64,000 nt of DNA from Hansschlegelia beijingensis (lineage in GTDB: Bacteria > Pseudomonadota > Alphaproteobacteria > Rhizobiales > Methylopilaceae). Both the position numbers and the translations under genes were made by a program. The notes under the pieces were generated by a model. It saw only the letters and a list, made by a program, of their open reading frames with translations, ran no database searches and had not been told where the DNA came from. This document shows, piece by piece, positions 1 through 64,000 of this stretch (positions are counted from its first letter, which is position 1; every line of letters starts with the position of its first letter). The stretch lies in NCBI RefSeq assembly GCF_014196425.1, contig NZ_JACIDR010000001.1, positions 248,001 to 312,000 on the forward strand, in the 5' to 3' direction.

Positions 1-37
1 AACAGGGCCCCTGCGGGACCCGCATATCCTGAAAACG

Positions 38-69
38 ATCCCGGCTCTCCGCTTCGCTGCGGCCGGGAC
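38..69. repeat. Short palindromic intergenic element
   Basis: A 7-bp inverted repeat (TCCCGGC at 39-45, GCCGGGA at 62-68) encloses a 16-nt loop in the leader before the RND pump gene. Its form (TCCCGG, GC-rich centre, CCGGGA, then CGACGG) resembles small dispersed palindromes common between genes in Hyphomicrobiales. One copy in one window cannot prove that it is dispersed, and it could be only a local hairpin. Confidence 0.4.
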
Positions 70-97
70 GACGGCGCGCTCAACCCGGGAGCCGGCC

Positions 98-3000
98 ATG
101 AACATCTCGAAGTTCTTCATCGACCGGCCCGTCTTCGCAGGCGTGCTGTCGACCGTCATCTTCCTCGCCGGCCTGCTGTCGCTGCGCGTGCTGCCGATCT
201 CCGAATATCCGGACGTCGTGCCGCCGCAGATCGTGGTGCGCGCGACCTATCCGGGCGCGAGCCCGAAGGTCATCTCGGAAACCACCGCGACGCCGATCGA
301 AGAGCAGATCAACGGCGTCGAGGACATGCTCTACATGGCCAGCCAGGCGACCACCGACGGCGTGATGACGCTGACGGTGACGTTCGCGCTCGGGACGGAT
401 CCCGACAAGGCGCAGCAGCTTGTCCAGAACCGCGTCAGCCAGGCCGAGCCCCGGCTGCCCGCGGAGGTGAGGGCGCTCGGCGTCACGACGGTCAAATCAT
501 CGCCCGACCTGACCCTCGTGGTGCATCTGACCTCGCCGAACGGCCGCTACGACATGACGTATCTGCGCAATTACGCGGTGCTCAACGTCAAGGACCGGCT
601 GGCGCGCATTCCGGGCGTCGGGCAGGTCCAGCTGTTCGGCTCGGGCGACTATTCGATGCGCGTCTGGCTCGATCCGCAGAAGGTCGCGGAGAACGGGCTG
701 TCGGCCTCCGACGTCGTCAACGAGATCCGCGCCCAGAACGTGCAGGCGGCGGCCGGCGCCGTGGGCGGCTCGCCGACGCCTTCGGACGTCGACCTGCAGC
801 TCTCGCTGAACGCCCAGGGTCGGCTGCAGAGCGAGGAGGAGTTCGGCGACATCATCGTCAAGACGGGCGCGAACGGCGAGATCGTGCGGCTGCGCGACGT
901 CGCGCGCATCGAGATGGGCGCCGCCGACTACGCGCTGCGCTCGCTGCTCGACAACAAGTCCGCCGTCGCGGTGCCGATCTTCCAGGCGCCGGGCTCGAAC
1001 GCCATCGAGATCGCCGACCGGGTGCGCGCCGAGATGGAGGACATCAAGGCCAACATGCCGGACGGCGTGGACTACTCGATCGTCTACGACACCACGCAGT
1101 TCGTGCGCGCCTCGATCGAGGCCGTGATCCACACGCTGCTCGAGGCGGTGGCGCTGGTGGTGCTCGTGGTCGTGCTGTTCCTGCAGACCTGGCGGGCCTC
1201 GATCATCCCGCTGGTCGCCGTGCCGGTCTCGGTGATCGGCACCTTCGCGGTGATGCACCTGCTCGGCTTCTCGATCAACGCGCTCAGCCTGTTCGGGCTG
1301 GTGCTGGCGATCGGCATCGTGGTCGACGACGCGATCGTCGTGGTCGAGAACGTCGAGCGCAACATCGAGGATGGGCTGCAGCCGCGCGACGCCGCGCTCA
1401 AGGCGATGCAGGAAGTGTCGGGACCGATCATCGCGATCGCGCTGGTGCTGGTCGCCGTGTTCGTGCCGCTCGCCTTCATCAGCGGCCTGACCGGGCAGTT
1501 CTACCGCCAGTTCGCGCTGACGATCGCGATCTCGACCGTGATCTCGGCGATCAACTCGCTCACCCTGTCGCCGGCGCTCGCCGCGCTGCTGCTGAAGGGC
1601 CACGGCGCGCCGAAGGACCGGCTGACCCGCTTCCTGGACTTCACGCTCGGCTGGTTCTTCCGCGGCTTCAATCGCGCCTTCGGCTGGGGCGCGCGCACCT
1701 ATGGCCGCGGCGTCACCTTCGCGATCGGCCGCAAGGCGGTGATGCTCGCGCTCTACGTCGTCCTGCTCGGCGTCACCGGGCACCTGTTCCGCGTGATCCC
1801 CGGCGGCTTCGTGCCGGCGCAGGACAAGCAGTATCTGGTCGGCTTCGCGCAGCTCCCCGACGCCGCAACCCTCGACCGCACCGAGAACGTCATCCGCCGC
1901 ATGGGCGACATCGCGCTCAAGCAGCCCGGCGTGCAGAGCGCGGTGGCCTTCCCGGGCCTGTCGATCAACGGCTTCACCAACTCGTCCAACGCCGGCATCG
2001 TGTTCGTCACGCTGACGCCGTTCGAGGAGCGGCGCGACCCGTCGCTCAGCGCGGGCGCGATCGCCATGAACCTGAACCGGCAGTACGCCGGCATCCAGGA
2101 GGCGGTCATCGCCATGTTCCCGCCGCCGCCCGTCCAGGGGCTCGGCACGATCGGCGGCTTCAAGCTGGAGATCGAGGACAAGGCGGGCCTCGGCTACGAG
2201 GCGCTCGACCAGGCCACCAAGGCCTTCCTCGCCAAGGCGCAGACCGCGCCCGAGCTCGCCGGCCTGTTCTCGTCCTATCAGGTGAACGTGCCGCAGCTGT
2301 TCGCCGACATCGACCGCACCAAGGCGCGCCAGCTCGGCGTGCCGGTCACGGAAGTCTTCAACACGCTGCAGATCTATTTCGGCTCGCTGTACGTCAACGA
2401 TTTCAACAAGTTCGGACGGACCTACTCGGTCCGCGTCCAGGCCGACGCCAGCTATCGCGCGCGCGCCGAAGACGTCGGCTTCCTGAAGGTGAGGTCGAAC
2501 TCGGGCGACATGATCCCGCTGTCCGCGCTCATGACGGTCAGGTCGAGCGCGGGTCCCGAGCGCGCGATGCGCTACAACGGCTTCCTGTCCGCCGACATCA
2601 ATGGCGGCGCCGCGCCGGGCTTTTCGACCGGCCAGGCGCAGGCGGCCGTGACCAAGATCGCCGCCGAGACCCTGCCCAAGGGCTTCGCCTTCGAGTGGAC
2701 GGAGCTCACCTACCAGGAGTTCATCGCGGGCAATTCCGGGCTGATCGTCTTTCCCGTCGCGATCCTGCTCGTCTTCCTGGTGCTGGCCGCCCAGTACGAG
2801 AGCCTGACTCTGCCGATCGCGATCATCCTGATCGTGCCGATGGGCATTCTGGCGGCGCTGACCGGGGTCTGGCTGTCGGGCGGCGACAACAACGTCTTCA
2901 CCCAGATCGGCCTGATCGTGCTGGTCGGGCTATCGGCCAAGAACGCGATCCTGATCGTCGAGTTCGCGCGCGAGCTCGAGCTCTCGGGACGGACGCCGAT

Positions 3001-3319
3001 CCAGGCGGCGGTCGAGGCGAGCCGGTTGCGGCTGAGGCCGATCCTCATGACCTCGCTCGCCTTCATCATGGGCGTCCTGCCGCTCGTCACCTCGGTCGGG
3101 GCGGGCGCCGAGATGCGCGCCGCGATGGGCGTCGCGGTGTTCGCGGGCATGATCGGAGTGACGGCCTTCGGCCTGTTCCTGACGCCGGTGTTCTACGTCG
3201 TCATCCGCATGATGGCGGGCGGCCGCAAGCTGAAGGGCGCGGGCGGGCATGCGCCGCTCACCGGCGAGCACGAGCAGCCCGCCCCGGGCGCCGCCGGCGC
3301 CCCGCTGTCGATCGGTTAG
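98..3319 (+). CDS. RND multidrug efflux permease, MexF/AcrB-like (HAE1)
   Basis: Inner-membrane proton-driven pump subunit that normally works with a periplasmic adaptor and an outer-membrane channel. The 1073 residues are full length for HAE1 RND permeases. The N-terminus (MNISKFFIDRPVFAGVLS, then LPISEYPDVVPP) is typical, followed by the first transmembrane helix, the porter domain, the central helix block with the proton-relay aspartate pair in GIVVDDAIVVVENVER, and a repeated second half. The N-terminal third reads most like MexF/BpeF. The ATG follows GGGAG. No adaptor gene is visible; only 97 bases precede it. The substrate cannot be told from sequence. The convergent TetR gene downstream is a plausible but unproven local regulator. 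Confidence 0.95.
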   Translation: MNISKFFIDRPVFAGVLSTVIFLAGLLSLRVLPISEYPDVVPPQIVVRATYPGASPKVISETTATPIEEQINGVEDMLYMASQATTDGVMTLTVTFALGTDPDKAQQLVQNRVSQAEPRLPAEVRALGVTTVKSSPDLTLVVHLTSPNGRYDMTYLRNYAVLNVKDRLARIPGVGQVQLFGSGDYSMRVWLDPQKVAENGLSASDVVNEIRAQNVQAAAGAVGGSPTPSDVDLQLSLNAQGRLQSEEEFGDIIVKTGANGEIVRLRDVARIEMGAADYALRSLLDNKSAVAVPIFQAPGSNAIEIADRVRAEMEDIKANMPDGVDYSIVYDTTQFVRASIEAVIHTLLEAVALVVLVVVLFLQTWRASIIPLVAVPVSVIGTFAVMHLLGFSINALSLFGLVLAIGIVVDDAIVVVENVERNIEDGLQPRDAALKAMQEVSGPIIAIALVLVAVFVPLAFISGLTGQFYRQFALTIAISTVISAINSLTLSPALAALLLKGHGAPKDRLTRFLDFTLGWFFRGFNRAFGWGARTYGRGVTFAIGRKAVMLALYVVLLGVTGHLFRVIPGGFVPAQDKQYLVGFAQLPDAATLDRTENVIRRMGDIALKQPGVQSAVAFPGLSINGFTNSSNAGIVFVTLTPFEERRDPSLSAGAIAMNLNRQYAGIQEAVIAMFPPPPVQGLGTIGGFKLEIEDKAGLGYEALDQATKAFLAKAQTAPELAGLFSSYQVNVPQLFADIDRTKARQLGVPVTEVFNTLQIYFGSLYVNDFNKFGRTYSVRVQADASYRARAEDVGFLKVRSNSGDMIPLSALMTVRSSAGPERAMRYNGFLSADINGGAAPGFSTGQAQAAVTKIAAETLPKGFAFEWTELTYQEFIAGNSGLIVFPVAILLVFLVLAAQYESLTLPIAIILIVPMGILAALTGVWLSGGDNNVFTQIGLIVLVGLSAKNAILIVEFARELELSGRTPIQAAVEASRLRLRPILMTSLAFIMGVLPLVTSVGAGAEMRAAMGVAVFAGMIGVTAFGLFLTPVFYVVIRMMAGGRKLKGAGGHAPLTGEHEQPAPGAAGAPLSIG

Positions 3320-3368
3320 GGCCTCGCGAGGCGAAAGCGTCCCCACGCGCTCGCCAGGCCTTGACGGT

Positions 3369-3398
3369 GGCGGCCGCCGAAGAAATTCGGCGGCCGCC
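3369..3398 (+). terminator. Hairpin terminator after RND gene
   Basis: A perfect 13-bp stem (GGCGGCCGCCGAA with TTCGGCGGCCGCC) closes a GAAA tetraloop, 50 bases after the pump stop codon and before the convergent TetR gene. A weak T tract (GGTTTT) follows about 11 bases later, so it is a strong hairpin but not a textbook rho-independent terminator. Confidence 0.6.
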
Positions 3399-3449
3399 GA
3401 CCTGTCTGGTTTTCGGCAGGAGAGGGGGAGCGCCGAGACCCTGAAGGGT

Positions 3450-4058
3450 TCAGGCCACCTCGGCGGCGCGGTCGGCGCGGACCGGCAGCGCCCGGAGCGC
3501 AAGGTCGGCGACGCGCTCCAGTTCGCAGCGGCTCGCGCCGGAGGCGGCCTTCACCGCCATGCCGAGGCCGACCGACATCACGTAGCGCGCCCAGTCGGCC
3601 GGGTCCTCGCCGGGCGGAAGCTCGCCCTCGGCGGCGGCGCGCTCCAGCCGCTCGCGCAACGTCTCCTCGCTCAGCGAGCGTCGGGCGATGAGTTCCTGCC
3701 GGATCGTGTCGCTGCCTTCGCCGCCGCACACCGCGCTGTTGACGCCGAGGCAGCCGGGGGGGTGCATCGGGTCGGTCAGCACGTCGGCGTAGCCCTTGAG
3801 CAGCTTCTCGATGGTGGAACGCACGCTGGGCTCCGCGAGCGCATGCGCCACGAAGCACATGTGGTTCTGCTCGTAGCGGTCGAGCACCTTGCGGAACAGC
3901 TCTTCCTTGTTGCCGTAGGTGGCGTAGAGGCTGGGCCGCGTGATGCCCATCGCCTCGGTCAGCTCGGTGAGCGACGCGCCCTCATAACCGTGCCGCCAGA
4001 ACACCTGGAGCGCAGCGCACAACGCCTCGTCGACGTCGAATTCCTTGGGCCTGCCCAT
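3450..4058 (-). CDS. TetR/AcrR family transcriptional regulator
   Basis: DNA-binding repressor of 202 residues, a normal TetR length. Residues 1-60 form the helix-turn-helix domain (MGRPKEFDVDEALCAALQVF, then GYEGASLTELTEAMGITRPSLYATYGNKEELF). The C-terminal ligand domain has no recognisable ligand signature. It converges on the RND pump gene, so it may regulate that pump, though the pump promoter lies outside the window. Its own promoter carries a perfect inverted repeat at 4087-4113, which suggests autoregulation. Confidence 0.9.
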   Translation of the reverse strand: MGRPKEFDVDEALCAALQVFWRHGYEGASLTELTEAMGITRPSLYATYGNKEELFRKVLDRYEQNHMCFVAHALAEPSVRSTIEKLLKGYADVLTDPMHPPGCLGVNSAVCGGEGSDTIRQELIARRSLSEETLRERLERAAAEGELPPGEDPADWARYVMSVGLGMAVKAASGASRCELERVADLALRALPVRADRAAEVA

Positions 4059-4086
4059 GGTGGCGACTGATCCGTCCGAGTTCTGT

Positions 4087-4122
4087 ACCGACCGATATAG
4101 TGTTACGGTCGGTCTGTGTCGA
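4087..4122 (-). promoter_or_regulatory. TetR gene promoter with overlapping operator
   Basis: On the minus strand a -35 like TCGACA (4117-4122) and a -10 like TATATC (4094-4099) are 17 bp apart. Between and across them lies a perfect inverted repeat, ACCGACCG (4087-4094) and CGGTCGGT (4106-4113), with an 11-bp spacer. The transcript would begin shortly before the TetR start at 4058. The position between the promoter elements is typical of TetR self-repression. The -35 lies in the end of the upstream kinase gene. Confidence 0.65.
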
Positions 4123-6088
4123 GGTTGTGGTCGGGGTGCGCCGCAGGGGTGCGGTTCGACATGGCGGCCGCGATCACCTGGACGATCTCGCCCTGCGCGA
4201 AAGGCTTCGCAAGCTTCGGCAGCGAGATGTCGAGGTTCTCCGAAAGCTCCGCATAGCCGGAGGTGAGGATGATCGGCAGGTCCGGCCGCTCGACGCGGAT
4301 CGCGCGGGCGAGCTCGACGCCTGTCATCTGCGGCATCGCGTGGTCGGTGATCACGAAGTCGATGGTGGGCTCGCGCCGCAGGGTCGCGAGCGCCTCGTCG
4401 CCGGACGCCGCCGGGAACACGGTGAAGCCCAGATCCTCCAGCATCGCGGTCGTGTTCACCAGCACCAGCGGGTCGTCGTCGACGGCGAGCGCCACGAAGC
4501 GGTGCAGGTCGTCGCTCGAATGCGCGGCATCCCTGCGCGCCGCGTACGCCCCCGCCAGCGCCGGCGTTTCGGAGACCGGCATCCAGAGTTCGACCGTGGT
4601 CCCTTCGCCCGGCCGGCTCCTGAGCGTCATGCGGCCGCCAAGCTGCTCCATCGTGCCGTGCACCATGGAGAGGCCGAGGCCGGTGCCTTTCCCGACGCCC
4701 TTGGTGGTGAAGAAAGGCTCCACCGCCCGGGCCACGGTGGCCTCGTCCATGCCCACGCCGGTGTCGGAGACCGCAAGGCGCACATATCTGCCGGGCTTCA
4801 GGCCGTCGGGGGCGTCGGCGATCTCAACGGGCTGCGCCTCGATCACGATCGCTCCGCCGTCCGGCATCGCGTCGCGCGCGTTCACGACGAGGTTGAGCAA
4901 TGTGAGCTCGAGCTGGTTGGCGTCCGCCTGCACGGCGTCGAGGGCGCCGGGGAAGCGCGTCTCGAGCGTCACCGTCGGGCCGAGCGAACGCATCAGCAGA
5001 TCCATCATGCTGCGGACGAGCTCGGGAACGTCGACGGCGGTCAGCGTCAGCTCCTGCCGCCGCGCGAAAGCCAGCATGCGCTGCGTCAGCGAGGCGCCGC
5101 GGCGGGCGCCCTGCAGGGCGTTCTCGATCAGACGGCTGGCGCGCGGATCGGAAGGCACGTGTTTGCGCAGCATCTCCAGGCTGCCGATGATCACCATCAG
5201 CAGGTTGTTGAAGTCGTGCGCGACCCCGCCGGTCAGCTGGCCGATCGCCTCCATCTTCTGCGCCTGGAAGAACGCCTCGCGCACCTTCTCCAGCTCGCGC
5301 TGCGCCTCGCGGCGCTCGGTGATGTCGCGGGTGACCTTGGCGAAGCCGATGAGCTTGCCGGCGTCGTCGCGGATGGCGTCGATGACGATGTTGGCCCAGA
5401 AGCGGGTGCCGTCCTTGCGGACGCGCCAGCCTTCCTTCTCGAACCGGCCCTCCCGCGCCGCGATGCCGAGCCCGCGGGCGGGCTCTCCGGCGGCGGCGTC
5501 TTCCTCCGTGTAGAAGCGCGAGAAATGCTGGCCGATGATCTCGTCGGGCCGGTAGCCCTTGATGCGCTGGGCGCCAGCGTTCCAGCTCGCGATCCGCCCT
5601 TCGGCGTCCAGCATGTAGATCGCGTAGTCGGTGACGCTCTGCACCAGAAGCCGGAACTGCTCCTCGCTGCGCTCCAGCACGGCCGCCGCCTGAAGGCGTT
5701 CGCTGAGGTCGCGGGTGATCTTGGCGAAGCCGATCAGCTCGCCCGCCTCGTCCCGGACGGGGTCGATGACGACATGCGCCCAGAACCGCCCGCCGTCCTT
5801 GCGGACGCGCCAGCCTTCGGCCTCGAAGCGGCCCTCGCGCGCCGCCATCTCCAGGGCGCGCTCCGGTCCGCCCGCCTGGCGGTCCTCGTCGGTGTAGAAC
5901 AGGGAGAAGTGCTTGCCGAGGATCTCGCCCGGAGCGTAGCCTTTGATCCGCGCGGCGCCCGAATTCCAGCTGGAGACGTAGCCGTCCCGGTCGACCATGT
6001 AGATCGCGTAGTCGGTCACCGCCTCGACCAGCAGCCGGTAGCGCTTCTCCTCAGCCTGTGCTTCGCCAACCCGCTCGTGATGCGCCAT
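4103..6088 (-). CDS. PAS-PAS hybrid sensor histidine kinase with receiver domain
   Basis: Two-component hybrid kinase, 661 residues, with no membrane segment, so probably cytoplasmic. Two very similar PAS domains (about residues 20-130 and 145-260, both with VTDYAIYM...SWN.GA.RIKGY) indicate an internal duplication. A HWE/HisKA-like dimerisation helix follows with phospho-acceptor His291 in GGVAHDFNNLL, then a HATPase_c domain (NLVVNARDAMPDGG, DTGVGMD, GKGTGLGLSMVHG) and a C-terminal receiver with Asp582 in VITDHAMP. No separate response regulator is adjacent, so the output is unknown. The PAS domains could bind haem, flavin or a small ligand; nothing in the sequence decides which. Confidence 0.92.
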   Translation of the reverse strand: MAHHERVGEAQAEEKRYRLLVEAVTDYAIYMVDRDGYVSSWNSGAARIKGYAPGEILGKHFSLFYTDEDRQAGGPERALEMAAREGRFEAEGWRVRKDGGRFWAHVVIDPVRDEAGELIGFAKITRDLSERLQAAAVLERSEEQFRLLVQSVTDYAIYMLDAEGRIASWNAGAQRIKGYRPDEIIGQHFSRFYTEEDAAAGEPARGLGIAAREGRFEKEGWRVRKDGTRFWANIVIDAIRDDAGKLIGFAKVTRDITERREAQRELEKVREAFFQAQKMEAIGQLTGGVAHDFNNLLMVIIGSLEMLRKHVPSDPRASRLIENALQGARRGASLTQRMLAFARRQELTLTAVDVPELVRSMMDLLMRSLGPTVTLETRFPGALDAVQADANQLELTLLNLVVNARDAMPDGGAIVIEAQPVEIADAPDGLKPGRYVRLAVSDTGVGMDEATVARAVEPFFTTKGVGKGTGLGLSMVHGTMEQLGGRMTLRSRPGEGTTVELWMPVSETPALAGAYAARRDAAHSSDDLHRFVALAVDDDPLVLVNTTAMLEDLGFTVFPAASGDEALATLRREPTIDFVITDHAMPQMTGVELARAIRVERPDLPIILTSGYAELSENLDISLPKLAKPFAQGEIVQVIAAAMSNRTPAAHPDHNLDTDRP

Positions 6089-6195
6089 TACGTTCCTTCA
6101 CGGGATCGCTCCCGCGTCCCCGCCGTTCATCCGCCCCCCTGCGCGAAGTTGCAAGGAGCTTATGAGCGCAGAGGCCCGGCTTCAGCGCCGGGCGG

Positions 6196-6969
6196 TCATT
6201 TCTCCACGAAGGCCTTCTCGATCACGAAGTGGCCGGCCTCGCCGTGGTTGCCCTCCTGGTAGCCGCCCTCGATCAGCAGCGCGCGCGTGTCGCGGATCAT
6301 CTCGGGGCTGCCGCACAGCATGAAGCGGTCGCGCTCCTTCGACATCATCGGCAGCCCGACATCGGAGAACAGCCGGCCCGAGCGCATCAGGTCGGTGATC
6401 CGCCCGGTGTTGCGGAACGGCTCGCGGGTCACGGTCGGGTAGTACACCAGCCCCGCCGAGATCATCTCGCCGAGATGCTCGTCCTGCGGCAGCCCCTGCG
6501 TGATCGTGTCCCCATAGGCGAGCTCGGCCACCTGCCGCACGCCGTGCACCAGGACGACCTTCTCGAACCGCTCATAGGTCTCGGGGTCCTTGATGATCGA
6601 CAGGAAGGGCGCGAGCCCCGTGCCGGTGCCGAGCAGGTAGAGGTTCTGGCCCGCCATCAGATTGTCCAGCACCAGCGTGCCGGTCGGCTTCTTGCCGATC
6701 AGGATCGGGTCGCCGACCTTCAGGTGCTGCAGACGCGACGTCAGCGGCCCGTCCGGAACCTTGATCGAGAAGAACTCGAGCTCCTCGTCATAGTTCGCGC
6801 TCACCACCGAATAGGCCCGCGTCAGCGGACGGCCCTCGACCTCGAGCCCGATCATCGTGAACTCGCCATTGCGGAAGCGGAACGACGGGTCGCGCGTCGT
6901 GCGGAACGAAAACAGCGTCTCCGTCCAGTGATGCACATGCGTCACGCGCTCTTCCAGATACTTGCTCAT
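6196..6969 (-). CDS. fpr: Ferredoxin--NADP(+) reductase
   Basis: FAD flavoenzyme of 257 residues, moving electrons between NADPH and ferredoxin or flavodoxin. It has the FAD-binding motif RAYSVVSANYDEELEFFSIK, the nucleotide-binding LLGTGTGLAPFLSI and the C-terminal HFVIEKAFVEK typical of bacterial subclass-I Fpr. The start at 6969 (MSKYLEERVTHVHHWTETLF) matches the family N-terminus. An open extension of 54 codons upstream has no such similarity and is left out. The gene stands alone between two signalling genes. Fpr often serves oxidative-stress or Fe-S assembly roles. Confidence 0.93.
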   Translation of the reverse strand: MSKYLEERVTHVHHWTETLFSFRTTRDPSFRFRNGEFTMIGLEVEGRPLTRAYSVVSANYDEELEFFSIKVPDGPLTSRLQHLKVGDPILIGKKPTGTLVLDNLMAGQNLYLLGTGTGLAPFLSIIKDPETYERFEKVVLVHGVRQVAELAYGDTITQGLPQDEHLGEMISAGLVYYPTVTREPFRNTGRITDLMRSGRLFSDVGLPMMSKERDRFMLCGSPEMIRDTRALLIEGGYQEGNHGEAGHFVIEKAFVEK

Positions 6970-7171
6970 CGTCCCGTCTTTCCCGAAGAGGCCGCTCCGC
7001 CCCGCAACCGGCAGGGCCCGGGCGAGGCCGTCCCGCTCGACGCGGGCTGAGCCGTCGCGGCAACCTCCACCTGTCTGCGCTCGAGGGGATTTTGCGGGAC
7101 CGACATAAGCGATCCGGGCGTGGATTTCCACCGTCCCCGGGGGCCTTTGGGGCCACGCTGGCGAAGACCGC

Positions 7172-9007
7172 CTATGCGGCAGGCTGGGCGCTCGCCGGGG
7201 CCGCGGCGTTGGTCCGCTGGGCGGTCGCCTTCAGGATCGCCGTGACCGTCTCGAAGTCCGCCGGCCGCGCGAAATGATAGCCCTGCGCCAGCCGGCATCC
7301 CATGGCGGTGAGCTGTTTCGCCTGCAGCGGGGTCTCCACGCCCTCCGCCACGATCTTCATTCCGAGCTTGCGCGCGATCTCGACCAGTCCCTCGACCACC
7401 GCCGCGCTCGCCGATCCGGACCTCAGGTCAGAGACGAAGGACCGGTCGATCTTGATCACGTCGACCGGGAAGGTGACCAGATGGGTGAGGGAGGCGTAGC
7501 CTGTCCCGAAGTCGTCCAGCGCAACCAGGAGGCCGCGCGCGCGCAGCCCCTTCACGGCCTGGGCGACGGTCTGGTCGCTGTCGCCCATATAGACGGACTC
7601 CGTCACCTCCAGGATGACGTGCCTGAGCGGCACGCCGAAGCGCTCGAACGTGGTGGCGATGCGTTGCTCCAGGTCGCCGCGCTGGAAGTCGCCGGTGGTG
7701 ACGTTGATCCCGACATGCTGGAACGGGATGCCGGCGTTCAGCCATGCGCGCACGTCGCGGGCGACCGCCTCCAGCATCCGCTCGGTGAGGCGAGCCGCCG
7801 CCGTCGGATCCGACATCGCCTGATGGAACCGGGCCGCCGGCAGGATCTCGCCCTCCGGGGTGCGGATACGGCAGAGCGCCTCGAGGCCGACGGTCTCGCC
7901 CGTGGCGAGGCCGACGATCGGCTGGTAGTGCGCCTGGAGCCGGTTCTCGTCGAGCGCCGAGGTGAGCTCATGGATCGCGCGGAAGCGCTGGGTGATGGTG
8001 GTGCTCAGGTCCGGGCGGTAGCGCAGATAGCCGCCGCGCGCCTTCTCCTTCGCGTCGTAGAGCGCGAAGTCGGCGTTCTGCCGGAGAGCGTCCACCGTCG
8101 AGCCGTCCCGGTCGAAGACCGCCGCGCCGAGGGTGACGGTCGGTTGCAGCGCGCGGCCGCGGCAGATCGCCGGCAGCTTCATCGCCTGCAGGATCTCGTG
8201 GGCGATCTCCTCGATCCGAAGATCGGCGTCAGGCCCGCTATAGATCGCCGCGAACTCGTCGCCGCCCAGCCGATAGCCCACTCCGGGCCCCACGCTGCGC
8301 GCGATCCTTGCGCCGACTTCCCGGATCAGATCGTCGCCGCCAGCGTGGCCCAGGGTGTCGTTGACGATCTTGAGGCGGTCCACATCGATCAGGAGCAGGC
8401 CGAACGAGTTGGTCTCCGCGAGCTCCGCCTGCTGGAGCGCGAGGTTGAAGCTCACTCTGTTGGCCAGCCCCGTCAGGCTGTCGAAGTAAGCAAGCCTGCG
8501 GTTGACGAGTTCTGCTTCATGCCGCTCCAGCGCGATGGCGCAGAGATTGACGCAGGCCTCGACGATCCGTCGCTCCATCGCGTCGGGCCCGCGCGGCAGG
8601 CGGTAGTAGAACGCGAAGGTCCCGACGACCCGGCCGGTATTCCCGAAGATCGGCGTCGACCAGCACGCGACCAGCCCGAGCGGAAGCACCAGGTCGCGAT
8701 AGTTCTCCCAGAGCGGGTCGGTGCGGATGTCGGTGACCGTGACCGGGGCCTTGAGGAAGGCGGCGGTCCCGCAGGAGCCGACTTGCGGCCCGATCTTCAG
8801 GCCGTCGAGCGCGTCCGAATAGGCCTGCGGCAGACTTGGCCCGGCGAGCGGATGGATCGCGCCCTCACAGTCGACCGTAAGCACGGAGCAGATGCAGCCC
8901 GGCGCGAGGATTTCGGCCTCGGTGCAGATGCGTTCCGCGGTCCGCGCCAGAGGCGCTCCGCGAGCGACCATCTCCAAGACCACATTCTGAAGCTGTACGA
9001 TCAACAT
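7172..9007 (-). CDS. GAF-GGDEF-EAL cyclic-di-GMP signalling protein
   Basis: 611-residue soluble protein predicted to make and/or degrade c-di-GMP. The N-terminal GAF domain (about 1-165; VGSCGTAAF, then DPLWENYRDLVLPLGLVACWSTPI) is of the sensory type. The GGDEF domain (about 170-335) has an intact GGDEFAAI active site. The EAL domain (about 345-600) keeps GLEALCRIRTPEG, the NVT and the DDFGTGYASL loop, so it is likely an active phosphodiesterase. The direction of net activity cannot be told. The ATG at 9007 is the only start that keeps the whole GAF domain. Confidence 0.93.
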   Translation of the reverse strand: MLIVQLQNVVLEMVARGAPLARTAERICTEAEILAPGCICSVLTVDCEGAIHPLAGPSLPQAYSDALDGLKIGPQVGSCGTAAFLKAPVTVTDIRTDPLWENYRDLVLPLGLVACWSTPIFGNTGRVVGTFAFYYRLPRGPDAMERRIVEACVNLCAIALERHEAELVNRRLAYFDSLTGLANRVSFNLALQQAELAETNSFGLLLIDVDRLKIVNDTLGHAGGDDLIREVGARIARSVGPGVGYRLGGDEFAAIYSGPDADLRIEEIAHEILQAMKLPAICRGRALQPTVTLGAAVFDRDGSTVDALRQNADFALYDAKEKARGGYLRYRPDLSTTITQRFRAIHELTSALDENRLQAHYQPIVGLATGETVGLEALCRIRTPEGEILPAARFHQAMSDPTAAARLTERMLEAVARDVRAWLNAGIPFQHVGINVTTGDFQRGDLEQRIATTFERFGVPLRHVILEVTESVYMGDSDQTVAQAVKGLRARGLLVALDDFGTGYASLTHLVTFPVDVIKIDRSFVSDLRSGSASAAVVEGLVEIARKLGMKIVAEGVETPLQAKQLTAMGCRLAQGYHFARPADFETVTAILKATAQRTNAAAPASAQPAA

Positions 9008-9184
9008 GCGCTTCGTCGCCGCCCCCGCAGCGTCGTTCTACGCTGCGCCACCTGAACCGCAGGTGCATCTCATGCGAGCAATTTTAGACGAATGCGACTT
9101 CGCGGATCGCCGCGGCCGATCGGGGGCCTCCGGCGTCGTGGCTTCGCGCCCGAGCAACGGCGGGCGCCCGTCAGTGCGCCGAAT

Positions 9185-9207
9185 GGCGGGGAGCAGGGCT
9201 CCCCGCC
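9185..9207 (-). terminator. Hairpin downstream of mucR-like gene
   Basis: A perfect 10-bp stem (GGCGGGGAGC with GCTCCCCGCC) closes a 3-nt loop just after the stop of the MucR-like gene. No T tract follows on the minus strand, so it is a probable mRNA 3' end rather than a canonical intrinsic terminator. Confidence 0.5.
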
Positions 9208-9225
9208 TCAGCTCTCTTCAGGTCT

Positions 9226-9702
9226 TCAGGCGGCGGTCTTCTTGCGGCCCCGCTTGGCCGGCGCGGAAGCGGTCTTCTCGGCCGCGGCGGGCTTCGCGGC
9301 GGCCTGCGCCGCCTTGCGGCCGAGGCCCATCTTGAGCGCGAGCTGCGAGCGCGCGGCCGCATAGTTCGGCGCGACCATCGGATAGTCGGCCGGCAGGCCC
9401 CACTTGGCGCGGTAATCTTCCGGGCTCATGTCGTAGGCCGTGCGCAGGTGGCGCTTGAGGCTCTTGTACTTCTTGCCGTCCTCGAGGCTGATCAGATAGT
9501 CCGGCGTGATGGACTTCTTGATCGGAACCGCCGGCTTGAGCTCGACAGCCGGCTCTTCCGTCTTGCCGCGCGCCGTCGCGCCCAGCGCCGCATGCACAGA
9601 CTGGATCAGAGCGGGGAGCTCGGCCGCAGGCACCGAATTGTTGCTGACATAGGCGCCGACGATATCGGCCGCGAGGCCGACGAAATCAATTTCATCGTTC
9701 AT
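9226..9702 (-). CDS. MucR/Ros family regulator lacking zinc ligands
   Basis: DNA-binding regulator or H-NS-like chromosome organiser of alphaproteobacteria, 158 residues. The N-terminal part (MNDEIDFVGLAADIVGAYVS) is the family oligomerisation region. The DNA-binding region reads SLEDGKKYKSLKRHLRTAYD, then MSPEDYRAKWGLPADYPMVAPNYAAARS. In Ros the zinc is held by Cys-x2-Cys and two His; here these positions read Ser, Asp, His and Tyr, so only one ligand remains. A lysine/alanine-rich tail follows. The start at 9702 was chosen over an upstream extension because the family N-terminus begins there. Confidence 0.9.
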   Translation of the reverse strand: MNDEIDFVGLAADIVGAYVSNNSVPAAELPALIQSVHAALGATARGKTEEPAVELKPAVPIKKSITPDYLISLEDGKKYKSLKRHLRTAYDMSPEDYRAKWGLPADYPMVAPNYAAARSQLALKMGLGRKAAQAAAKPAAAEKTASAPAKRGRKKTAA

Positions 9703-9976
9703 CGTGTCTTTCGCTCCTTCACGAGTGAAGCACACATGCGCGCGCAAGACCGGAGATGCAAGCTCTTTCCCGGGAAATTTTTGGTCTCCCGACCTGCGTT
9801 GTTGCGCGCGCCGATGACGAGAGGGCCGCGAGGTCCGGAGGAGAAGTAAAAATGGCGCGCATTCAGGTGGACGGCATGTCACGACGGCGGCGACGCGACC
9901 GGTCGCAACTGGCGGCCGGAAAAATTGTTTGTCCAGAAGGCGTTATGAGGCGCTTCCTTGCGCGATCCAAGTTCTG

Positions 9977-11158
9977 TCAGAACGCTGACAGCCCCGTCAG
10001 GCCGCGTCCGATAATCAGCGCATGAATGTCATGCGTGCCTTCGTAAGTGTTCACAGCTTCGAGATTCAGCATGTGCCGCATGATCGGGAAATCTTCCGAA
10101 ACGCCGGCCGCGCCAAGCATGTCGCGCGCCTGCCGGGCGATGTCGAGCGCCTTTCCGCAGTTGTTGCGCTTCACGATCGACACTGATTCGGCGGCCAGCT
10201 GGCCTTCGTCGAACAGGCGCCCGACGCGAAGCGCCGCCTGCAGGCCAAGCGCGATCTCGGTCGCCATGTCGGCGAGCTTCTTCTGGACGAGCTGGTTGGC
10301 CGCGAGCGGGCGATCGAACTGGCGGCGTTCGAGCGTGTAATCGCGCGCCACCTGCAGGCACTCCTCGGCCGCTCCCATGGCGCCCCAGGCGATGCCGTAG
10401 CGCGCGGCCATGAGGCAGCTGAACGGGGCGCGAAGGCCGGCGGCGCCCGGAAGCAGCGCCTCCTCCGCAACATGCACGTCGTCCATCACGATTTCGCCCG
10501 TGACGGACGCCCGCAGCGAAAGCTTGCCGGCGATCTTCGGCGCGGAGAGCCCGCGCGCGCCCTTGTCCAGCAGGAAGCCGCGCACCTCGCCGTCATGCGC
10601 CTCCGACTTCGCCCAGACGAGGAAGACATCGGCGAGGGGCGCGTTCGAGATCCAGGTCTTGCTTCCGGTGAGCACAAAGCCGTCGGAGACCTTGCGGGCC
10701 CGCGTCAGCATCGAGGCCGGGTCTGACCCGGCGCCCGGTTCAGTGAGGCCAAAACATCCGATCAGTTCGCCGGTCGCGAGCCCGGGCAAGTAACGGGCGC
10801 GCTGGCGCTCGTCGCCGAAGGCATGGATCGGATGCATCACGAGCGAGGACTGCACGCTCATCATGGAGCGGTAGCCGCTGTCGACCCGCTCGATCTCGCG
10901 AGCGGCCAGCCCCGACGCGACATAGGAGGCGCCGGCGCAGCCATATTCCGTCGGCAGGGTCACGCCCAGCAGCCCGCGGGCGCCCATCTCGCGGAAGATG
11001 CCGGGGTCGGCCTCCTCCCGGGCGAAAGCCCGGACGACGCGTCGACGCAGCGTCTCGCGCGCGAAATCCGCCGCCGCGTCGCGGATCATCCGCTCCTCCG
11101 AGCTCAGTTGCTCTTCGAGCAGAAACGGATCGTCCCAGCGAAAGGTCTTGCGGCTCAA
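9977..11158 (-). CDS. gcdH: Glutaryl-CoA dehydrogenase (acyl-CoA dehydrogenase family)
   Basis: FAD enzyme oxidising and decarboxylating glutaryl-CoA to crotonyl-CoA in lysine, tryptophan and glutarate breakdown. The 393 residues show [22 protein letters not shown] at the N-terminus, the FAD loop [20 protein letters not shown] and the end motif [20 protein letters not shown], where Glu373 is the catalytic base position of this subfamily. The best start is TTG at 11158, 6 bases after AGGGAG and right before the conserved N-terminus. An ATG further out (11353) would add 65 unrelated residues across the divergent promoter region. No other lysine-degradation gene is nearby. Confidence 0.9.
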
Positions 11159-11285
11159 CTGCGGCTCCCTGGTGAGACCGGACGATCCTGGCGCTCGGCG
11201 CTCGGCGCCCGGCGGTGGCGGCCGTCGCGCTTTGTCGCCAGACAGGTATTGACCGCCTGAAATGCTGCGCATAGCCTTTGCTGCA

Positions 11286-11334
11286 AGAGCGAAGGGGCTC
11301 TCGCCGGCGCAGGCCGGGCGAGGGCCCCTTTTTT
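11286..11334 (+). terminator. Attenuator-like terminator in the amiC leader
   Basis: A 14-bp stem with one G-T pair (AAGGGGCTCTCGCC at 11292-11305 with GGCGAGGGCCCCTT at 11317-11330) and an 11-nt loop runs into a six-T tract (11329-11334), 17 bases before the amiC ATG. No rightward gene lies upstream, since gcdH is divergent, so its natural role is to stop the amiC leader transcript. A smaller hairpin, AGAGC/GCTCT around GAAGGG (11286-11301), uses the 5' arm and cannot form at the same time. That is how an antiterminator would work. Confidence 0.75.
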
Positions 11335-11351
11335 CGTTTTTGCGGGGGCTC

Positions 11352-12521
11352 ATGGCGGCGAAACTAGACCTGAACCGTCCGCTGATCGTCGGCGCGCTCT
11401 ACTCGCAGACAGGGCCGACGGCGTTCGTCGAGCGCACGCAATACAACGCGACGCTGCTCGCCATAGAGGAGGTCAACGCCGCCGGCGGCGTGGGAGGCCG
11501 GGAAGTGATCCCGGTCACCTATGACGCGCGTTCCGATCCCGCCCGCTTCAGCCAGCTCGCGGAACGCATGATCGACGAGGACGGCGCGTCCCTGCTGGTC
11601 GGCTGCTACATGAGCAACACCCGCCAGGCGGTGGTCCCGGTCGTGGAGCGGCGCGGCGCGCTGCTCGCCTATGCGGCTCCCTATGAGGGCTTCGAGTATT
11701 CGCCGAACGTGATCTATGGCGGCGCGGTGCCGAGCCAGCACATCGTCATGCTGGCGCGCCATCTGATGGGCGCAGGCGGCAAGAGCTTCTATCTCGTCGG
11801 CACCCGCTACACCTTCCCGATCGAGTGCAACCGCGTGATGATGACGCTGGTGGCCGAGCGCAACGGGCAGACGCTCGCCGAGCGCTATGTGCCGCTCGAC
11901 GTCTCGCGGCGCGAGCTCGACCAGATCGTGCAGGACATCCGGGCGAAGCGGCCCGACGTCGTCTTCTGCGCCGTGGTGGGGGAGGCGGCGAGCGCGTTCT
12001 ACGAGCTCTGCGCGGAGGCCGGCGTGGGCCAGCACACCACGATCGCGAGCCTCACCACCACCGAGGCCGAACTGGCCCTGATGCCGCCCGGCCTCGTTGA
12101 AGGCCACCTGACGGCCGCGACCTACTTCCAGTCCGTGGCGTCGGCCGCCAATCGTCGCTTCGTGCGCAGCTACCAGGCGCGCTTCGGCCTGCAGGAGCGG
12201 CTGAACGCGATGGCCGAGACGGCCTACAGCCTGACCCACATGGTTCTCGCCGCCGTGGGCCGCGCCGGCTCGGTCGACGCCTCCGCGCTGCGCGAGGATC
12301 TCGCCGCCACGCCGTTCCAGGCGCCGCAGGGGGAGATCCGGCTCGATGCCGAGAACGGGCACATGTATCTCTGGCCGCGGATCGCGCGGGTTCAGTCGAA
12401 CGACTTCAAGATCGTGGAGGAGACGGCCGCCCCGGTGAAACCCGACCCGTATCTGATCGACCACGCGCCGCCTGAGTGGGACATCAGGCCGGAGACGACG
12501 GGCCGGGCGGTGGGGCTGTAG
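11352..12521 (+). CDS. amiC: AmiC-like amide sensor (Peripla_BP_5 fold)
   Basis: Ligand-binding protein of the AmiC/UrtA group, 389 residues. It has no signal peptide ([21 protein letters not shown]), so it should be cytoplasmic, as AmiC of Pseudomonas is. In that system AmiC binds short amides and holds or releases AmiR. Family motifs are [33 protein letters not shown]-like [15 protein letters not shown], and [20 protein letters not shown]. The start at 11352 gives the family N-terminus; an upstream in-frame extension would be translated through the leader terminator. It is 3 bases from the ANTAR gene. It is paralogous to the exported binding protein at 18.4 kb. The true ligand is unknown. 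Confidence 0.88.
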
Positions 12522-12524
12522 GCC

Positions 12525-13115
12525 ATGCTCAAGGCTCTGCGCGACATCCGCAACGTCCGCGTCGTGGTCTTTCATCCGAAGGATCGCGAATGCGACGAGC
12601 TGGTCGCGCAGCTCAGACGGATCGGCTGCCAGGTGGAGGCCATCTGGCCGCCGCGCGAGGAGGTTCTGCCGCTCGCCGAAGTGGTCTTCATGCTGTTTCG
12701 CCAGGACGGCTTCACCCATGTGCTGCTGAAGGCCCTGGCGGAGCGCGGACCCGACGTCACGCTGGTCGGGATCGTCGAGTTCGAGAGCCCGGCGGTGATC
12801 GAGGCCGTGGCGCGCGCCGGGGTCAGCGCCATCATCACCAAGCCGATCCGGGCCTTCGGCCTGCTGACCAGCATGGTCGTGGCGCAAACTTTGTCGACAA
12901 GAGAAAAAAGCCTGCTTGACAGAGTTCGGAAGCTTGAGGATAAATTAAACGGCTTCAGGCGGCTTGAGAAAGCCAAGTCTATTCTGATGACCCGCAGGGG
13001 ATGGTCTGAGAAAGAGGCTTACGAAGCTATCAGATCTCGCGCGATGTCTGCGCGAGTTGCTATGGACGTCGTCTGTTCGACGATCATAGATGCAGAGGAA
13101 TTGACCGGACCCTAG
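12525..13115 (+). CDS. amiR: AmiR-like ANTAR-domain antitermination regulator
   Basis: RNA-binding antiterminator of 196 residues. Residues 1-125 form a receiver-like domain without a clear phospho-acceptor pocket (VFHPKDRECDELVAQLRRIG, then VGIVEFESPAVIEAVARAGV), as in AmiR. A coiled coil follows (SLLDRVRKLEDKLNGFRRLE), then the ANTAR helices (EKAKSILMTRRGWSEKEAYE, then AIRSRAMSARVAMDVVCSTI). ANTAR proteins bind paired leader hairpins and prevent terminator formation. It is coupled to amiC (3-base gap) and followed by a terminator before hyuA. The 3' end of the gene is noticeably less GC-rich than its neighbours. Confidence 0.9.
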   Translation: MLKALRDIRNVRVVVFHPKDRECDELVAQLRRIGCQVEAIWPPREEVLPLAEVVFMLFRQDGFTHVLLKALAERGPDVTLVGIVEFESPAVIEAVARAGVSAIITKPIRAFGLLTSMVVAQTLSTREKSLLDRVRKLEDKLNGFRRLEKAKSILMTRRGWSEKEAYEAIRSRAMSARVAMDVVCSTIIDAEELTGP

Positions 13116-13192
13116 TCGCGTCGGCGCTGCTGCGCCGCCACCGGTCCGGACATATCGATCCGCGCGCGCCACCGATGTCGCGAACGGGTCAC

Positions 13193-13238
13193 GGCTAAGG
13201 AAGCCATCGCCAGCATCACCGCTGGCGGTGGCTTTTTT
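13193..13238 (+). terminator. Attenuator-like terminator in the hyuA leader
   Basis: A 14-bp stem with one G-T pair (AAGCCATCGCCAGC at 13201-13214 with GCTGGCGGTGGCTT at 13221-13234), loop ATCACC, runs into a six-T tract (13233-13238). It lies between amiR and hyuA, 56 bases before the hyuA ATG. A competing small hairpin GGCT/AGCC around AAGGA (13193-13205) covers its 5' arm, as in the amiC leader. It could simply end the amiCR transcript. Repetition of the design, and an antiterminator gene just upstream, favour regulated read-through. Confidence 0.75.
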
Positions 13239-13293
13239 CGTTTCTGCGCCCGGCCGCTGCGGCGGACGGCGCCGACCGCATGGAGAGCGATCG

Positions 13294-15351
13294 ATGACGA
13301 CGGAAATAGACGCCCTCGACAAGAAGGTCCGGGTCGCCTGCGACGTAGGCGGCACCTTCACGGACATCTGCGTGCTGAACGAGAAGTCCGGCCTGATGCA
13401 CGTGGCGAAGGTGCCCACCACGCCTGACCCGATCGACGGGGTGTTGGCGGGCATCGACGCCGGCGGCGTCGACCTCAACGACCTGCTGCTGTTCAAGCAC
13501 GGCACCACGCTCGCCACCAACGCGCTGATCACCCGCCGCTTCCCGCCCGCGGTGATGATCACCACCAAGGGCTTTCGGGACACGATCGAGATCCGGCGCG
13601 GCAACCGCGACGATCTCTGGGACACCTACAAGGAGATGGCGAAGCCCTACATCCGCCGTCGCGACCGCCTGGTGGTCACGGAGCGGACGGACTACGCCGG
13701 CAAGATCGTCACCCCGCTCGACGAGGCGGAAGCCGCCGACCTCGCGCGCATCGTCAAGAAGCGCGGCGTGAAGACCGTGGCGATCTGCTTCGCCAACGCC
13801 TTCGTCAATCCGGAAAACGAGCGCCGGATGCGGGACGTCATCGCCCGCGAGATCCCGGATGCGACCATCTCGATCTCGAGCGACATCATGCCCGAGATCT
13901 TCGAGCATGAGCGCTTCTCCACCACCGTCGCCAACGCGGTGCTGGCCCCGGTCGTGGGCGGCTACGCCAAGCGGCTCGAGGGCCGCATGAAGGAAGGCGG
14001 CTACAAGGAGGACGTGCTGCTGCTGCACTCCGGCGGCGGCGTGATGACGGCCAAGATGGCGGAGAACTTCGCCGCGCGCCTGTCGGCCTCCGGCATCGCG
14101 GCGGGCGCGATCGCGAGCCGTTTCGTGGCCGAGCAGGCCGGCTTCAAGAACTCGATCGGCCTCGACATGGGCGGCACCTCGACGGACGTGTCGCTGTGCG
14201 ACGACGGCCAGCTGCGGGTCACCAAGGAGTGGTTCGTCGAATACGGCTACCCGATCTGCTTCCCCTCGATCGAGGTGCTGACGATCGGCGCCGGCGGCGG
14301 GTCGCTCGCCTGGATCGACGCGGCCAAGTCGCTGCGCAACGGCCCGCAGTCGGCGGGCTCGACGCCGGGGCCGGCCTGCTACGGCCGCGGCGGCGAGAAC
14401 CCGACGAACTGCGACGCAAACGTCGTGCTCGGCCGGCTCAGCGACGAGCTCGCCGGCGGCAAGGTCTCGCTCGACAAGGCGCTTGCCACCGAGGCGATCC
14501 GCAAGGGCGTCGCCGAGCCGATGGGCATGTCGATCGAGGACGCGGCGCTGTCCATCCTCAAGGTCGCCAACGCCAACATGGCGGACGCGGTGCGGCTGCT
14601 GTCGATCCGCCGCGGCTATGATCCGCGCGACTTCGCGCTGGTCGCGTTCGGCGGCGCAGGCCCGCTCCATGGCGCGGCGCTCGCCAAGGACCTGTCGATC
14701 CCGGTCGTCCTGGTGCCGCCGAATCCGGGCGTCACCTCCGCGCTCGGTTGCCTGCTCGTCGACATCCAGCACGACGTCACGCAGATGTACCTCGCCAAGG
14801 CCGACGACGTGGACATCGCGGAGGTCGAGCAGACCTTCCAGGCGCTCGAGCGCGAAGGCCGCGAGCGCCTCAAGATGGAAGGCGTCACCGACGACCGCAT
14901 GGTGTTCCAGCGCAAGATCGACATGCGCTATCTCGGCCAGTGGCGCGCGCTCTCGATTTCGCTCTCGGCGCCCGTGACCTCGCTCGACGAGGCGATCGCG
15001 ACCTTCCACCACGAGCACGGCCGCGAGCACAATTACTCGCGCCCTGGCGCGCCGGTCGAAATCTACCGGCTGAGCGTCATCGCGACCGGCGTCACCGCCA
15101 AGGCGAAATTCGCCGAGTTCGAGCCCGTGGACGCCAGGCCGGAGCCCTCGGGCGCCCGCATGGTGCGCTTCGACGAACTGCCGGAGGCGGTCGAGACGCC
15201 GGTCTACGACCGCACCGATCTCCGCGCCGGCATGAAGGTCGCGGGCCCGGCGGTGATCGACCAGCTCGACTCCACCGTCATCGTTCCGCCCGGCGTCACC
15301 GCCGAGGTCGACCGGTTCCTCACCATCGTCATGCGCATCCCGCAGGCCTGA
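13294..15351 (+). CDS. hyuA: Hydantoinase/oxoprolinase family protein, A subunit
   Basis: ATP-dependent subunit of the HyuA/5-oxoprolinase/acetone-carboxylase beta superfamily, 685 residues. It shows the actin-like ATPase N-terminus (RVACDVGGTFTDICVLNE), FKHGTTLATNALITRR, the second nucleotide motif GLDMGGTSTDVSL and the signature STPGPACYGRGG. These enzymes phosphorylate a carbonyl or enolate so that a ring amide can be opened or a carboxylation driven. Substrates known in the family are 5-oxoproline, hydantoins, N-methylhydantoin, caprolactam, acetone and acetophenone. The ATG at 13294 follows the leader terminator. It pairs with hyuB 29 bases downstream. The AmiCR and amide-transporter context favours a cyclic amide or ureide substrate. 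Confidence 0.88.
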   Translation: MTTEIDALDKKVRVACDVGGTFTDICVLNEKSGLMHVAKVPTTPDPIDGVLAGIDAGGVDLNDLLLFKHGTTLATNALITRRFPPAVMITTKGFRDTIEIRRGNRDDLWDTYKEMAKPYIRRRDRLVVTERTDYAGKIVTPLDEAEAADLARIVKKRGVKTVAICFANAFVNPENERRMRDVIAREIPDATISISSDIMPEIFEHERFSTTVANAVLAPVVGGYAKRLEGRMKEGGYKEDVLLLHSGGGVMTAKMAENFAARLSASGIAAGAIASRFVAEQAGFKNSIGLDMGGTSTDVSLCDDGQLRVTKEWFVEYGYPICFPSIEVLTIGAGGGSLAWIDAAKSLRNGPQSAGSTPGPACYGRGGENPTNCDANVVLGRLSDELAGGKVSLDKALATEAIRKGVAEPMGMSIEDAALSILKVANANMADAVRLLSIRRGYDPRDFALVAFGGAGPLHGAALAKDLSIPVVLVPPNPGVTSALGCLLVDIQHDVTQMYLAKADDVDIAEVEQTFQALEREGRERLKMEGVTDDRMVFQRKIDMRYLGQWRALSISLSAPVTSLDEAIATFHHEHGREHNYSRPGAPVEIYRLSVIATGVTAKAKFAEFEPVDARPEPSGARMVRFDELPEAVETPVYDRTDLRAGMKVAGPAVIDQLDSTVIVPPGVTAEVDRFLTIVMRIPQA

Positions 15352-15380
15352 GCCCGGCGAAGCGACAAGGGAAAACAGTC

Positions 15381-17393
15381 ATGGCTGGCAGCTATCAAGA
15401 CCTCGACCCGGTGACTTTCGAGGTTCTCAAGAACGCCTACGTCAACATCGTCGACCAGATGGCCGAGCAGATCTTCCGGACCTGCTACTCCTTCGTCATC
15501 TATTCGCGCGACTTCTCCTCCGCCCTGTGCGACGCCAATGGCGACACGATCATGCAGGGCTCCGGCGACATCGCCGCGCATGTCGGCACGCTGCACTACA
15601 CGGCGAAGGCGGTGATCAACGCCTTCAAGGACGACATCCATCCGGGCGACGTCTTCGTCGTGAACGACGTCTACCAGGGCGGAACGCACTTCAACGACAC
15701 CCGCATCGTCCGCCCGATGTTCTACAAGGACGAACTGCTGGGCTTCGCGCAGGCCAACGGCCACTGGGCCGACGTGGGCGGCGCAGTGCCGGGCTCGTTC
15801 AACGTCAACGCGCTCGACCACATGGCCGAGGGCCTGCGCATCACGCCCACCCGGGTGTGGAGCAAGGGCAGGTGCCTGGACGACGTCTGCAACCTGATCG
15901 CCTCCAACACCCGCGCGCCGGCCGACATCATCGGCGACATGCAGGCCCAGGCCGAGGCCGCCAAGGTCGCGGAGCAGGAGATCTGCCGGCTGGTCGAGAA
16001 ATACGGGCTCGACGTGATCAAGACATCGTTCGGCGCGGTGCAGGACTATGTCGAGACGCTCACCCGCCAGCGCATCGACGCGCTGCCGGACGGCGTGTGG
16101 GAGACCGAGGACTACATCGACGTCGATCCCGGCGCCGGCGAAGGCCTCGTGCCGATCCGGGTCCGCATGACGATCGACGGCGACACGGTGCATTACGACC
16201 TGTCGAAGTCGCATCCGAAGTCGATCAGAAGCTTCCTCAACGCCTGTTTCGGCGGCTCCTTCGCGGCGATCGTCGCGGGCACCAAGATGCAGTTCCCGGA
16301 GATCCCGCTGAACTCCGGCTTCTACCGCGTCGTGACCGTCGACCTCGGGCCGGAGGGCTCGGTGGTCAACGCCGCCTGGCCGACGCCGGTCGCGGGCTTC
16401 TGCTCGGGGCCGTTCGAGAAGATCATGAACTCGATCTTCGAGCTCTGGGCGGAGGTGATGCCGGAGCGCGCGATGGCCTGCACCTTCAACCTCGACTACC
16501 TGCTGATCGGCGGGCGGGACGGGCGCGAGGCGGGCCACAAATACTTCATGTGGTACGACTGGATGGTCGGCGGCTGGGGCGCCCGCAACGGGCGCGACGG
16601 ATGGGCGGCGACCGGACCGGTGTTCGGCGTCCAGCTGGGCACGCAGCCCTTCGAGGGGCAGGAGCGCCTCGCGCCGGTGCTCACCACCTGCCACGAGCTG
16701 CGCGTCGACTCCGGCGGACCGGGGGAATCCCGCGGCGGCATGGGGGTCGAGAAGGGCGTCATCCTGACCAATGTCGACCGGACCGTGGTGTCCTACTGCT
16801 GCGACCGGGAGCGCTCGATCACCTGGGGCCTCTGGGGCGGGTTGCCCTCGATCCCGCACGGCGTCTGGGTGAACCAGGGCCGGGAGAACGAGAAGTATCT
16901 CGGCTCGCTGTTCTCCAACGAACCGCTGCAGTCCGGCGACCTCGTCAGCCGACCTTCCGCCGGCGGCGGCGGCCTCGGCGACCCGCTCGAGCGGGATCCG
17001 CAACTCGTCTGCGAGGACGTCGCCGACGGCTATGTGTCGATCGCGCGGGCCGCGCTCGACTACGGCGTCGTCGTGAAGGAGGTCGACGCCGATCTCGCCG
17101 AGTACCGCGTGGACCACGAGGCGACGCTCGCCAAGCGGGCCTTTATCCGGGCCAACCGCCTCAAATGGCTGCAGGTCGATCCGGAGGAGATCGCGGCGAA
17201 ATACCGCGCCGGCGAACTCGACATGCTCGACCTGATCCGGACCTACGGGGTGATCGTCAACTGGGGCTCGGGGGAGTTGCTGCGCAAGACCACGGAGCAG
17301 TTCCGAGCGATGCTTCTGCGCCGCGCGGCGCCCTATTGGGGCAAGCGGCGCTCGCCGGGCGAGGACGCCACGGTTTCGCTCAAGGTCGCCTGA
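15381..17393 (+). CDS. hyuB: Hydantoinase B/oxoprolinase family protein, B subunit with C-terminal extension
   Basis: Partner subunit of HyuA, 670 residues. HyuB motifs are clear: NDVYQGGTHFNDTRIVRPMF, ANGHWADVGGAVPGSFNVNA, then EGLRITPTRVW, and the glycine-rich SAGGGGLGDPLERDP. It is longer than the 520-590 residues common for HyuB. The last 110 residues after the GLGDP motif (ending in WGSGELLRKTTEQFRAML and PYW) look like the tail of acetone-carboxylase-type alpha subunits, as I recall them. No acetone-carboxylase gamma subunit gene is present. The start at 15381 begins with the family N-terminus (DPVTFEVLKNAYVNIVDQMA). The reaction is therefore open: ring-amide hydrolysis or a carboxylation. 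Confidence 0.88.
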   Translation: MAGSYQDLDPVTFEVLKNAYVNIVDQMAEQIFRTCYSFVIYSRDFSSALCDANGDTIMQGSGDIAAHVGTLHYTAKAVINAFKDDIHPGDVFVVNDVYQGGTHFNDTRIVRPMFYKDELLGFAQANGHWADVGGAVPGSFNVNALDHMAEGLRITPTRVWSKGRCLDDVCNLIASNTRAPADIIGDMQAQAEAAKVAEQEICRLVEKYGLDVIKTSFGAVQDYVETLTRQRIDALPDGVWETEDYIDVDPGAGEGLVPIRVRMTIDGDTVHYDLSKSHPKSIRSFLNACFGGSFAAIVAGTKMQFPEIPLNSGFYRVVTVDLGPEGSVVNAAWPTPVAGFCSGPFEKIMNSIFELWAEVMPERAMACTFNLDYLLIGGRDGREAGHKYFMWYDWMVGGWGARNGRDGWAATGPVFGVQLGTQPFEGQERLAPVLTTCHELRVDSGGPGESRGGMGVEKGVILTNVDRTVVSYCCDRERSITWGLWGGLPSIPHGVWVNQGRENEKYLGSLFSNEPLQSGDLVSRPSAGGGGLGDPLERDPQLVCEDVADGYVSIARAALDYGVVVKEVDADLAEYRVDHEATLAKRAFIRANRLKWLQVDPEEIAAKYRAGELDMLDLIRTYGVIVNWGSGELLRKTTEQFRAMLLRRAAPYWGKRRSPGEDATVSLKVA

Positions 17394-17408
17394 GCGCGTG
17401 CCGCGCTG

Positions 17409-17432
17409 GCCGGCCTCCTGCGGGAGGCCGGC
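17409..17432 (+). terminator. Hairpin at the end of the hyuAB operon
   Basis: A perfect 10-bp stem (GCCGGCCTCC with GGAGGCCGGC) and a 4-nt loop begin 16 bases after the hyuB stop. No T tract follows, so transcript ending here is likely but not textbook. Confidence 0.55.
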
Positions 17433-18335
17433 TCGGTCATCGGCTGCGGGCCGCGCGGCCAGAACCCGCGCGGCCGGCACGCCTTCGCCGGCCGATACGT
17501 CACCTAAACAATTCGTCTAGACGTACAATCGCGCAACATGCCGCCGCCCATGCGCTTGACGCACCTGCGCGGCATGTTGCGTTGCACGGTACGGGCTCTC
17601 GCAGAGACGGGGAGGGCGCGCCCCCGGGTCTGTCCGTGGCCTCGAATGGAGCGAAGCCGGCTCATCGACCGAAGCCACGCCAGGCGGGCCCGCTGGGGCG
17701 CGGATCAGAGCGCGCTGCGGTCCGTCGTTGAGTTCGCGCCCCGCCGATTTGTCCGACAGGCTGGCGCGTCGGATGCGCGCTCGACGCTTGGCGGCGTTGG
17801 AAAAATATAAGCCTAAGCAGACGTTTGTGCCTACGCGCTAGGCGGCTTCTGTTCAGTCGTGGCCCGCTTGATCGAGCTCGGAGGCAGACATGGCCGCAGA
17901 GCGCGTCTGCGTTCGGGTGCGGCGCCCGCGCACGCCGCGCGAGGCTCCTTTGGGGCTGATGCGTTCGGAGGCGCGCCGCAGAATCGGCTCCCTTCTGCGG
18001 TGCAAAAAACTGCGCCTCTTGGGCATCCGAAAGCGAAAAAAAGCAGCAACGACCGCTAGGCGCTGCGCCACAAAGAACGTCTAGATCATGCTCGAAAGGG
18101 GGCTCGCGCCGCCGCTTCGGGATTTGTCCTTCATCATTGATCGGCCCTTGAGACGGCAAGCAGACCGGGGCGGCGGGTCACGTCGTGTCGCAAGTCGATC
18201 TGCTGTTGGAGAGCATTATAGAGTCGCACCTAAAACTGAAAACTAGCGTAAAAGTGGCGAGATGATACTTCATGCAATCGGCGTATTCGAAGGTATTATG
18301 CTGTTTTGCATGGTGTTCACACGGAGAAACGAGAC
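17433..18335. other. Long intergenic region between hyuB and the urt-like operon
   Basis: About 900 bases in which I find no convincing gene. Open frames here give arginine-rich or low-complexity translations. Visible items are a 10-bp palindrome CGTCTAGACG near 17516, an AT-rich stretch around 17805-17820, and an inverted repeat CCGCAGAA/TTCTGCGG near 17980-18000. The last 130 bases are markedly AT-richer than the window and lead into the sigma-54 promoter, which fits upstream activator sites (for example NtrC); I could not identify such sites with confidence. Confidence 0.5.
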
Positions 18336-18351
18336 TGGCACGCGGCTTGCT
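18336..18351 (+). promoter_or_regulatory. Sigma-54 (-24/-12) promoter of the urt-like operon
   Basis: TGGCAC-GCGGC-TTGCT matches the sigma-54 consensus TGGCAC-N5-TTGCW at every defined base, with GG and GC exactly 10 bp apart. The expected start of transcription near 18362 leaves a leader of about 25 bases before the ATG at 18386, which has GGGGAG 7 bases upstream. This implies an enhancer-binding activator such as NtrC and nitrogen control of the transporter. None is encoded in the window. Confidence 0.85.
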
Positions 18352-18385
18352 GACATTGCACGACCTTCAAACGGGGAGAATGCCA

Positions 18386-19630
18386 ATGTCGATGACCCGC
18401 CGCACGATGCTCAGCGTCTCGGCAGCTTCGCTCGCCGCGCCTTACTTCTTCACGAGGTCGGCCCAGGCCGCCGGTCCGATCAAGGTCGGGGTGCTGTTCT
18501 CGCTCACCGGCGGCCTGTCGATCATCGAGAAGTCGCTGCGCGACGCGACCATGATGGCGATCGCGGAGGTGAACGCGGCCGGCGGCGTCGGCGGTCGCCA
18601 GATCGAGGCGATCGTCGAGGACGGAGCTTCCGACCCCAAGACCTACAATGAAAAGGCCTCCAAGCTCGTCATCCGCGACAAGTGCGTGACGGTGTTCGGC
18701 TCCTACACCTCGGCCAGCCGCAAGGCGGTGCTGCCGGTGTTCGAGAAGCGCAAGAATCTCTACGTCTACCCGACGTTCTACGAGGGCTTCGAGTGCTCGA
18801 AGAACGTGATCTACACCAATGCGGTGCCGAACCAGCAGCTGTCGAACTTCATCCCCTGGATCTCCAAGACCCTTGGCAAGAAGAAGTTCTTCATCGTCGG
18901 TTCGAACTACGTCTACCCGCGCGAGATGGCCAAGGTCTCCAAGATCCTGATCCAGCAGCAGGGCGGGGAATACGTCGCTGACGAGTATCTCGAGCTCGGC
19001 GATTCCGAGTGGGGTTCGATGGTCAACAAGATCAAGAACTCGGGCTGCGACGCCGTCATCTCCAACGTGGTCGGCGACTCGATCGTGGCGTTCTACCGCG
19101 AGTTCAAGAACCAGGGTCTTTCGCAGGACAAGATCCCGATCTGCGCCTCGGTGACCTCGGAGATCGAGATCGCCGCGATGGGCCCGGAATACGCCGCCGG
19201 CAGCTACTCGTCCTTCCCGTATCTGATGGCGATCGACACCGACGCCAACAAGAGCTTCATCGAGCGCTACCGGAAGTTCGTCAACGATCCCAAGGCGGTG
19301 ACGCACAGCCCGCTGCAGTCGGCCTATATGGGCGTGTTCCTCTGGAAGCAGGCCTGCGAGAAGGCCGGCGAACTCGAGCCGCTCGCCATCCGGGACGCCT
19401 TCAAGGGGCAGGAGATGGACGCCCCGATCGGCCGCGTGAAGATCGATGGCGAGAACCTCCACACCTACCTGACGCCGCGCATCGCCCAGTGGGGGGCGGA
19501 CGGCCAGGGCAAGATCGTCGACGAGTACAAGGAGCCGCTGCGGCCGCTGCCCTATGCGGCCTATGGCGAGACCGCCGACAACCTGTTCTGCAAAGAGAGC
19601 GGCCTCGACAGCTCCAAGCTGAAGCTCTGA
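18386..19630 (+). CDS. urtA: Urea/short-chain amide ABC transporter, substrate-binding protein
   Basis: Periplasmic binding protein of 414 residues in the UrtA/AmiC group. The N-terminus MSMTRRTMLSVSAASLAAPY, ending at RSAQA, looks like a Tat signal. Motifs include KVGVLFSLTGGLSIIEKSLR, VEDGASDPKTYNEKASKL, YTSASRKAVLPVFEKR and FYEGFECSKNVIYTNAVPNQ, which are characteristic of UrtA. The ATG at 18386 is preferred over ATG at 18380 because the spacing to GGGGAG is 7 rather than 1. It is the first gene after the sigma-54 promoter. It is paralogous to the cytoplasmic sensor at 11.35 kb, so importer and sensor may recognise the same or a related amide. Urea itself is possible. Confidence 0.88.
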   Translation: MSMTRRTMLSVSAASLAAPYFFTRSAQAAGPIKVGVLFSLTGGLSIIEKSLRDATMMAIAEVNAAGGVGGRQIEAIVEDGASDPKTYNEKASKLVIRDKCVTVFGSYTSASRKAVLPVFEKRKNLYVYPTFYEGFECSKNVIYTNAVPNQQLSNFIPWISKTLGKKKFFIVGSNYVYPREMAKVSKILIQQQGGEYVADEYLELGDSEWGSMVNKIKNSGCDAVISNVVGDSIVAFYREFKNQGLSQDKIPICASVTSEIEIAAMGPEYAAGSYSSFPYLMAIDTDANKSFIERYRKFVNDPKAVTHSPLQSAYMGVFLWKQACEKAGELEPLAIRDAFKGQEMDAPIGRVKIDGENLHTYLTPRIAQWGADGQGKIVDEYKEPLRPLPYAAYGETADNLFCKESGLDSSKLKL

Positions 19631-19641
19631 TCAAGCCCTGA

Positions 19642-19667
19642 CGACCGGTCGCCATGGCGGCCGGTCG
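19642..19667 (+). promoter_or_regulatory. Intercistronic stem-loop between urtA and urtB
   Basis: CGACCGG and CCGGTCG with inner CGCC/GGCG form an almost continuous 12-bp stem in the 61-base gap. Such hairpins after binding-protein genes commonly stabilise the upstream mRNA and raise the ratio of binding protein to membrane subunits. That function here is inferred. Confidence 0.6.
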
Positions 19668-19691
19668 CAAGCATCAATCGAGGTCAGGTTC

Positions 19692-20585
19692 ATGGTAGAC
19701 ACGTTATTCATCGGTCTAAGCGTCGGCTCGGTGCTTCTGCTGGTCGCGCTTGGACTCGCGATCACCTACGGCGCCATGGGGGTCATCAACATGGCCCATG
19801 GCGAGATGGTGATGCTCGGGGCCTATACGACGGTGATGACGTCGACCTGGCTCGGTCTGGGGATCTGGTGGTCGCTGCCGATCGCCTTCGTGGTCACGGC
19901 CCTCGTGGGGCTGCTCATCGAGCGCCTGATCATCCGCCGCCTCTATGGCCGATTGCTCGACACCCTGCTCGCCACATGGGGCGTGGCGATCCTGATCCAG
20001 CAGATGATCCGGCTGGAGTTCGGCCTGTCCTTCTTCGGGATCCACATCCAGGGGCTCGGGCCGGGCCTGCAGAACATGTCCATCCCCGACGTATTGGCGG
20101 GAACGATCAATATCTTCGGGGCTGAGTTCAACAAGTACCGCGTCTTCATGATCCTGGTCTGCGCCCTCATGACCGGCGTGACCTGGTTCATCATGTACAA
20201 GACCAGCGTCGGCATGCAGGTGCGCGCCATCATCCGCAACGCCAGGATGGCGGCCGCCTGCGGCATCGACGTGAAGCGCGTCAACGCGCTGACCTTCGCG
20301 TTCGGCTCCGGGCTCGCGGGCGTGGCGGGCGTCCTGATGGCCGGCTTCAAGACCGTCTTCCCCGACATGAGCACGCCGATGGTGGTCGACGGCTTCCTGG
20401 TCGTCGTGGTCGGCGGCATCGGCAGCCTGATCGGCAGCATCCTGGCGGCCGGGCTGCTCGGACAGGTCAACGCGCTCGTGGCGTGGGGCCACAACGACGT
20501 CATCGCCCGCGCGGTGGTGTTCGCGGTCGTCATCCTGACCATCGTGCTGAAGCCCAACGGGCTGTTCGCTTACAAGAGGCGCTGA
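19692..20585 (+). CDS. urtB: Urea/amide ABC transporter permease (LivH/UrtB type)
   Basis: Hydrophobic 297-residue inner-membrane permease of the branched-chain amino acid/urea family. Typical features are TYGAMGVINMAHGEMVMLGAY near the N-terminus, YGRLLDTLLATWGVAILIQQ, the cytoplasmic coupling segment VRAIIRNARMAAACGIDVKR and the C-terminal VVVGGIGSLIGSILAAGLLG. It lacks the long periplasmic N-terminal domain of some UrtB proteins. It is followed one base later by the second permease gene. Confidence 0.9.
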   Translation: MVDTLFIGLSVGSVLLLVALGLAITYGAMGVINMAHGEMVMLGAYTTVMTSTWLGLGIWWSLPIAFVVTALVGLLIERLIIRRLYGRLLDTLLATWGVAILIQQMIRLEFGLSFFGIHIQGLGPGLQNMSIPDVLAGTINIFGAEFNKYRVFMILVCALMTGVTWFIMYKTSVGMQVRAIIRNARMAAACGIDVKRVNALTFAFGSGLAGVAGVLMAGFKTVFPDMSTPMVVDGFLVVVVGGIGSLIGSILAAGLLGQVNALVAWGHNDVIARAVVFAVVILTIVLKPNGLFAYKRR

Positions 20586-20586
20586 G

Positions 20587-21735
20587 ATGCAAGCCACAAA
20601 GCTGCGGCTGAATCTGGCCGTCTACCTCATATTCATCGCCTGCATCCTGCTCGCCCCGATGTTCCTGGAGGAGTTCGCGCTCAACCGGCTCGCCAAGTTC
20701 CTCGTCTTCGGAATGCTTGGCGTCGCCATCGCGCTGTCGTGGGGCTATGCGGGCATCCTCAATCTCGGCCAGGGGCTGTTCTTCGGCCTCGGGGCTTACA
20801 TGCTCGGCATGTCGCTGAAGCTCGCGAGCCCGACCAGCATGGCGCAGGGCTCCGATACGCCCGTGCCGGACTTCATGCTGTGGAACGCGGAGCCGGGCTC
20901 CAAGACCGACCTCTGCTGCATCAATGGCGGCTCATGGCTGTGGATCCCGTTCCAGAGCCACTGGTTCGGCATCCTGATGGGGATGGCGCTGCCCACTCTG
21001 GTGGCGTTCGGCCTCGGCACGGTGGTGTTCCGCAAGCGGATCGCCGGCGTCTTCGTGTCGGTGATCACGCTCGCCTGCGTGCTGCTGGTCCGCCTGCTGA
21101 TCGTGGACGCCCAGCCGCTCACCAATGGCTGGAACGGTCTCACCGACCTCGGCGTGCTGACCATCGGCGAGACCGAGTTCGACCCGTACAGCGCCACGAC
21201 CTACTACCTCGTCGCGATCTCGCTTTCGGTCACGCTCATCCTCGGCCGGCTGCTGACCGAGACGCGCAGCGGCATGATCCTCCAGGCGATCCGCGACGAC
21301 TACAACCGCGCGCGCTACCTCGGCTTCGAGGTGTCGTCCTTCCAGGTGTTCTTCTTCTGCGCGTCGGCCCTGATCGCCGGCTATGCGGGCATGCTCTACG
21401 TCATCGTCGCGGAGTTCGCCTCGCCCTCCTTCATGGAGCTGTCCTTCTCGATCACCATGGTGGTGTGGGCGGCCGTGGGCGGCCGGGGCTCGCTGATCGG
21501 CGCCTGCATCGGCGCGCTGCTGATCAACGTGATCGAGACTTCGGTGAGCGAGACCCCTGCGCTGGTCGAGGCGTGGAAGGTCATCATCGGCCTGATCTTC
21601 GTCCTTGTCGTGCTGTTCATGCCGCAGGGCATCGCCGGCCTCGCGAGCTCCGTGACGGACCGGGCGCTGGAGCGTTTCAGCGGCCGCGCCGCCCGTCTGC
21701 GGCAGGCCGACAGCCAGCACCAGCCTGCGGAGTGA
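20587..21735 (+). CDS. urtC: Urea/amide ABC transporter permease (LivM/UrtC type)
   Basis: Second permease, 382 residues with multiple hydrophobic helices. LSWGYAGILNLGQGLFFGLG is the LivM/UrtC signature. The coupling helix reads MILQAIRDDYNRARYLGFEV, and AAVGGRGSLIGACIGALLIN closes the core. A hydrophilic loop (about residues 80-120, with DTPVPDFMLWNAEPGSKTDL) is also found in UrtC. It is 7 bases from the ATPase gene. Confidence 0.9.
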   Translation: MQATKLRLNLAVYLIFIACILLAPMFLEEFALNRLAKFLVFGMLGVAIALSWGYAGILNLGQGLFFGLGAYMLGMSLKLASPTSMAQGSDTPVPDFMLWNAEPGSKTDLCCINGGSWLWIPFQSHWFGILMGMALPTLVAFGLGTVVFRKRIAGVFVSVITLACVLLVRLLIVDAQPLTNGWNGLTDLGVLTIGETEFDPYSATTYYLVAISLSVTLILGRLLTETRSGMILQAIRDDYNRARYLGFEVSSFQVFFFCASALIAGYAGMLYVIVAEFASPSFMELSFSITMVVWAAVGGRGSLIGACIGALLINVIETSVSETPALVEAWKVIIGLIFVLVVLFMPQGIAGLASSVTDRALERFSGRAARLRQADSQHQPAE

Positions 21736-21742
21736 TCGAGCA

Positions 21743-22492
21743 ATGACTGTCGCAGCCCTGACCCTGGACGGACTCGGCGTCGCCTTCGCGGGCTTCAAAG
21801 CCGTCGACGGCGTCTCGATCATCATCGAAGAGGGAGAACTGCGGGTCGTGCTCGGCGCCAACGGCGCCGGCAAGACCACGCTGATGGACCTGATCAGCGG
21901 CAAGACCCGGAACACCTCCGGCCGGGTCTTCCTCTACGACACCGACATCACGCACTGGCAGGAGCACCAGATCGCGCGCGCCGGGATCGGCCGCAAGTTC
22001 CAGATCCCGAGCGTCTTCCGGGAGCTCTCGGTGCGGCGGAACCTCGAGGTCGCGAGCTTCGAGACGCCGGGCGTGTTCTCGAACCTCTCGCTTCGCCAGA
22101 CCGCCGCGAGCAAGCGGCGGGTCGAGGAGGCCCTGGAACTGACCGGACTCGGGCCGCAGGCGGATCGTCTCGCCGGCGGCCTCAGCCACGGCCAGACCCA
22201 ATGGCTCGAGCTCGGCATGCTGATCACCCAGAACCCGAAGATCCTGCTGCTCGACGAGCCGACCGCCGGCATGACGCAGGCCGAGACCCACAAGACCACC
22301 GAGATCCTCAACGCGCTGCGCGGCAAGCACACGATCATCGTCGTCGAGCACGACATGGCCTTCGTGCGCGAGGTCGCCCGGCGGATCACCGTGATGCATC
22401 TCGGCCAGGTGCTCGCCGAGGGCGACATCAAGACCATCGAGAAGGACGAGCGGGTGAAGCAGGCCTATCTCGGCTCGAAGGGGATCATGTGA
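21743..22492 (+). CDS. urtD: Urea/amide ABC transporter ATPase (LivG/UrtD type)
   Basis: Cytoplasmic ATPase of 249 residues. It has Walker A GANGAGKTT, the UrtD-like IGRKFQIPSVFRELSVRRNL, a signature motif LSHGQTQWLELGM and Walker B ILLLDEPTAGMT, with the switch His in VVEHDMAFVR. The Gln-Thr-Gln after LSHG is typical of UrtD rather than LivG. The gene overlaps the next ATPase start (TGATG). Confidence 0.9.
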   Translation: MTVAALTLDGLGVAFAGFKAVDGVSIIIEEGELRVVLGANGAGKTTLMDLISGKTRNTSGRVFLYDTDITHWQEHQIARAGIGRKFQIPSVFRELSVRRNLEVASFETPGVFSNLSLRQTAASKRRVEEALELTGLGPQADRLAGGLSHGQTQWLELGMLITQNPKILLLDEPTAGMTQAETHKTTEILNALRGKHTIIVVEHDMAFVREVARRITVMHLGQVLAEGDIKTIEKDERVKQAYLGSKGIM

Positions 22493-23187
22493 TGCTGAGC
22501 GTCGCCAACATCGACAGCTACTACGCGCGCAGCCAGATCCTGCATCGCGTCACGGCCGACATCCCGACCGGCGAGATCACCGCCGTGCTCGGGAGGAACG
22601 GGGTCGGCAAGACCACCTTCCTGAAGACCATCATGGGCCTGACCGACAGGATGTCGGGGCAGATCACCCTGGACGGCAAGCCGCTCGGGACGGAGCCGAC
22701 CTTCCGGCGCGCGCGCGCCGGCATCGCCTATGTGCCGCAGGGACGCGAGATCGTTCCCGACTTCACGGTGCGCGAGAACATCCTGATGGGCGCCTTCGCG
22801 GCCCCTCCGGGCGAGCGCGAAGTGCCGCCGCTGGTCGGCGAGCTGTTCCCCTATCTGCGGGACAACATGAACCGGCACGGCGGGCTGCTGTCGGGCGGGC
22901 AGCAGCAGCAGCTCGCCATCGCGCGGGCGCTCGCGGCCAAGCCCAGCATCCTGCTGCTCGACGAGCCGACCGAGGGCATCCAGCCCAACATCGTCGAGGA
23001 GATCGAGAACATCATCATCCGGCTCAACAAGGAGCTCGGCCTGACCATCATCCTTGTCGAGCAGAACCTCGAATTCGCCCGCCGCGCGGGAGACAACTTC
23101 GTGATGATGGAGAAGGGCCGGATCGTGGCCTCGGGCCGGATGAGCGACCTGACGGACGACCTCATCCACCGCCACCTCGCCGTCTGA
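22492..23187 (+). CDS. urtE: Urea/amide ABC transporter ATPase (LivF/UrtE type)
   Basis: Second ATPase, 231 residues. It carries MLSVANIDSYYARSQILH, Walker A GRNGVGKTT, the family motif GIAYVPQGREIVPDFTVREN, signature LSGGQQQQLAIARAL, Walker B ILLLDEPTEGIQPNIVEEI and the switch His position replaced by Gln (LVEQNLEFARR), which is normal for LivF/UrtE. The ATG overlaps the urtD stop, so the two ATPases are translationally coupled. It completes the five-gene transporter. Confidence 0.9.
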   Translation: MLSVANIDSYYARSQILHRVTADIPTGEITAVLGRNGVGKTTFLKTIMGLTDRMSGQITLDGKPLGTEPTFRRARAGIAYVPQGREIVPDFTVRENILMGAFAAPPGEREVPPLVGELFPYLRDNMNRHGGLLSGGQQQQLAIARALAAKPSILLLDEPTEGIQPNIVEEIENIIIRLNKELGLTIILVEQNLEFARRAGDNFVMMEKGRIVASGRMSDLTDDLIHRHLAV

Positions 23188-23353
23188 GGCCGCCGGCCCG
23201 CTTCACCGGCGCCTCTCCCGAAAAGCGCGGCCGGCCGAGGGGGCCGCGGCGCGTGGACCGGCCCGCCTTCCCGCCCCAAGGGTCAATCCGAAACCGTGGA
23301 TCGTCGGAGCGCCGGCGATCCGCCTCGGGAGCCCCTTTCGGGCGGCTGAACGG

Positions 23354-23397
23354 CGGCGCCCCCCGGACGCCCCCGGGGGCGCCGTTCGTTCTCTCTT
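23354..23397 (+). terminator. Terminator after the urt-like operon
   Basis: A 10-bp GC stem (CGGCGCCCCC at 23354-23363 with GGGGGCGCCG at 23375-23384), 11-nt loop, is followed by a T-rich tail (TTCGTTCTCTCTT). It would separate the transporter operon from the MOSC gene 24 bases further on. Confidence 0.5.
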
Positions 23398-23420
23398 CCC
23401 GTCGGAGCAAAGGCGCGCAA

Positions 23421-24260
23421 ATGATCACAGGACGTCTCGAGGCGATCTGGCGTCACCCGGTGAAATCCCTGCTCGGGGAGAGCCTCGGCGCCGCCGCGAT
23501 CGGCCCGGCGGGCGTCGAGGGGGACAGGGCCTACGCGCTGGTCGACGTCGAAACCGGCAAGGTCGCCAGCGCGAAGCGCCCGCAGCTCTGGCGGCGGCTG
23601 CTTGAGGTCGGCGCCGAGACCGCGCCGGACGGAGAGCTTCGGGTGCGCTTTCCGGCCCGTGACCCGGAGCCGCTCGGCGGGGCCGGAATCGATCAGCTCT
23701 TCTCCGAGTTTCTCGGCCGCAAGGTCCGGCTCTCCGCTCTCCGGCGGAGCAGCCAGAGCCTCGACCGCTCCGTGCCCGAGGAGGTGCTGGCGGCGGGCGA
23801 GGGGGAGGCGGTCGGCATGACCGATCTGCCGATCGCGCAGGCGGCGCCTGACGGCGGCTTCTTCGACTACGCCCCGATCCATGTGCTGACGCGCGCGAGC
23901 CTCGATCGCATCCGCCAAGCGTGCGGCGACGACACGGTGACGGCCGAACGCTATCGGCCGAACCTCGTGATCGACTGTCCGGACGCGCCGGCCTTCGCCG
24001 AGAACGGCTGGACGGGCGGCGAGATCCAGATCGGCGGCGCGGCGCTGAAGATCATCTGCCCCACCCCGCGCTGCTCGGTGCCGATGCTCGCTCAAGGGGC
24101 GCTCGGCAGGGCGCCGGGCGCGCTGACGGCCGTGCTCGAGCTCAACCGCATCGAACTGCCGGACTTCGGCCCCGGCCTCTATCCGTGCCTCGGCGCCTTC
24201 GCGGCGCCGGCCGCTCCCGGTCGGGTGAGGGTGGGCGATCCCGTCAGCGTCCTCATCTGA
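23421..24260 (+). CDS. MOSC domain-containing protein
   Basis: 279 residues with an N-terminal beta-barrel region (LEAIWRHPVKSLLGESLGAA, GVEGDRAYALVD) and a MOSC core (AERYRPNLVIDCPDAPAFAE, then CPTPRCSVPMLAQG). MOSC proteins bind or transfer sulfur or the molybdenum cofactor. The Cys in PTPRCSVP is at the usual conserved position. The family includes mARC-like and YiiM-like proteins, and the substrate is not predictable. Start ATG 23421 follows GGAGCAAAGG. Its 3' end overlaps the convergent copCD gene by 8 bases. The molybdenum hydroxylase at 51-54 kb is a possible but distant client. Confidence 0.85.
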   Translation: MITGRLEAIWRHPVKSLLGESLGAAAIGPAGVEGDRAYALVDVETGKVASAKRPQLWRRLLEVGAETAPDGELRVRFPARDPEPLGGAGIDQLFSEFLGRKVRLSALRRSSQSLDRSVPEEVLAAGEGEAVGMTDLPIAQAAPDGGFFDYAPIHVLTRASLDRIRQACGDDTVTAERYRPNLVIDCPDAPAFAENGWTGGEIQIGGAALKIICPTPRCSVPMLAQGALGRAPGALTAVLELNRIELPDFGPGLYPCLGAFAAPAAPGRVRVGDPVSVLI

Positions 24261-25842
24261 CCACGTTGACGGAGGTCCTCACCGTCGCCTGTTCGAAATC
24301 CGAGATCAGGATGTCGACCCGCACCGTCCAGCGGCCGGGCGACGGAATGCTGACCTCGTCCACCACCCAGCTCGCGTCGGTGAGCCTGCGCGCCGGACGG
24401 CGGATCGGCTCCAATCGCCCGAGCGGATCGAGCAGGACGACGGTGACCTCCCTGGCCGCGAGCGGCGTGGCGTCGACGTTGAGAACGTTCACCGTCGCTT
24501 TGGAGCGGCCGACGCGGGCGGGGCTCAGCTCCAGGTTCGCCATCGCGCGCACGCCGTGGGCGTGGAACTGCAGTCCGTTCACGGTGACGGTCACGGCCTC
24601 CATGCTGCGCGGCGGCGGCGTGAAGCGCCACAGGCCGACGACGCCGAGCGTCAGCACGCCCAACAGCAGCTCGGCGGCGATCGTCCTGCGCAGCCGCCGG
24701 ATCGCGGCGGGGCGGCCCGCCGCCACCCCGCGCGCCAGGGCGAAACGGTTGACGGCGCCGAGCGCGAACATCGGCGCGACGAGCGCGAGCTTGGCGAGCA
24801 GCACGACCCCGTAGGCGCTGCTCCAGAGCTCCGAGACGGCGCCGAGCTGCGCCCACGCCATCACGAAGCCGGTGAGCAGCAGCACCGCCGAGGTGACGAA
24901 GATCGGCGCCGAGAAGCGGGCGAGGGCGGTCGCGCCTTCCCCGGGGGAGGAGCGCAGCGCGTTGAGCAGCGGAGCGAAGGAGCCGAGCCAGAGCAGAACC
25001 GCCGCGACGTGAAGCGCGATCGCAGGCTGCATCAGCCATGCGGGCTCCGCGGCGCGCGCATGTCCGTAGGCGACGAAGGCCGCCACGACGGCCGCCGCCG
25101 CGGCGGCGGACAGCCAGCGCCCGGCGGCTCCGCTGACGCCTCCCGTCGCGCAGACCAGCGCGAGGATCAGGGCGCAGCCGGCGAGGCCTGCGCCCAGCCC
25201 GAAGCCGTTCACGAGCAATGCGTTCCAGACGTCCGACGCCCGCAGGCCGGAGGCCCCGAGGCCGCTGACGTCGACCGCCTGCGCGTAGACGAAGGCCGCG
25301 AGGCTCAGCGCCCCAAGGCCGGCGGCGCCGGCCGCGAGCCGCATGTCGCCGCGCCGTTCGGCTGCGAACACCCAGTAGCGGAACAGGATCGCCCCGACGC
25401 TTGCGAACAGCCCGACCATCAGGAGGAAGCGCGCGGCCCAGCTCGGCGCCCGATAGGTGCTCCAGGCGAGGTCCTGCGCCGGCTCGGTCCCCGCGCCGAT
25501 CGTGAAGGTGATGCTGCCGCCGACCGGATGGCCGTCGGCCGAGGCCACGCGCCAGTTCAGGATCGCGGTTCCGGTCACGCCCTCAAGCGCGAGCGGAGCC
25601 TCGATCGTCGCCCCGTCGGCGCGCGGATCGGGCAGCCTGACGATCTCGCCGTCCGGGCGCAGCAGTCGAAAGGCGAGCGGCGTCACGGGCTCGCTGAACG
25701 TCAGCACGACGCGCGTCGGTGGCGCGTCGAGCGAGGCGCCGTCCGCAGGGGTCGCCGTCTGCAGGATGGCGTGGGCCTGCGCCGCGCCGCCCAGGAGGCA
25801 CAGCAGGACCGCGAAGGCCGCGATCCGAAGCAGCAGGCTCAA
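24253..25842 (-). CDS. CopC-CopD fusion copper protein with C-terminal YtkA-like domain
   Basis: Membrane copper uptake/resistance protein, 529 residues. After a signal peptide ending GGAAQA, the mature end AHAILQTATPADGASLDAPP is a CopC domain with the N-terminal His and the later DGHPVGGS His that hold Cu(II). Residues about 130-410 form the multi-helix CopD domain. The last 110 residues (from VTVTVNGLQFHAHGVRA) resemble a YtkA-type domain, the order found in Bacillus YcnJ. The start is a TTG whose TTGA overlaps the ycnI stop, which gives a complete signal peptide and tight coupling. The first in-frame ATG upstream would lie inside ycnI and add 26 or more odd residues. Confidence 0.85.
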   Translation of the reverse strand: MSLLLRIAAFAVLLCLLGGAAQAHAILQTATPADGASLDAPPTRVVLTFSEPVTPLAFRLLRPDGEIVRLPDPRADGATIEAPLALEGVTGTAILNWRVASADGHPVGGSITFTIGAGTEPAQDLAWSTYRAPSWAARFLLMVGLFASVGAILFRYWVFAAERRGDMRLAAGAAGLGALSLAAFVYAQAVDVSGLGASGLRASDVWNALLVNGFGLGAGLAGCALILALVCATGGVSGAAGRWLSAAAAAAVVAAFVAYGHARAAEPAWLMQPAIALHVAAVLLWLGSFAPLLNALRSSPGEGATALARFSAPIFVTSAVLLLTGFVMAWAQLGAVSELWSSAYGVVLLAKLALVAPMFALGAVNRFALARGVAAGRPAAIRRLRRTIAAELLLGVLTLGVVGLWRFTPPPRSMEAVTVTVNGLQFHAHGVRAMANLELSPARVGRSKATVNVLNVDATPLAAREVTVVLLDPLGRLEPIRRPARRLTDASWVVDEVSIPSPGRWTVRVDILISDFEQATVRTSVNVVR

Positions 25843-26345
25843 CGACCCGCGCCGACCACCAGGCTCGCCGCCGGCGTCTCGCCGTCCTCCGACGGATCGA
25901 TCCAGCGAATGACGTTCTTCTCGCATTGCTGAACCGACGGAAAGACGAGCCGATCGCCTGGCTTGAGCCCATCCGCGAGGCCGAAGGCGAAGGTGAAGGC
26001 GCCCTTCGTATGGGCCCCGAGCCGCCCTGACCAGACAATCTCGACGACGCCGCCCGCGAGCTCGGCGCCCTTGTAGATCTGCGGCTTCCCGTAGGCCCCG
26101 GTGACGGTCTCGACCTTCCATCCCGCCGGCGCCGTCGGCGCCACGTCCACCACGCCGGGCGGCATCCGCACCCTGAGCGTCACGGTCGGATCGTCGGCGC
26201 CGCAGCCATGGCCGACCATCAACGTCTTTTCCTGCGCCTCGCCCACGACCGCGCCGGGCGCGGTGAACGCCACATGGGCTGCGGCCGGGGCGGCGCCGAG
26301 CACGAGCGCGAAGGCGGCGGCGCCGAGGCGGCGAACTGCAGTCAT
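25839..26345 (-). CDS. ycnI: YcnI-family (DUF1775) periplasmic copper-binding protein
   Basis: 168 residues with a signal peptide ending APAAA and a mature N-terminus HVAFTAPGAVVG. DUF1775 proteins such as Bacillus YcnI bind Cu(II) through the N-terminal histidine. The domain motifs CGADDPTVTLRVRMPPGVVD, GAYGKPQIYKGAELAGGVVE and CEKNVIRWIDP are present. No C-terminal membrane anchor is seen. AAGGAA lies 7 bases before the ATG. It is coupled to copCD downstream, the usual YcnI-CopCD pairing, and lies 38 bases after cobT. Confidence 0.87.
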   Translation of the reverse strand: MTAVRRLGAAAFALVLGAAPAAAHVAFTAPGAVVGEAQEKTLMVGHGCGADDPTVTLRVRMPPGVVDVAPTAPAGWKVETVTGAYGKPQIYKGAELAGGVVEIVWSGRLGAHTKGAFTFAFGLADGLKPGDRLVFPSVQQCEKNVIRWIDPSEDGETPAASLVVGAGR

Positions 26346-26383
26346 GAGCCGTTCCTTCTGCTGGCGGTCCGGCGGCTTACCAT

Positions 26384-28258
26384 TCATGTCGTCGGGCGCG
26401 CCAGCAGGCGCGGCAGCTCCGCCGCGAGCGCGCCGGCCAGGCCGTCGGCGGAGTCGATGCGGACGGATCGCGGATAGAGGCGGCCGACGTCATAGCCGAT
26501 CCCGATCGCGAACAGCTCGACGAGCCCGCGGCGCTCGATCGCGGCGATCGTCTCGCGCAGATGCGCCTCGAGGCAGTTCCCCGGATAGGCCGACAGCGAC
26601 AGCGTCGTCTCCTCGCTCGGGGCGCCGTCGGAGACCATGATCAGGATCCGCCGCCGCTCGGGCCGGCGCATCAGGCGGCGGCAGGCCCAGTCGAGCGCCT
26701 CGTCGTCCACGTTCTCCTTCGGCAGGCCGCGAACCTGAAGCAGCTTCAGCGCCTGCCGCAGGCCGCGCGAAGGCGCGTCCGCCGCCTTGTAGACGATGTG
26801 GAGCAGCTCGCTCACCCGCCCCGGGTCGGCGGGCCGGCCGGCCGCGATCCAGGCCTCGCGGGCGCGACCGCCGCGCCAGCTCCGGGTGGTGAAGCCGAGC
26901 GCCTCCACCCGCACGCCGGCGCTCTCCATCGCCCACGTCATCAGCTCCGTCGTCAGCGCGACGATCCTCAGCGGCTCGCCGCGCATGGAGCTTGAATTGT
27001 CGAGCAGCAGGGTCACGACCGTGTCGGCGAAAGGCTCGTTCTTCTCCTGCCGGAAGAAGCGGCCGGAAGTCGGGTCCGTCACCACCCGCGCGAGACGGGC
27101 GGGGTCGAGGAGTCCCTCGGCCTGGTCGCGCTCCCACCCGCGCGGCTGCATGGCCATCAGCGAGCGGCGCAGCCGCGCGGCGAGGCGGGCCGCCTCCCGG
27201 CGCCGCTCCGCGAAGCCTTCGGGATCTTCGTCCTCCTCCGGCGGCGACAGCTCGGCGAGCAATGTCGCGGCCGAGACCGTCCGGTCGAACGCGGTGGTGA
27301 ACACCCGGTAGTTCGACGGCGCCCGGGACTCTCCGCCGCCGGCTGTCGGTCGGGCGGCCTGGGTGGCGGCGTCCTCGACCGACGCCAAGGCGGCGGCGTC
27401 GGTCTCGCCGCCGCTCGTCTCCGTCGCCTCGGGCTGGCCGAACAGCGGCGCGTCCTCGGTCGCCTCCTCGGTCGCGGATTTCAGCCCGCGCGCCTCACCC
27501 TCGGACTTCCGCTCGCCCTGGATCGGACCGGGGTCGCGGTCGCCGCGGGCCGGCTCCTCCTTGTCCACGAGGCCCTCGGCGAGGCCTTCGGTCTCCGGCG
27601 TCAGCGCGCGCGCCAGCCTGAGCGCGGCGGTCGCGAAACGGCGCTGGTCGCGCAACGCCGTTTCGAGCTCGGGCAGATACGTCGCCAGCGCCGCCGACAG
27701 AGCCGCGCGCCGCGCCTCGACGAAGCCGAAGCGGCGCGCGGGCAGGGCCGCCGGCGCGAGCCGCTCGCGCAGCAGCATGGCGAGCGCCTCCGCCTGCAGG
27801 ATCTCGCCGGCCGCTTCCGCGTAATGCGGCTTCAGGCACCGCTCCTCGAGGGCGGCGGCGAGATTGTGCGCGACGCCGCGATACTCCGCGCCGCCGATCG
27901 CCTCAATCCGCGCCCGCTCGAGCGCCCGCAGCACGCGCGCCTCCCGGTCGGACATGGCGGCACCCACGCGGGCGGGGTCGTGATGAGCCCGGTAGAGGCC
28001 GACGAGGTCGGCCTCCCCGCGCAGGGCTGCGCGCAGCTCCGGCGGCAGGTCGGGCGCGCGGCGCGTGACGCGCCCGGCCGCCGGGTCGGCCTCCTGCTCC
28101 GCGCCGCCGAAGGAAATCGCGACCTCCGCGCCGGCGCCAAGCGCGCGGGCGCAGACGGCGATCGCCTCCTCGAGGTCGTCGCCCTTGGCGCGCGCGCCGG
28201 TGCGGTGATCCTGGGTCGCGGCGCCCCGGACGCCCGCGGACGATCCGGTGAGGCTCAT
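26384..28258 (-). CDS. cobT: CobT-like cobaltochelatase VWA subunit
   Basis: 624 residues, the usual CobT length. The N-terminal half has the CobT fold, the middle (about 260-360) is an acidic Glu/Gly/Ser-rich linker, and the C-terminal von Willebrand A domain holds the MIDAS motif DNSSSM (Asp420) and GLRQALKLLQVRGLPKENVD. With CobS it forms the AAA+ motor that drives CobN in aerobic cobalt insertion. CobN is not in this window. Its ATG overlaps the cobS stop. The neighbours are secreted and copper-binding proteins rather than cobalamin genes, so a paralogue serving another metal or client is possible. Confidence 0.87.
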   Translation of the reverse strand: MSLTGSSAGVRGAATQDHRTGARAKGDDLEEAIAVCARALGAGAEVAISFGGAEQEADPAAGRVTRRAPDLPPELRAALRGEADLVGLYRAHHDPARVGAAMSDREARVLRALERARIEAIGGAEYRGVAHNLAAALEERCLKPHYAEAAGEILQAEALAMLLRERLAPAALPARRFGFVEARRAALSAALATYLPELETALRDQRRFATAALRLARALTPETEGLAEGLVDKEEPARGDRDPGPIQGERKSEGEARGLKSATEEATEDAPLFGQPEATETSGGETDAAALASVEDAATQAARPTAGGGESRAPSNYRVFTTAFDRTVSAATLLAELSPPEEDEDPEGFAERRREAARLAARLRRSLMAMQPRGWERDQAEGLLDPARLARVVTDPTSGRFFRQEKNEPFADTVVTLLLDNSSSMRGEPLRIVALTTELMTWAMESAGVRVEALGFTTRSWRGGRAREAWIAAGRPADPGRVSELLHIVYKAADAPSRGLRQALKLLQVRGLPKENVDDEALDWACRRLMRRPERRRILIMVSDGAPSEETTLSLSAYPGNCLEAHLRETIAAIERRGLVELFAIGIGYDVGRLYPRSVRIDSADGLAGALAAELPRLLARPTT

Positions 28259-29250
28259 GCGGCCGCCGGACCGGAGAGCCGGCCTCCGAGCTCGCGGTCG
28301 AAACAGCGCTGGAAGAACTCGCGCACCGCCCCGTGCTCGGCGCGGTCGCACTTGTTCAGGAAGGTGACGCGGAAGCCGAAATCGAGGTCTCCCAGGATCT
28401 GCGCGTTCTCCGCCCAGGCGACCAGCCCGCGCGTGCTCATCAGGACGCTGAGATCGCCATTCGCGAAGGCCGTGCGGGTCAGGCCCGCAAAGCGCACCAT
28501 CGCGGACACGGTCTCCGGACCCTCGCCCTCGCGCATCCAGGGCGCCTTGGCGAGCACGATCGCGAGCTCCTTGTCGTGCGGCAGGTAGTCGAGCGTGGCG
28601 ACGACGTTCCAGCGGTCCATCTGGCCCTGGTTCATCTGCTGGGCGCCGTGATAGAGGCCGGTCGCGTCGCCGAGACCGACGGTGTTGGCGGTCGCGAACA
28701 GCCGGAACGCCGGATGCGGCTCGATCACCCGGTTGTCGTCGAGCAGGGTCAGCGCGCCTTCCGCCTCCAGCACCCGCTGGATCACGAACAGGACCTCTGG
28801 CCGGCCCGCGTCGTACTCGTCGAACACCAGCGCGCAGGGCCGCTGGAGCGCCCAGGGCAACACGCCCTCCCGGAACTCCGTCACCTGCTTGCCGTCGCGC
28901 AGCACGATGGCGTCGCGGCCGACGAGATCGATGCGCCCGACGTGGCCGTCGAGGTTGACGCGCAGGCACGGCCAGTTGAGCCGCGCGGCCACCTGCTCGA
29001 TATGGGTCGACTTTCCCGTGCCGTGGAAGCCGGTGATCATCACCCGCCGGTTGTGCGTGAAGCCGGCGAGGATCGACAGGGTGGTCTCGGGGTCGAACAG
29101 ATAGTCCGGGTCGATCGCGGGGGTGAGGCGCGACCGCTGGGAGAAGCGCGGCGCCCGCAGGTCGCTGTCGAGCCCGAACAGTTCGCGCGCCGTCGCCTCG
29201 CTGTCCGGCCGGTCGGCTGCGATCGTCTCTGGCGACGGCATGGCGGTCAT
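28255..29250 (-). CDS. cobS: CobS-like cobaltochelatase AAA+ ATPase subunit
   Basis: 331 residues, normal CobS length. It shows AIDPDYLFDPETTLSILAGF, Walker A ITGFHGTGKSTHIEQVAARL, Walker B ALVFDEYDAGRPEVLFVIQR, sensor motif LFATANTVGLGDATGLYHGA and the C-terminal FRVTFLNKCDRAE. It powers the chelatase with CobT. The chosen ATG (29250) overlaps the upstream stop (ATGA); a second ATG at 29241 is possible. Alphaproteobacterial cobST usually neighbour bolA and a J-domain gene, which are absent here. Compared with the canonical sequence I remember, substitutions such as MSTRGLVAWAEN for MSPRTVITWAEN point to a diverged copy. Confidence 0.87.
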   Translation of the reverse strand: MTAMPSPETIAADRPDSEATARELFGLDSDLRAPRFSQRSRLTPAIDPDYLFDPETTLSILAGFTHNRRVMITGFHGTGKSTHIEQVAARLNWPCLRVNLDGHVGRIDLVGRDAIVLRDGKQVTEFREGVLPWALQRPCALVFDEYDAGRPEVLFVIQRVLEAEGALTLLDDNRVIEPHPAFRLFATANTVGLGDATGLYHGAQQMNQGQMDRWNVVATLDYLPHDKELAIVLAKAPWMREGEGPETVSAMVRFAGLTRTAFANGDLSVLMSTRGLVAWAENAQILGDLDFGFRVTFLNKCDRAEHGAVREFFQRCFDRELGGRLSGPAAA

Positions 29251-30038
29251 TGGCTGACGGGCGCAGGCCCGGGCGCGCCGGGCTCGGGCGTCGGCCGGAA
29301 CAGCAGGCTCACGGCGCCGTAATGGCCCTGGCTGACCTGACCGCCGCCCAGATAGAAGGTGAGCTCCGCCGCGCGGTCCCCGGCGTCGAGGCTGCAGAGC
29401 TGGACGACGAGATATTCGACCTCGGCGCCGTGCAGCCGCGCCGGCATCGAGGGCTCGCCGATCATCTGCAGCCTGAACCATTGCGCCCAGCCATGCGGCT
29501 CGTCCTCGCAGGCGCCGCTCGACGGCCGGGGCGCGACGACGTCGCCGCTCACGCCCTGCACCGCCTGGATGCTGCGGACCTCGAGCGGCCCGGTGACGCG
29601 CGCCTCGTTGTGCACCTTGACCAGAAAGGTGCTCCAGCGCCACTGGACGAGCGGACGATCCGCGGGGTCGCGCGAACCCGGCGACACGCTGAACCAGGCC
29701 TCGTCGTCGAGATGGACCTCGGCCAGCGCATAACCGTTCAGGATCTCCTGAATCCGACCGACCGCGTCGGCGTCGGGCAGGGCGGCCGTGGCCGCCAGCG
29801 CGGCGCGATCGGGCTCGGAGATCGGCCGCCCGGCCTCGGCCATGACCTTCAGGATCTCCGCCACATTGGCGTCGAGCCGTTCGCGCGCCGGCCGCGGCTG
29901 GCGGGCGACCTCGATCGCGAGTTGAGCCGCCGGAGGCGGCGGGGCGGCGAGGTCGCGCGCCGAAGCGGCGCCCGCTCCGGCGAGCAGGCTCATGACGATG
30001 GCGGGCGCGAGCGCGCGGAGACGGGCGACGGCGCTCAA
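29247..30038 (-). CDS. Secreted protein related to the N-terminal module of the 31.1-kb PHP-like protein
   Basis: 263 residues with a signal peptide (to GAGAASA). I do not recognise a named family. The body (LKVMAEAGRPISEPDRAALA, ALPDADAVGRIQEILNGYAL, the WSTFLVKVHNEA segment, then LTFYLGGGQVSQGHYGAVSL) parallels residues 60-300 of the large protein encoded two genes upstream (MAFVGRPIADADRDALYKAG, AVAALQQILDRYAIARVDID, WTTFLVKISNRA). It therefore looks like a stand-alone copy of that module without the metal-site domain. The TTG start sits in TTGA overlapping the preceding stop and yields a full signal peptide; an ATG 14 codons later would cut it. Translationally coupled to cobS. Confidence 0.72.
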   Translation of the reverse strand: MSAVARLRALAPAIVMSLLAGAGAASARDLAAPPPPAAQLAIEVARQPRPARERLDANVAEILKVMAEAGRPISEPDRAALAATAALPDADAVGRIQEILNGYALAEVHLDDEAWFSVSPGSRDPADRPLVQWRWSTFLVKVHNEARVTGPLEVRSIQAVQGVSGDVVAPRPSSGACEDEPHGWAQWFRLQMIGEPSMPARLHGAEVEYLVVQLCSLDAGDRAAELTFYLGGGQVSQGHYGAVSLLFRPTPEPGAPGPAPVSQ

Positions 30039-31000
30039 TGCTGGTGCGCCTCGAAGCCGAAGCCGAAATGCGCGTGATAATGCGCGATCTGCCACTGTCC
30101 TGCTTCCTTGCGAAGTACGTAGGTCGTGAGCACGCTGTGAAAGTGCTGGATCTCGTCGGGCTTCGCCTTGAAGGCGATGTGGAACTGGCTGAGCTCCGTG
30201 ACCCACGCGACCGAGCCGGACTGCTCCACGACGACCTGCAGCGGCTCGATCGTCAGGGCCTGGACCTCGCCGAAAGTCTTCTTCCAGCTCGCGATGACGT
30301 TCTCCGGTCCGAAGAACGGCACCGGCGCCGTCGGCTGCAGCGCGGTGACGCTCTTCTGCGGCGAGAACAGCTCGAACATCGCCCCGAGTTCGAGCGCCGA
30401 GAACGCCGCAGTGAAGCGCTCATGGAGCTTCCACACCGGGTCGTCCGGGCGCTCGATCGGCGGCGGCGCGAGGACGATCGTCGCGGGATCGTCGGTCATC
30501 GTGCGGAAGCCGGGAAAATGCCCGTGATAGTGCGCGAGCCGCCATTCGCCGTTCTGGCGCTTGTAGACCTCGGTGGTGAACATGCGGTCCAGCAGCACGA
30601 ACTGCCCGGTCTGGGTCTGGACCGCCTCGTAGCGCACGGCGCTGACGAACCAGGCGACGTCGCCCTCCCGGGCGCTGCGCAGCAGCCTGGCGTCGACCCT
30701 GACGTTGCGGTTGTGCGCGAAGGTGCGCCGGAAGCTCTCCTGCACGTTGCCCCAGCCGACCGAGAGCGTCGCCGAGGCGGGGAACGCCGCCGAGATTCTG
30801 TCGTCGTCGCGCGCCCAGAGCTGGCTCATGCGCCAGAGGTCGCCGGCCTCATAGGCGCTCCAGAAGGTCCTGTGAGCGGCGATGAGCGCCGCGTCGTCCT
30901 GCGCGGCGGGCGCCTGGGGCGCTTCGGCGCTTGCGGGCGAGACGACCGTACAGGCGAGCGCGAGGCAGCCCAGAAGGGCGGCCGCAAAACGGTGACGCAT
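30035..31000 (-). CDS. Secreted tandem SnoaL/NTF2-fold protein
   Basis: 321 residues: signal peptide ending SPASA, then two NTF2-like repeats (about 35-175 and 190-320). Each has a front helix (HRTFWSAYEAGDLWRMSQLW; HERFTAAFSALELGAMFELF) and ends in a matching W-x-L/I-AHYHxHF strand (WRLAHYHGHFPGF; WQIAHYHAHFGFG). The paired His clusters at both repeat ends could bind metal. DUF4440/SnoaL proteins range from hydrolases to ligand carriers, so the activity is unknown. The last codons (EAHQH) overlap the next gene. It lies 82 bases after the large PHP-like gene. Confidence 0.8.
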   Translation of the reverse strand: MRHRFAAALLGCLALACTVVSPASAEAPQAPAAQDDAALIAAHRTFWSAYEAGDLWRMSQLWARDDDRISAAFPASATLSVGWGNVQESFRRTFAHNRNVRVDARLLRSAREGDVAWFVSAVRYEAVQTQTGQFVLLDRMFTTEVYKRQNGEWRLAHYHGHFPGFRTMTDDPATIVLAPPPIERPDDPVWKLHERFTAAFSALELGAMFELFSPQKSVTALQPTAPVPFFGPENVIASWKKTFGEVQALTIEPLQVVVEQSGSVAWVTELSQFHIAFKAKPDEIQHFHSVLTTYVLRKEAGQWQIAHYHAHFGFGFEAHQH

Positions 31001-31082
31001 CGGAACTCCCCGCCGGCAGGCGTCGTGAGGGGGCGGCCCGGAGGCCGCCCCGCATGGCGTCTCTCGCACGTCGGCTGTTCCC

Positions 31083-33692
31083 TCAGGGCGCCGACGTCTC
31101 GTGGAGGATCTTCTTGAAGGACTGGTAGGCGTAGTCGTAGGCGGCGGTCGCCTCGTCATAGTCCTCCGGCCGCCAGCCGTTGCGCTTCACCTCATAGGCC
31201 TGCTGGAGCGCCCGGATCATCCACTCGACGCTCGCCTTCGACCCGCGGATCGGCTTCTTGTCCACGAGCACGAAGGCCGGGTTGGTGTGGCTCGCCCCGA
31301 GGATGCGCAGCGCGATCCAGCTGCTCTGCTCGATCGGGATGTTGAACTCGACCGGCCGGATCTCCCCGTCGGCGACGATCTGCTTGCTCGCTGCCGGCTT
31401 GCCGTTGACCACGACCTCGAGCAGCACGTTGCGCGTGTCGCCGATGCGGGCGCGCTCGATGTGCCACCAGGGGATGTTGCGCCAGCTCACGCCCGTGACC
31501 GGAAGCTCGGAGATGCGCTGCTTCCTGGGCTCCGGCATGGGGTGATAGACGGTCGCCTGGGTCTCCATCGGGTAGCTCGAGCCGAGCACCTCGATCGTCT
31601 CCGGCTCGTCCTGCAGGAGCGCCGTGACGTCGGCCGTGACGGTGACGGTCGAGCCGGCGGGCAGCTTGATCTCGCCGCCGACCTTCCGGGACGGCAGATC
31701 GCCGTTGACCTTGAAGTTCATCAGGTGGCTGCGGCCGTCGGAGACGTAGGAGTCGCCGGCGTCGATGGAGTCGAGGATGCCCTGATAGGTGACCGCCGCC
31801 TGCGGGTTGGGGATCTTGGCGTAGGAGCGGCCGCGGCCGACATTCTCGCCGTTGATGCAGGGCCAGTCCGTCTCGCCCGCGATCTGCGCCCGGTAGCCGG
31901 CGTTGAGCGTGTGATACCAGATGTTCAGTTCGGAGATGAAGTTGGTGTTGCCGACGCCGAGCAGATCCGTCGCGCCATGCGCCACCGTCATGATGTATTC
32001 GTTGGCCCCGATGCTGTCCATCGGCGGCGTGATGTAGTTCGGAAGATCCGCCGACTGCACGTCGAGGCCGAAGCCGGAGTGCGTATAGCTGGACAGGGCG
32101 CCCTGCGACTGCATCCATTTGAGGACGGGAAGCGTGTAGCTCGGCCAGTCCTCGATCTTCTTGGCGCCCGGATAGTCGATGTCGCGGATGCCGTGGCCGG
32201 AGGTGTGTCCGCCGGCGCTGCTCGGGAACTGCGAGACTTCGAGGTTGTGGGTGACGACGTTGTTCGGCGTCGAGATCGGATCGGGCTGGCCGGTGAAGTA
32301 CTTGGCCTTCTGGTAGTACCAGTTCGGGCCCCAGATCAGGATGTCGGCGACGTCGAGGTCCTCGCCGGTCGAGTAGCGCAGCATGTCCTTCGGCTCGATG
32401 CCGTAGGTGGGGTCGTTGTAGTGCAGGCAGCCGGCGGTGTGGACGTGCTTGTCCAGGCTCTGGTAGCCGAGCGCCCGCGGGTTGACCCAGCGCCTGTATT
32501 TGAACGTCTCGGTCGAGGGCGCGTCGGCCTTGACCGTTATGGTCCGGCTGTACTTCTCGTATTGCGGGCCGCGGCCGGTCTCGACCGTGTATTCGCCGGC
32601 CGGAAGGTCGACGGTCTCGCCGTCATAGCGATAGATCTGGTTCTGGAAGAACAGGTCCGGGACGTAGCGCTTCGAGCGGTAGGGATAGACCCGGCCGAGC
32701 TTGTCGCGGATCGTGAAGCGGGCCGCTGTGGGCTGCCCGTTCTCGTCGAGCACGCGCAGCGTCACCGGCACCGCCTTGGCGACGTTGAAGCTGAACTGCG
32801 CCTCGCCGCGCATGCCGGGATTGCCGGGCGCGTAGGGCGCGGATCCTGTGCCGCTCGAGCGCAGGCTCCCGACATTGAAGGACATCGTCATCGACTTCAG
32901 GCCTTCGTCGCGGCTGTAGACCTGAAGGATCGCGTATTCGAGCGGGAAGCCCGACAGCGTCTTCTGCATCGGCGCGCCCTGGAACAGGCTGACGGCCGCC
33001 CACCGGTCCTTGGTCGGCACGAAGGACAGGTCGCCGTGCTGCGGCCAGACCCCGGTCTGCTCCGGCTGCGGCGGCTGCTTGTACGGATAGCCGCCGCCCC
33101 AGGTGCCCCAGGTCACGCCGGTGTGGAACACGTGCTCCAGCATGACGTCGGTGAACTGGTCGTCATAGACGCTGCGCTCGACCTGCATGCGGGTGAAGTC
33201 GTAGGGCATCGCCGCCTGCGGACTGTCGACGTCGAGAGCGTCGGTCGCGCCGGCGCGGTTCGAGATCTTGACCAGGAAGGTCGTCCAGCCGTCCTTGGTG
33301 AGGCCTTCGGCCGAGCCGGTCACCGGCAGCACCGTCACCTTGCGCAGCGGATCGATGTCGACGCGGGCGATGGCGTAGCGGTCGAGGATCTGCTGGAGGG
33401 CCGCGACGGCCTGGTCGTCCGGCAGCTGGCCCGCCTTGTAGAGCGCGTCGCGATCGGCGTCGGCGATCGGGCGCCCGACGAAGGCCATGGCCTGCAGCAG
33501 GTGATCGACCTGGACCATCAGCGGCTGCTTCGCGATCCCGCTGACGAGGGGCGACAGCGCGCTTGCGGACTGGAAGGGCTGCCCCAGCGCGATCTCGGAC
33601 GCGGCTGGAGCAAACAGCAAGGGCGCCGCCACCAGGCCGACGCAAGTCACGCGCGACGCGACGGCGCGCATTCCCGAAGAACGCCTGATCAT
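31083..33692 (-). CDS. Large secreted CehA/McbA-like (PHP-type) metallohydrolase homologue
   Basis: 869 residues with a signal peptide (to about residue 30-36). Regions: an N-terminal module (60-300), a carboxypeptidase-regulatory-like beta domain (about 310-400; PVTLRVLDENGQPTAARFTI, then LPAGEYTVETGRG), a PHP-like domain starting with SLDKHVHTAGC where Asp414, His416 and His418 form the D-x-H-x-H metal motif, further His in VTHNLEVSQFPSSAGGHTSG and SSYTHSGFGLD, and a C-terminal beta region (VSDGRSHLMNFKVNG...). CehA/McbA enzymes hydrolyse carbamates or esters; the substrate here is unknown. AGGAGA precedes the ATG. The N- and C-modules recur in the genes at 29.2 and 34.1 kb. Confidence 0.78.
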   Translation of the reverse strand: MIRRSSGMRAVASRVTCVGLVAAPLLFAPAASEIALGQPFQSASALSPLVSGIAKQPLMVQVDHLLQAMAFVGRPIADADRDALYKAGQLPDDQAVAALQQILDRYAIARVDIDPLRKVTVLPVTGSAEGLTKDGWTTFLVKISNRAGATDALDVDSPQAAMPYDFTRMQVERSVYDDQFTDVMLEHVFHTGVTWGTWGGGYPYKQPPQPEQTGVWPQHGDLSFVPTKDRWAAVSLFQGAPMQKTLSGFPLEYAILQVYSRDEGLKSMTMSFNVGSLRSSGTGSAPYAPGNPGMRGEAQFSFNVAKAVPVTLRVLDENGQPTAARFTIRDKLGRVYPYRSKRYVPDLFFQNQIYRYDGETVDLPAGEYTVETGRGPQYEKYSRTITVKADAPSTETFKYRRWVNPRALGYQSLDKHVHTAGCLHYNDPTYGIEPKDMLRYSTGEDLDVADILIWGPNWYYQKAKYFTGQPDPISTPNNVVTHNLEVSQFPSSAGGHTSGHGIRDIDYPGAKKIEDWPSYTLPVLKWMQSQGALSSYTHSGFGLDVQSADLPNYITPPMDSIGANEYIMTVAHGATDLLGVGNTNFISELNIWYHTLNAGYRAQIAGETDWPCINGENVGRGRSYAKIPNPQAAVTYQGILDSIDAGDSYVSDGRSHLMNFKVNGDLPSRKVGGEIKLPAGSTVTVTADVTALLQDEPETIEVLGSSYPMETQATVYHPMPEPRKQRISELPVTGVSWRNIPWWHIERARIGDTRNVLLEVVVNGKPAASKQIVADGEIRPVEFNIPIEQSSWIALRILGASHTNPAFVLVDKKPIRGSKASVEWMIRALQQAYEVKRNGWRPEDYDEATAAYDYAYQSFKKILHETSAP

Positions 33693-34103
33693 CTCATCTC
33701 CTGCCAAAGCCTCGGAAGCCACGGCGCGCCCTCGCCTGCTGCACTGCAAAAGCAGAGTCCGTGCCACGCGGTCGCCGGGGCCTTCAGGGCGCCCGATCGG
33801 CGCGGCGCGGCGAGGCGAGCCACGCGGTCCGTCCCCGGGGCGGAACGCTTGAGGCCAGTGGCTTTCCGGCGGCGGGGGCGGGGGGCGCCTCGGGGGCGCC
33901 TCCGACCTGAGCAGAAGAGGCGCGGCGGCAAGCAATAAAACGGGAGGGTGTAAAATATAGACGGCGCAATGTGCGGTTTTGGCGAGCGAGTTTCTTAAGC
34001 CCGCGAGCCGGAGCGTGGTTCAAGGACGCCCGTCACGAGATGACGCGCCTCGTCCTCGCTCCTGCATGACGCGATCCGTCCGCACGAGCGGAACTTTGCG
34101 CCG
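33693..34103. other. Intergenic region upstream of the PHP-like gene
   Basis: 411 bases without a convincing gene. It contains a GC-rich stretch with a repeated GGCGCCTC near 33885-33900 and an AT-rich island at 33935-33970 (AATAAAAC, then GTAAAATATAG), which is the likeliest promoter zone for the leftward PHP-like gene. I could not place a -35/-10 pair with confidence. Confidence 0.45.
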
Positions 34104-35552
34104 TCAGGGCGTCTCGGTTTCGTTGAGGATTCCGCCGTAGATCTCGTAGGCGTACTGGAAGGCTGCGGCGGCCACCGGCGCGTCGTCCGGGCTCCATCGG
34201 GAGCTTTCCGCGTCATAGGCCTGGAGCAGGGCGCGCTGGCTCCACTCCACGCTGGCGCGGGACGCCCGGACCGGCTTGTTGTCGACAAGCACGAAGACGG
34301 GATTCGAGTGCCCGGCGCCCATCAGGCGCAGCGCGATCCAGCTGCTGCGCTCGATCGGGATCGCGAACGTGAGGTTCTGCAGCGTGCCGTCGGCCGGGAC
34401 GGGTTTGCTCGCCGCCACGCGGCCATTGACGACGATCTCGACCGTCACCGACCGGGTGGAGCCGTAGCGGGCGCGTTCGATGTCCCAGCCGGGCGCGGCC
34501 GACGCGGCGGAGGCGCCCTTCAACTCCGCCGCGAGCGTGGCGTCGATCCGGACGACGCCCGGCGCTTCGAGCTTCACCTCCGCGCCGGAGCGGCGGTCCG
34601 GGCTCTTCCCCGCCACCGTGAACGCCACCAGCGCGCTGCGGCCGTCCGAGACATAGAGGTTGTGGGCGTCGAAGCGCTCGCGGACGGAGGCCGGCGCGGC
34701 GCCGAGCGACGCAAGCGTCGGGGTCGCGGCCTCCACGCCCTCGGTCGCGTCGCAGCGCAGGCCGCCGACGATGTTGGCCCGCATGCCGGCGTTGAGGCTG
34801 TGATACCAGGGGTTCAGCTCCGCGACGAACGAGCCGCGGCCGACGTCGAGCACGTCGAGAGCGTCATGGGCGAGGCCGAGCGCGAAGGTGCCGGCTCCGG
34901 GGCTCACCGCGTTGGCCGTGTTCGGCAGCCGCTCAAGGCCGGCCTGCGCGGGACCGGGCTCCGGCGTGAAGCCCGCCAGTCCGCCCTGGCTCCGGATCGA
35001 GGCCAGCAGGGGCAGGGCGTAGCCGGCCGCGTCGGCGTCGGCCGACGTGCGGATGAGGCTCGGGTCGCGCACGCCATAGCCGTCGATCACGCCCCCGAAC
35101 GTCCCGCGCAAGGTGGCGCGCGAGACGATCTCCGAGCCCTGGCCGGGGCCGCGGCCGGCGAGCGCGCACAGGGCGAGCGCCTGACGGCGGGGGGCGTCCT
35201 GCGCCACGTCGCCGCCAGGGGCCGCATTCGCGGGAGACGAGGCGGTGGCGGGCGCCGCCGCGGCGGGGGCCGCCGGCTGCGCGCCGGCTGCGCTCACCGG
35301 CGGTCGCGCGACGTCCTGCGTCGCCGGCGCAGCCCCGCCCTCCGGGGCCGCGGGGCCCCAGGAGACGCGGAACTGGCTGCCGCCGTCGAAGGTCAGGGAG
35401 AGCAGGGCTCGGAGCTCGCCGAGGGCCGGCGCGGTCCAGGGGCTGCCGAACAGCGCCTGATAGCTTCCGGCGACGACGATGATCGCCGCTGCGGCCGCCT
35501 TCACCGCCGTGGCGAGCCGCCGGTACAGGCGCGCTTTGGCGGCCCCGAGCAT
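34104..35552 (-). CDS. Membrane-anchored paralogue of the PHP-like protein lacking metal motifs
   Basis: 482 residues. An N-terminal membrane segment (AVKAAAAAIIVVAGSYQALF) is followed by an Ala/Pro-rich linker (about 75-120). The rest matches the second half of the 31.1-kb protein: FVAELNPWYHSLNAGMRANI against FISELNIWYHTLNAGYRAQI, LYVSDGRSALVAFTVAGK against SYVSDGRSHLMNFKVNGD, IPIERSSWIALRLMGAGHSN against IPIEQSSWIALRILGASHTN. The D-x-H-x-H segment is not found, so it is probably not catalytic. ATG 35552 lies 3 bases past the preceding stop. It could be a partner or inhibitor of the full-length protein, or a decaying duplicate. Confidence 0.72.
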   Translation of the reverse strand: MLGAAKARLYRRLATAVKAAAAAIIVVAGSYQALFGSPWTAPALGELRALLSLTFDGGSQFRVSWGPAAPEGGAAPATQDVARPPVSAAGAQPAAPAAAAPATASSPANAAPGGDVAQDAPRRQALALCALAGRGPGQGSEIVSRATLRGTFGGVIDGYGVRDPSLIRTSADADAAGYALPLLASIRSQGGLAGFTPEPGPAQAGLERLPNTANAVSPGAGTFALGLAHDALDVLDVGRGSFVAELNPWYHSLNAGMRANIVGGLRCDATEGVEAATPTLASLGAAPASVRERFDAHNLYVSDGRSALVAFTVAGKSPDRRSGAEVKLEAPGVVRIDATLAAELKGASAASAAPGWDIERARYGSTRSVTVEIVVNGRVAASKPVPADGTLQNLTFAIPIERSSWIALRLMGAGHSNPVFVLVDNKPVRASRASVEWSQRALLQAYDAESSRWSPDDAPVAAAAFQYAYEIYGGILNETETP

Positions 35553-35555
35553 GCC

Positions 35556-35873
35556 TCAGCCGCGCCCGGGGGCCTGCAGCAGAAGCTGCGCGCGCTTCCG
35601 CACGACGGACATGCACTTGTCGGCGAAGAAGCCGAGAACGCCCGGCAGCGTCACTTCGAGCTTCACCATTTCGGGCAGAACTTCGATCTGGCCCAAGCAA
35701 CTCTGCCCCATCGCGCTGACGCGGAACTGGAGCACGTTGTCCGCCCAGCTGTCTTCCTCGATCGTGAGCGGAAGAGACATGTTCTTCGCCTTGACGATCC
35801 CGTCCTTTATTCGCTTGATGGCTTGATCTTGCCCGAGTTGATGACTGACCGTCATTGTCACTGGCTTTGACAT
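35556..35873 (-). CDS. Polyhydroxyalkanoic acid system family protein
   Basis: 105 residues matching the PHA_gran_rgn family (MSKPVTMTVSHQLGQDQAIK, then FRVSAMGQSCLGQIEVLPEM, LEVTLPGVLGFFA). The fold resembles START/SRPBCC-like small proteins. Members are often near PHA synthesis genes, but none is here, so the role is unknown. AGGAGG lies 5 bases before the ATG. It is divergent from the cytochrome c gene (26 bases apart) and directly precedes the PHP paralogue gene. Confidence 0.8.
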   Translation of the reverse strand: MSKPVTMTVSHQLGQDQAIKRIKDGIVKAKNMSLPLTIEEDSWADNVLQFRVSAMGQSCLGQIEVLPEMVKLEVTLPGVLGFFADKCMSVVRKRAQLLLQAPGRG

Positions 35874-35899
35874 CTGTACCTCCTGACCGGACCCGATCG

Positions 35900-36292
35900 A
35901 TGAAGACTTCCGTCGTCCGACCCATGCTGGTCTTGGTTGCGGCGCTGGGCGTTGGCTCCGCCGCGGACGCCGCCGGCAGCGCAGCCGCCGGAGGGGCGCA
36001 GTTTCGCGCGCGGTGCGGCATCTGTCACAAGGCCGCTCCTGAGGCGAATTCCATTGGGCCGACGCTCTACGGTGTGTTCGGCCGGAAGGCCGGGACCGCG
36101 CCAGGATACCACTATTCGGATGCGATGGTCTCTGCCGGAACGGTGTGGGACGAGGCGAGCCTCGACGCCTTCCTGAAGAGCCCGAACGCTGCGGTTCCGG
36201 GAACGAAGATGTCGTTCGCCGGGATGGCCGACGCCGGGCAGCGCGCGGATCTCGTCGCCTTCCTGAGGACTCTCGGCGAAGGCCAGCCCTGA
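35900..36292 (+). CDS. Class I c-type cytochrome (c2/c550-like)
   Basis: Periplasmic mono-haem electron carrier of 130 residues. After a signal peptide (to about ADAAG) comes the haem motif CGICH, then IGPTLYGVFGRKAGTAPGYH, SDAM and the axial Met region PGTKMSFAGM, all in the order of mitochondrial-type cytochromes c. The partner is unknown. It shares a very short divergent region with the PHA-system gene. Confidence 0.9.
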   Translation: MKTSVVRPMLVLVAALGVGSAADAAGSAAAGGAQFRARCGICHKAAPEANSIGPTLYGVFGRKAGTAPGYHYSDAMVSAGTVWDEASLDAFLKSPNAAVPGTKMSFAGMADAGQRADLVAFLRTLGEGQP

Positions 36293-36298
36293 CCACGG

Positions 36299-36676
36299 TC
36301 ACAGCCCGGCGCTGCGGAAGCGGGCGCGGGTGATGGCGTCCGCCGACAGGGCTTCGGCCTCCAGCCGGGCGAGCTTCCGCTCCAGCATCGCGAGTTCGTC
36401 TCCCACGAGCGCGGACTGCGGCGCCTCGCCCGAGCGGAACGGCGCCTCGATCATCGGTTGCTCCTCGTCGGGCGCGAAGGCGAGGAGCACCCGCGCCACG
36501 ACGTAGAACGCGGCGTAAGCCAGCAGGGTGGTCGAGGCGCTGAACACGAGGCCGAGCAGGAAGGCGCCCCGGAACATCAGCGGGCTGATCCCCGTGAGGT
36601 CCGAGAGCGTGGCGCAGACGCCGAGCAGCCATCCGCCGAGCCGCCGGGGAACGAGAGCCCGCGCCCGCCGGATCAT
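36299..36676 (-). CDS. pspC: Phage shock protein C-like (PspC domain)
   Basis: 125-residue membrane protein with a PspC domain (LGGWLLGVCATLSDLTGISP, then ARVLLAFAPDEEQP) and one or two membrane helices, followed by a short cytoplasmic helix (ELAMLERKLARLEAEALSAD). With PspB it senses inner-membrane stress. The ATG overlaps the pspB stop (ATGA). Confidence 0.85.
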   Translation of the reverse strand: MIRRARALVPRRLGGWLLGVCATLSDLTGISPLMFRGAFLLGLVFSASTTLLAYAAFYVVARVLLAFAPDEEQPMIEAPFRSGEAPQSALVGDELAMLERKLARLEAEALSADAITRARFRSAGL

Positions 36677-36894
36677 CGCATGAGCTCCGACGCCGCCTGG
36701 CCGCGCTCGGCGCGCATCACCGTCTCGAGGTTCTCGATCCGCATCGCGATGTCCGCCGCATTGCTGGTCAGGGCCTGCATGCGGTCCTCCTCGTCGGCCT
36801 TGGCGGCCGCGCTCTCCAGCCAGCGGAGGAGCGCCGCCGCGACCGCCACCGTGGGGGTCACGACGAAGCACAGGAAGGCGAGCGCCGACAGCAA
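36673..36894 (-). CDS. pspB: Phage shock protein B-like
   Basis: 73 residues, the normal PspB size: one N-terminal membrane helix (ALAFLCFVVTPTVAVAAALL) and an amphipathic helix (MQALTSNAADIAMRIENLET). PspB works with PspC to release PspA from its activator under membrane stress. It starts 3 bases after the pspA stop. Confidence 0.82.
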   Translation of the reverse strand: MLSALAFLCFVVTPTVAVAAALLRWLESAAAKADEEDRMQALTSNAADIAMRIENLETVMRAERGQAASELMR

Positions 36895-36897
36895 GGG

Positions 36898-37584
36898 TCA
36901 GCTCTTGGCGTAGGAGAGCGCGCTCTGGCCGGCGAGCTTCTCCTTGAGGTCCTTGAGCTCGGCGCTTGCGGCCGACTCGATCGCGAGCCGGTTCAGCGCG
37001 GCGTTGACCTCCGAGGCGCGGCCGACGTCATAGACCTCGACCCGGCCCTCCAGTTCGTCGAGCAGTCCCTCCACCTCGCCGAGCTGCGACATGGCGGCGT
37101 CGATGCGCTGGTCGTAGGTCTTGCGGCGCAGCCACAGCCGCGTGGCGGCGGAGCGCTGGAGGGTGCGCATGGCGCGTTCGCGGGCCTTGGCCTCCTGCAG
37201 CTTCATCTGCAGACCCTGCATGTCCTGGCTCTGATGGGCGAGCGAGCGAAGCACGCTTTCGAGCTGCTCCTCGAGCGTCGCCAGCATCGAGACGTTGCGC
37301 GCCTTGGCCTGCAGGGCTTCGGTCGCGAGGTCGTCGCGGCCGCGCTGGACGGCGATCTCTGCCTTGGACTGCCAGTCCGCGACCTCGGCCTTCAGCTTGG
37401 CGACGCGGCGCTCGAGCTCCTTCTTCTCCGTGATGCTGGCGATCGCGGAGGAGCGCGCCTTCACGAGCGTCTCCTCCATGTCCTGGATGAGCAGGCGAAG
37501 GCGCTTCTGCGGATTGCTCGCCCAGGTCACGACCGAGTTCACGTGTGACCGGCCGACATGGATCGCTCGCGAAATGATTCCCAT
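36898..37584 (-). CDS. pspA: Phage shock protein A (PspA/IM30)
   Basis: 228-residue coiled-coil protein of the PspA/ESCRT-III-like family that coats damaged inner membranes. MGIISRAIHVGRSHVNSVVT is the membrane-binding amphipathic helix, followed by RLLIQDMEETLVKARSSAIA and long heptad-rich helices. The ATG at 37584 gives this canonical N-terminus; an upstream extension is excluded. It heads a pspABC operon transcribed from a sigma-54 promoter, as in enteric bacteria. The sigma-54 activator PspF is not in the window. Confidence 0.9.
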   Translation of the reverse strand: MGIISRAIHVGRSHVNSVVTWASNPQKRLRLLIQDMEETLVKARSSAIASITEKKELERRVAKLKAEVADWQSKAEIAVQRGRDDLATEALQAKARNVSMLATLEEQLESVLRSLAHQSQDMQGLQMKLQEAKARERAMRTLQRSAATRLWLRRKTYDQRIDAAMSQLGEVEGLLDELEGRVEVYDVGRASEVNAALNRLAIESAASAELKDLKEKLAGQSALSYAKS

Positions 37585-37638
37585 GCCAAGCTCCCTGCTG
37601 GACGCGGCCGGAAGCGACCGCGCGCTCCGCCGACGCGG

Positions 37639-37654
37639 AGCAAGTCGCATGCCA
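37639..37654 (-). promoter_or_regulatory. Sigma-54 (-24/-12) promoter of pspABC
   Basis: On the minus strand TGGCAT-GCGAC-TTGCT lies 55-70 bases upstream of the pspA ATG. It has the invariant GG and GC exactly 10 bp apart and one deviation from TGGCAC-N5-TTGCW. Sigma-54 control of psp is well established in other proteobacteria, which supports the assignment. Confidence 0.8.
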
Positions 37655-37798
37655 TGGGATCTCAACGACGGCGCGTCGCGGGGCGGGGCTTCTGAAACGC
37701 GCTGTGATGGCGCAGCGCGGTCGCGCGCTTGATGCCCCTTGGAGCCTATGCCATAGGCAACGCCTCCCCGCGGGCGCAGACTTCAGAAGGTGGCGTAG

Positions 37799-38614
37799 AT
37801 GACGGAAGTCCAGGGCCTGATGGCCGGCAAGCGCGGGCTCGTGATGGGCGTCGCCAACAACCGGTCGATCGCCTGGGGCATCGCCAAGGCCGCCGCCGCC
37901 GCCGGCGCGAAGCTCGCCTTCACCTATCAGGGCGAGGCGCTGAAGAAGCGGGTCGAGCCGCTCGCCGCGGAACTCTCGGCCGAAGTGGTCGGCCATTGCG
38001 ACGTCACCGATCCGGCCACGATAGACGCCGTCTTCGAGAAGACCGGCGAGCTTCTCGGCGGGCTCGACTTCCTGGTCCACGCCATCGCCTTCTCGGACAA
38101 GGACCAGCTCGACGGTCGCTACCTCGAGACCACGCCCGAGAACTTCCACAAGACGATGTTCGTCTCCTGCTATTCGCTGACCGCGGTCGCGCAGCGCGCC
38201 GAGAAGCTGATGTCCGGCGGCGGCTCGATCCTGACGCTGACCTATTACGGCGCCGAGAAGTGGATGCCGCACTACAACGTCATGGGCGTCGCCAAGGCCG
38301 CGCTCGAGGCGAGCGTGCGCTACCTCGCGGCCGACCTCGGACCGCAGGCGATCCGCGTCAACGCGATCTCGGCCGGTCCGATCAAGACGCTGGCCGCATC
38401 GGGCATCGGCGACTTCCGCTACATCCTGCGGTGGAACGAGTACAACGCGCCGCTGCGCCGCACGGTCTCGATCGAAGAGGTCGGCGACTCGGCGCTCTAT
38501 CTGCTGTCCGATCTCGGCCGCGGCGTGACCGGCGAAGTCCACCATGTCGACGCCGGCTACCACATCGTCGGCATGAAGAACCCGGACGCGCCCGACATCT
38601 CCGTCGTGGGCTGA
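37799..38614 (+). CDS. fabI: Enoyl-[acyl-carrier-protein] reductase (NADH)
   Basis: 271 residues, short-chain dehydrogenase fold, last reductive step of fatty acid elongation. It has the FabI-type nucleotide motif GLVMGVANNRSIAWGIAKAA, LDFLVHAIAFSDKDQL and the catalytic Tyr159-x6-Lys166 (YNVMGVAK). SAGPIKTLAASGIGDF follows. GAAGG lies about 9 bases before the ATG. It stands alone; paralogues of FabI are common in Hyphomicrobiales, so this may be one of two. Confidence 0.93.
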   Translation: MTEVQGLMAGKRGLVMGVANNRSIAWGIAKAAAAAGAKLAFTYQGEALKKRVEPLAAELSAEVVGHCDVTDPATIDAVFEKTGELLGGLDFLVHAIAFSDKDQLDGRYLETTPENFHKTMFVSCYSLTAVAQRAEKLMSGGGSILTLTYYGAEKWMPHYNVMGVAKAALEASVRYLAADLGPQAIRVNAISAGPIKTLAASGIGDFRYILRWNEYNAPLRRTVSIEEVGDSALYLLSDLGRGVTGEVHHVDAGYHIVGMKNPDAPDISVVG

Positions 38615-38667
38615 CCCGGCGGGCGCGGTCGTCGCGCCGGCTCGGGGAACTGCATCCTCCAACGGCG

Positions 38668-38712
38668 TTGGACGTTCGGCGATCGCCAGCATACAATCTT
38701 GCGATCGTATGG
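38668..38712 (+). promoter_or_regulatory. Promoter and operator-like dyad upstream of the mocR-type gene
   Basis: The -10 TACAAT (38692-38697) and a weak -35 TTGGAC (38668-38673) are 18 bp apart. A dyad overlaps the -10: GCATACAATC (38689-38698), TTGC, then GATCGTATGG (38703-38712), with 8 of 10 positions symmetrical. The left half AGCATACAAT is identical to the left half of the dyad at 40582-40611. Self-repression by the encoded regulator is the simplest reading. Confidence 0.6.
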
Positions 38713-38736
38713 AATCCGTAGCGAGGATCGTGGCGC

Positions 38737-40107
38737 GTGACGTCTGCGTGGAGGCCGCGGATCGGAGCTGCGGCGGGACCGCTCTATCTGCAGATCGCCG
38801 ACCAGATCGAGGGCGCGCTCGCGTCCGGCGACCTGCGCGCCGGCGACCGGCTGCCGCCCCAGCGCGCGCTGGCGCAGGAGCTCGGCGTCGATCTGACGAC
38901 CGTGACGCGCGCCTATGCGGAGGCGCGCCGGCGCAACCTGCTTGACGCGGTCACCGGCCGCGGCTCCTTCGTGGCCGCGCCAAGACGGCCTGCAGGGCCC
39001 GCCATCGACCTCACCATGAACGTGCCGCCGTCGCCGCGCGGCGTGCGGATGGCGGAGGAGATCGGCCGCGGGCTGCGCGAGCTGCTGGCGCGCTCCGACG
39101 TCGACACGCTGATGTCCTACCACGCCGGGCCGGGCGCCCCCGGCGACCGCGCCTGCGCGGCCGCCTGGCTGCGGCGGACGCTGGGGCCGGTCGATCCGGA
39201 GCGGCTCTGCATCAGCCCGGGCGCGCAGCCGGCGCTCACGGCGGTGCTCGCGATGCACGCGCGCGGGCAGGGCGTCGCGCTCGCCGAGCCTCTCACCTAT
39301 CCAGGACTGCTGGCGGCGGCCGCGCATCTGCGGCTTCAGATCGCGCCGGTGGAGGCCGACCAGCACGGCATGCGGCCGGACGCGATCGAGGCGGCGGCGG
39401 CGCGGACGGGCGCGCGGCTGATCTACCTGAACCCCACGATCTGCAATCCGACGACTGAAACCATGCCGGAGGCGCGGCGGCGGGAGATCGTCGCGGTCGC
39501 GTCGCGCCTGGGCCTGACGATCGTCGAGGACGATCCTTACGCTCCGCTCGCCGACGACGCGCCGCCCGCCTTTGCGGCTTTGGCCCCCTCGCTGACCTGG
39601 CACGTCGCGACGGTCTCCAAATGCCTCGCGCCGGGCTTCCGGACCGCCTTCGTGGTCGCCCCGGACAGCGCTGGCGCGGCGGGGCTCGCCCGCGGCCTCC
39701 GGGCGCTCACCCTGATGCCCGCGCCGCTGATGGTTTCGCTGCTGAGTTGCTGGATCCGGGACGGCGTCGCCGGCGAGGTTTTGGCGGGCGTGCGCGCCGA
39801 GGCGGCCGCCCGGCAGACGCTGGCGCGGGAGATCCTGCCCGCCGAGGCGCGGGCGCACCCGAACGGGCTGCACGTCTGGCTGCCGCTGCCGAGCCGCTGG
39901 AACAGGCACCGGCTGATCGAGAGCGCGCGCGCCCAGGGGCTCGGGGTCACGCCATCCGACGCGTTTCTGGCGGGCGGCGGCGACGCCCCGGAGGCGGTGA
40001 GGATCGCGCTCGGCGGGGTGCCGGAACGCGCCCGCCTAGCCGGCGCGCTGCGGACGCTCGCGGCGGTCGTCGCGGACGCGGAGGCGGCCGCTCACGAGGT
40101 CGTCTGA
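38737..40107 (+). CDS. MocR-type regulator (GntR helix-turn-helix plus aminotransferase-like domain)
   Basis: 456 residues. The N-terminal winged helix (about 10-75; PLYLQIADQIEGALASGDLR, RALAQELGVDLTTVTRAYAE) is GntR type. The rest is a fold-type-I PLP domain with Lys295 in VSKCLAPGFR and the NPTICNPTTETM loop. MocR regulators use PLP or an aldimine as the signal, for example PdxR, GabR, TauR or EhuR. The GTG at 38737 is the only start that preserves the wing; GAGG lies 11 bases upstream. Its 3' end overlaps the convergent DUF983 gene by 16 bases. The target is probably that gene, judged from the shared operator. Confidence 0.87.
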   Translation: MTSAWRPRIGAAAGPLYLQIADQIEGALASGDLRAGDRLPPQRALAQELGVDLTTVTRAYAEARRRNLLDAVTGRGSFVAAPRRPAGPAIDLTMNVPPSPRGVRMAEEIGRGLRELLARSDVDTLMSYHAGPGAPGDRACAAAWLRRTLGPVDPERLCISPGAQPALTAVLAMHARGQGVALAEPLTYPGLLAAAAHLRLQIAPVEADQHGMRPDAIEAAAARTGARLIYLNPTICNPTTETMPEARRREIVAVASRLGLTIVEDDPYAPLADDAPPAFAALAPSLTWHVATVSKCLAPGFRTAFVVAPDSAGAAGLARGLRALTLMPAPLMVSLLSCWIRDGVAGEVLAGVRAEAAARQTLAREILPAEARAHPNGLHVWLPLPSRWNRHRLIESARAQGLGVTPSDAFLAGGGDAPEAVRIALGGVPERARLAGALRTLAAVVADAEAAAHEVV

Positions 40108-40520
40108 GACTTGATGTCCAGCCAGACGGAATGGGCTTCCGCCTCGTCCTTCCGCACAAGCCGGCCTTCGCCGGCCTTGTGGTGATACTGGCTCGCGACC
40201 AGCCAGCCCTTCAGGGGGCGCAGCGGCGGGATGCAGGTCAGCAGCAGCAGCGGCAGGGTGGTGAACAGGTGCACCCAGTAGGGCGCCGTGTAGGCCGCCT
40301 CGAGCCACACCGCGAAGAAGGCGGACGGCAGGCACGCGAAGGTGATCGCGAAGAAGGCCGGCCCGTCCGCCGGATCGGCGTAGGAATAATCCAGGCCGCA
40401 GACCTCGCATTCCGGACGCAGCTTCAGGAAGCCCTGGAACAGGTGGCCTTCGCCGCAGCGCGGGCACCGGCCGCGGATGCCGACAGCATAGGGCGCGAGG
40501 TTGGGCTGGTGAGCGGACAT
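40092..40520 (-). CDS. DUF983 membrane protein with zinc ribbon
   Basis: 142 residues. A CPRCGEGHLF...CEVCGLDYS zinc ribbon (four Cys, about residues 19-42) precedes two membrane helices (PAFFAITFACLPSAFFAVWL and VHLFTTLPLLLLTCIPPLRP) and a cytoplasmic tail. The DUF983 family has no settled function; members sit near cytochrome oxidase or other envelope genes in alphaproteobacteria. Promoter and palindromic operator lie at 40569-40611. Confidence 0.87.
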   Translation of the reverse strand: MSAHQPNLAPYAVGIRGRCPRCGEGHLFQGFLKLRPECEVCGLDYSYADPADGPAFFAITFACLPSAFFAVWLEAAYTAPYWVHLFTTLPLLLLTCIPPLRPLKGWLVASQYHHKAGEGRLVRKDEAEAHSVWLDIKSQTTS

Positions 40521-40568
40521 GGCGTCTTGCCTCCCGGCCGCCCGTCACGCGAGCGGCTCCTGTGACGC

Positions 40569-40611
40569 AATATGGGGAGCCGGAGCATACAATGTCAACA
40601 TTGTACGCTCC
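40569..40611 (-). promoter_or_regulatory. DUF983 promoter with 30-bp palindromic operator
   Basis: The arms GGAGCATACAATGT (40582-40595) and ACATTGTACGCTCC (40598-40611) are symmetrical at 13 of 14 positions around a CA centre. On the minus strand the -35 TTGACA (40593-40598) lies in the palindrome centre and the -10 CATATT (40569-40574) follows after 18 bp, about 50 bases before the DUF983 start. Binding here would block the -35. The same half-site precedes the MocR-type gene. It is also just past the stop of the methyltransferase gene but has no T tract, so a terminator role is less likely. Confidence 0.7.
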
Positions 40612-40616
40612 AGAAC

Positions 40617-41855
40617 TCAGCTCCGGGAGAAACGCGCCACCGCCTCCACATGGGCCGAATGCCGGAACTGGTCCACCGGCGTGACGGAGTCCAGCCGATA
40701 GCCGCCGGCGATCAGGATCGCGGCGTCGCGCGCCAGCGTCGCGGCGCTGCAAGACACCGCGACTACGCTGCGGACCTTCGAGGCGGCGAGCGTCCGGGCC
40801 TGCGCCTCCGCGCCGGCCCGCGGCGGATCGAACACGACGGCGTCGAACTTCGCGAGCTCCGCCGCGGTCAGCGGGCGGCGGAACAGGTCGCGCGCCTCAG
40901 CCGTGACGCGCTTCAGCCCGCTCGCCATGCGGGCGGCGGCGGCCAGGGCCTCGACCGCGGGCTTTTCGGTGTCGGCGGCGTAGACCTCCGACGCCCCGGC
41001 GAGGCGGAGCGCGAACGGCCCGACGCCGCAGAACAGATCGGCCACGCGCTTCGCGCCCGCGACGCCTTCAGCCACGAGGCGCGCAAGCTCGGCCTCGCCC
41101 AGCGCCGTGGCCTGCAGGAAGGCGCCGGGCGGCGGGGTCACCTCGGCGCGGCCGATCGCGAGCGTCGGCCGCCGTCGTTCCACCACGACGTCGCCATGAA
41201 TCGAAAGGCGGGCGAGATCGAGCCGGCCGGCGAGTTCCACGAGCCGCAGCCGCAACGACTCCGGCGGAGGACCGCCGCCTCTGACGTCGACGTCGAGGCC
41301 GGCGAGCGTCGCGCTCGCCACGATGTCGAGCGGCTTGCGGCGCGAGCTCAGCGCCGCCGCGAGCGCCCGCGCGGCCGGCAGGGCGCCGGCGAGTTCGGGC
41401 GCGAGCAGCGGGCAGGCCGCGATCGGCACGATCGCATGGCTGCGCGCTTCGGCGAAGCCGACCGCGATGCGCCCGTCTGCGCCCGGGCGCGCGTGAAAGG
41501 TGACGCGCCGACGACCGGCTCCGTGGGCGTCGAGGCAGGGCGCGATGCGGTCCTCGACCTCAAGGCCCGCGCGCCCGAACGCCTCCGCAAGCAACTGCCG
41601 CTTCCAGGCGAGCGCGGAAGCTTGCGCGAACTGCTGGGTCGCGCACCCGCCGCAGGCGCCGACCTCCGGGCAATAGGGCGCGACCCGCTCCGGGGCCGCT
41701 TCGACGACGCGGACGAGGCGCGGCCGCTCCCCCGAAAGGTCCGCCTCGACCAGCTCGCCGGGCAGAGCCAGCGGGACGTGAACGGCGCCGCCGGCGGCGA
41801 GCGCGACCCCGTCGCCGCGGTGGCCGAGGCGATTGATGCGCAGCATCTCGGTCAT
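40617..41855 (-). CDS. Class I SAM-dependent RNA m5U methyltransferase (TrmA/RlmD-like)
   Basis: 412 residues. An N-terminal TRAM-like domain (LRINRLGHRGDGVAL) is followed by Fe-S cysteines (YCPEVGACGGCATQQ) and the SAM-binding core (KRVADLFCGVGPFALRLAGA, AVVFDPPRAGAEAQ). The catalytic Cys lies in VAVSCSAATLARDAA. The family methylates uracil C5 in rRNA or tRNA. The Fe-S cluster is typical of RlmC/RlmD-like members, but the target nucleotide cannot be named. Its ATG overlaps the tlyA stop, so the two RNA-modifying enzymes are coupled. Confidence 0.9.
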   Translation of the reverse strand: MTEMLRINRLGHRGDGVALAAGGAVHVPLALPGELVEADLSGERPRLVRVVEAAPERVAPYCPEVGACGGCATQQFAQASALAWKRQLLAEAFGRAGLEVEDRIAPCLDAHGAGRRRVTFHARPGADGRIAVGFAEARSHAIVPIAACPLLAPELAGALPAARALAAALSSRRKPLDIVASATLAGLDVDVRGGGPPPESLRLRLVELAGRLDLARLSIHGDVVVERRRPTLAIGRAEVTPPPGAFLQATALGEAELARLVAEGVAGAKRVADLFCGVGPFALRLAGASEVYAADTEKPAVEALAAAARMASGLKRVTAEARDLFRRPLTAAELAKFDAVVFDPPRAGAEAQARTLAASKVRSVVAVSCSAATLARDAAILIAGGYRLDSVTPVDQFRHSAHVEAVARFSRS

Positions 41856-42592
41856 GCGCGTCGCGCTCCGAGCAGGAATTCGCGGTTGCCGTCGCCGCCT
41901 GCGATCGGCGAGTCGACGACGCCGAGCGGCTCGCAGCCGAGCCCGGCGACGAGCGCGGTCGCGGCCTCGGTGACGCGGGCGTGCACCTGCGGGTCCTTGA
42001 CCACGCCGCCCTTGCCGACGTCCTTCCGCCCGGCCTCGAACTGCGGCTTCACCAGCGCGATGAGGGCCGCCGCCGGGGCCGCCAGCGCGAGCGCGGCGGG
42101 AAGCACGACGGCGAGCGGCGCGAAGCTCACGTCCACGGCGATGATCGAGGGCGGGGCCGGCAGCGCGTTCGGGGCCAGCGTGCGGATGTCGGTGCCCTCG
42201 AGGCTCAGCAGGCGCGGCTCCCCCTGTAGCCGCGGGTGAAGCTGCCCGCGGCCGACGTCCACCGCCGTGACATGTGCGGCGCCGCGCGACAGCAGGACTT
42301 CGCTGAAGCCGCCGGTCGAGGAGCCGACGTCGAGCGCATGCGCCTCCGCCACGTCGATCCCGAAATGGTCGAGCGCGAAAGCGAGCTTCACGCCGCCGCG
42401 GGAGACGTAAGGGTGGGCCGGCTCCGCCTCGATAGCGGCGTCGGCCGCGAGCCCGTCGGAGGCGCGCCGGACCGTCGCTCCATCGGCGCGCACCAGGCCG
42501 GCTGCGATGGCCGCCTGCGCCTTGGCGCGGCTTTCGAAGAAGCCCCGCTCGACGAGCAGCAGGTCCGCGCGGCGGCGGGGAGGGGAGGACAT
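41852..42592 (-). CDS. tlyA: TlyA family rRNA 2'-O-methyltransferase
   Basis: 246 residues. An N-terminal S4 RNA-binding domain (RRADLLLVERGFFESRAKAQ, then AAIAAGLV) precedes an FtsJ-like methyltransferase domain with the SAM motif ALDVGSSTGGFSEVLLSRGA and the motif LVKPQFEAGRKDVGKGGVVK. TlyA methylates 2'-OH of cytidines in 16S and/or 23S rRNA; some members were reported as haemolysins. Start 42592 follows GGAGGGG. Downstream gene start overlaps its stop (ATGA). Confidence 0.92.
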   Translation of the reverse strand: MSSPPRRRADLLLVERGFFESRAKAQAAIAAGLVRADGATVRRASDGLAADAAIEAEPAHPYVSRGGVKLAFALDHFGIDVAEAHALDVGSSTGGFSEVLLSRGAAHVTAVDVGRGQLHPRLQGEPRLLSLEGTDIRTLAPNALPAPPSIIAVDVSFAPLAVVLPAALALAAPAAALIALVKPQFEAGRKDVGKGGVVKDPQVHARVTEAATALVAGLGCEPLGVVDSPIAGGDGNREFLLGARRA

Positions 42593-42643
42593 GAGGCGGA
42601 TGCGGCCGTCTGGATGAACCGGGCCGCTGTCTAGCACGCCGGA

Positions 42644-42674
42644 AACGAAAACGGGGGCGCAGAGCGCCCCCGTT
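42644..42674 (-). terminator. Intrinsic terminator of the outer-membrane protein gene
   Basis: A perfect 11-bp stem (AACGGGGGCGC with GCGCCCCCGTT) around a 3-nt loop is followed on the minus strand by TTTTCGTTT. It lies 27 bases after the stop of the porin-like gene and is the cleanest ordinary terminator in the window. Confidence 0.85.
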
Positions 42675-42700
42675 CCGTCAGATCAGATCTGTCGATCGTC

Positions 42701-43549
42701 TCAGTACTTGGTGACGATCGGAGCCGGAGCCGCCGGGGTCCACAGCGGGATGATCACGCGGGTCCAGAGACGGGTCTCCTTGCCGCCGAGGTTCCGCTGC
42801 CACACGTCGCGGGTCAGGTAGGCCTGCATGATGACCGGGCCGAAGTTGTAGCCGACGAGCGGGCCGAGGGCGAACTGCTTCTGCTTCGGACGGCCGTTCG
42901 GGGTGTCGTACTCGGTCGAGCCGAACGCCGCGAGGCCGAGTTCCCACTTGCCGAAGGTCTTGGTCGCGGTCAGGTCGAGGTTGAAGCCGTTCGCGGTCTT
43001 GCCGCCGACCGACTTGTCGGTGTCGAACGTGATGCCCCAGAGCAGGTTGGCGGTCAGGTTCCAGCCGTCGCCGGTGTAGCTCGCCGCGAAGTCCTGACGC
43101 CAGGTGGTGGCGCGAACGCGGATGTCCTTGTCGCCGGCGTTGAAGTAGAAGCCCGACAGGTAGCTGACGCCGAAGCCGTTGCCGAGGTCCCAAGCGAGGG
43201 CGGCGGCGGCGAACGGGTTGTAGAGGCCGTAGTTGTCGGCGCCGCCAGCGGCGTCCACGTGAGCGTTCGGCAGGGCGCCGAGCAGCTGGAAGTTGCCGCC
43301 GAGGATGGTCCACGGGGTCGACCAGGCGATGACCGGAATGTCGACGAGGAGCTTGGTGTCGGGGTTCGTGTTGCGAACGCCCCAGCTCAGCGTGTTGACG
43401 AAGTAGACGCCTTCCGGAAGCGGCGCGCCGCGCGCCAGGCCGACCGTCTCACCGGTCTGCGCAGTCGCGGGGAAGGCGCTGGCCTCCATCGACGAGGCGC
43501 CGAGCATCATTGCGCCCACCGCCGCAATTTTCATCACGTTCTTCAGCAT
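42701..43549 (-). CDS. Outer-membrane transporter-like protein (MetA-pathway/Phenol_MetA_deg type)
   Basis: 282 residues: signal peptide (to about MEASA), then alternating amphipathic strands with the family features GVYFVNTLSWGVRN, NPFAAAALAWDLGNGFGVSY, SGFYFNAGD, LLWGITFD, ELGLAAFGSTEYD and a terminal VTKY. It should form an outer-membrane beta-barrel. Members are linked to uptake of aromatic or hydrophobic compounds, but no substrate can be assigned. GGAGGAAAGG precedes the ATG at 43549. It is a single-gene unit with its own terminator. Confidence 0.82.
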   Translation of the reverse strand: MLKNVMKIAAVGAMMLGASSMEASAFPATAQTGETVGLARGAPLPEGVYFVNTLSWGVRNTNPDTKLLVDIPVIAWSTPWTILGGNFQLLGALPNAHVDAAGGADNYGLYNPFAAAALAWDLGNGFGVSYLSGFYFNAGDKDIRVRATTWRQDFAASYTGDGWNLTANLLWGITFDTDKSVGGKTANGFNLDLTATKTFGKWELGLAAFGSTEYDTPNGRPKQKQFALGPLVGYNFGPVIMQAYLTRDVWQRNLGGKETRLWTRVIIPLWTPAAPAPIVTKY

Positions 43550-43922
43550 GTTGCCTTTCCTCCGATCGGCGCCCTGCCGGGACGCCGCCTCTCCGAGCAC
43601 GAAATCGTTTTCGCCTACCGGTTCGGTTTCTTCCGTCCCCGAAGTCGAAATCTGTCGGAAACAGAACCGATGGCTCAACAAGCGCCCCCGACTCGGCGCC
43701 GCTAGGTGGAGAGGACATTTTTTGGGCGCGTTTCGCCACCGGAATCACGGGGTCTCGCCTTAGTTGCGAGCCCACTGTCGCTGAAATGTCGCAGCACTTG
43801 TTGGGTAAACGAGTCGTTAATTCACGTTGCAGCGAGAGCGGAGCGGCGCCCTCTCTTTGTGCAAGTTATAAGAACTTCAAACAGTTGGCGGGTTGCAGAA
43901 GCCTCGCCAGCGGCGGCCCACG
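43550..43922. other. Intergenic region upstream of the outer-membrane protein gene
   Basis: 373 bases without a gene I can support. It is AT-richer than its surroundings in the right half and includes a short palindrome AAGTT-ATAAG-AACTT at 43864-43878. It must hold the promoter of the leftward porin-like gene; I could not fix the -35/-10 elements. Confidence 0.45.
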
Positions 43923-45290
43923 CTACCTGAGCGTGTTTTGCGCGACCGTCAGCCCCGGCAGACCACCCGAGCCGCCGATCGCCAGATCGGGCGTCGCGAC
44001 CTGGTCCCAGCGGTAGCCCAGAACCCCGCCGCGCCGTGATCCCGTCACAGTATTGCCCACGATCGTCGCCGGTCCGACGCCTTCGACGACCGAGACGCTG
44101 ATTCCCACGTCGCAGCCGCGCACGACGTTCCCGGTGATCGTGACGTCGCGCAGATAGGGGCCCCACCCGGCGTTGATCCCGGCGGTCGGCGCGTTCTCGA
44201 CCACGTTGCCCGTTACGGCGACGTCCGCCTCCACGCCGATCCCGAGGCCGTAGCTGTCGCCCGGGCCGTCGAGCTTCTTCCGCCGGAAGAGGTTGCGGAC
44301 GAGATTGCCGACCACCGTGCCGAGCCGGCCTCCCTCGTTGAAGTTCGCGATGCAGATGCCGTTGCCGGCGCCGTCGACCAGGTTCGAGGAGATCACCGCG
44401 CCCGAGAAGCCGTATTCGGCGAAGATGCAGGTCTCGCCGCTGTCCAGGCACAGATTGTCGGTGATCATGACGTCGTCGGCCGCGTGGGCGCGAACGGCCG
44501 AGAAGGCGGAGCGGCGGATGGCGTTGCCGGAGATCATCACGCCGCCGGCCTTGGAGACGTTGATGGCGTTGCCGTTCCAGCCGAGGCCGCCGTCGAGCGC
44601 GCCGGTGTCCTCGATCCGGTTGCGGCTGATCACGGAGCTCTCGTCGGCCTTGTCGTTCCGGCGGAGCAGCACGCCGTTGTTGCGGCAGCCGAGGATGACG
44701 CTGTCGGTGAGCGACACGCCCTTGCCGTCGATCGAGAACAGCGCCGCCTGACGCGCGCCCTCGAAGCGGCAGTCGCGGAGCGTGCCGCCGGAGCGCACCA
44801 GCATCACGCTGTTCGCGCCGGCGTCGAGCACGGTCACGTCGTCCATGGCGAGCCCGGAAACGTCCGCGAATTCGAGAACGCCGGTTTCGGCCGCGCCCGG
44901 GATCGAGCCTCCCACGAAGGTGATGCCGCGCAGCGCGATCCGCCTGGCGCCCCTTGCGGACAGCACGGGGCCCGAACCGGAGAGCTCCAGCCGGGTCGCC
45001 CGCGGCGCCCCGACCAGCGTGACCCCGTCGGGCAGGCTGACGTTCGACACGCGGTAGGTCCCGGGCCTGAGCGCGAGCGGCCGGCCTTCGCGCGCCGCGC
45101 GCTCGAGAGCGCGGCCCAGAGCGCGGCTCTGGTCCGCCTCGCCGGGACGCAGCCCGAGCGTCTCGCCGTCGAGCGCGCCCGGCAGCGCTTCGGCGAAGGG
45201 AGGCGCCGCCGCGAGCCCGGCGAAGGCCGCGCTGGCCGCCATGAAGCGTCTGCGCGAGAGCGAGAGATCGGCTGGCGCCGCGCGGGTCAC
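43923..45290 (-). CDS. Tat-exported right-handed beta-helix protein (TIGR03808-like)
   Basis: 455 residues. The N-terminus has a Tat motif (LSLSRRRFMAASAAFAGLAA). A pectate-lyase-like parallel beta-helix follows, with a repeating pattern such as VMISGNAIRRSAFSAVRAHA, VMITDNLCLDSGETCIFAEY and VTITGNVVRGCDVGISVSVV. The order matches the TIGR03808 family of Hyphomicrobiales, whose function is unknown. The GTG start at 45290 has GGAGG 7 bases upstream and retains the whole Tat signal. It starts 44 bases after the amidohydrolase stop and may be cotranscribed with it. Confidence 0.83.
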   Translation of the reverse strand: MTRAAPADLSLSRRRFMAASAAFAGLAAAPPFAEALPGALDGETLGLRPGEADQSRALGRALERAAREGRPLALRPGTYRVSNVSLPDGVTLVGAPRATRLELSGSGPVLSARGARRIALRGITFVGGSIPGAAETGVLEFADVSGLAMDDVTVLDAGANSVMLVRSGGTLRDCRFEGARQAALFSIDGKGVSLTDSVILGCRNNGVLLRRNDKADESSVISRNRIEDTGALDGGLGWNGNAINVSKAGGVMISGNAIRRSAFSAVRAHAADDVMITDNLCLDSGETCIFAEYGFSGAVISSNLVDGAGNGICIANFNEGGRLGTVVGNLVRNLFRRKKLDGPGDSYGLGIGVEADVAVTGNVVENAPTAGINAGWGPYLRDVTITGNVVRGCDVGISVSVVEGVGPATIVGNTVTGSRRGGVLGYRWDQVATPDLAIGGSGGLPGLTVAQNTLR

Positions 45291-45333
45291 TGGTCGCCTC
45301 CGGGAGAACGCGGTCCCGCCGGGCGGGGACGCC

Positions 45334-46692
45334 TCAAGCTTCGCCGTTGGCGAGCTCGCGAACAAGCCGCGCGTGGGAGTCCAGCGTTCGCGCTCGGTCG
45401 ATCGTGATGCAGCGGCCCTGCTCGACGACGACGCGGCCGCCGACGATCGTGGTCGCAGCGCGGGCCGGCCCGCACAGCACGAGCGCCGCGACCGGGTCCC
45501 ACTCCGCACCGGCGAAGGCCGGGCCGGAGACGTCGAACGCGGCGACGTCCGCCGCCTTTCCGGGCGCGAGCCGGCCGATGTCGGGTCGGCCGAGCGTCCT
45601 GGCGCCGCCGAGCGTCGCAAGCTCCAGCGCCTGGCGCGCCGTCATCGCCGCAGCGCCGGTCGCGACGCGCTGCAACAGCAGCGCCTGGCGCGCCTCGTTG
45701 AGAAGATGGCCGGAATCGTTGGACGCCGATCCGTCGACGCCGAGCCCCACCGTGACGCCGGTCGCCAGCATCCTGCGCACGGGAGCGATCCCGCTGCCGA
45801 GGCGCATGTTCGAGCACGGACAATGCGCGACCGCGGTTCCGGTGCGGGCGAACAGGTCGATCTCTGAAGGATCGAGCTTGACGCAGTGCGCGTGCCAGAC
45901 GTCGGGGCCGCACCAGCCGAGCTCCTCGGCGTACTCCCCGGGCCGAACCCCGAACCGCTCCAGCGAGTAGCTGACGTCCTCGTCGTTCTCGGCGAGATGG
46001 GTGTGCAGCGGGACGCCATAGCTCCGCGCCAGTTCGGCGGAGTCGCGCATCAGCTCGCGGCTGACCGAGAAGGGCGAGCATGGCGCCACGCCGACGCGGG
46101 TCATGGAGAAGGGGCTCGGATCGTCGAACGCCTCGATCAGCCGTCGCGTGTCGGCCAGGATCGCGTCCTCGCTCTCGACCATGGCGTCGGGCGGCACGCC
46201 GCCCTGCGACTGGCCGATGCTGATCGCGCCGCGGGTGGCGTGGAAGCGCAGCCCGACCTCGCCCGCCGCCTCGATCGAATCGTCGAGCCGGGCGCCGTTC
46301 GGGAACATGTAGAGGTGGTCGGAGCTGGTGGTGCAGCCGCTCTCGGCGAGCTCGGCCAGCGCCACCATCGCCGAGACCCGGATGTGCTCCGGTCGCATCC
46401 GCATCCACAGCGGATAGTGCGCGCTGAGCCAGCCGAACAGCAGCGCGTCCTGCCCCGCAGGCAGCGCGCGCGTCAGGTTCTGGAACATGTGGTGGTGGGT
46501 GTTCACCAGGCCGGGGGTCACCACGCAGCCGCGCATGTCGAGCGAGAGGTCGGCGTCGCGCGGCAGCTCCGCGGTCGGGCCGACCTGCTCGATCACCCCG
46601 TCGCGGGCGAACAGGCCGCCGTCCCGGATCTCCCGCCGTTCCTCGTCCATCGTGACGAGGACGTCCGCGTTCCGGATCAGCAGGGTCGGCAA
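45334..46692 (-). CDS. 8-oxoguanine deaminase-like amidohydrolase
   Basis: 452 residues, metal-dependent amidohydrolase of the guanine/8-oxoguanine deaminase and hydroxyatrazine hydrolase group (COG0402). Metal ligands are visible in NTHHHMFQNLTRA, HTHLAENDED, HAHCVKLD and GVDGSASNDSGHLL. QDALLFGWLSAHYPLWMRM is typical of 8-oxoguanine deaminases. The start is TTG 46692, 6 bases after GGAG; no nearby ATG preserves the N-terminus. Alternative substrates (guanine, triazines) cannot be ruled out. Confidence 0.88.
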   Translation of the reverse strand: MPTLLIRNADVLVTMDEERREIRDGGLFARDGVIEQVGPTAELPRDADLSLDMRGCVVTPGLVNTHHHMFQNLTRALPAGQDALLFGWLSAHYPLWMRMRPEHIRVSAMVALAELAESGCTTSSDHLYMFPNGARLDDSIEAAGEVGLRFHATRGAISIGQSQGGVPPDAMVESEDAILADTRRLIEAFDDPSPFSMTRVGVAPCSPFSVSRELMRDSAELARSYGVPLHTHLAENDEDVSYSLERFGVRPGEYAEELGWCGPDVWHAHCVKLDPSEIDLFARTGTAVAHCPCSNMRLGSGIAPVRRMLATGVTVGLGVDGSASNDSGHLLNEARQALLLQRVATGAAAMTARQALELATLGGARTLGRPDIGRLAPGKAADVAAFDVSGPAFAGAEWDPVAALVLCGPARAATTIVGGRVVVEQGRCITIDRARTLDSHARLVRELANGEA

Positions 46693-46815
46693 GGGCGGCT
46701 CCAGGGCAGGGGCGGGTCCGGCGCTTCATGGCCGACGGCGAAGGCGGCGTCGAGGACGCGGAACGAGCGCGGACGGGACAGGACGCGGCTTTCGAGGATA
46801 GCCGCTTGCGGCGGC

Positions 46816-49218
<2,403 letters not shown>

Positions 49219-49228
49219 CGGCTTGCTC

Positions 49229-49636
49229 CTACGTGACCTTGGAGAGGCTGAAGACGAGGCAGCCATTGTGCGCGACGCGACGGACCACGTAGCGGCCCGC
49301 CGGAAGCGGGATGCGGCGCTCGAACCGGCCCTGCGGCAGCTCCAGCCGGTGGATGGCCGCGTTGCGCAGTTCGGGCGGCAGCACGCGCCGACCCGCGACG
49401 ATCAGCGCGCCGTCGTCGATCACGGCCTCGACCTGGTCGGGATCGACGCCCGGCAGGCCGACGATGACCAGAACCTCGTGCTCGGTCTCGATGACGTCGA
49501 CCGGCGGCTCCCAGCAGGGCTCCGGCGCGGCGCCTCCCGGCCTGAGCTGAAAGATCTGCCGGCGCATGCGTTCGGCGCGCGCCAGCGTCTCGACCGCTTC
49601 CGCCAGCATCCAGTTCGCCGGATCCCGGTTCGCCAT
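49229..49636 (-). CDS. Hsp20/alpha-crystallin small heat shock protein
   Basis: 135 residues with an alpha-crystallin domain (ETEHEVLVIVGLPGVDPDQV, then LIVAGRRVLPPELRNAAIHR, ERRIPLPAGRYVVRR). The end KVT is short and lacks the usual I-x-I tail. The N-terminal arm (NWMLAEAVETLARAERMRRQ) is unlike the IbpA arm. It is a holdase-type chaperone, cotranscribed with lon. Confidence 0.88.
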   Translation of the reverse strand: MANRDPANWMLAEAVETLARAERMRRQIFQLRPGGAAPEPCWEPPVDVIETEHEVLVIVGLPGVDPDQVEAVIDDGALIVAGRRVLPPELRNAAIHRLELPQGRFERRIPLPAGRYVVRRVAHNGCLVFSLSKVT

Positions 49637-49722
49637 TGGGGGCCTCTCTTCGTCGTGTCCGCCGAGCGCGCCCGACAGAGCGTCGTCGGCGAGTCAGCGC
49701 GTCTGGCCTGAAAGCGTCAAGC

Positions 49723-49758
49723 CGACGTCCGGCCCCCAGTTAAGGAGTCCGGACGTCG
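49723..49758 (-). terminator. Hairpin between the cytochrome gene and hsp20
   Basis: A perfect 10-bp stem (CGACGTCCGG with CCGGACGTCG) and a 16-nt loop lie about 50 bases after the stop of the tri-haem cytochrome gene. No T tract is present. It could end that operon or act as an operator ahead of hsp20. Confidence 0.45.
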
Positions 49759-49810
49759 CCGGTCCATGACCTCGGACAATCGCGAGACGCAGATCGCCTG
49801 CTCGCCTTCG

Positions 49811-51124
49811 TCACTGCTGTTTCCGTCGCTCCGCGACCTTTTCGGGCGTCACCTGGCCCTGCTTCCCGCTGAAGTGGCCGATGACGTAGTTCGCCACGGC
49901 GGCGAGCTCAACGTCCGAATAGGCGGCGAAGCTCGGCATCCACGCGCCGGAGTTGATGTCCTTCAGGTCCGATCCCTGAAGCAGCGCCATCGTCAGGTTC
50001 ACGCCGTCGGGATCGTTCACCGAGCGCAGGCCCGCGAGCCCGGCGTAGGGCGTCTGCTGGCCCTTGCCGTCGTACTGATGGCAGCTGGCGCAGGCGCCCT
50101 CGAAGATCTTGCGGCCGAGATCGCCCTTCGCGGCGTCCGCCGGCGGGGCCCAGGCGGTGGATTTCTTCAGCGACTCCGGATCAGGCGCGATCTCGGTCCC
50201 GGCGGGCCCGGGCTGCGCCTTCACGATCCGCAGGTAGCTGATCAGCGCGTTCCGGTCGCCCTCGTTCAGGTGGCGGGTGCTGTATTCGACCGCCTCCGCC
50301 ATCGGGCCGGAAGCCGCCGCGCGTCCCTCGGCGTGGCCCTTCGCGAAGTAGTCGGAGAGCTGCTGGTCGGTCCAGGCGCCGACGCCGAAGGTCTTGTCCG
50401 AGGTGATGTTGTAGGCCCGCCAGCCCTGGATGTCGGCGCCGGCGAACTCCTTGCCGTCATCGAGCGCGAAGGCGAGGTTGCGCGGCGTGTGGCACTCGCC
50501 GCAATGACCCAGCGCGTTGGCCACGTAGTCGCCCCTGTTCTGCTCCGGCTTGCGGTCAGGATCGTCGCGGAAGCGGCGGGCGTCGAGGAACGCCATGTTC
50601 CAGAACGCCATCGCCCAGCGCTGGTTGAACGGGAAGGACAGCTCGTTCTTCTTCGCCGGCGCGTGAACCGGCTCGAGGCTGAACAGGTAGGCCTTGATGG
50701 CCACCGCGTCGTCGCGGCTCATCCTGGTGTAGGACGTGTAGGGGAAGGCCGGATAGAGATGGCGGCCGTCCTTGCGGACGCCGTGATGGAGCGCGCGGAC
50801 GAAGTCGTCGTCGCTCCAGGTCCCGATGCCGGTCTCCTTGTCGGGCGTGATGTTGGTCGAATAGATCACCCCGAAAGGCAGCTTGAACGGCGTTCCGCCC
50901 GCATAGGGCTTGCCGCCCGGGACCTGATGGCAGGCGACGCAGTCGGCCGCATGCGCCAGATACTCGCCGCGCCTGACGAGTTCGGGCGACGCCGGCGCGT
51001 CGGCCGCCATGACGTCCCTGTCGTTGTGCAGCCAGCGGTAGCCGGCGAGCCCCGCGATCCCGATGGCGGCCAGAACGACGATCGCGACCGCGATCCTGAC
51101 CAGGTTTCTCACGACCGCCCTCAC
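49811..51124 (-). CDS. Tri-haem membrane-anchored cytochrome c subunit
   Basis: 437 residues: N-terminal anchor (VRIAVAIVVLAAIGIAGLAG), then three haem motifs CVACH, CGECH and CASCH at about residues 62, 205 and 345. This matches cytochrome subunits of alcohol/aldehyde dehydrogenase and isoquinoline-oxidoreductase complexes. It would pass electrons from the molybdenum enzyme to the respiratory chain. Its start overlaps the stop of the molybdopterin subunit gene (ATGA-type). Confidence 0.9.
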   Translation of the reverse strand: MRAVVRNLVRIAVAIVVLAAIGIAGLAGYRWLHNDRDVMAADAPASPELVRRGEYLAHAADCVACHQVPGGKPYAGGTPFKLPFGVIYSTNITPDKETGIGTWSDDDFVRALHHGVRKDGRHLYPAFPYTSYTRMSRDDAVAIKAYLFSLEPVHAPAKKNELSFPFNQRWAMAFWNMAFLDARRFRDDPDRKPEQNRGDYVANALGHCGECHTPRNLAFALDDGKEFAGADIQGWRAYNITSDKTFGVGAWTDQQLSDYFAKGHAEGRAAASGPMAEAVEYSTRHLNEGDRNALISYLRIVKAQPGPAGTEIAPDPESLKKSTAWAPPADAAKGDLGRKIFEGACASCHQYDGKGQQTPYAGLAGLRSVNDPDGVNLTMALLQGSDLKDINSGAWMPSFAAYSDVELAAVANYVIGHFSGKQGQVTPEKVAERRKQQ

Positions 51125-53328
51125 GCCGCGCCCGCCTTCGGATCAGCGAGCAGCCGGGGGTCGAGCGGCAGCCTCCGCAGGCGGACGCCGGTCGCGGCGA
51201 ACACCGCATTGGCGAGCGCCGGGGCGGCGATCGCGGTGCCGACCTCGCCCATGCCGCCGATGGGGCCTTCGTTCTTAACGATGTGCACCTCGATCGGCGG
51301 CGTCTCGTTCAGGCGCATCATCCGGTAGTCGTGGAAGTTGCTCTGCTTCACGGCGCCCTTCTCGAAGGTGATCTCGTTGAAGAGGGCCATCGTCCAGCCG
51401 AAGATCAGGCCGCCCTGGATCTGCGCCTCCACCGTGTTCGGGTTCATCACCGGGCCGCAGTCGATCGCGGCCACGCCGCGCCTGATGCGGATGACGCCGC
51501 GCGGCGACACCTCGACCTCCGCGATCGCGCAGACATGGCTTCCGAACGGCGATGCGAAGGCGACGCCGCGGCCGACGCGCGGCGGCAGCTTCTCGCCCCA
51601 GCCGATCGCCTCCGCGGCCTTGTTCAGCACAGAGAGCGGACGCGGGTTCTTGGTCAGCATCTTGCGCCGGAACTCCACCGGATCCTTGCCGGCGGCGTGC
51701 GCGAGCTCGTCGACGAAGCCCTCGACCTTGAAGATGTTGTGCGTCGGTCCGACGCCGCGCCACCAGCCGATCGGAATGGCCTCCGGCATGTCATGCGGCA
51801 CCCATTCCACGTGGAAGGCGGGGATGTCGTAGGACAGCTCGTCGGAGCACTCCGTCAGGTCGGCGTCGAAGCCGTCCTTGCGCAGCATCTGCGGCGCCCA
51901 GCGCTTCGGCACCGAGGCTCCGCAGGTGCGATCCTTCCAGACCACCGGGTAGCCCTCGTCGTCCACCACGGCCGAGACCCGGTCGAGATAGGCCGTGCGC
52001 GGAATGTCGTGGCGGATGTCGTGCTCGCGCGACCAGATCATCTTGACCGGGTAGGGAACCTGCTTGGCGATGTTGACCGCGAGCTCGACGGAGTCGACCT
52101 CGAGCCTGCGCCCGAAACCGCCGCCCAGATACTGGTTGTGGAGGATGATCTTGTCCTCCGGCAGTCCGGTCAGCTTCGCGGCCGCGCCGACGGCCCGGGT
52201 CGGCACCTGGCTGCCCACCCAGATCTCGCAGGCGTCCGGCCGCACATGCACGACCGCGTTGAGCGGCTCCATCGGGGCATGCGCGAGGATCGGGTGCTGG
52301 TAGACCGCCTCGATGGTCTTGCCCTTGCGGTCGAGCGGGCCGTCGCTGCGGGCGACCAGCGCCTTGCCGGTGCGCGACGCCTCGTCGAGCGCCTTGAACA
52401 GGCCCTCGGTCGAGAAATCGACGTTGGGCCCGTGGTCCCACTCGATCTCCAGGGCCTCGGCGGCCTTCTTCGCCGCCCAGTAGTTCGGCGCCGTCACCGC
52501 GACGCCGTGCGGCAGGCGGATGACGTCCTTCACGCCCGGCTGCTTGCGCGCCTCGTCCTCCTTGACCGACTTCAGCGTGCCGCCGGCGGTCGGACAGGTG
52601 ATCACATAGGCGACCTGCATGTCGGGCACGCGGATGTCGATGCCGAAGATCGCCGAGCCGTCGACCTTGGAGGGGCTGTCGATGCGCCGCATCGGCTTGC
52701 CGACGAGCTTGAAGTCCTTCGGGTCCTTCAGCCCGACCTTCTCGGGCGTCTGCTGCCTTGCGGCGGCCTCGGCGAGTTCGTTGTAGGTCGCGGAGCGTCC
52801 GCTGGCGGCGTGCTTCACGACGCCCGCCTTGGTGACGCATTCGGCGGCCGGCACGCCCCACTGCTCGGCCGCGGCGGAGATCAGCATGGCGCGCGCCACC
52901 GCGCCGGCCTCGCGCAGGATCATCCAGTTCGCCCGCACCGTCGTCGAGCCGCCGGTGGTCTGCGACTTGAGCAGCGGCGTGCCGTAGAGCGCGTCGATCG
53001 GCGGGGCGTGCTGGACGATGACCTGGTCGAGCCCGACGTCGAGCTCCTCGGCGAGCAGCATCGCTTCCGTGGTGTAGACGCCCTGGCCCATCTCGACGTT
53101 CGGCATCACCAGCCGCACCGGCCCTTCTCGGTCGATGCGGATCAGCGCGTTGGGGGCGAAGGTCGCGCCTTCCCGGGCGGCGAGCTCGGCGTCGCCGGGC
53201 TGGGGGCGCGCCGAGATGGTGGCCCTGGCCGAGCCGACGCCGAGGAAGAAGGCGAGCGCGAAGCCGCCGCCGGTCTGCAGGAGCGCGCGGCGGCTGGGCT
53301 GCGCGACGTCGGGGATCGGGAGGGTCAT
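51121..53328 (-). CDS. Molybdopterin-binding subunit, xanthine dehydrogenase family (IorB-like)
   Basis: 735 residues with a Tat signal ([20 protein letters not shown]). The aldehyde oxidase/isoquinoline oxidoreductase fold shows [73 protein letters not shown] and [20 protein letters not shown] (the molybdenum-site Glu region is GEVGT). It hydroxylates N-heterocycles or oxidises aldehydes in the periplasm; the substrate is unknown. Coupled to the 2Fe-2S subunit upstream by a 4-base overlap. Confidence 0.9.
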
Positions 53329-53831
53329 TGCGCCGGCCCCTTCTGGAGGTTGTAGGCGATCGTCTGTTCGGCGACCGGCTTACCGGTGGCGGCCTGATGG
53401 ATCGCCTGGCGGATGCGCACATAGGTGCCGCAGCGGCAGATGTTGCCCGACATGGCGGCGTCGATGTCCTCGTCGGTCGGCTGCGGGTTGTGCCGCAGCA
53501 GCGCGGCGGCGCTCATCACCTGGCCGGTCTGGCAGTAGCCGCACTGCACGACCTCGACGGCGAGCCACGCGTCCTGGATCTTCTTGCCCTCCGGCGTCGC
53601 GCCGATCGCCTCCACAGTGGTGATCTTGGCGTCGCCGAGCTCCCCGACCGGCAGCACGCAGGAGCGCACCGCCTGGCCGTCGACATGCACCGTGCAGGCG
53701 CCGCACTGGGCGATGCCGCAGCCGAACTTGGTTCCGGTGAGGCCGATCACGTCGCGCAGCACCCAGAGGAGCGGCATGTCCTCGGGAACCTCGACGGAGC
53801 GGTCCTCGCCATTGACGTTGAGCGTGAGCAT
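53325..53831 (-). CDS. (2Fe-2S)-binding small subunit (IorA-like)
   Basis: 168 residues. The plant-type 2Fe-2S domain has [17 protein letters not shown], and the second domain has [16 protein letters not shown] and [16 protein letters not shown]. It carries electrons from the molybdenum subunit to the cytochrome subunit. No signal peptide is present, so it is presumably exported together with the Tat-targeted large subunit, as known for this family. First gene of the leftward three-gene unit. Confidence 0.92.
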
Positions 53832-54068
53832 GCCGGCGAGCCTCCCTCGATCCTGAGGCGGCGCCTGGACGCCGCTTCGGGCGACATAGCGCCGGGATCC
53901 TGCGCTTTCGACGCTCGCTGCTGCAAGCTAGACGTGCAGAGATGAGCATGGCCGGGAGGGCCGCCGGGGTCGCAAGGTCCGCCGCGACAGGGCCCCGGTC
54001 GCCCGCCCGGTCCGTAGGCTGCGTTTTCTCTCGACCGGCCCGTACGGCCCCCATCTGCGAGAACAAGC

Positions 54069-55040
54069 ATGGATTACGTCAAACTCGGCTCCACCGGCCT
54101 CGACGTCTCGCGCGTCTGTCTCGGCTGCATGACCTATGGCGAGCCCGGACGCGGCGCCCACGCCTGGACGCTCGACGAGCAGACCAGCCGGCCGCTGATC
54201 CGGCAGGCGCTCGAGCTCGGGATCAATTTCCTCGACACCGCGAATTTCTACTCGCTCGGCTCCTCGGAGGAGATCGTCGGCCGCGCGATCCGGGACTTCG
54301 CCCGCCGCGACGAGATCGTGCTGGCCACCAAGGTGTTCATGCCGATGCGGCCGGGCCCGAACGGCCGCGGCCTGTCCCGCAAGGCGATCTTCGCGGAGCT
54401 CGACGCGAGCCTGAAGCGGCTGGGGACGGATTACGTCGATCTCTACCAGATCCACCGCTGGGACTACGCCACGCCCATCGAGGAGACGCTGGAGGCGCTG
54501 AACGACGTCGTGCGCGCCGGCAAGGTCCGCTACATCGGCGCCTCGTCCATGTACGCCTGGCAGTTCGCCAAGGCGCTCTACGTGTCTCGGCTCAATGGCT
54601 GGGTCGAGTTCGTGAGCATGCAGAACCACCTCAACCTGATCTACCGCGAGGAGGAGCGCGAGATGCTGCCGCTCTGCGCGGACCAGGGCGTCGGGGTGAT
54701 CCCGTGGAGCCCGCTGGCGCGCGGGCGGCTCACCCGGGACTGGGACGAGAGCAGCGCGCGGCAGGACAGGGACGAATTCGGCCGAACGCTCTACGTGCCG
54801 AGCGACCGGCAGGTCGCCGAAGCCGTGGCCAAGGTCGCGGCGGCGCGCGGCGTGTCCCGCGCCCAGGTGGCGCTCGCCTGGGTGGCGCAGAAGTCGGAAG
54901 TCACGGCGCCCATCATCGGCGCCTCGAAGCCCGGCCACCTTACGGACGCGGCCGCCGCGCTCTCGCTGGACCTTTCGGCCGACGAGATCGCCGCGCTGGA
55001 GGCGCCCTACCAGCCGCACGCCGTGGCGGGCTTCGCCTGA
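54069..55040 (+). CDS. Aldo/keto reductase
   Basis: 323-residue NADPH-dependent (alpha/beta)8-barrel oxidoreductase, close to the YajO/YeaE-type group (MDYVKLGSTGLDVSRVCLGC, FLDTANFYSLGSSEEIVGRA, ATKVFMPMRPGPNGRGLSRK, VDLYQIHRWDYATPIEETLE). Asp, Tyr, Lys and His of the catalytic tetrad are all present. The gene is divergent from iorA with a 237-base gap. The substrate is unknown. Confidence 0.92.
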   Translation: MDYVKLGSTGLDVSRVCLGCMTYGEPGRGAHAWTLDEQTSRPLIRQALELGINFLDTANFYSLGSSEEIVGRAIRDFARRDEIVLATKVFMPMRPGPNGRGLSRKAIFAELDASLKRLGTDYVDLYQIHRWDYATPIEETLEALNDVVRAGKVRYIGASSMYAWQFAKALYVSRLNGWVEFVSMQNHLNLIYREEEREMLPLCADQGVGVIPWSPLARGRLTRDWDESSARQDRDEFGRTLYVPSDRQVAEAVAKVAAARGVSRAQVALAWVAQKSEVTAPIIGASKPGHLTDAAAALSLDLSADEIAALEAPYQPHAVAGFA

Positions 55041-55083
55041 GCCCTGACGATAGACGTTGCGCCTTGACCGCGTCGGCTGATAG

Positions 55084-55104
55084 GTCTGCTATATGATATA
55101 AGAC
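55084..55104. promoter_or_regulatory. GntR operator-like site 1 (upstream of gntR)
   Basis: Dyad GTCT-N2-TAT-N3-ATA-N2-AGAC in an AT-rich patch 65 bases before the likely GntR start. A -35-like TTGACC (55064-55069) lies just upstream, so the dyad would cover the -10 region. Related sites occur at 55979 and 57944. Confidence 0.62.
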
Positions 55105-55168
55105 TGTGCGCGCTGTTTCGGTCGCCCGCCGCTGCGCGACTCCCGCTATAGGGTGGCTGGTCTACGGC

Positions 55169-55936
55169 ATGTCTGGCGCGAGCGCGATGAACGAGAAGGA
55201 ACTGGCCGAACTCTCCGGCGGCGTGGAATCGCTGGGGTTCCGGCCGCTTTACCGGCAGGTCCGCGACCGGCTGATCAGGCGGCTCGTGGACGGCGTGTGG
55301 GCGCCGGGCGAGCCGCTGCCGAGCGAGATCCAGCTCGCCGCGGAGCTCGGCGTGAGCCAGGGGACGGTCCGCAAGGCGCTCGACGCGATGGCGGCCGAGA
55401 ACCTGGTGGTGCGCCGGCAGGGCCGGGGGACCTTCGTGGCCCGCCACGACGAAGAACGGATCATGTTCCAGTTCTTCAAGCTCGTCGGCGATGACGGCCA
55501 GAGGACCTTTCCGCAAAGCAAGGTGCTCGCCCTGTCGCTCGCCAGGGCCAACGCCGCCGAGCGCGCCGCGCTGAAGCTCGCCAAGGACACGCGCGTGATC
55601 CGCATCCGCCGGCTGCGCTCGATCAAGGGCGCGCCGGTGATCGTCGAGAACATCGCGCTGCCGGAGCCGATGTTCCCGGGCCTTGCGGCCATGGAGCCGC
55701 CGAACAACCTCTACGGCCTCTATGCGATGCGGTTCGGCGTCACGGTCGCCAGCACGCGGGAGCAGCTCAAGGCCGTCGCCGTCTGCGAGGCCGACGCCGA
55801 GGCGCTCGGCGCGACGCCGGGCGTTCCGGCGCTCAAGATCGACCGCCTCGCGCTGTCGCTCGAGCGCCAGCCCGTCGAGTGGCGCGTCAGCGTCTGCCTC
55901 ACCGAGAAGCTGCACTACCTCTCTGAACTGCGCTGA
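55169..55936 (+). CDS. GntR family regulator with UTRA domain (HutC type)
   Basis: 255 residues from this ATG. The winged helix (LYRQVRDRLIRRLVDGVWAP, then EIQLAAELGVSQGTVRKALD, VVRRQGRGTFVARH) is followed by a UTRA ligand domain (about 95-250; LARANAAERAALKLAKDTRV, IVENIALPEPMFPGL). UTRA domains bind small metabolites that lift repression. The start could be ATG 55169 or ATG 55187; both keep the domain, and no strong ribosome site decides. A GTG at 55106 abuts the operator and is unlikely. It heads the catabolic unit that follows and probably regulates it through three similar dyads. Confidence 0.87.
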   Translation: MSGASAMNEKELAELSGGVESLGFRPLYRQVRDRLIRRLVDGVWAPGEPLPSEIQLAAELGVSQGTVRKALDAMAAENLVVRRQGRGTFVARHDEERIMFQFFKLVGDDGQRTFPQSKVLALSLARANAAERAALKLAKDTRVIRIRRLRSIKGAPVIVENIALPEPMFPGLAAMEPPNNLYGLYAMRFGVTVASTREQLKAVAVCEADAEALGATPGVPALKIDRLALSLERQPVEWRVSVCLTEKLHYLSELR

Positions 55937-56251
55937 GGCCCGATGGCGGGCGCGCTCGCGAAGCCGTGTCGGCGCGCAGTCTTATAAAAGATATGTTATC
56001 ACTTTACTTCGCGGGGGAGGGCGTCTAGCGTCCTCGACCTGTCAGAGGACGGCCCGCCAAGAGGCCGCCTCGCAGTCGGCGCGAACCGGCGCCGGCGAGC
56101 AGCGGGATGGAAGCGTGACGAACGGCGTGGAACACGCAAAGGCTCACCTGTCCGAATGGCGGAGCATGGCGCACGGCGCCTGCTCCGCCCGCACTGCTGC
56201 TCCCGATACGCGACAAGATCAGAACAATCGATTTGTCCTTGGGAGGGACGC
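55937..56251 (+). promoter_or_regulatory. Regulatory leader of the catabolic operon with operator-like site 2
   Basis: 315 bases without a gene. Site 2 (55979-55999, GTCTTATAAAAGATATGTTA) matches the left half and centre of the dyad seen at 55084 and 57944, while its right half is degenerate. It is AT-rich and contains TATAAA, so the promoter probably lies here, leaving a leader of about 230 bases. I saw no known riboswitch motif. GGGAGGG stands 4 bases before the ATG at 56252. Confidence 0.55.
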
Positions 56252-57031
56252 ATGGCTTCAGAGGGCCCTCTTCTGGAGGTGGCCGGCGTAACGCTTCGCT
56301 ATAAGACGCCGCAGCATCTGATTACTGCGACCTACCGGGTCGATTTCCAGGTCTTCACCGGCGACCGGTTCATTCTGCTCGGACCTTCGGGCTGCGGGAA
56401 GTCGACGCTGCAGAAGGCGGTCGGCGGCTACATGACGCCGACCGAAGGCCAGATCCGGCTGAAGGGCAAGGTCGTGACGCGGCCGGGCCCGGACCGCATG
56501 ATGGTGTTCCAGGAGTTCGACCAGCTGCTGCCGTGGAAGACGGTGCGGCAGAACGTGGTGTTCGCGCTCGAGGCCTCCGGCCGGCTGACCGGCAAGGCCG
56601 CCGACGACAAGGCGATGCACTACATCGAGAAGGTCAATCTCGGCGGCTTCGCCGACAGCTACCCGCACATGCTGTCGGGCGGCATGAAGCAGCGCGTGGC
56701 GATCGCGCGCGGCATGGCGATGGAGCCCGACATCCTGCTGATGGACGAGCCGTTCGCCGCGCTCGACGCGCTGACGCGCCGCAAGATGCAGGACGAACTG
56801 CTGATGCTCTGGGAGGAGACGCGCTTCACGGTGCTGTTCGTCACCCATTCGATCCCGGAGGCCATCAAGATCGGCAACCGCATCCTGCTGCTGTCGCCGC
56901 ATCCGGGCCGGGTCAAGGCCGAGCTCAACAGCGTCCAGGACCCGCAGGAGGCTCGGGTGCTCGAGCAGCGGATCCACAACATGCTGTTCTCCGACGAAGT
57001 CAGCGAAGCGATGGAGCCGGTTCATGCGTGA
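56252..57031 (+). CDS. ABC transporter ATPase (nitrate/sulfonate/taurine type)
   Basis: 259-residue ATPase of the SsuB/TauB/NrtD group. It shows Walker A LLGPSGCGKST, the Q-loop MMVFQEFDQLLPWKTVRQNV, signature LSGGMKQRVAIARGMAMEPD, Walker B ILLMDEPFAALDALTR and switch His in VLFVTHSIPEAI. The permease gene overlaps it by 8 bases. Substrates in this group are alkanesulfonates, taurine, nitrate, pyrimidine precursors or phthalate-like acids. Confidence 0.9.
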   Translation: MASEGPLLEVAGVTLRYKTPQHLITATYRVDFQVFTGDRFILLGPSGCGKSTLQKAVGGYMTPTEGQIRLKGKVVTRPGPDRMMVFQEFDQLLPWKTVRQNVVFALEASGRLTGKAADDKAMHYIEKVNLGGFADSYPHMLSGGMKQRVAIARGMAMEPDILLMDEPFAALDALTRRKMQDELLMLWEETRFTVLFVTHSIPEAIKIGNRILLLSPHPGRVKAELNSVQDPQEARVLEQRIHNMLFSDEVSEAMEPVHA

Positions 57032-57920
57032 TTCCGCCGGCGCCGCCGCCATGCCGGGCTTCCCGTCTCCGCGCCCCGAACTGGTGCGCGAGGACGCTTC
57101 CGGAGAGGCCATCACGGTCGTCGAGAAGCCGCTTTCGACTTTCGAGATCTGCTACAATTCGAGCTGGCTCAGGAAGGCGCTCATCCTCGTCGTGCTGGCG
57201 GTGATCTGGGAGCTCTACGCCCGTTACCTGAACAACGACCTGCTGTTCCCGACCTTCACGGCCACGATCTCGGCCTTCGCCCGCAACGTGGCGGACGGGG
57301 TCCTGCCGGCGCGCGCCTGGGCCTCCATCAAGGTTCTGCTGATCGGCTACGCCCTCGGCGTGTTTCTGGCGGCGTTGCTCACCGCGCTCGCCATCGCGTC
57401 GCGGATCGGCACGGATTTCCTCGAGACCATGACCTCGATGTTCAATCCGCTGCCGGCGATCGCGCTGCTTCCGCTCGCGCTGATCTGGTTCGGCCTCGGC
57501 AATGGCAGCCTGGTCTTCGTGCTGGTCCATTCCGTCACCTGGGCGATCGCGCTCAACACCCATTCGGGCTTCTGCTCCGTCAGCAAGACGCTGAAGATGG
57601 TCGGCAGGAATTACGGCCTCGGCGGCGCGCGCTTCATCTGGAAGATACTGATCCCGGCGGCCTTCCCGAGCATCCTCACCGGGCTGAAGATCGGCTGGGC
57701 GTTCGCGTGGCGCACGCTGATCGCCGCCGAGCTCGTGTTCGGCGTCAGCTCCGGCTCCGGCGGCCTCGGCTGGTTCATCTTCGAAAACAAGAACATGCTG
57801 GACATCCCCAACGTGTTCGCGGGGCTGCTGACCGTCATCCTGATCGGTCTCGTGGTCGAGAACCTGATCTTCCAGACCATCGAGCGCCGCACGATCCAGC
57901 GCTGGGGCATGCAGAACTGA
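57024..57920 (+). CDS. ABC transporter permease (SsuC/TauC type)
   Basis: 298 residues with about six membrane helices and the BPD_transp_1 fold. The coupling segment near FIWKILIPAAFPSILTGLKI is the EAA-like loop of this group, and FNPLPAIALLPLALIWFGLG is a family hallmark. A hydrophilic 45-residue N-terminus precedes the first helix. It partners the ATPase and the binding protein encoded 128 bases further on. Confidence 0.9.
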   Translation: MRDSAGAAAMPGFPSPRPELVREDASGEAITVVEKPLSTFEICYNSSWLRKALILVVLAVIWELYARYLNNDLLFPTFTATISAFARNVADGVLPARAWASIKVLLIGYALGVFLAALLTALAIASRIGTDFLETMTSMFNPLPAIALLPLALIWFGLGNGSLVFVLVHSVTWAIALNTHSGFCSVSKTLKMVGRNYGLGGARFIWKILIPAAFPSILTGLKIGWAFAWRTLIAAELVFGVSSGSGGLGWFIFENKNMLDIPNVFAGLLTVILIGLVVENLIFQTIERRTIQRWGMQN

Positions 57921-57943
57921 CGACCGCCCCCTCCATATCAACT

Positions 57944-57964
57944 ATCTTATATATGACCTAAGAC
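57944..57964. promoter_or_regulatory. GntR operator-like site 3 (upstream of the binding-protein gene)
   Basis: TCTTA-N9-TAAGA core within a 21-bp element that agrees with the dyad at 55084 at all but a few defined positions. It lies 84 bases before the binding-protein ATG in the 127-base gap, so an internal regulated promoter for the second half of the operon is likely. Confidence 0.6.
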
Positions 57965-58047
57965 GTTGACATCGTCGGACCGCCGGATAGCCTCGGCGGG
58001 TCAATAAGAAACGATAAAGCCGCCAACAGGCGGCGGGGAGAAAACGC

Positions 58048-59055
58048 ATGGCCATCGGATTGACGCGGGGCCTCTGCCTCGCCGCAGCGCTCGCTTTCGG
58101 CTGGTCGACCGCCGCCTCGGCGGAGGTCAGCACCGTCAGGCTCGCCAAGCAGTTCGGCATTTCCTACCTGCCGCTGACCGTGATCCAGGAGGAGAAGCTC
58201 CTCGAGAAGCACGCCAAGGACCAGGGTCTCGACGTCACCACCGAGTGGCTGCGCTTCACCGGCGGCTCCGGCATGAACGAGGCCCTGCTGTCCGGCAATC
58301 TCGACTTCGCGGCCGGGGGCGTCGGTCCTGCGCTCACCATCTGGGGCAAGACGCGCAACAATCTGAAGGTCAGGGGCGTCGCCGCGCTCAACGCGATGCC
58401 GCTCTACCTCGTCACCACAAATCCTGACGTAAAGACGATCAAGGACTTCACCTCGAAGGACAAGATCGCCCTGCCGACCGTCAAGACGTCGATCCAGGCC
58501 GTGACGCTGCAGATGGCCGCCGAAAAGGCGTTCGGAGAAGGTCAGCAGAACAAGCTCGACCCGCTCACGGTCTCGATGGGCCATCCGGACGCGCAGATCG
58601 CCATGATGGGCGGCAAGTCCGAGATCAACGCGCATTTCGGCTCCTCGCCGTTCCAGGAGCTTGAGCTCAAGGACCCGAAAGCCCACAAGGTGCTCGACAG
58701 CTACGACGTGCTGGGCGGGCCGCACACCTTCAACCTGGTCTGGGCGAGCACCCGCTTCGTCGACGCGAACCCGAAGATCGTGACCGCCCTCGTGGCCGCG
58801 CTCGAGGACGCGATGCAGCGGATCAAGACCGATCCGAAGGCGGCCGCGGAGCTCTGGATCAAGGCCGAGAACGTCAAGATGCCGGTCGAGGACGCGGTGG
58901 CGATCATCTCCAATCCCCAGAACGAGTGGACCACGACGCCGAAGAAGATGCTCGCCTATCTCGATTACATGAACCGGGCGGGCCTGGTCTCCACCAAGAC
59001 GGATGACTGGAAGGAACTGTTCTTCCCGAACATCCAGAACGCCCAGGGCAGCTGA
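58048..59055 (+). CDS. ABC transporter substrate-binding protein (NMT1/SsuA type)
   Basis: 335-residue periplasmic binding protein with a signal peptide ending TAASA. The mature start EVSTVRLAKQFGISYLPLTV and the motifs FTGGSGMNEALLSGNLDFAA and KVLDSYDVLGGPHTFNLVWA fit the nitrate/sulfonate/taurine family. Ligand residues cannot be assigned by eye. GGGGAG precedes the ATG. It is followed 12 bases later by the Fe-S subunit gene, so import and oxidation are cotranscribed. Confidence 0.88.
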   Translation: MAIGLTRGLCLAAALAFGWSTAASAEVSTVRLAKQFGISYLPLTVIQEEKLLEKHAKDQGLDVTTEWLRFTGGSGMNEALLSGNLDFAAGGVGPALTIWGKTRNNLKVRGVAALNAMPLYLVTTNPDVKTIKDFTSKDKIALPTVKTSIQAVTLQMAAEKAFGEGQQNKLDPLTVSMGHPDAQIAMMGGKSEINAHFGSSPFQELELKDPKAHKVLDSYDVLGGPHTFNLVWASTRFVDANPKIVTALVAALEDAMQRIKTDPKAAAELWIKAENVKMPVEDAVAIISNPQNEWTTTPKKMLAYLDYMNRAGLVSTKTDDWKELFFPNIQNAQGS

Positions 59056-59067
59056 GGCGAAACCGGC

Positions 59068-59817
59068 ATGAGCGCAGCGGCGACGGCGGCGCGCGCGGAC
59101 GCGGACGGTCAATTGACCGTTCGGGTCTGGCGAGGCGCGGAGCACGGCGGGTTCCAGACGTTCCAGGTCGCCCGTCGGGCGAACCAGACGATCCTGGACG
59201 TGGTGACCGAGATCCAGCGCGAGCAGGACGCGACGCTCGCCTATCGCTACGCGTGCCGGGTCGGCATGTGCGGGTCCTGCGCGATGGTGGTCAACGGCCG
59301 CCCGCGCTGGACCTGCCGCACCCGCGTGGCGCGGGCGGAGGAGGGCGGGCAGATCACGCTCGAGCCGATGCGCAACATGCCGGTCGTGAAGGATCTCGCC
59401 GTCGACATGGAAAGCTTCTTCGAGAAGTGGCGCGACGCGAAGGGCTTCTTCGAGCCGGGCGAGACGCCGGCGAACGACTTCGCGGTCGTGCGTCCCGACA
59501 GCCCCGAACGCGCCCAGGCCGACGCCGGCGTCGAATGCATCAATTGCGGCGTCTGCTACTCGGCCTGCGACGTCGTCAGCTGGAATCCCGAATATCTTGG
59601 CCCGGCGGCGCTCAATCGCGCCTGGACGCTCGTCAACGACGTGCGGGACCGCGGCCAGGACGCGCGGCTCGACGCGGTCAGCGGCGACGCCGGCTGCCAC
59701 TCCTGCCACAGCCATATGAGCTGCACCGAGTTCTGCCCCAAGGCGCTCGCCCCCACCTATGCGATCGCGGGGCTGAAGCGCGTCACCGCGCGCCGCGTCT
59801 GGAAGCGCGGATCGTGA
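59068..59817 (+). CDS. Succinate dehydrogenase/fumarate reductase-like iron-sulfur subunit
   Basis: 249 residues. The N-terminal 2Fe-2S ferredoxin domain has CRVGMCGSCAMVVNGRPRW and then C (the C-x4-C-x2-C...C set). The C-terminal domain has CINCGVCYSAC and CHSCHSHMSCTEFCPKAL for the 4Fe-4S and 3Fe-4S clusters. It shuttles electrons between the flavoprotein encoded at 62.7 kb and the membrane quinone subunits. The gene order Fe-S, two anchors, then flavoprotein five genes later is unlike sdhCDAB. It has an acidic/Arg-rich insert near DADGQLTVRVWRGAEHGG. Stop overlaps the next start (GTGA). Confidence 0.9.
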   Translation: MSAAATAARADADGQLTVRVWRGAEHGGFQTFQVARRANQTILDVVTEIQREQDATLAYRYACRVGMCGSCAMVVNGRPRWTCRTRVARAEEGGQITLEPMRNMPVVKDLAVDMESFFEKWRDAKGFFEPGETPANDFAVVRPDSPERAQADAGVECINCGVCYSACDVVSWNPEYLGPAALNRAWTLVNDVRDRGQDARLDAVSGDAGCHSCHSHMSCTEFCPKALAPTYAIAGLKRVTARRVWKRGS

Positions 59818-60143
59818 GCGCGCGTCTCTATCTCGCGCAGCGGCTGACCGCGATGGTGCTCGCCTTCGCGGTGACGGTCCATCTCGTCACGATCGTCTAT
59901 GCGGTGCGCGGCGGCCTCACGGCCGGCGACATCCTGGCCCGCACCACGGGCAATGTCGGCTTCCTGGCGTTCTACGTCGTGTTCGTGATCGCCGCGGCCA
60001 TCCACGCGCCGATCGGGCTGCGGAGCGTGCTGCGCGAGTGGACGCCGTGGCGCGGCCGCTCGCTCGACCTCGCGATGCTGGGCGTCGCGGCCGTGATCGC
60101 GGCGCTGGGCCTCAGGGCCGCCTATGCGGTCTACGCCGCATGA
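59814..60143 (+). CDS. Succinate dehydrogenase-like membrane anchor subunit 1
   Basis: 109-residue protein with three membrane helices (LTAMVLAFAVTVHLVTIVYA, VGFLAFYVVFVIAAAIHAPI, DLAMLGVAAVIAALGLRAAY). His23 and the His in AAIHAPIGLRSVLREW are in positions suited to haem b or quinone binding. The GTG start overlaps the Fe-S subunit stop (GTGA), and the stop overlaps the next start, which supports this short reading frame. It is the SdhD/FrdD-like anchor by elimination. Confidence 0.8.
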   Translation: MSARLYLAQRLTAMVLAFAVTVHLVTIVYAVRGGLTAGDILARTTGNVGFLAFYVVFVIAAAIHAPIGLRSVLREWTPWRGRSLDLAMLGVAAVIAALGLRAAYAVYAA

Positions 60144-60499
60144 CCGCCGCGACCGGCGCGCTCCGGGCCTCCCGCCGCAAGCCCGGCTTCATCGCCGCGA
60201 TGCTGCATCGCCTGTCGGGCGTCGCGCTCGCGATCTTCCTGCCGATGCACTTCATCGCGCTCGGCACGGCGCTGGGCGGCGCCGACCGGCTCGAGAGCTT
60301 CCTGCTGCTGACCCACAATCCGGTCGCGCGCTTCGCCGAGTGGGGCCTCGTCAGCGCGCTCGCGCTGCACATGGCCCTCGGGCTGCGGGTGCTGGCGATC
60401 GAGTTCGCGGCGGTGCGCGAGCGCACGGCCGTCACGGTTTCGCTCGCCTGCGCGGCCGGCATGGCGGTCGGCCTCCTGTTCCTGATGAGCGGAGCATGA
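60140..60499 (+). CDS. Succinate dehydrogenase-like cytochrome b subunit (SdhC-like)
   Basis: 119 residues with three membrane helices. HRLSGVALAIFLPMHFIALG carries the HR-x-[ST]-G motif of SdhC, and ALALHMALGLRVLAIEF adds a second His. It should contribute the quinone and haem site of the complex. Overlaps at both ends (ATGA) link it to the other anchor and to the exporter gene. Confidence 0.85.
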   Translation: MTAATGALRASRRKPGFIAAMLHRLSGVALAIFLPMHFIALGTALGGADRLESFLLLTHNPVARFAEWGLVSALALHMALGLRVLAIEFAAVRERTAVTVSLACAAGMAVGLLFLMSGA

Positions 60500-61236
60500 C
60501 CGCGCTCGCGGGCATCCCGCTGTCGACGCTGGCCTATCTGTGGGCCGGGGCGTTCGTGGGCGGCGTGGCCTCGGGCGGCGCCGGCTTCGCCTTCGCGCTC
60601 GCGGCCTCCGCGATCTGGCTGCACGCGCTCGAGCCGGCGCAGACCACCGCGCTCACCGTCACCTGCGGGACGCTGCTCCAGTTCGTCACCGTCTGGCCCT
60701 TCCGGAAGGAGATCGACCGCGGCCGGCTGACGCCCTTCGTCATCGGGGCTGCGATCGGCGTTCCGCTCGGGGTCGCGGTGCTCTCCAGCGTCGACGTGCC
60801 GAAGCTCAAGATCGCGATCGGCGCCGGCCTTGCGGTCTACGGCGCCTATGCGCTGATCGCGCCGCGACTGCCCCGCGTCAGCGCCGGCGGCCGGAAGGCG
60901 GACGTCGCGGTCGGCATCGCGGGCGGCGTGCTTGGCGGCATCGGGGGCTATTCGGGCGTGCTGCCGACGATCTGGTCGCAGCTGCGCGGCTGGCCCAAGG
61001 CGACCGCGCGGGCGGTCTACCAGCCGTACATCCTGTTCGCGAACTTCCTGACCATCGCGCTGCTCGGCGCGGTGGCCTTCGACAGCCGGGGCGTCTCGCT
61101 GTTCCTGCTCGCCCTGCCGGCGCTCGCGCTCGGCGGCTGGGCGGGACTTTCGATCTTCAGCCGGCTCGACGAGCGGCTGTTCCGGCGGTTCCTGGCCGGG
61201 ATGCTGCTCGTCTCCGGCCTGGCGCTCCTGATCTAG
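60496..61236 (+). CDS. TauE/SafE family (sulfite/organosulfur) exporter
   Basis: 246-residue membrane protein with two repeated four-helix halves (LWAGAFVGGVASGGAGFAFA; GIAGGVLGGIGGYSGVLPTI, then WSQLRGWPKATARAVYQPYI). Known members export sulfite, sulfoacetate or similar acids during sulfonate breakdown, but the family is broad. Its tight insertion (ATGA overlap) among the oxidation genes suggests that the pathway releases an anion that must leave the cell. Confidence 0.87.
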   Translation: MTALAGIPLSTLAYLWAGAFVGGVASGGAGFAFALAASAIWLHALEPAQTTALTVTCGTLLQFVTVWPFRKEIDRGRLTPFVIGAAIGVPLGVAVLSSVDVPKLKIAIGAGLAVYGAYALIAPRLPRVSAGGRKADVAVGIAGGVLGGIGGYSGVLPTIWSQLRGWPKATARAVYQPYILFANFLTIALLGAVAFDSRGVSLFLLALPALALGGWAGLSIFSRLDERLFRRFLAGMLLVSGLALLI

Positions 61237-61247
61237 GAGGACGAACG

Positions 61248-62120
61248 ATGCGACTGGACATGAACGAGGTCGAGGCGGTCTGCTCGGACCTCTACGTCCG
61301 CGCGCTCAAGATCCTGCCGCCGGACATCAAGGCGGGCTTCAAGGAGCTCGTCGGCGCGGAGACCGGCGAGACCGCCAAGGCCGTGCTCGGCACCATGGTG
61401 GAGAACATCGCGGTCGCGGAGCGCACCAACAACATCCTGTGCCAGGACACCGGCATCCCGATCTACAACGTCACGATCGGTCGCGGCGTCGATTTCGACG
61501 GCGCCGAGCTGAAGGCCGCGATCCGCCGCGGCTGCGAGCGCTCCACGAAGGAGAACTCGCTGCGCTCCTCGGTGGTGCATCCGATCACCCGCAAGAACGA
61601 CCAGACCTCCTGCGGCGTGCGGGTGCCGATCATCCATGTCGACTTCGACGAGCGCCAGGAGACGGTCGCGATCGAGATGATCCCGAAGGGCTCGGGCTCG
61701 GAGAACGGCTCGTTCCTGCAGATGCTGCTGCCCTCCGACGGCATCAACGCCGCCAAGCGCTTCGTCATCGACCGGGTGATCGAGCTCGGTGGCCGGGTAT
61801 GCCCGCCGACCATCGTGGGCGTCGGGCTCGGCGGCACCTCGGATCTCTGCATGCACCTCGCCAAGATGGCCGCGACGCGGCCGTTGAGGTCGGTCTGCTC
61901 CGACCCGGAAGGGGCGAGGATCGAGGCGGAGCTGTCGCGCGCCGTGAACGAGCTCGGCATCGGCCCGCAGGGGCTCGGCGGCCGCTCGACCAGCTTCGCG
62001 GTCCATGTCGAGATCGCCGCCACCCACATCACGCAGAACCCGGTCGCGGTGAACATCCAGTGCCACTCCGCCCGGCGCGCCACGGCGACCATCACGCCGG
62101 GCGGCATCGCGTTCAGCTGA
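61248..62120 (+). CDS. Class I fumarase/L(+)-tartrate dehydratase-like alpha subunit
   Basis: 290 residues. The TtdA/FumA N-terminal domain has ERTNNILCQDTGIPIYNVTI with the first cluster Cys, NSLRSSVVHPITRKNDQTSC and GRVCPPTIVGVGLGGTSDLC. The three Cys for a 4Fe-4S cluster are present. AGGAGG lies 7 bases before ATG 61248. Two-subunit class I hydratases act on fumarate, tartrate or mesaconate. Coupling to an SDH-like complex suggests that an unsaturated diacid or analogue made by it is hydrated next. Confidence 0.88.
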   Translation: MRLDMNEVEAVCSDLYVRALKILPPDIKAGFKELVGAETGETAKAVLGTMVENIAVAERTNNILCQDTGIPIYNVTIGRGVDFDGAELKAAIRRGCERSTKENSLRSSVVHPITRKNDQTSCGVRVPIIHVDFDERQETVAIEMIPKGSGSENGSFLQMLLPSDGINAAKRFVIDRVIELGGRVCPPTIVGVGLGGTSDLCMHLAKMAATRPLRSVCSDPEGARIEAELSRAVNELGIGPQGLGGRSTSFAVHVEIAATHITQNPVAVNIQCHSARRATATITPGGIAFS

Positions 62121-62127
62121 GGCAGAG

Positions 62128-62739
62128 ATGACCCATCATGTCCTCGACATGCCCGTCGACGAGGCCGCGGTCCGCGCGCTCAGGGTCGGCGACACCGTCA
62201 CGCTGCGCCGGACGCTGTTCGGCATCCGCGACGCGACGCTGATCCACATGTTCGACCGCGGCCGCGAGACCCGGCTCGAGCTCGCGGGCCACGCCGTCAT
62301 CCACACCGCGCCAAACGTGCGGCGGGTGGAGCCGTCGGAGGCCGCGCCGGTCGGCTATGAGCCGTTCTGCATCGGCACCACCACCTCGATGCGGATGGAG
62401 CGCTTCACCCGCCCGCTGATGGAGCGGGAGGGCGTGCGGCTGATCATCGGCAAGGGCGGCATGGGGCCGGGGACGCTGGAGGCCTTCCGCGACCTCGGCG
62501 GCGCCTATCTGGCGATCGTCGGCGGGGCCGCGGCGCTGGAGACGACCTGGATCGAGCAGATCGAGGACGTCGACATGGACGACCTTCACCCCGAGAGCCT
62601 GTGGCGCTTCAGGATCCGTGACTTCGGCCCGCTGCTGGTCGGCATGGATTCCCACGGCGGCTCGCTCTACGCCAACGTCCGGGACGACGTCGCCAGCCGG
62701 CGCGCCGCGGTGCTGGCGAGCATCGGAGCCGGCGAATGA
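62128..62739 (+). CDS. Class I fumarase/L(+)-tartrate dehydratase-like beta subunit
   Basis: 203 residues, matching the C-terminal domain of class I fumarases (HVLDMPVDEAAVRALRVGDT, RDATLIHMFDRGRET, FCIGTTTSMRMERFTRPLME, IIGKGGMGPGTLEAFRDLGG, then MDSHGGSLYANV). It completes the hydratase with the alpha subunit encoded 7 bases upstream. The stop overlaps the flavoprotein start (ATGA). Confidence 0.88.
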   Translation: MTHHVLDMPVDEAAVRALRVGDTVTLRRTLFGIRDATLIHMFDRGRETRLELAGHAVIHTAPNVRRVEPSEAAPVGYEPFCIGTTTSMRMERFTRPLMEREGVRLIIGKGGMGPGTLEAFRDLGGAYLAIVGGAAALETTWIEQIEDVDMDDLHPESLWRFRIRDFGPLLVGMDSHGGSLYANVRDDVASRRAAVLASIGAGE

Positions 62740-64000
62740 CGCCGGCGCTCCGCACGGTCGACACCGACATCCTGATCCTCGGCTCCGGCGGCGCGGGTCT
62801 GTTCGCAGCCCTGCACGCCAAGAAGACCGCCCCCGATCTCGAGGTCACGGTCGCGGTGAAGGGCCTGCTCGGCAAGTGCGGCTGCACCCGCATGGTGCAG
62901 GGCGGCTACAACGTCGCGCTGGCGCCCGGCGACTCCGTCGAGCGCCACTTCATGGACACGATCGAGGGCGGCAAGTGGCTCAACGACCAGGATCTCGCCT
63001 GGACGCTGGTGACGGAGGCGCAGATCCGCATCCGCGAGCTTGAGAGCGAGCTCGGCTGCTTCTTCGACCGCAACCCTGACGGGACCGTCCACCAGAAGGC
63101 CTTCGCGGGCCAGACCTTCGACCGCACGGTCCACAAGGGCGACCTGACGGGCATCGAGATCATCAACCGCCTGTCCGAGCAGGTCTGGCGCCGCGACGTG
63201 AAGCGGCTCGAGGATCACAGGGCGCTGGAGCTGATCCCCGCCGCGGACGGCTCCGGCCTCGCCGGCGTGCTGATGCTCGACATGCGCTCCGGCGAGCCGC
63301 TGTTCGTGCGCGCCAAGGCCACGCTGCTCGCGACCGGCGGCGGGCCGACCATGTACAAGTACCACACGCCCTCGGGCGACAAGTCGTGCGACGGGCTCGC
63401 CATGGCGCTGCGCGCCGGCCTGCCGCTGCGCGACATGGAGATGGTGCAGTTTCACCCGACCGGGCTGCTCGCGGGTCCCGACACCCGAATGACCGGGACG
63501 GTGCTGGAGGAGGGGCTGCGCGGCGCCGGCGGCTATCTGCTCGACGGCGGCCGCGAGCGCTTCATGCATCTCTACGACCCGCGCAACGAACGCGCGACGC
63601 GCGACATCGTCAGCCGCTCGATCATCCGCCGCATCCGCGACGGCCACGCCACCGAGAATGGCGGCGTCTACATCCAGATGAGCCATCTCGGGCCCGAGAA
63701 GGTCAGGAAAGACTTCAAGGGCATGGTGGAGCGCTGCGCGGATTGCGGTTTCGACCTCGCGGCGGGCCTCGTCGAGGTCATCCCGACGGCGCATTACATG
63801 ATGGGCGGCGTCGCCTTCGGCGGCGACTGCCGGACCGAGCTGCCGCGGCTCTACGCGGCCGGCGAGGACACCGGGGGAGTGCACGGCGCCAACCGGCTCG
63901 GCGGCAACGGTGTCGCGAACTCGACCGTGTTCGGCGGCGTGGCGGGCCGCGCCATGGCGCATGAGGTCGTGCGCGCAGGATCGCGCGCCGACCCGGACCC
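62736..64000 (+). CDS. Fumarate reductase/succinate dehydrogenase-like flavoprotein (partial, runs off window)
   Basis: 421 codons visible, with no stop before the end. FAD motif DTDILILGSGGAGLFAALHA at the N-terminus, QFHPTGLLAGP, IPTAHYMMGGVAFGGD and the end GGVHGANRLGGNGVANSTVF show the FrdA/SdhA/NadB family. Two standard residues differ. The covalent FAD-linking His position (in S-H-T-V-A-A-E-G-G of FrdA) aligns with Cys50 in GCTRMVQGG. The RGEGG motif reads RGAGG (Ala264). FAD is thus probably non-covalent and the substrate may not be succinate. It pairs with the Fe-S and anchor subunits five genes upstream. Confidence 0.87.
   Translation, partial: MTPALRTVDTDILILGSGGAGLFAALHAKKTAPDLEVTVAVKGLLGKCGCTRMVQGGYNVALAPGDSVERHFMDTIEGGKWLNDQDLAWTLVTEAQIRIRELESELGCFFDRNPDGTVHQKAFAGQTFDRTVHKGDLTGIEIINRLSEQVWRRDVKRLEDHRALELIPAADGSGLAGVLMLDMRSGEPLFVRAKATLLATGGGPTMYKYHTPSGDKSCDGLAMALRAGLPLRDMEMVQFHPTGLLAGPDTRMTGTVLEEGLRGAGGYLLDGGRERFMHLYDPRNERATRDIVSRSIIRRIRDGHATENGGVYIQMSHLGPEKVRKDFKGMVERCADCGFDLAAGLVEVIPTAHYMMGGVAFGGDCRTELPRLYAAGEDTGGVHGANRLGGNGVANSTVFGGVAGRAMAHEVVRAGSRADPD

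Follow-up and report, generated by a model that had tools for sequence, protein, structure and literature searches.

The locus raises the question of why a succinate dehydrogenase (SDH)-like gene set and a fumarase-like hydratase lie together with a sulfonate-type importer and a TauE/SafE exporter. The window (the whole stretch of 64,000 nucleotides of Hansschlegelia beijingensis DNA that was analysed) ends inside this unit, which continues on contig C1. The unit is probably an operon for the catabolism of 3-sulfopropionate. This compound would be taken up by an ABC importer that has two binding proteins, a complex II paralogue (SdhA/B/C/D-like) would oxidise it to 3-sulfoacrylate with transfer of the electrons to quinone, and a class I fumarase-type [4Fe-4S] hydratase would add water to yield 3-sulfolactate. 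Judging by the published functions of their relatives, SuyAB, SlcC and ComC would then convert sulfolactate to pyruvate and sulfite. In sulfolactate a sulfonate takes the place of one carboxylate of malate, and the proposed logic would be that of the conversion of succinate through fumarate and malate to oxaloacetate, with the same exchange of one carboxylate for a sulfonate.

All genes named in the first-pass annotation were found on the + strand, from about position 55169 to the end of the window and in the order originally given, with close-packed four-base overlaps at SdhB/SdhD, SdhD/SdhC, SdhC/TauE and FumB/SdhA; the description of one overlapping unit under a GntR regulator was thus confirmed. 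The GntR/UTRA regulator (55169..55936; Pfam UTRA 1e-28, GntR 1.3e-21) has an uncertain start codon, the longest ORF beginning at 55106. The importer genes comprise an ABC transporter ATPase of the nitrate/taurine/sulfonate type (56252..57031), assigned at subfamily level only, with all of its best NCBIfam models below their cut-offs, a TauC/SsuC-like permease (57024..57920), also below the NCBIfam cut-offs, and substrate-binding protein 1 (58048..59055). The latter matched Pfam NMT1 and is SsuA family-like, at a score below the curated cut-off for SsuA/TauA-type proteins (TIGR01728, 88.4 bits vs 163.5). When binding protein 1 was compared by sequence with solved structures, one very weak match and no hint of a ligand emerged. 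TctC/TctA-type carboxylate transporters were seen near some relatives.

The SDH-like complex is encoded by an SdhB-like iron-sulfur subunit with intact cysteine motifs (59068..59817; TIGR00384, 202 bits, cut-off 88), an SdhD-like membrane subunit with a GTG start (59814..60143; Pfam Sdh_cyt, 26.9 bits, cut-off 25.8), an SdhC-like cytochrome b subunit (60140..60499; TIGR02970, 54 bits, cut-off 52.3) and an SdhA-like flavoprotein of 576 aa, the proposed 3-sulfopropionate dehydrogenase (62736..64000 and onward to C1:312466, the gene being cut by the window edge). With an FAD subunit, a three-cluster FeS subunit and membrane cytochrome b anchors, the complex belongs to the complex II (SDH/FRD) superfamily. 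It falls outside succinate dehydrogenase proper, in that the SdhA-like protein scored below the curated SdhA cut-off (TIGR01812, 419.8 bits vs 567.3) and two of its characteristic positions are replaced. The equivalents of what we take to be the catalytic residues are retained, but the presumed substrate-site Thr of solved relatives is a Glu, Glu258 of the SdhA-like subunit, in 27/27 SdhA-like sequences, and the His that binds FAD covalently is a Cys in all 27 SdhA-clade sequences. Compared with complex II and class I fumarase, the operon's products are alike in family, cofactor motifs, subunit set and proposed reaction type; they differ in these two replacements and in the splitting of the SDH-like genes around TauE and the fumarase.

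Cys at the covalent-FAD position is a feature of enzymes functioning as fumarate reductase or as aspartate oxidase, and the oxidative direction is therefore only probable. The pair might run in reverse, with sulfolactate dehydrated and the product reduced to 3-sulfopropionate to dispose of electrons; the Cys and the best NCBIfam score of the SdhA-like protein, reached with a model for fumarate reductase (499 bits against a cut-off of 718), would fit such a role. However, the importer and SuyAB in the operon point to degradation, and the genome holds an Xsc (TIGR03457, 962 bits) elsewhere and three PF00174-family genes, so that reverse operation is considered extremely unlikely. Nor is the unit the cell's only SDH and fumarase, an idea that the first-pass annotation had named as fatal to its proposal: another SDH-like gene cluster, read from ORFs, is present on contig C2 and FumC on C1. 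The window part of the SdhA-like protein is 39% identical to the next best flavoprotein of the genome. Dehydrogenation followed by hydration of a sulfonated succinate analogue, with import and sulfite release as first suggested, and apart from the TCA cycle, is supported.

Between the SDH-like genes lie a gene of the TauE/SafE sulfite exporter family (60496..61236; PF01925 4.3e-23, 82.7 bits, cut-off 32.6) and the two parts of the hydratase, alpha (61248..62120; TIGR00722, 271 bits, cut-off 100.65) and beta (62128..62739; PF05683, 101 bits, cut-off 22.2; TIGR00723, 134.6 bits, just below the cut-off of 145.15). Cysteines C65, C185 and C272 of the alpha part correspond to the three cysteines of the 4Fe-4S cluster, and the protein belongs with its two parts to the class I fumarase/tartrate dehydratase family. 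It is the proposed 3-sulfoacrylate hydratase.

Remaining genes had been anticipated beyond position 64000, and the unit does continue there, with lyase-type genes as well as SlcC- and ComC-like ones. A TPP enzyme (C1 ~312478-314124) and binding protein 2 (C1 ~314181-315185) are followed by SuyA-like (C1 315243-315608), SuyB-like (C1 315619-316887), SlcC-like (C1 317020-317964), ComC-like (C1 317967-318971) and SulP (C1 ~319275-321110) genes. The SuyA-like small subunit adjoins the SuyB-like gene, the arrangement of (R)-sulfolactate sulfo-lyase SuyAB. In profile searches SuyA-like matched no Pfam or NCBIfam model; the sole NCBIfam match of SuyB-like was galactarate dehydratase, below cut-off. 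Since galactarate dehydratase was also its sole match among solved structures, the identity of SuyB rests on the comparison with Cupriavidus pinatubonensis HN-2, in which genes standing in the order of the published hps-suyAB cluster are 67% (SuyB) and 48% (SuyA) identical to those of the operon. The SlcC-like (PGDH-family) and ComC-like (Ldh_2-family; 178 bits vs the NF040650 cut-off of 500) genes beside suyAB are, by family and position, candidates for a two-dehydrogenase sulfolactate racemase. A counterpoint, drawn from the CIP rules, is that with a hydratase of normal fumarase stereochemistry SuyAB would not require SlcC and ComC at its side. The TPP enzyme was rejected as an Xsc (TIGR03457, 161 bits vs a cut-off of 676); among proteins of solved structure it is closest in sequence to 2-hydroxyacyl-CoA lyases and oxalyl-CoA decarboxylases, and that it might be a sulfopyruvate decarboxylase is only a guess.

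With SuyA-, SuyB-, SlcC- and ComC-like genes downstream, the most likely product of the SDH-like and fumarase-like pair is sulfolactate, made from 3-sulfopropionate. The downstream genes also bear on sulfosuccinate, the example given in the first-pass annotation, whose oxidation would give a sulfofumarate and, after hydration, the bisulfite adduct of oxaloacetate. The enzyme chemistry would be the same and the carboxylate transporters near some relatives would suit such a substrate, but there would be no need for SlcC, ComC and SuyAB, which often accompany the window type of locus. As relatives of these proteins act on sulfolactate or sulfopyruvate, the evidence favours 3-sulfopropionate, and sulfosuccinate is very unlikely; the suggestion of a sulfonate substrate stands, the example does not.

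In the available text of PMC12421959 and PMC6018796, SlcC, ComC and SuyAB of Chromohalobacter salexigens and Paracoccus convert sulfolactate to pyruvate and sulfite. The operon resembles this system in that a single unit holds SuyAB-, SlcC- and ComC-like genes, and differs from it in the preceding SDH/fumarase-like pair and the SsuA-like importer. With 2,3-dihydroxypropane-1-sulfonate (DHPS) degradation by hpsRNOUP-suyAB of C. pinatubonensis it shares, besides the SuyAB similarity, sulfolactate as the hub; there, according to the published portion available, HpsN makes the sulfolactate, whereas no hps-type gene is among the identified operon genes. The first-pass annotation knew of no described pathway of this kind. 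The route from 3-sulfopropionate through sulfoacrylate to sulfolactate has in fact been proposed, for homotaurine/3-sulfopropionate degradation by Roseovarius nubinhibens, in the Mayer thesis as cited in the available text of PMC11489063, and the route proposed for the operon agrees with it in both intermediates. A gene assignment for the two steps was not found in the literature searched, part of which was mainly fumarase work, and to this extent the claim of novelty holds. The same text, in the part available, otherwise names only a thesis for 3-sulfopropionate degradation; it describes 3-sulfopropionate as arising from homotaurine, and from sulfoquinovose and DHPS (in Enterococcus gilvus, with similar clusters in gut bacteria), and as a source of electron acceptor for Bilophila wadsworthia by an unknown route (2024, PMC11489063). 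If the 3-sulfopropionate assignment is correct, a gap in the organosulfur cycle would be filled by the candidate genes, with a complex II paralogue that may deliver electrons of a sulfonate to the respiratory chain and a fumarase paralogue whose substrate is a sulfonated alkene, and genes now annotated as 'succinate dehydrogenase / fumarate hydratase' could be read correctly.

The linkage was followed in 108 loci, 72 with the window type of hydratase (W), 26 with a second type (B) and 10 in which fumarase alpha gave no usable match. Eighty of these loci are the best 80 of 579 relatives, and the counts therefore lean towards the window's type. They were made by tblastn with our own identity thresholds (SuyB 55% or SuyA 40%, SlcC 45%, ComC 40%, MmsA 45%), since a quick ORF caller often picked antisense frames and gave rough neighbour counts; TauE, sulfate exporter and sulfite oxidase were counted as nearby at any match of E 1e-10. 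Neighbour cluster c19 of the ORF-called counts looks like an antisense artefact. Among the matches listed, the 72 window-type loci had SuyA/SuyB nearby in 44, ComC in 41, TauE in 40 and SlcC in 33; 28 lacked SuyAB in the available sequence, some contigs being short, and 11 lacked SuyAB, SlcC, ComC, TauE, sulfate exporter and sulfite oxidase altogether. The gap between SdhA and SuyB was 434-9539 bp, with both genes on the same strand in 34 of the 42 pairs measured (among matches listed). The hpsN-like and hpsO-like genes of DHPS degradation were each found in 7/108 loci listed. A Methylobacterium radiotolerans plasmid carries a binding protein, SdhBDC, FumAB and SdhA with the TPP enzyme, binding protein 2, SuyAB and SlcC- and ComC-like genes, and a large part of the set is found again in numerous loci from records titled alpha- or betaproteobacterial, across many genera; the arrangement is therefore not due to chance.

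At the genome level, the SdhA-like gene and SuyB occurred together in 14 of 288 other genomes of the same class (1.75 expected, p = 8e-13; p = 9e-9 when counted by genus), the two surveys being taken as the same 289 genomes on the grounds of equal size and identical handles in the rows shown. Within the order, SuyB was present in 14/20 genomes with the SdhA-like gene vs 2/20 without it, in a sample of 40 hand-picked from 150 genomes (every one of the other 20 genomes that carry the SdhA-like gene, and 20 that lack it; 4 of the latter belong to the window's genus). The link between the SdhA-like gene and SuyB is not chance. It bears on the reading in which the pair has an ordinary diacid (methylsuccinate, tricarballylate or succinate) as its substrate and merely sits within a sulfonate island. 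SDH/FRD and fumarase/tartrate dehydratase are the only names that the family models supply, and in 18 of the 26 type B loci listed SuyAB, SlcC, ComC, TauE, sulfate exporter and sulfite oxidase are all missing nearby, as that reading would allow; yet linkage repeated in many genera, the genome-level association and the clade-specific active-site change speak against it, and it is judged unlikely.

The type B loci also bear on direct desulfonation, in which the hydratase would place the hydroxyl on the sulfonate carbon of 3-sulfoacrylate, the resulting bisulfite adduct of malonate semialdehyde would fall apart into sulfite and malonate semialdehyde, and an MmsA-type dehydrogenase would form acetyl-CoA. 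MmsA-like genes were found in 4/26 type B loci listed, sulfite oxidase in 3/26 and sulfate exporters in 5/26. In Pseudomonas sp. MPC6 and in locus L037 the gene immediately after fumarase beta is MmsA; in MPC6 a sulfate exporter comes next, and a sulfite oxidase lies ~4 kb further on the other strand. However, of the four MmsA matches that in L030 is the query itself, and that in L132 falls where no gene is annotated, 11 of the 15 same-order genomes typed B have SuyB elsewhere, including that of L037 (G108), and the 72 window-type loci listed have no MmsA match of at least 45%, with SuyAB, SlcC and ComC there instead. Direct desulfonation is thus quite improbable. A wider proposal is doubtful: that paralogues of complex II and class I fumarase were recruited into a respiratory sulfonate pathway, with hydratases of two subtypes throughout Proteobacteria and a haloarchaeal relative of the flavoprotein, and that the subtype B hydratase itself splits the C-S bond, adding water to the sulfonate carbon of sulfoacrylate and giving sulfite and malonate semialdehyde. 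If true, C-S cleavage by this subtype would be a new kind of desulfonation. One locus counted in type B, L126, lies on a short contig and is probably misfiled, because its fumarase beta is 68% identical to that of the window.

The operon was read on contig C1 of the 3.66 Mb Hansschlegelia beijingensis genome (the window is C1:248001-312000) as a single plus-strand unit extending from about window position 55169 to the window end. Its genes encode, in order, a GntR/UTRA regulator, an ABC ATPase, a permease, an SsuA-like binding protein, three subunits resembling SdhB, SdhD and SdhC, TauE, both subunits (alpha, then beta) of a class I fumarase, and an SdhA-like flavoprotein. The anatomy described by the first-pass annotation was recovered in full, including the split SDH, with TauE and the fumarase genes standing between the SDH-like subunits. 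ORFs resembling the large and small subunits of a molybdenum hydroxylase and an aldo/keto reductase (window 51121-53831, minus strand, and 54069-55040, plus strand) lie just upstream of the GntR gene and are probably not part of the operon.

The same annotation had proposed extension past position 64000. The SdhA-like gene (576 aa) was found to end at C1:312466 and to be followed, in order, by genes for a TPP enzyme, another binding protein of NMT1/SsuA-like type, SuyA-like (121 aa), SuyB-like (UxaA family), SlcC-like (PGDH-family dehydrogenase) and ComC-like (Ldh_2-family dehydrogenase) proteins and a SulP transporter. None of the Pfam and NCBIfam models matched the SuyA-like protein, and the sole NCBIfam match of the SuyB-like protein was galactarate dehydratase, with a score below cut-off. 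Compared with the Cupriavidus pinatubonensis HN-2 plasmid, SuyB was 67% and SuyA 48% identical; the plasmid order (a regulator, hpsN and hpsO, genes for an MFS transporter and a dehydrogenase, and finally a UxaA-family pair) agrees with the hpsRNOUPsuyAB cluster of C. pinatubonensis, as given in PMC11382572. In two reports, SlcC and ComC convert (S)- to (R)-sulfolactate and SuyAB cleaves the latter to pyruvate and sulfite (PMC12421959, PMC6018796).

The most likely reading is a 3-sulfopropionate route, a simple oxidise-then-hydrate sequence ending in sulfolactate, in which 3-sulfopropionate, 3-sulfoacrylate and 3-sulfolactate would be the sulfonate counterparts of succinate, fumarate and malate. 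The SlcC/ComC, SuyAB and TauE steps are assigned by analogy with published relatives; we infer the substrate, the importer specificity and the two new activities (3-sulfopropionate dehydrogenase and 3-sulfoacrylate hydratase). Fumarase-normal stereochemistry would yield (R)-sulfolactate by CIP rules, and SlcC/ComC would therefore be superfluous; the fact that both genes are kept suggests that the product is (S) or that sulfolactate is also fed in from elsewhere. The TPP enzyme (C1:312478-314124; 3478-5124 of L005, the downstream-extended window locus) resembles 2-hydroxyacyl-CoA lyases and oxalyl-CoA decarboxylases by sequence, and its ORF cluster was counted, roughly from ORF calls, in 24 loci. 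At a guess, it is a sulfopyruvate decarboxylase feeding Xsc. TIGR03457 (Xsc) has an above-cut-off match in the genome, and the sulfite-oxidase family PF00174 is represented by three genes.

The first-pass annotation had also considered that the operon might be the only housekeeping SDH and fumarase of the cell. This was ruled out by a second SDH-like cluster on contig C2 (read from ORFs) and by FumC, above its family cut-off. The window part of the SdhA-like protein is 39% identical to the next best flavoprotein of the genome. The operon is accessory, since neither the SdhA-like gene nor SuyB was found in the four same-genus genomes of the sample.

Active-site residues were compared in 27 SdhA-like sequences, with residue roles that we take to be those of E. 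coli SdhA. Glu258 stands at the substrate-site Thr position and Cys50 at the covalent-FAD His position in 27/27; the five solved relatives compared have Thr at the former. The presumed catalytic residues His240 (27), Arg289 and His353 (26 each) and Arg387 (25) are conserved, the remaining sequences being truncated at those positions. The SdhB-like protein retains its cluster cysteines.

Gene content, linkage and conservation of the operon were observed directly. Among 289 same-class genomes, 25 contained SuyB and 22 the SdhA-like gene. With the window's own genome left out, both were present in 14 against 1.75 expected (Fisher p = 8e-13; p = 9e-9 when collapsed to genera, the sole phylogeny correction). 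In 40 hand-picked same-order genomes, SuyB occurred in 14/20 with the SdhA-like gene versus 2/20 without it (p = 1e-4).

The 108 loci compared, which lean to the window's type because the named-genome scan retained the best 80 of 579 confirmed relatives, divide into two hydratase subtypes, with three 4Fe-4S cysteines conserved at >=90% in both. The 72 window-type loci contained SuyA or SuyB (44), ComC (41), TauE (40), SlcC (33), sulfite oxidase (3), sulfate exporter (2) and MmsA (0), and 61 had at least one partner gene, MmsA excluded; in the 52 of at least 15 kb, the counts were SuyAB 37, TauE 35, ComC 34 and SlcC 30. The 26 subtype B loci had SuyAB in 1, ComC in 2, SlcC in 2, TauE in 6, sulfate exporter in 5, sulfite oxidase in 3 and MmsA in 4, only 8 having a partner gene (MmsA excluded). 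Ten untyped loci gave SuyAB 0, ComC 2, SlcC 1, TauE 3 and MmsA 2. HpsN-like (>=45% identity) and HpsO-like genes each occurred in 7/108. SuyB and SdhA were 434-9539 bp apart in 42 measurable loci, on the same strand in 34. No SuyAB was found within the available stretch, sometimes a short contig, in 28/72 window-type and 25/26 subtype B loci, which counts against the sulfolactate reading; in same-order genomes typed B, SuyB was elsewhere in the genome in 11/15. The operon is real, widespread and sulfonate-linked in its catabolism, and degradation of 3-sulfopropionate through complex II and fumarase paralogues is considered probable.

In PMC11489063, 3-sulfopropionate is made by Enterococcus gilvus and serves Bilophila wadsworthia as an electron acceptor source by a route left open (as also in PMC12890257). 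A thesis cited in PMC11489063 (Mayer, Konstanz) proposed that homotaurine is degraded in Roseovarius nubinhibens through 3-sulfopropionate, sulfoacrylate and sulfolactate. The first-pass annotation, which knew of no described pathway with this gene set, is therefore right only in part: the route was foreseen in that thesis, and by titles and abstract openings, no assignment of SDH- or fumarase-like genes to it was found among the open-licence matches listed. In PMC12421959, nine proteins of 'cluster 3' (fumarate and tartrate metabolism, including a TauE homologue), which the authors tie to the Krebs cycle, were raised in sulfofucose-grown Paracoccus wurundjeri. By its description this cluster may be the same cassette, since Paracoccus versutus carries the cassette with TauE.

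The SdhA-like gene was matched (E <= 1e-120) in 21/150 same-order genomes, own included, the other 20 at 61-76% identity. Relatives encoded on plasmids include those of M. radiotolerans (84% identity), Pseudomonas sp. MPC6, Sulfitobacter, Paracoccus and Pseudorhizobium, as well as more distant ones in Rhodococcus jostii (54%) and in Natribaculum, an archaeon (50%). Subtype B cassettes on plasmids of Pseudomonas sp. MPC6 (L030:10560-23358) and Methylobacterium nodulans (L132) have nearby sulfite oxidase or sulfite dehydrogenase with cytochrome c, sulfate exporter and TauE; in L030 fumarase beta is followed by an MmsA-type dehydrogenase. On the Pseudorhizobium banfieldiae NT-26 plasmid (L033:18995-24653), the genes after the cassette encode a TRAP importer, a member of the 3-hydroxyisobutyrate dehydrogenase family and an aldehyde dehydrogenase, and could serve to convert 3-hydroxypropanesulfonate to 3-sulfopropionate. 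In the actinobacterium R. jostii RHA1 (plasmid NC_008269.1), the SdhA-like gene (795267-796985) and a SuyB-like gene (60%; 815881-817038) are ~19 kb apart. In the Natribaculum luteum locus (L034), the SdhA-like gene occurs with SdhB, with TauE and UxaA-family genes (33-37% to SuyB/SuyA) nearby, and an argininosuccinate-lyase-family gene might replace the fumarase.
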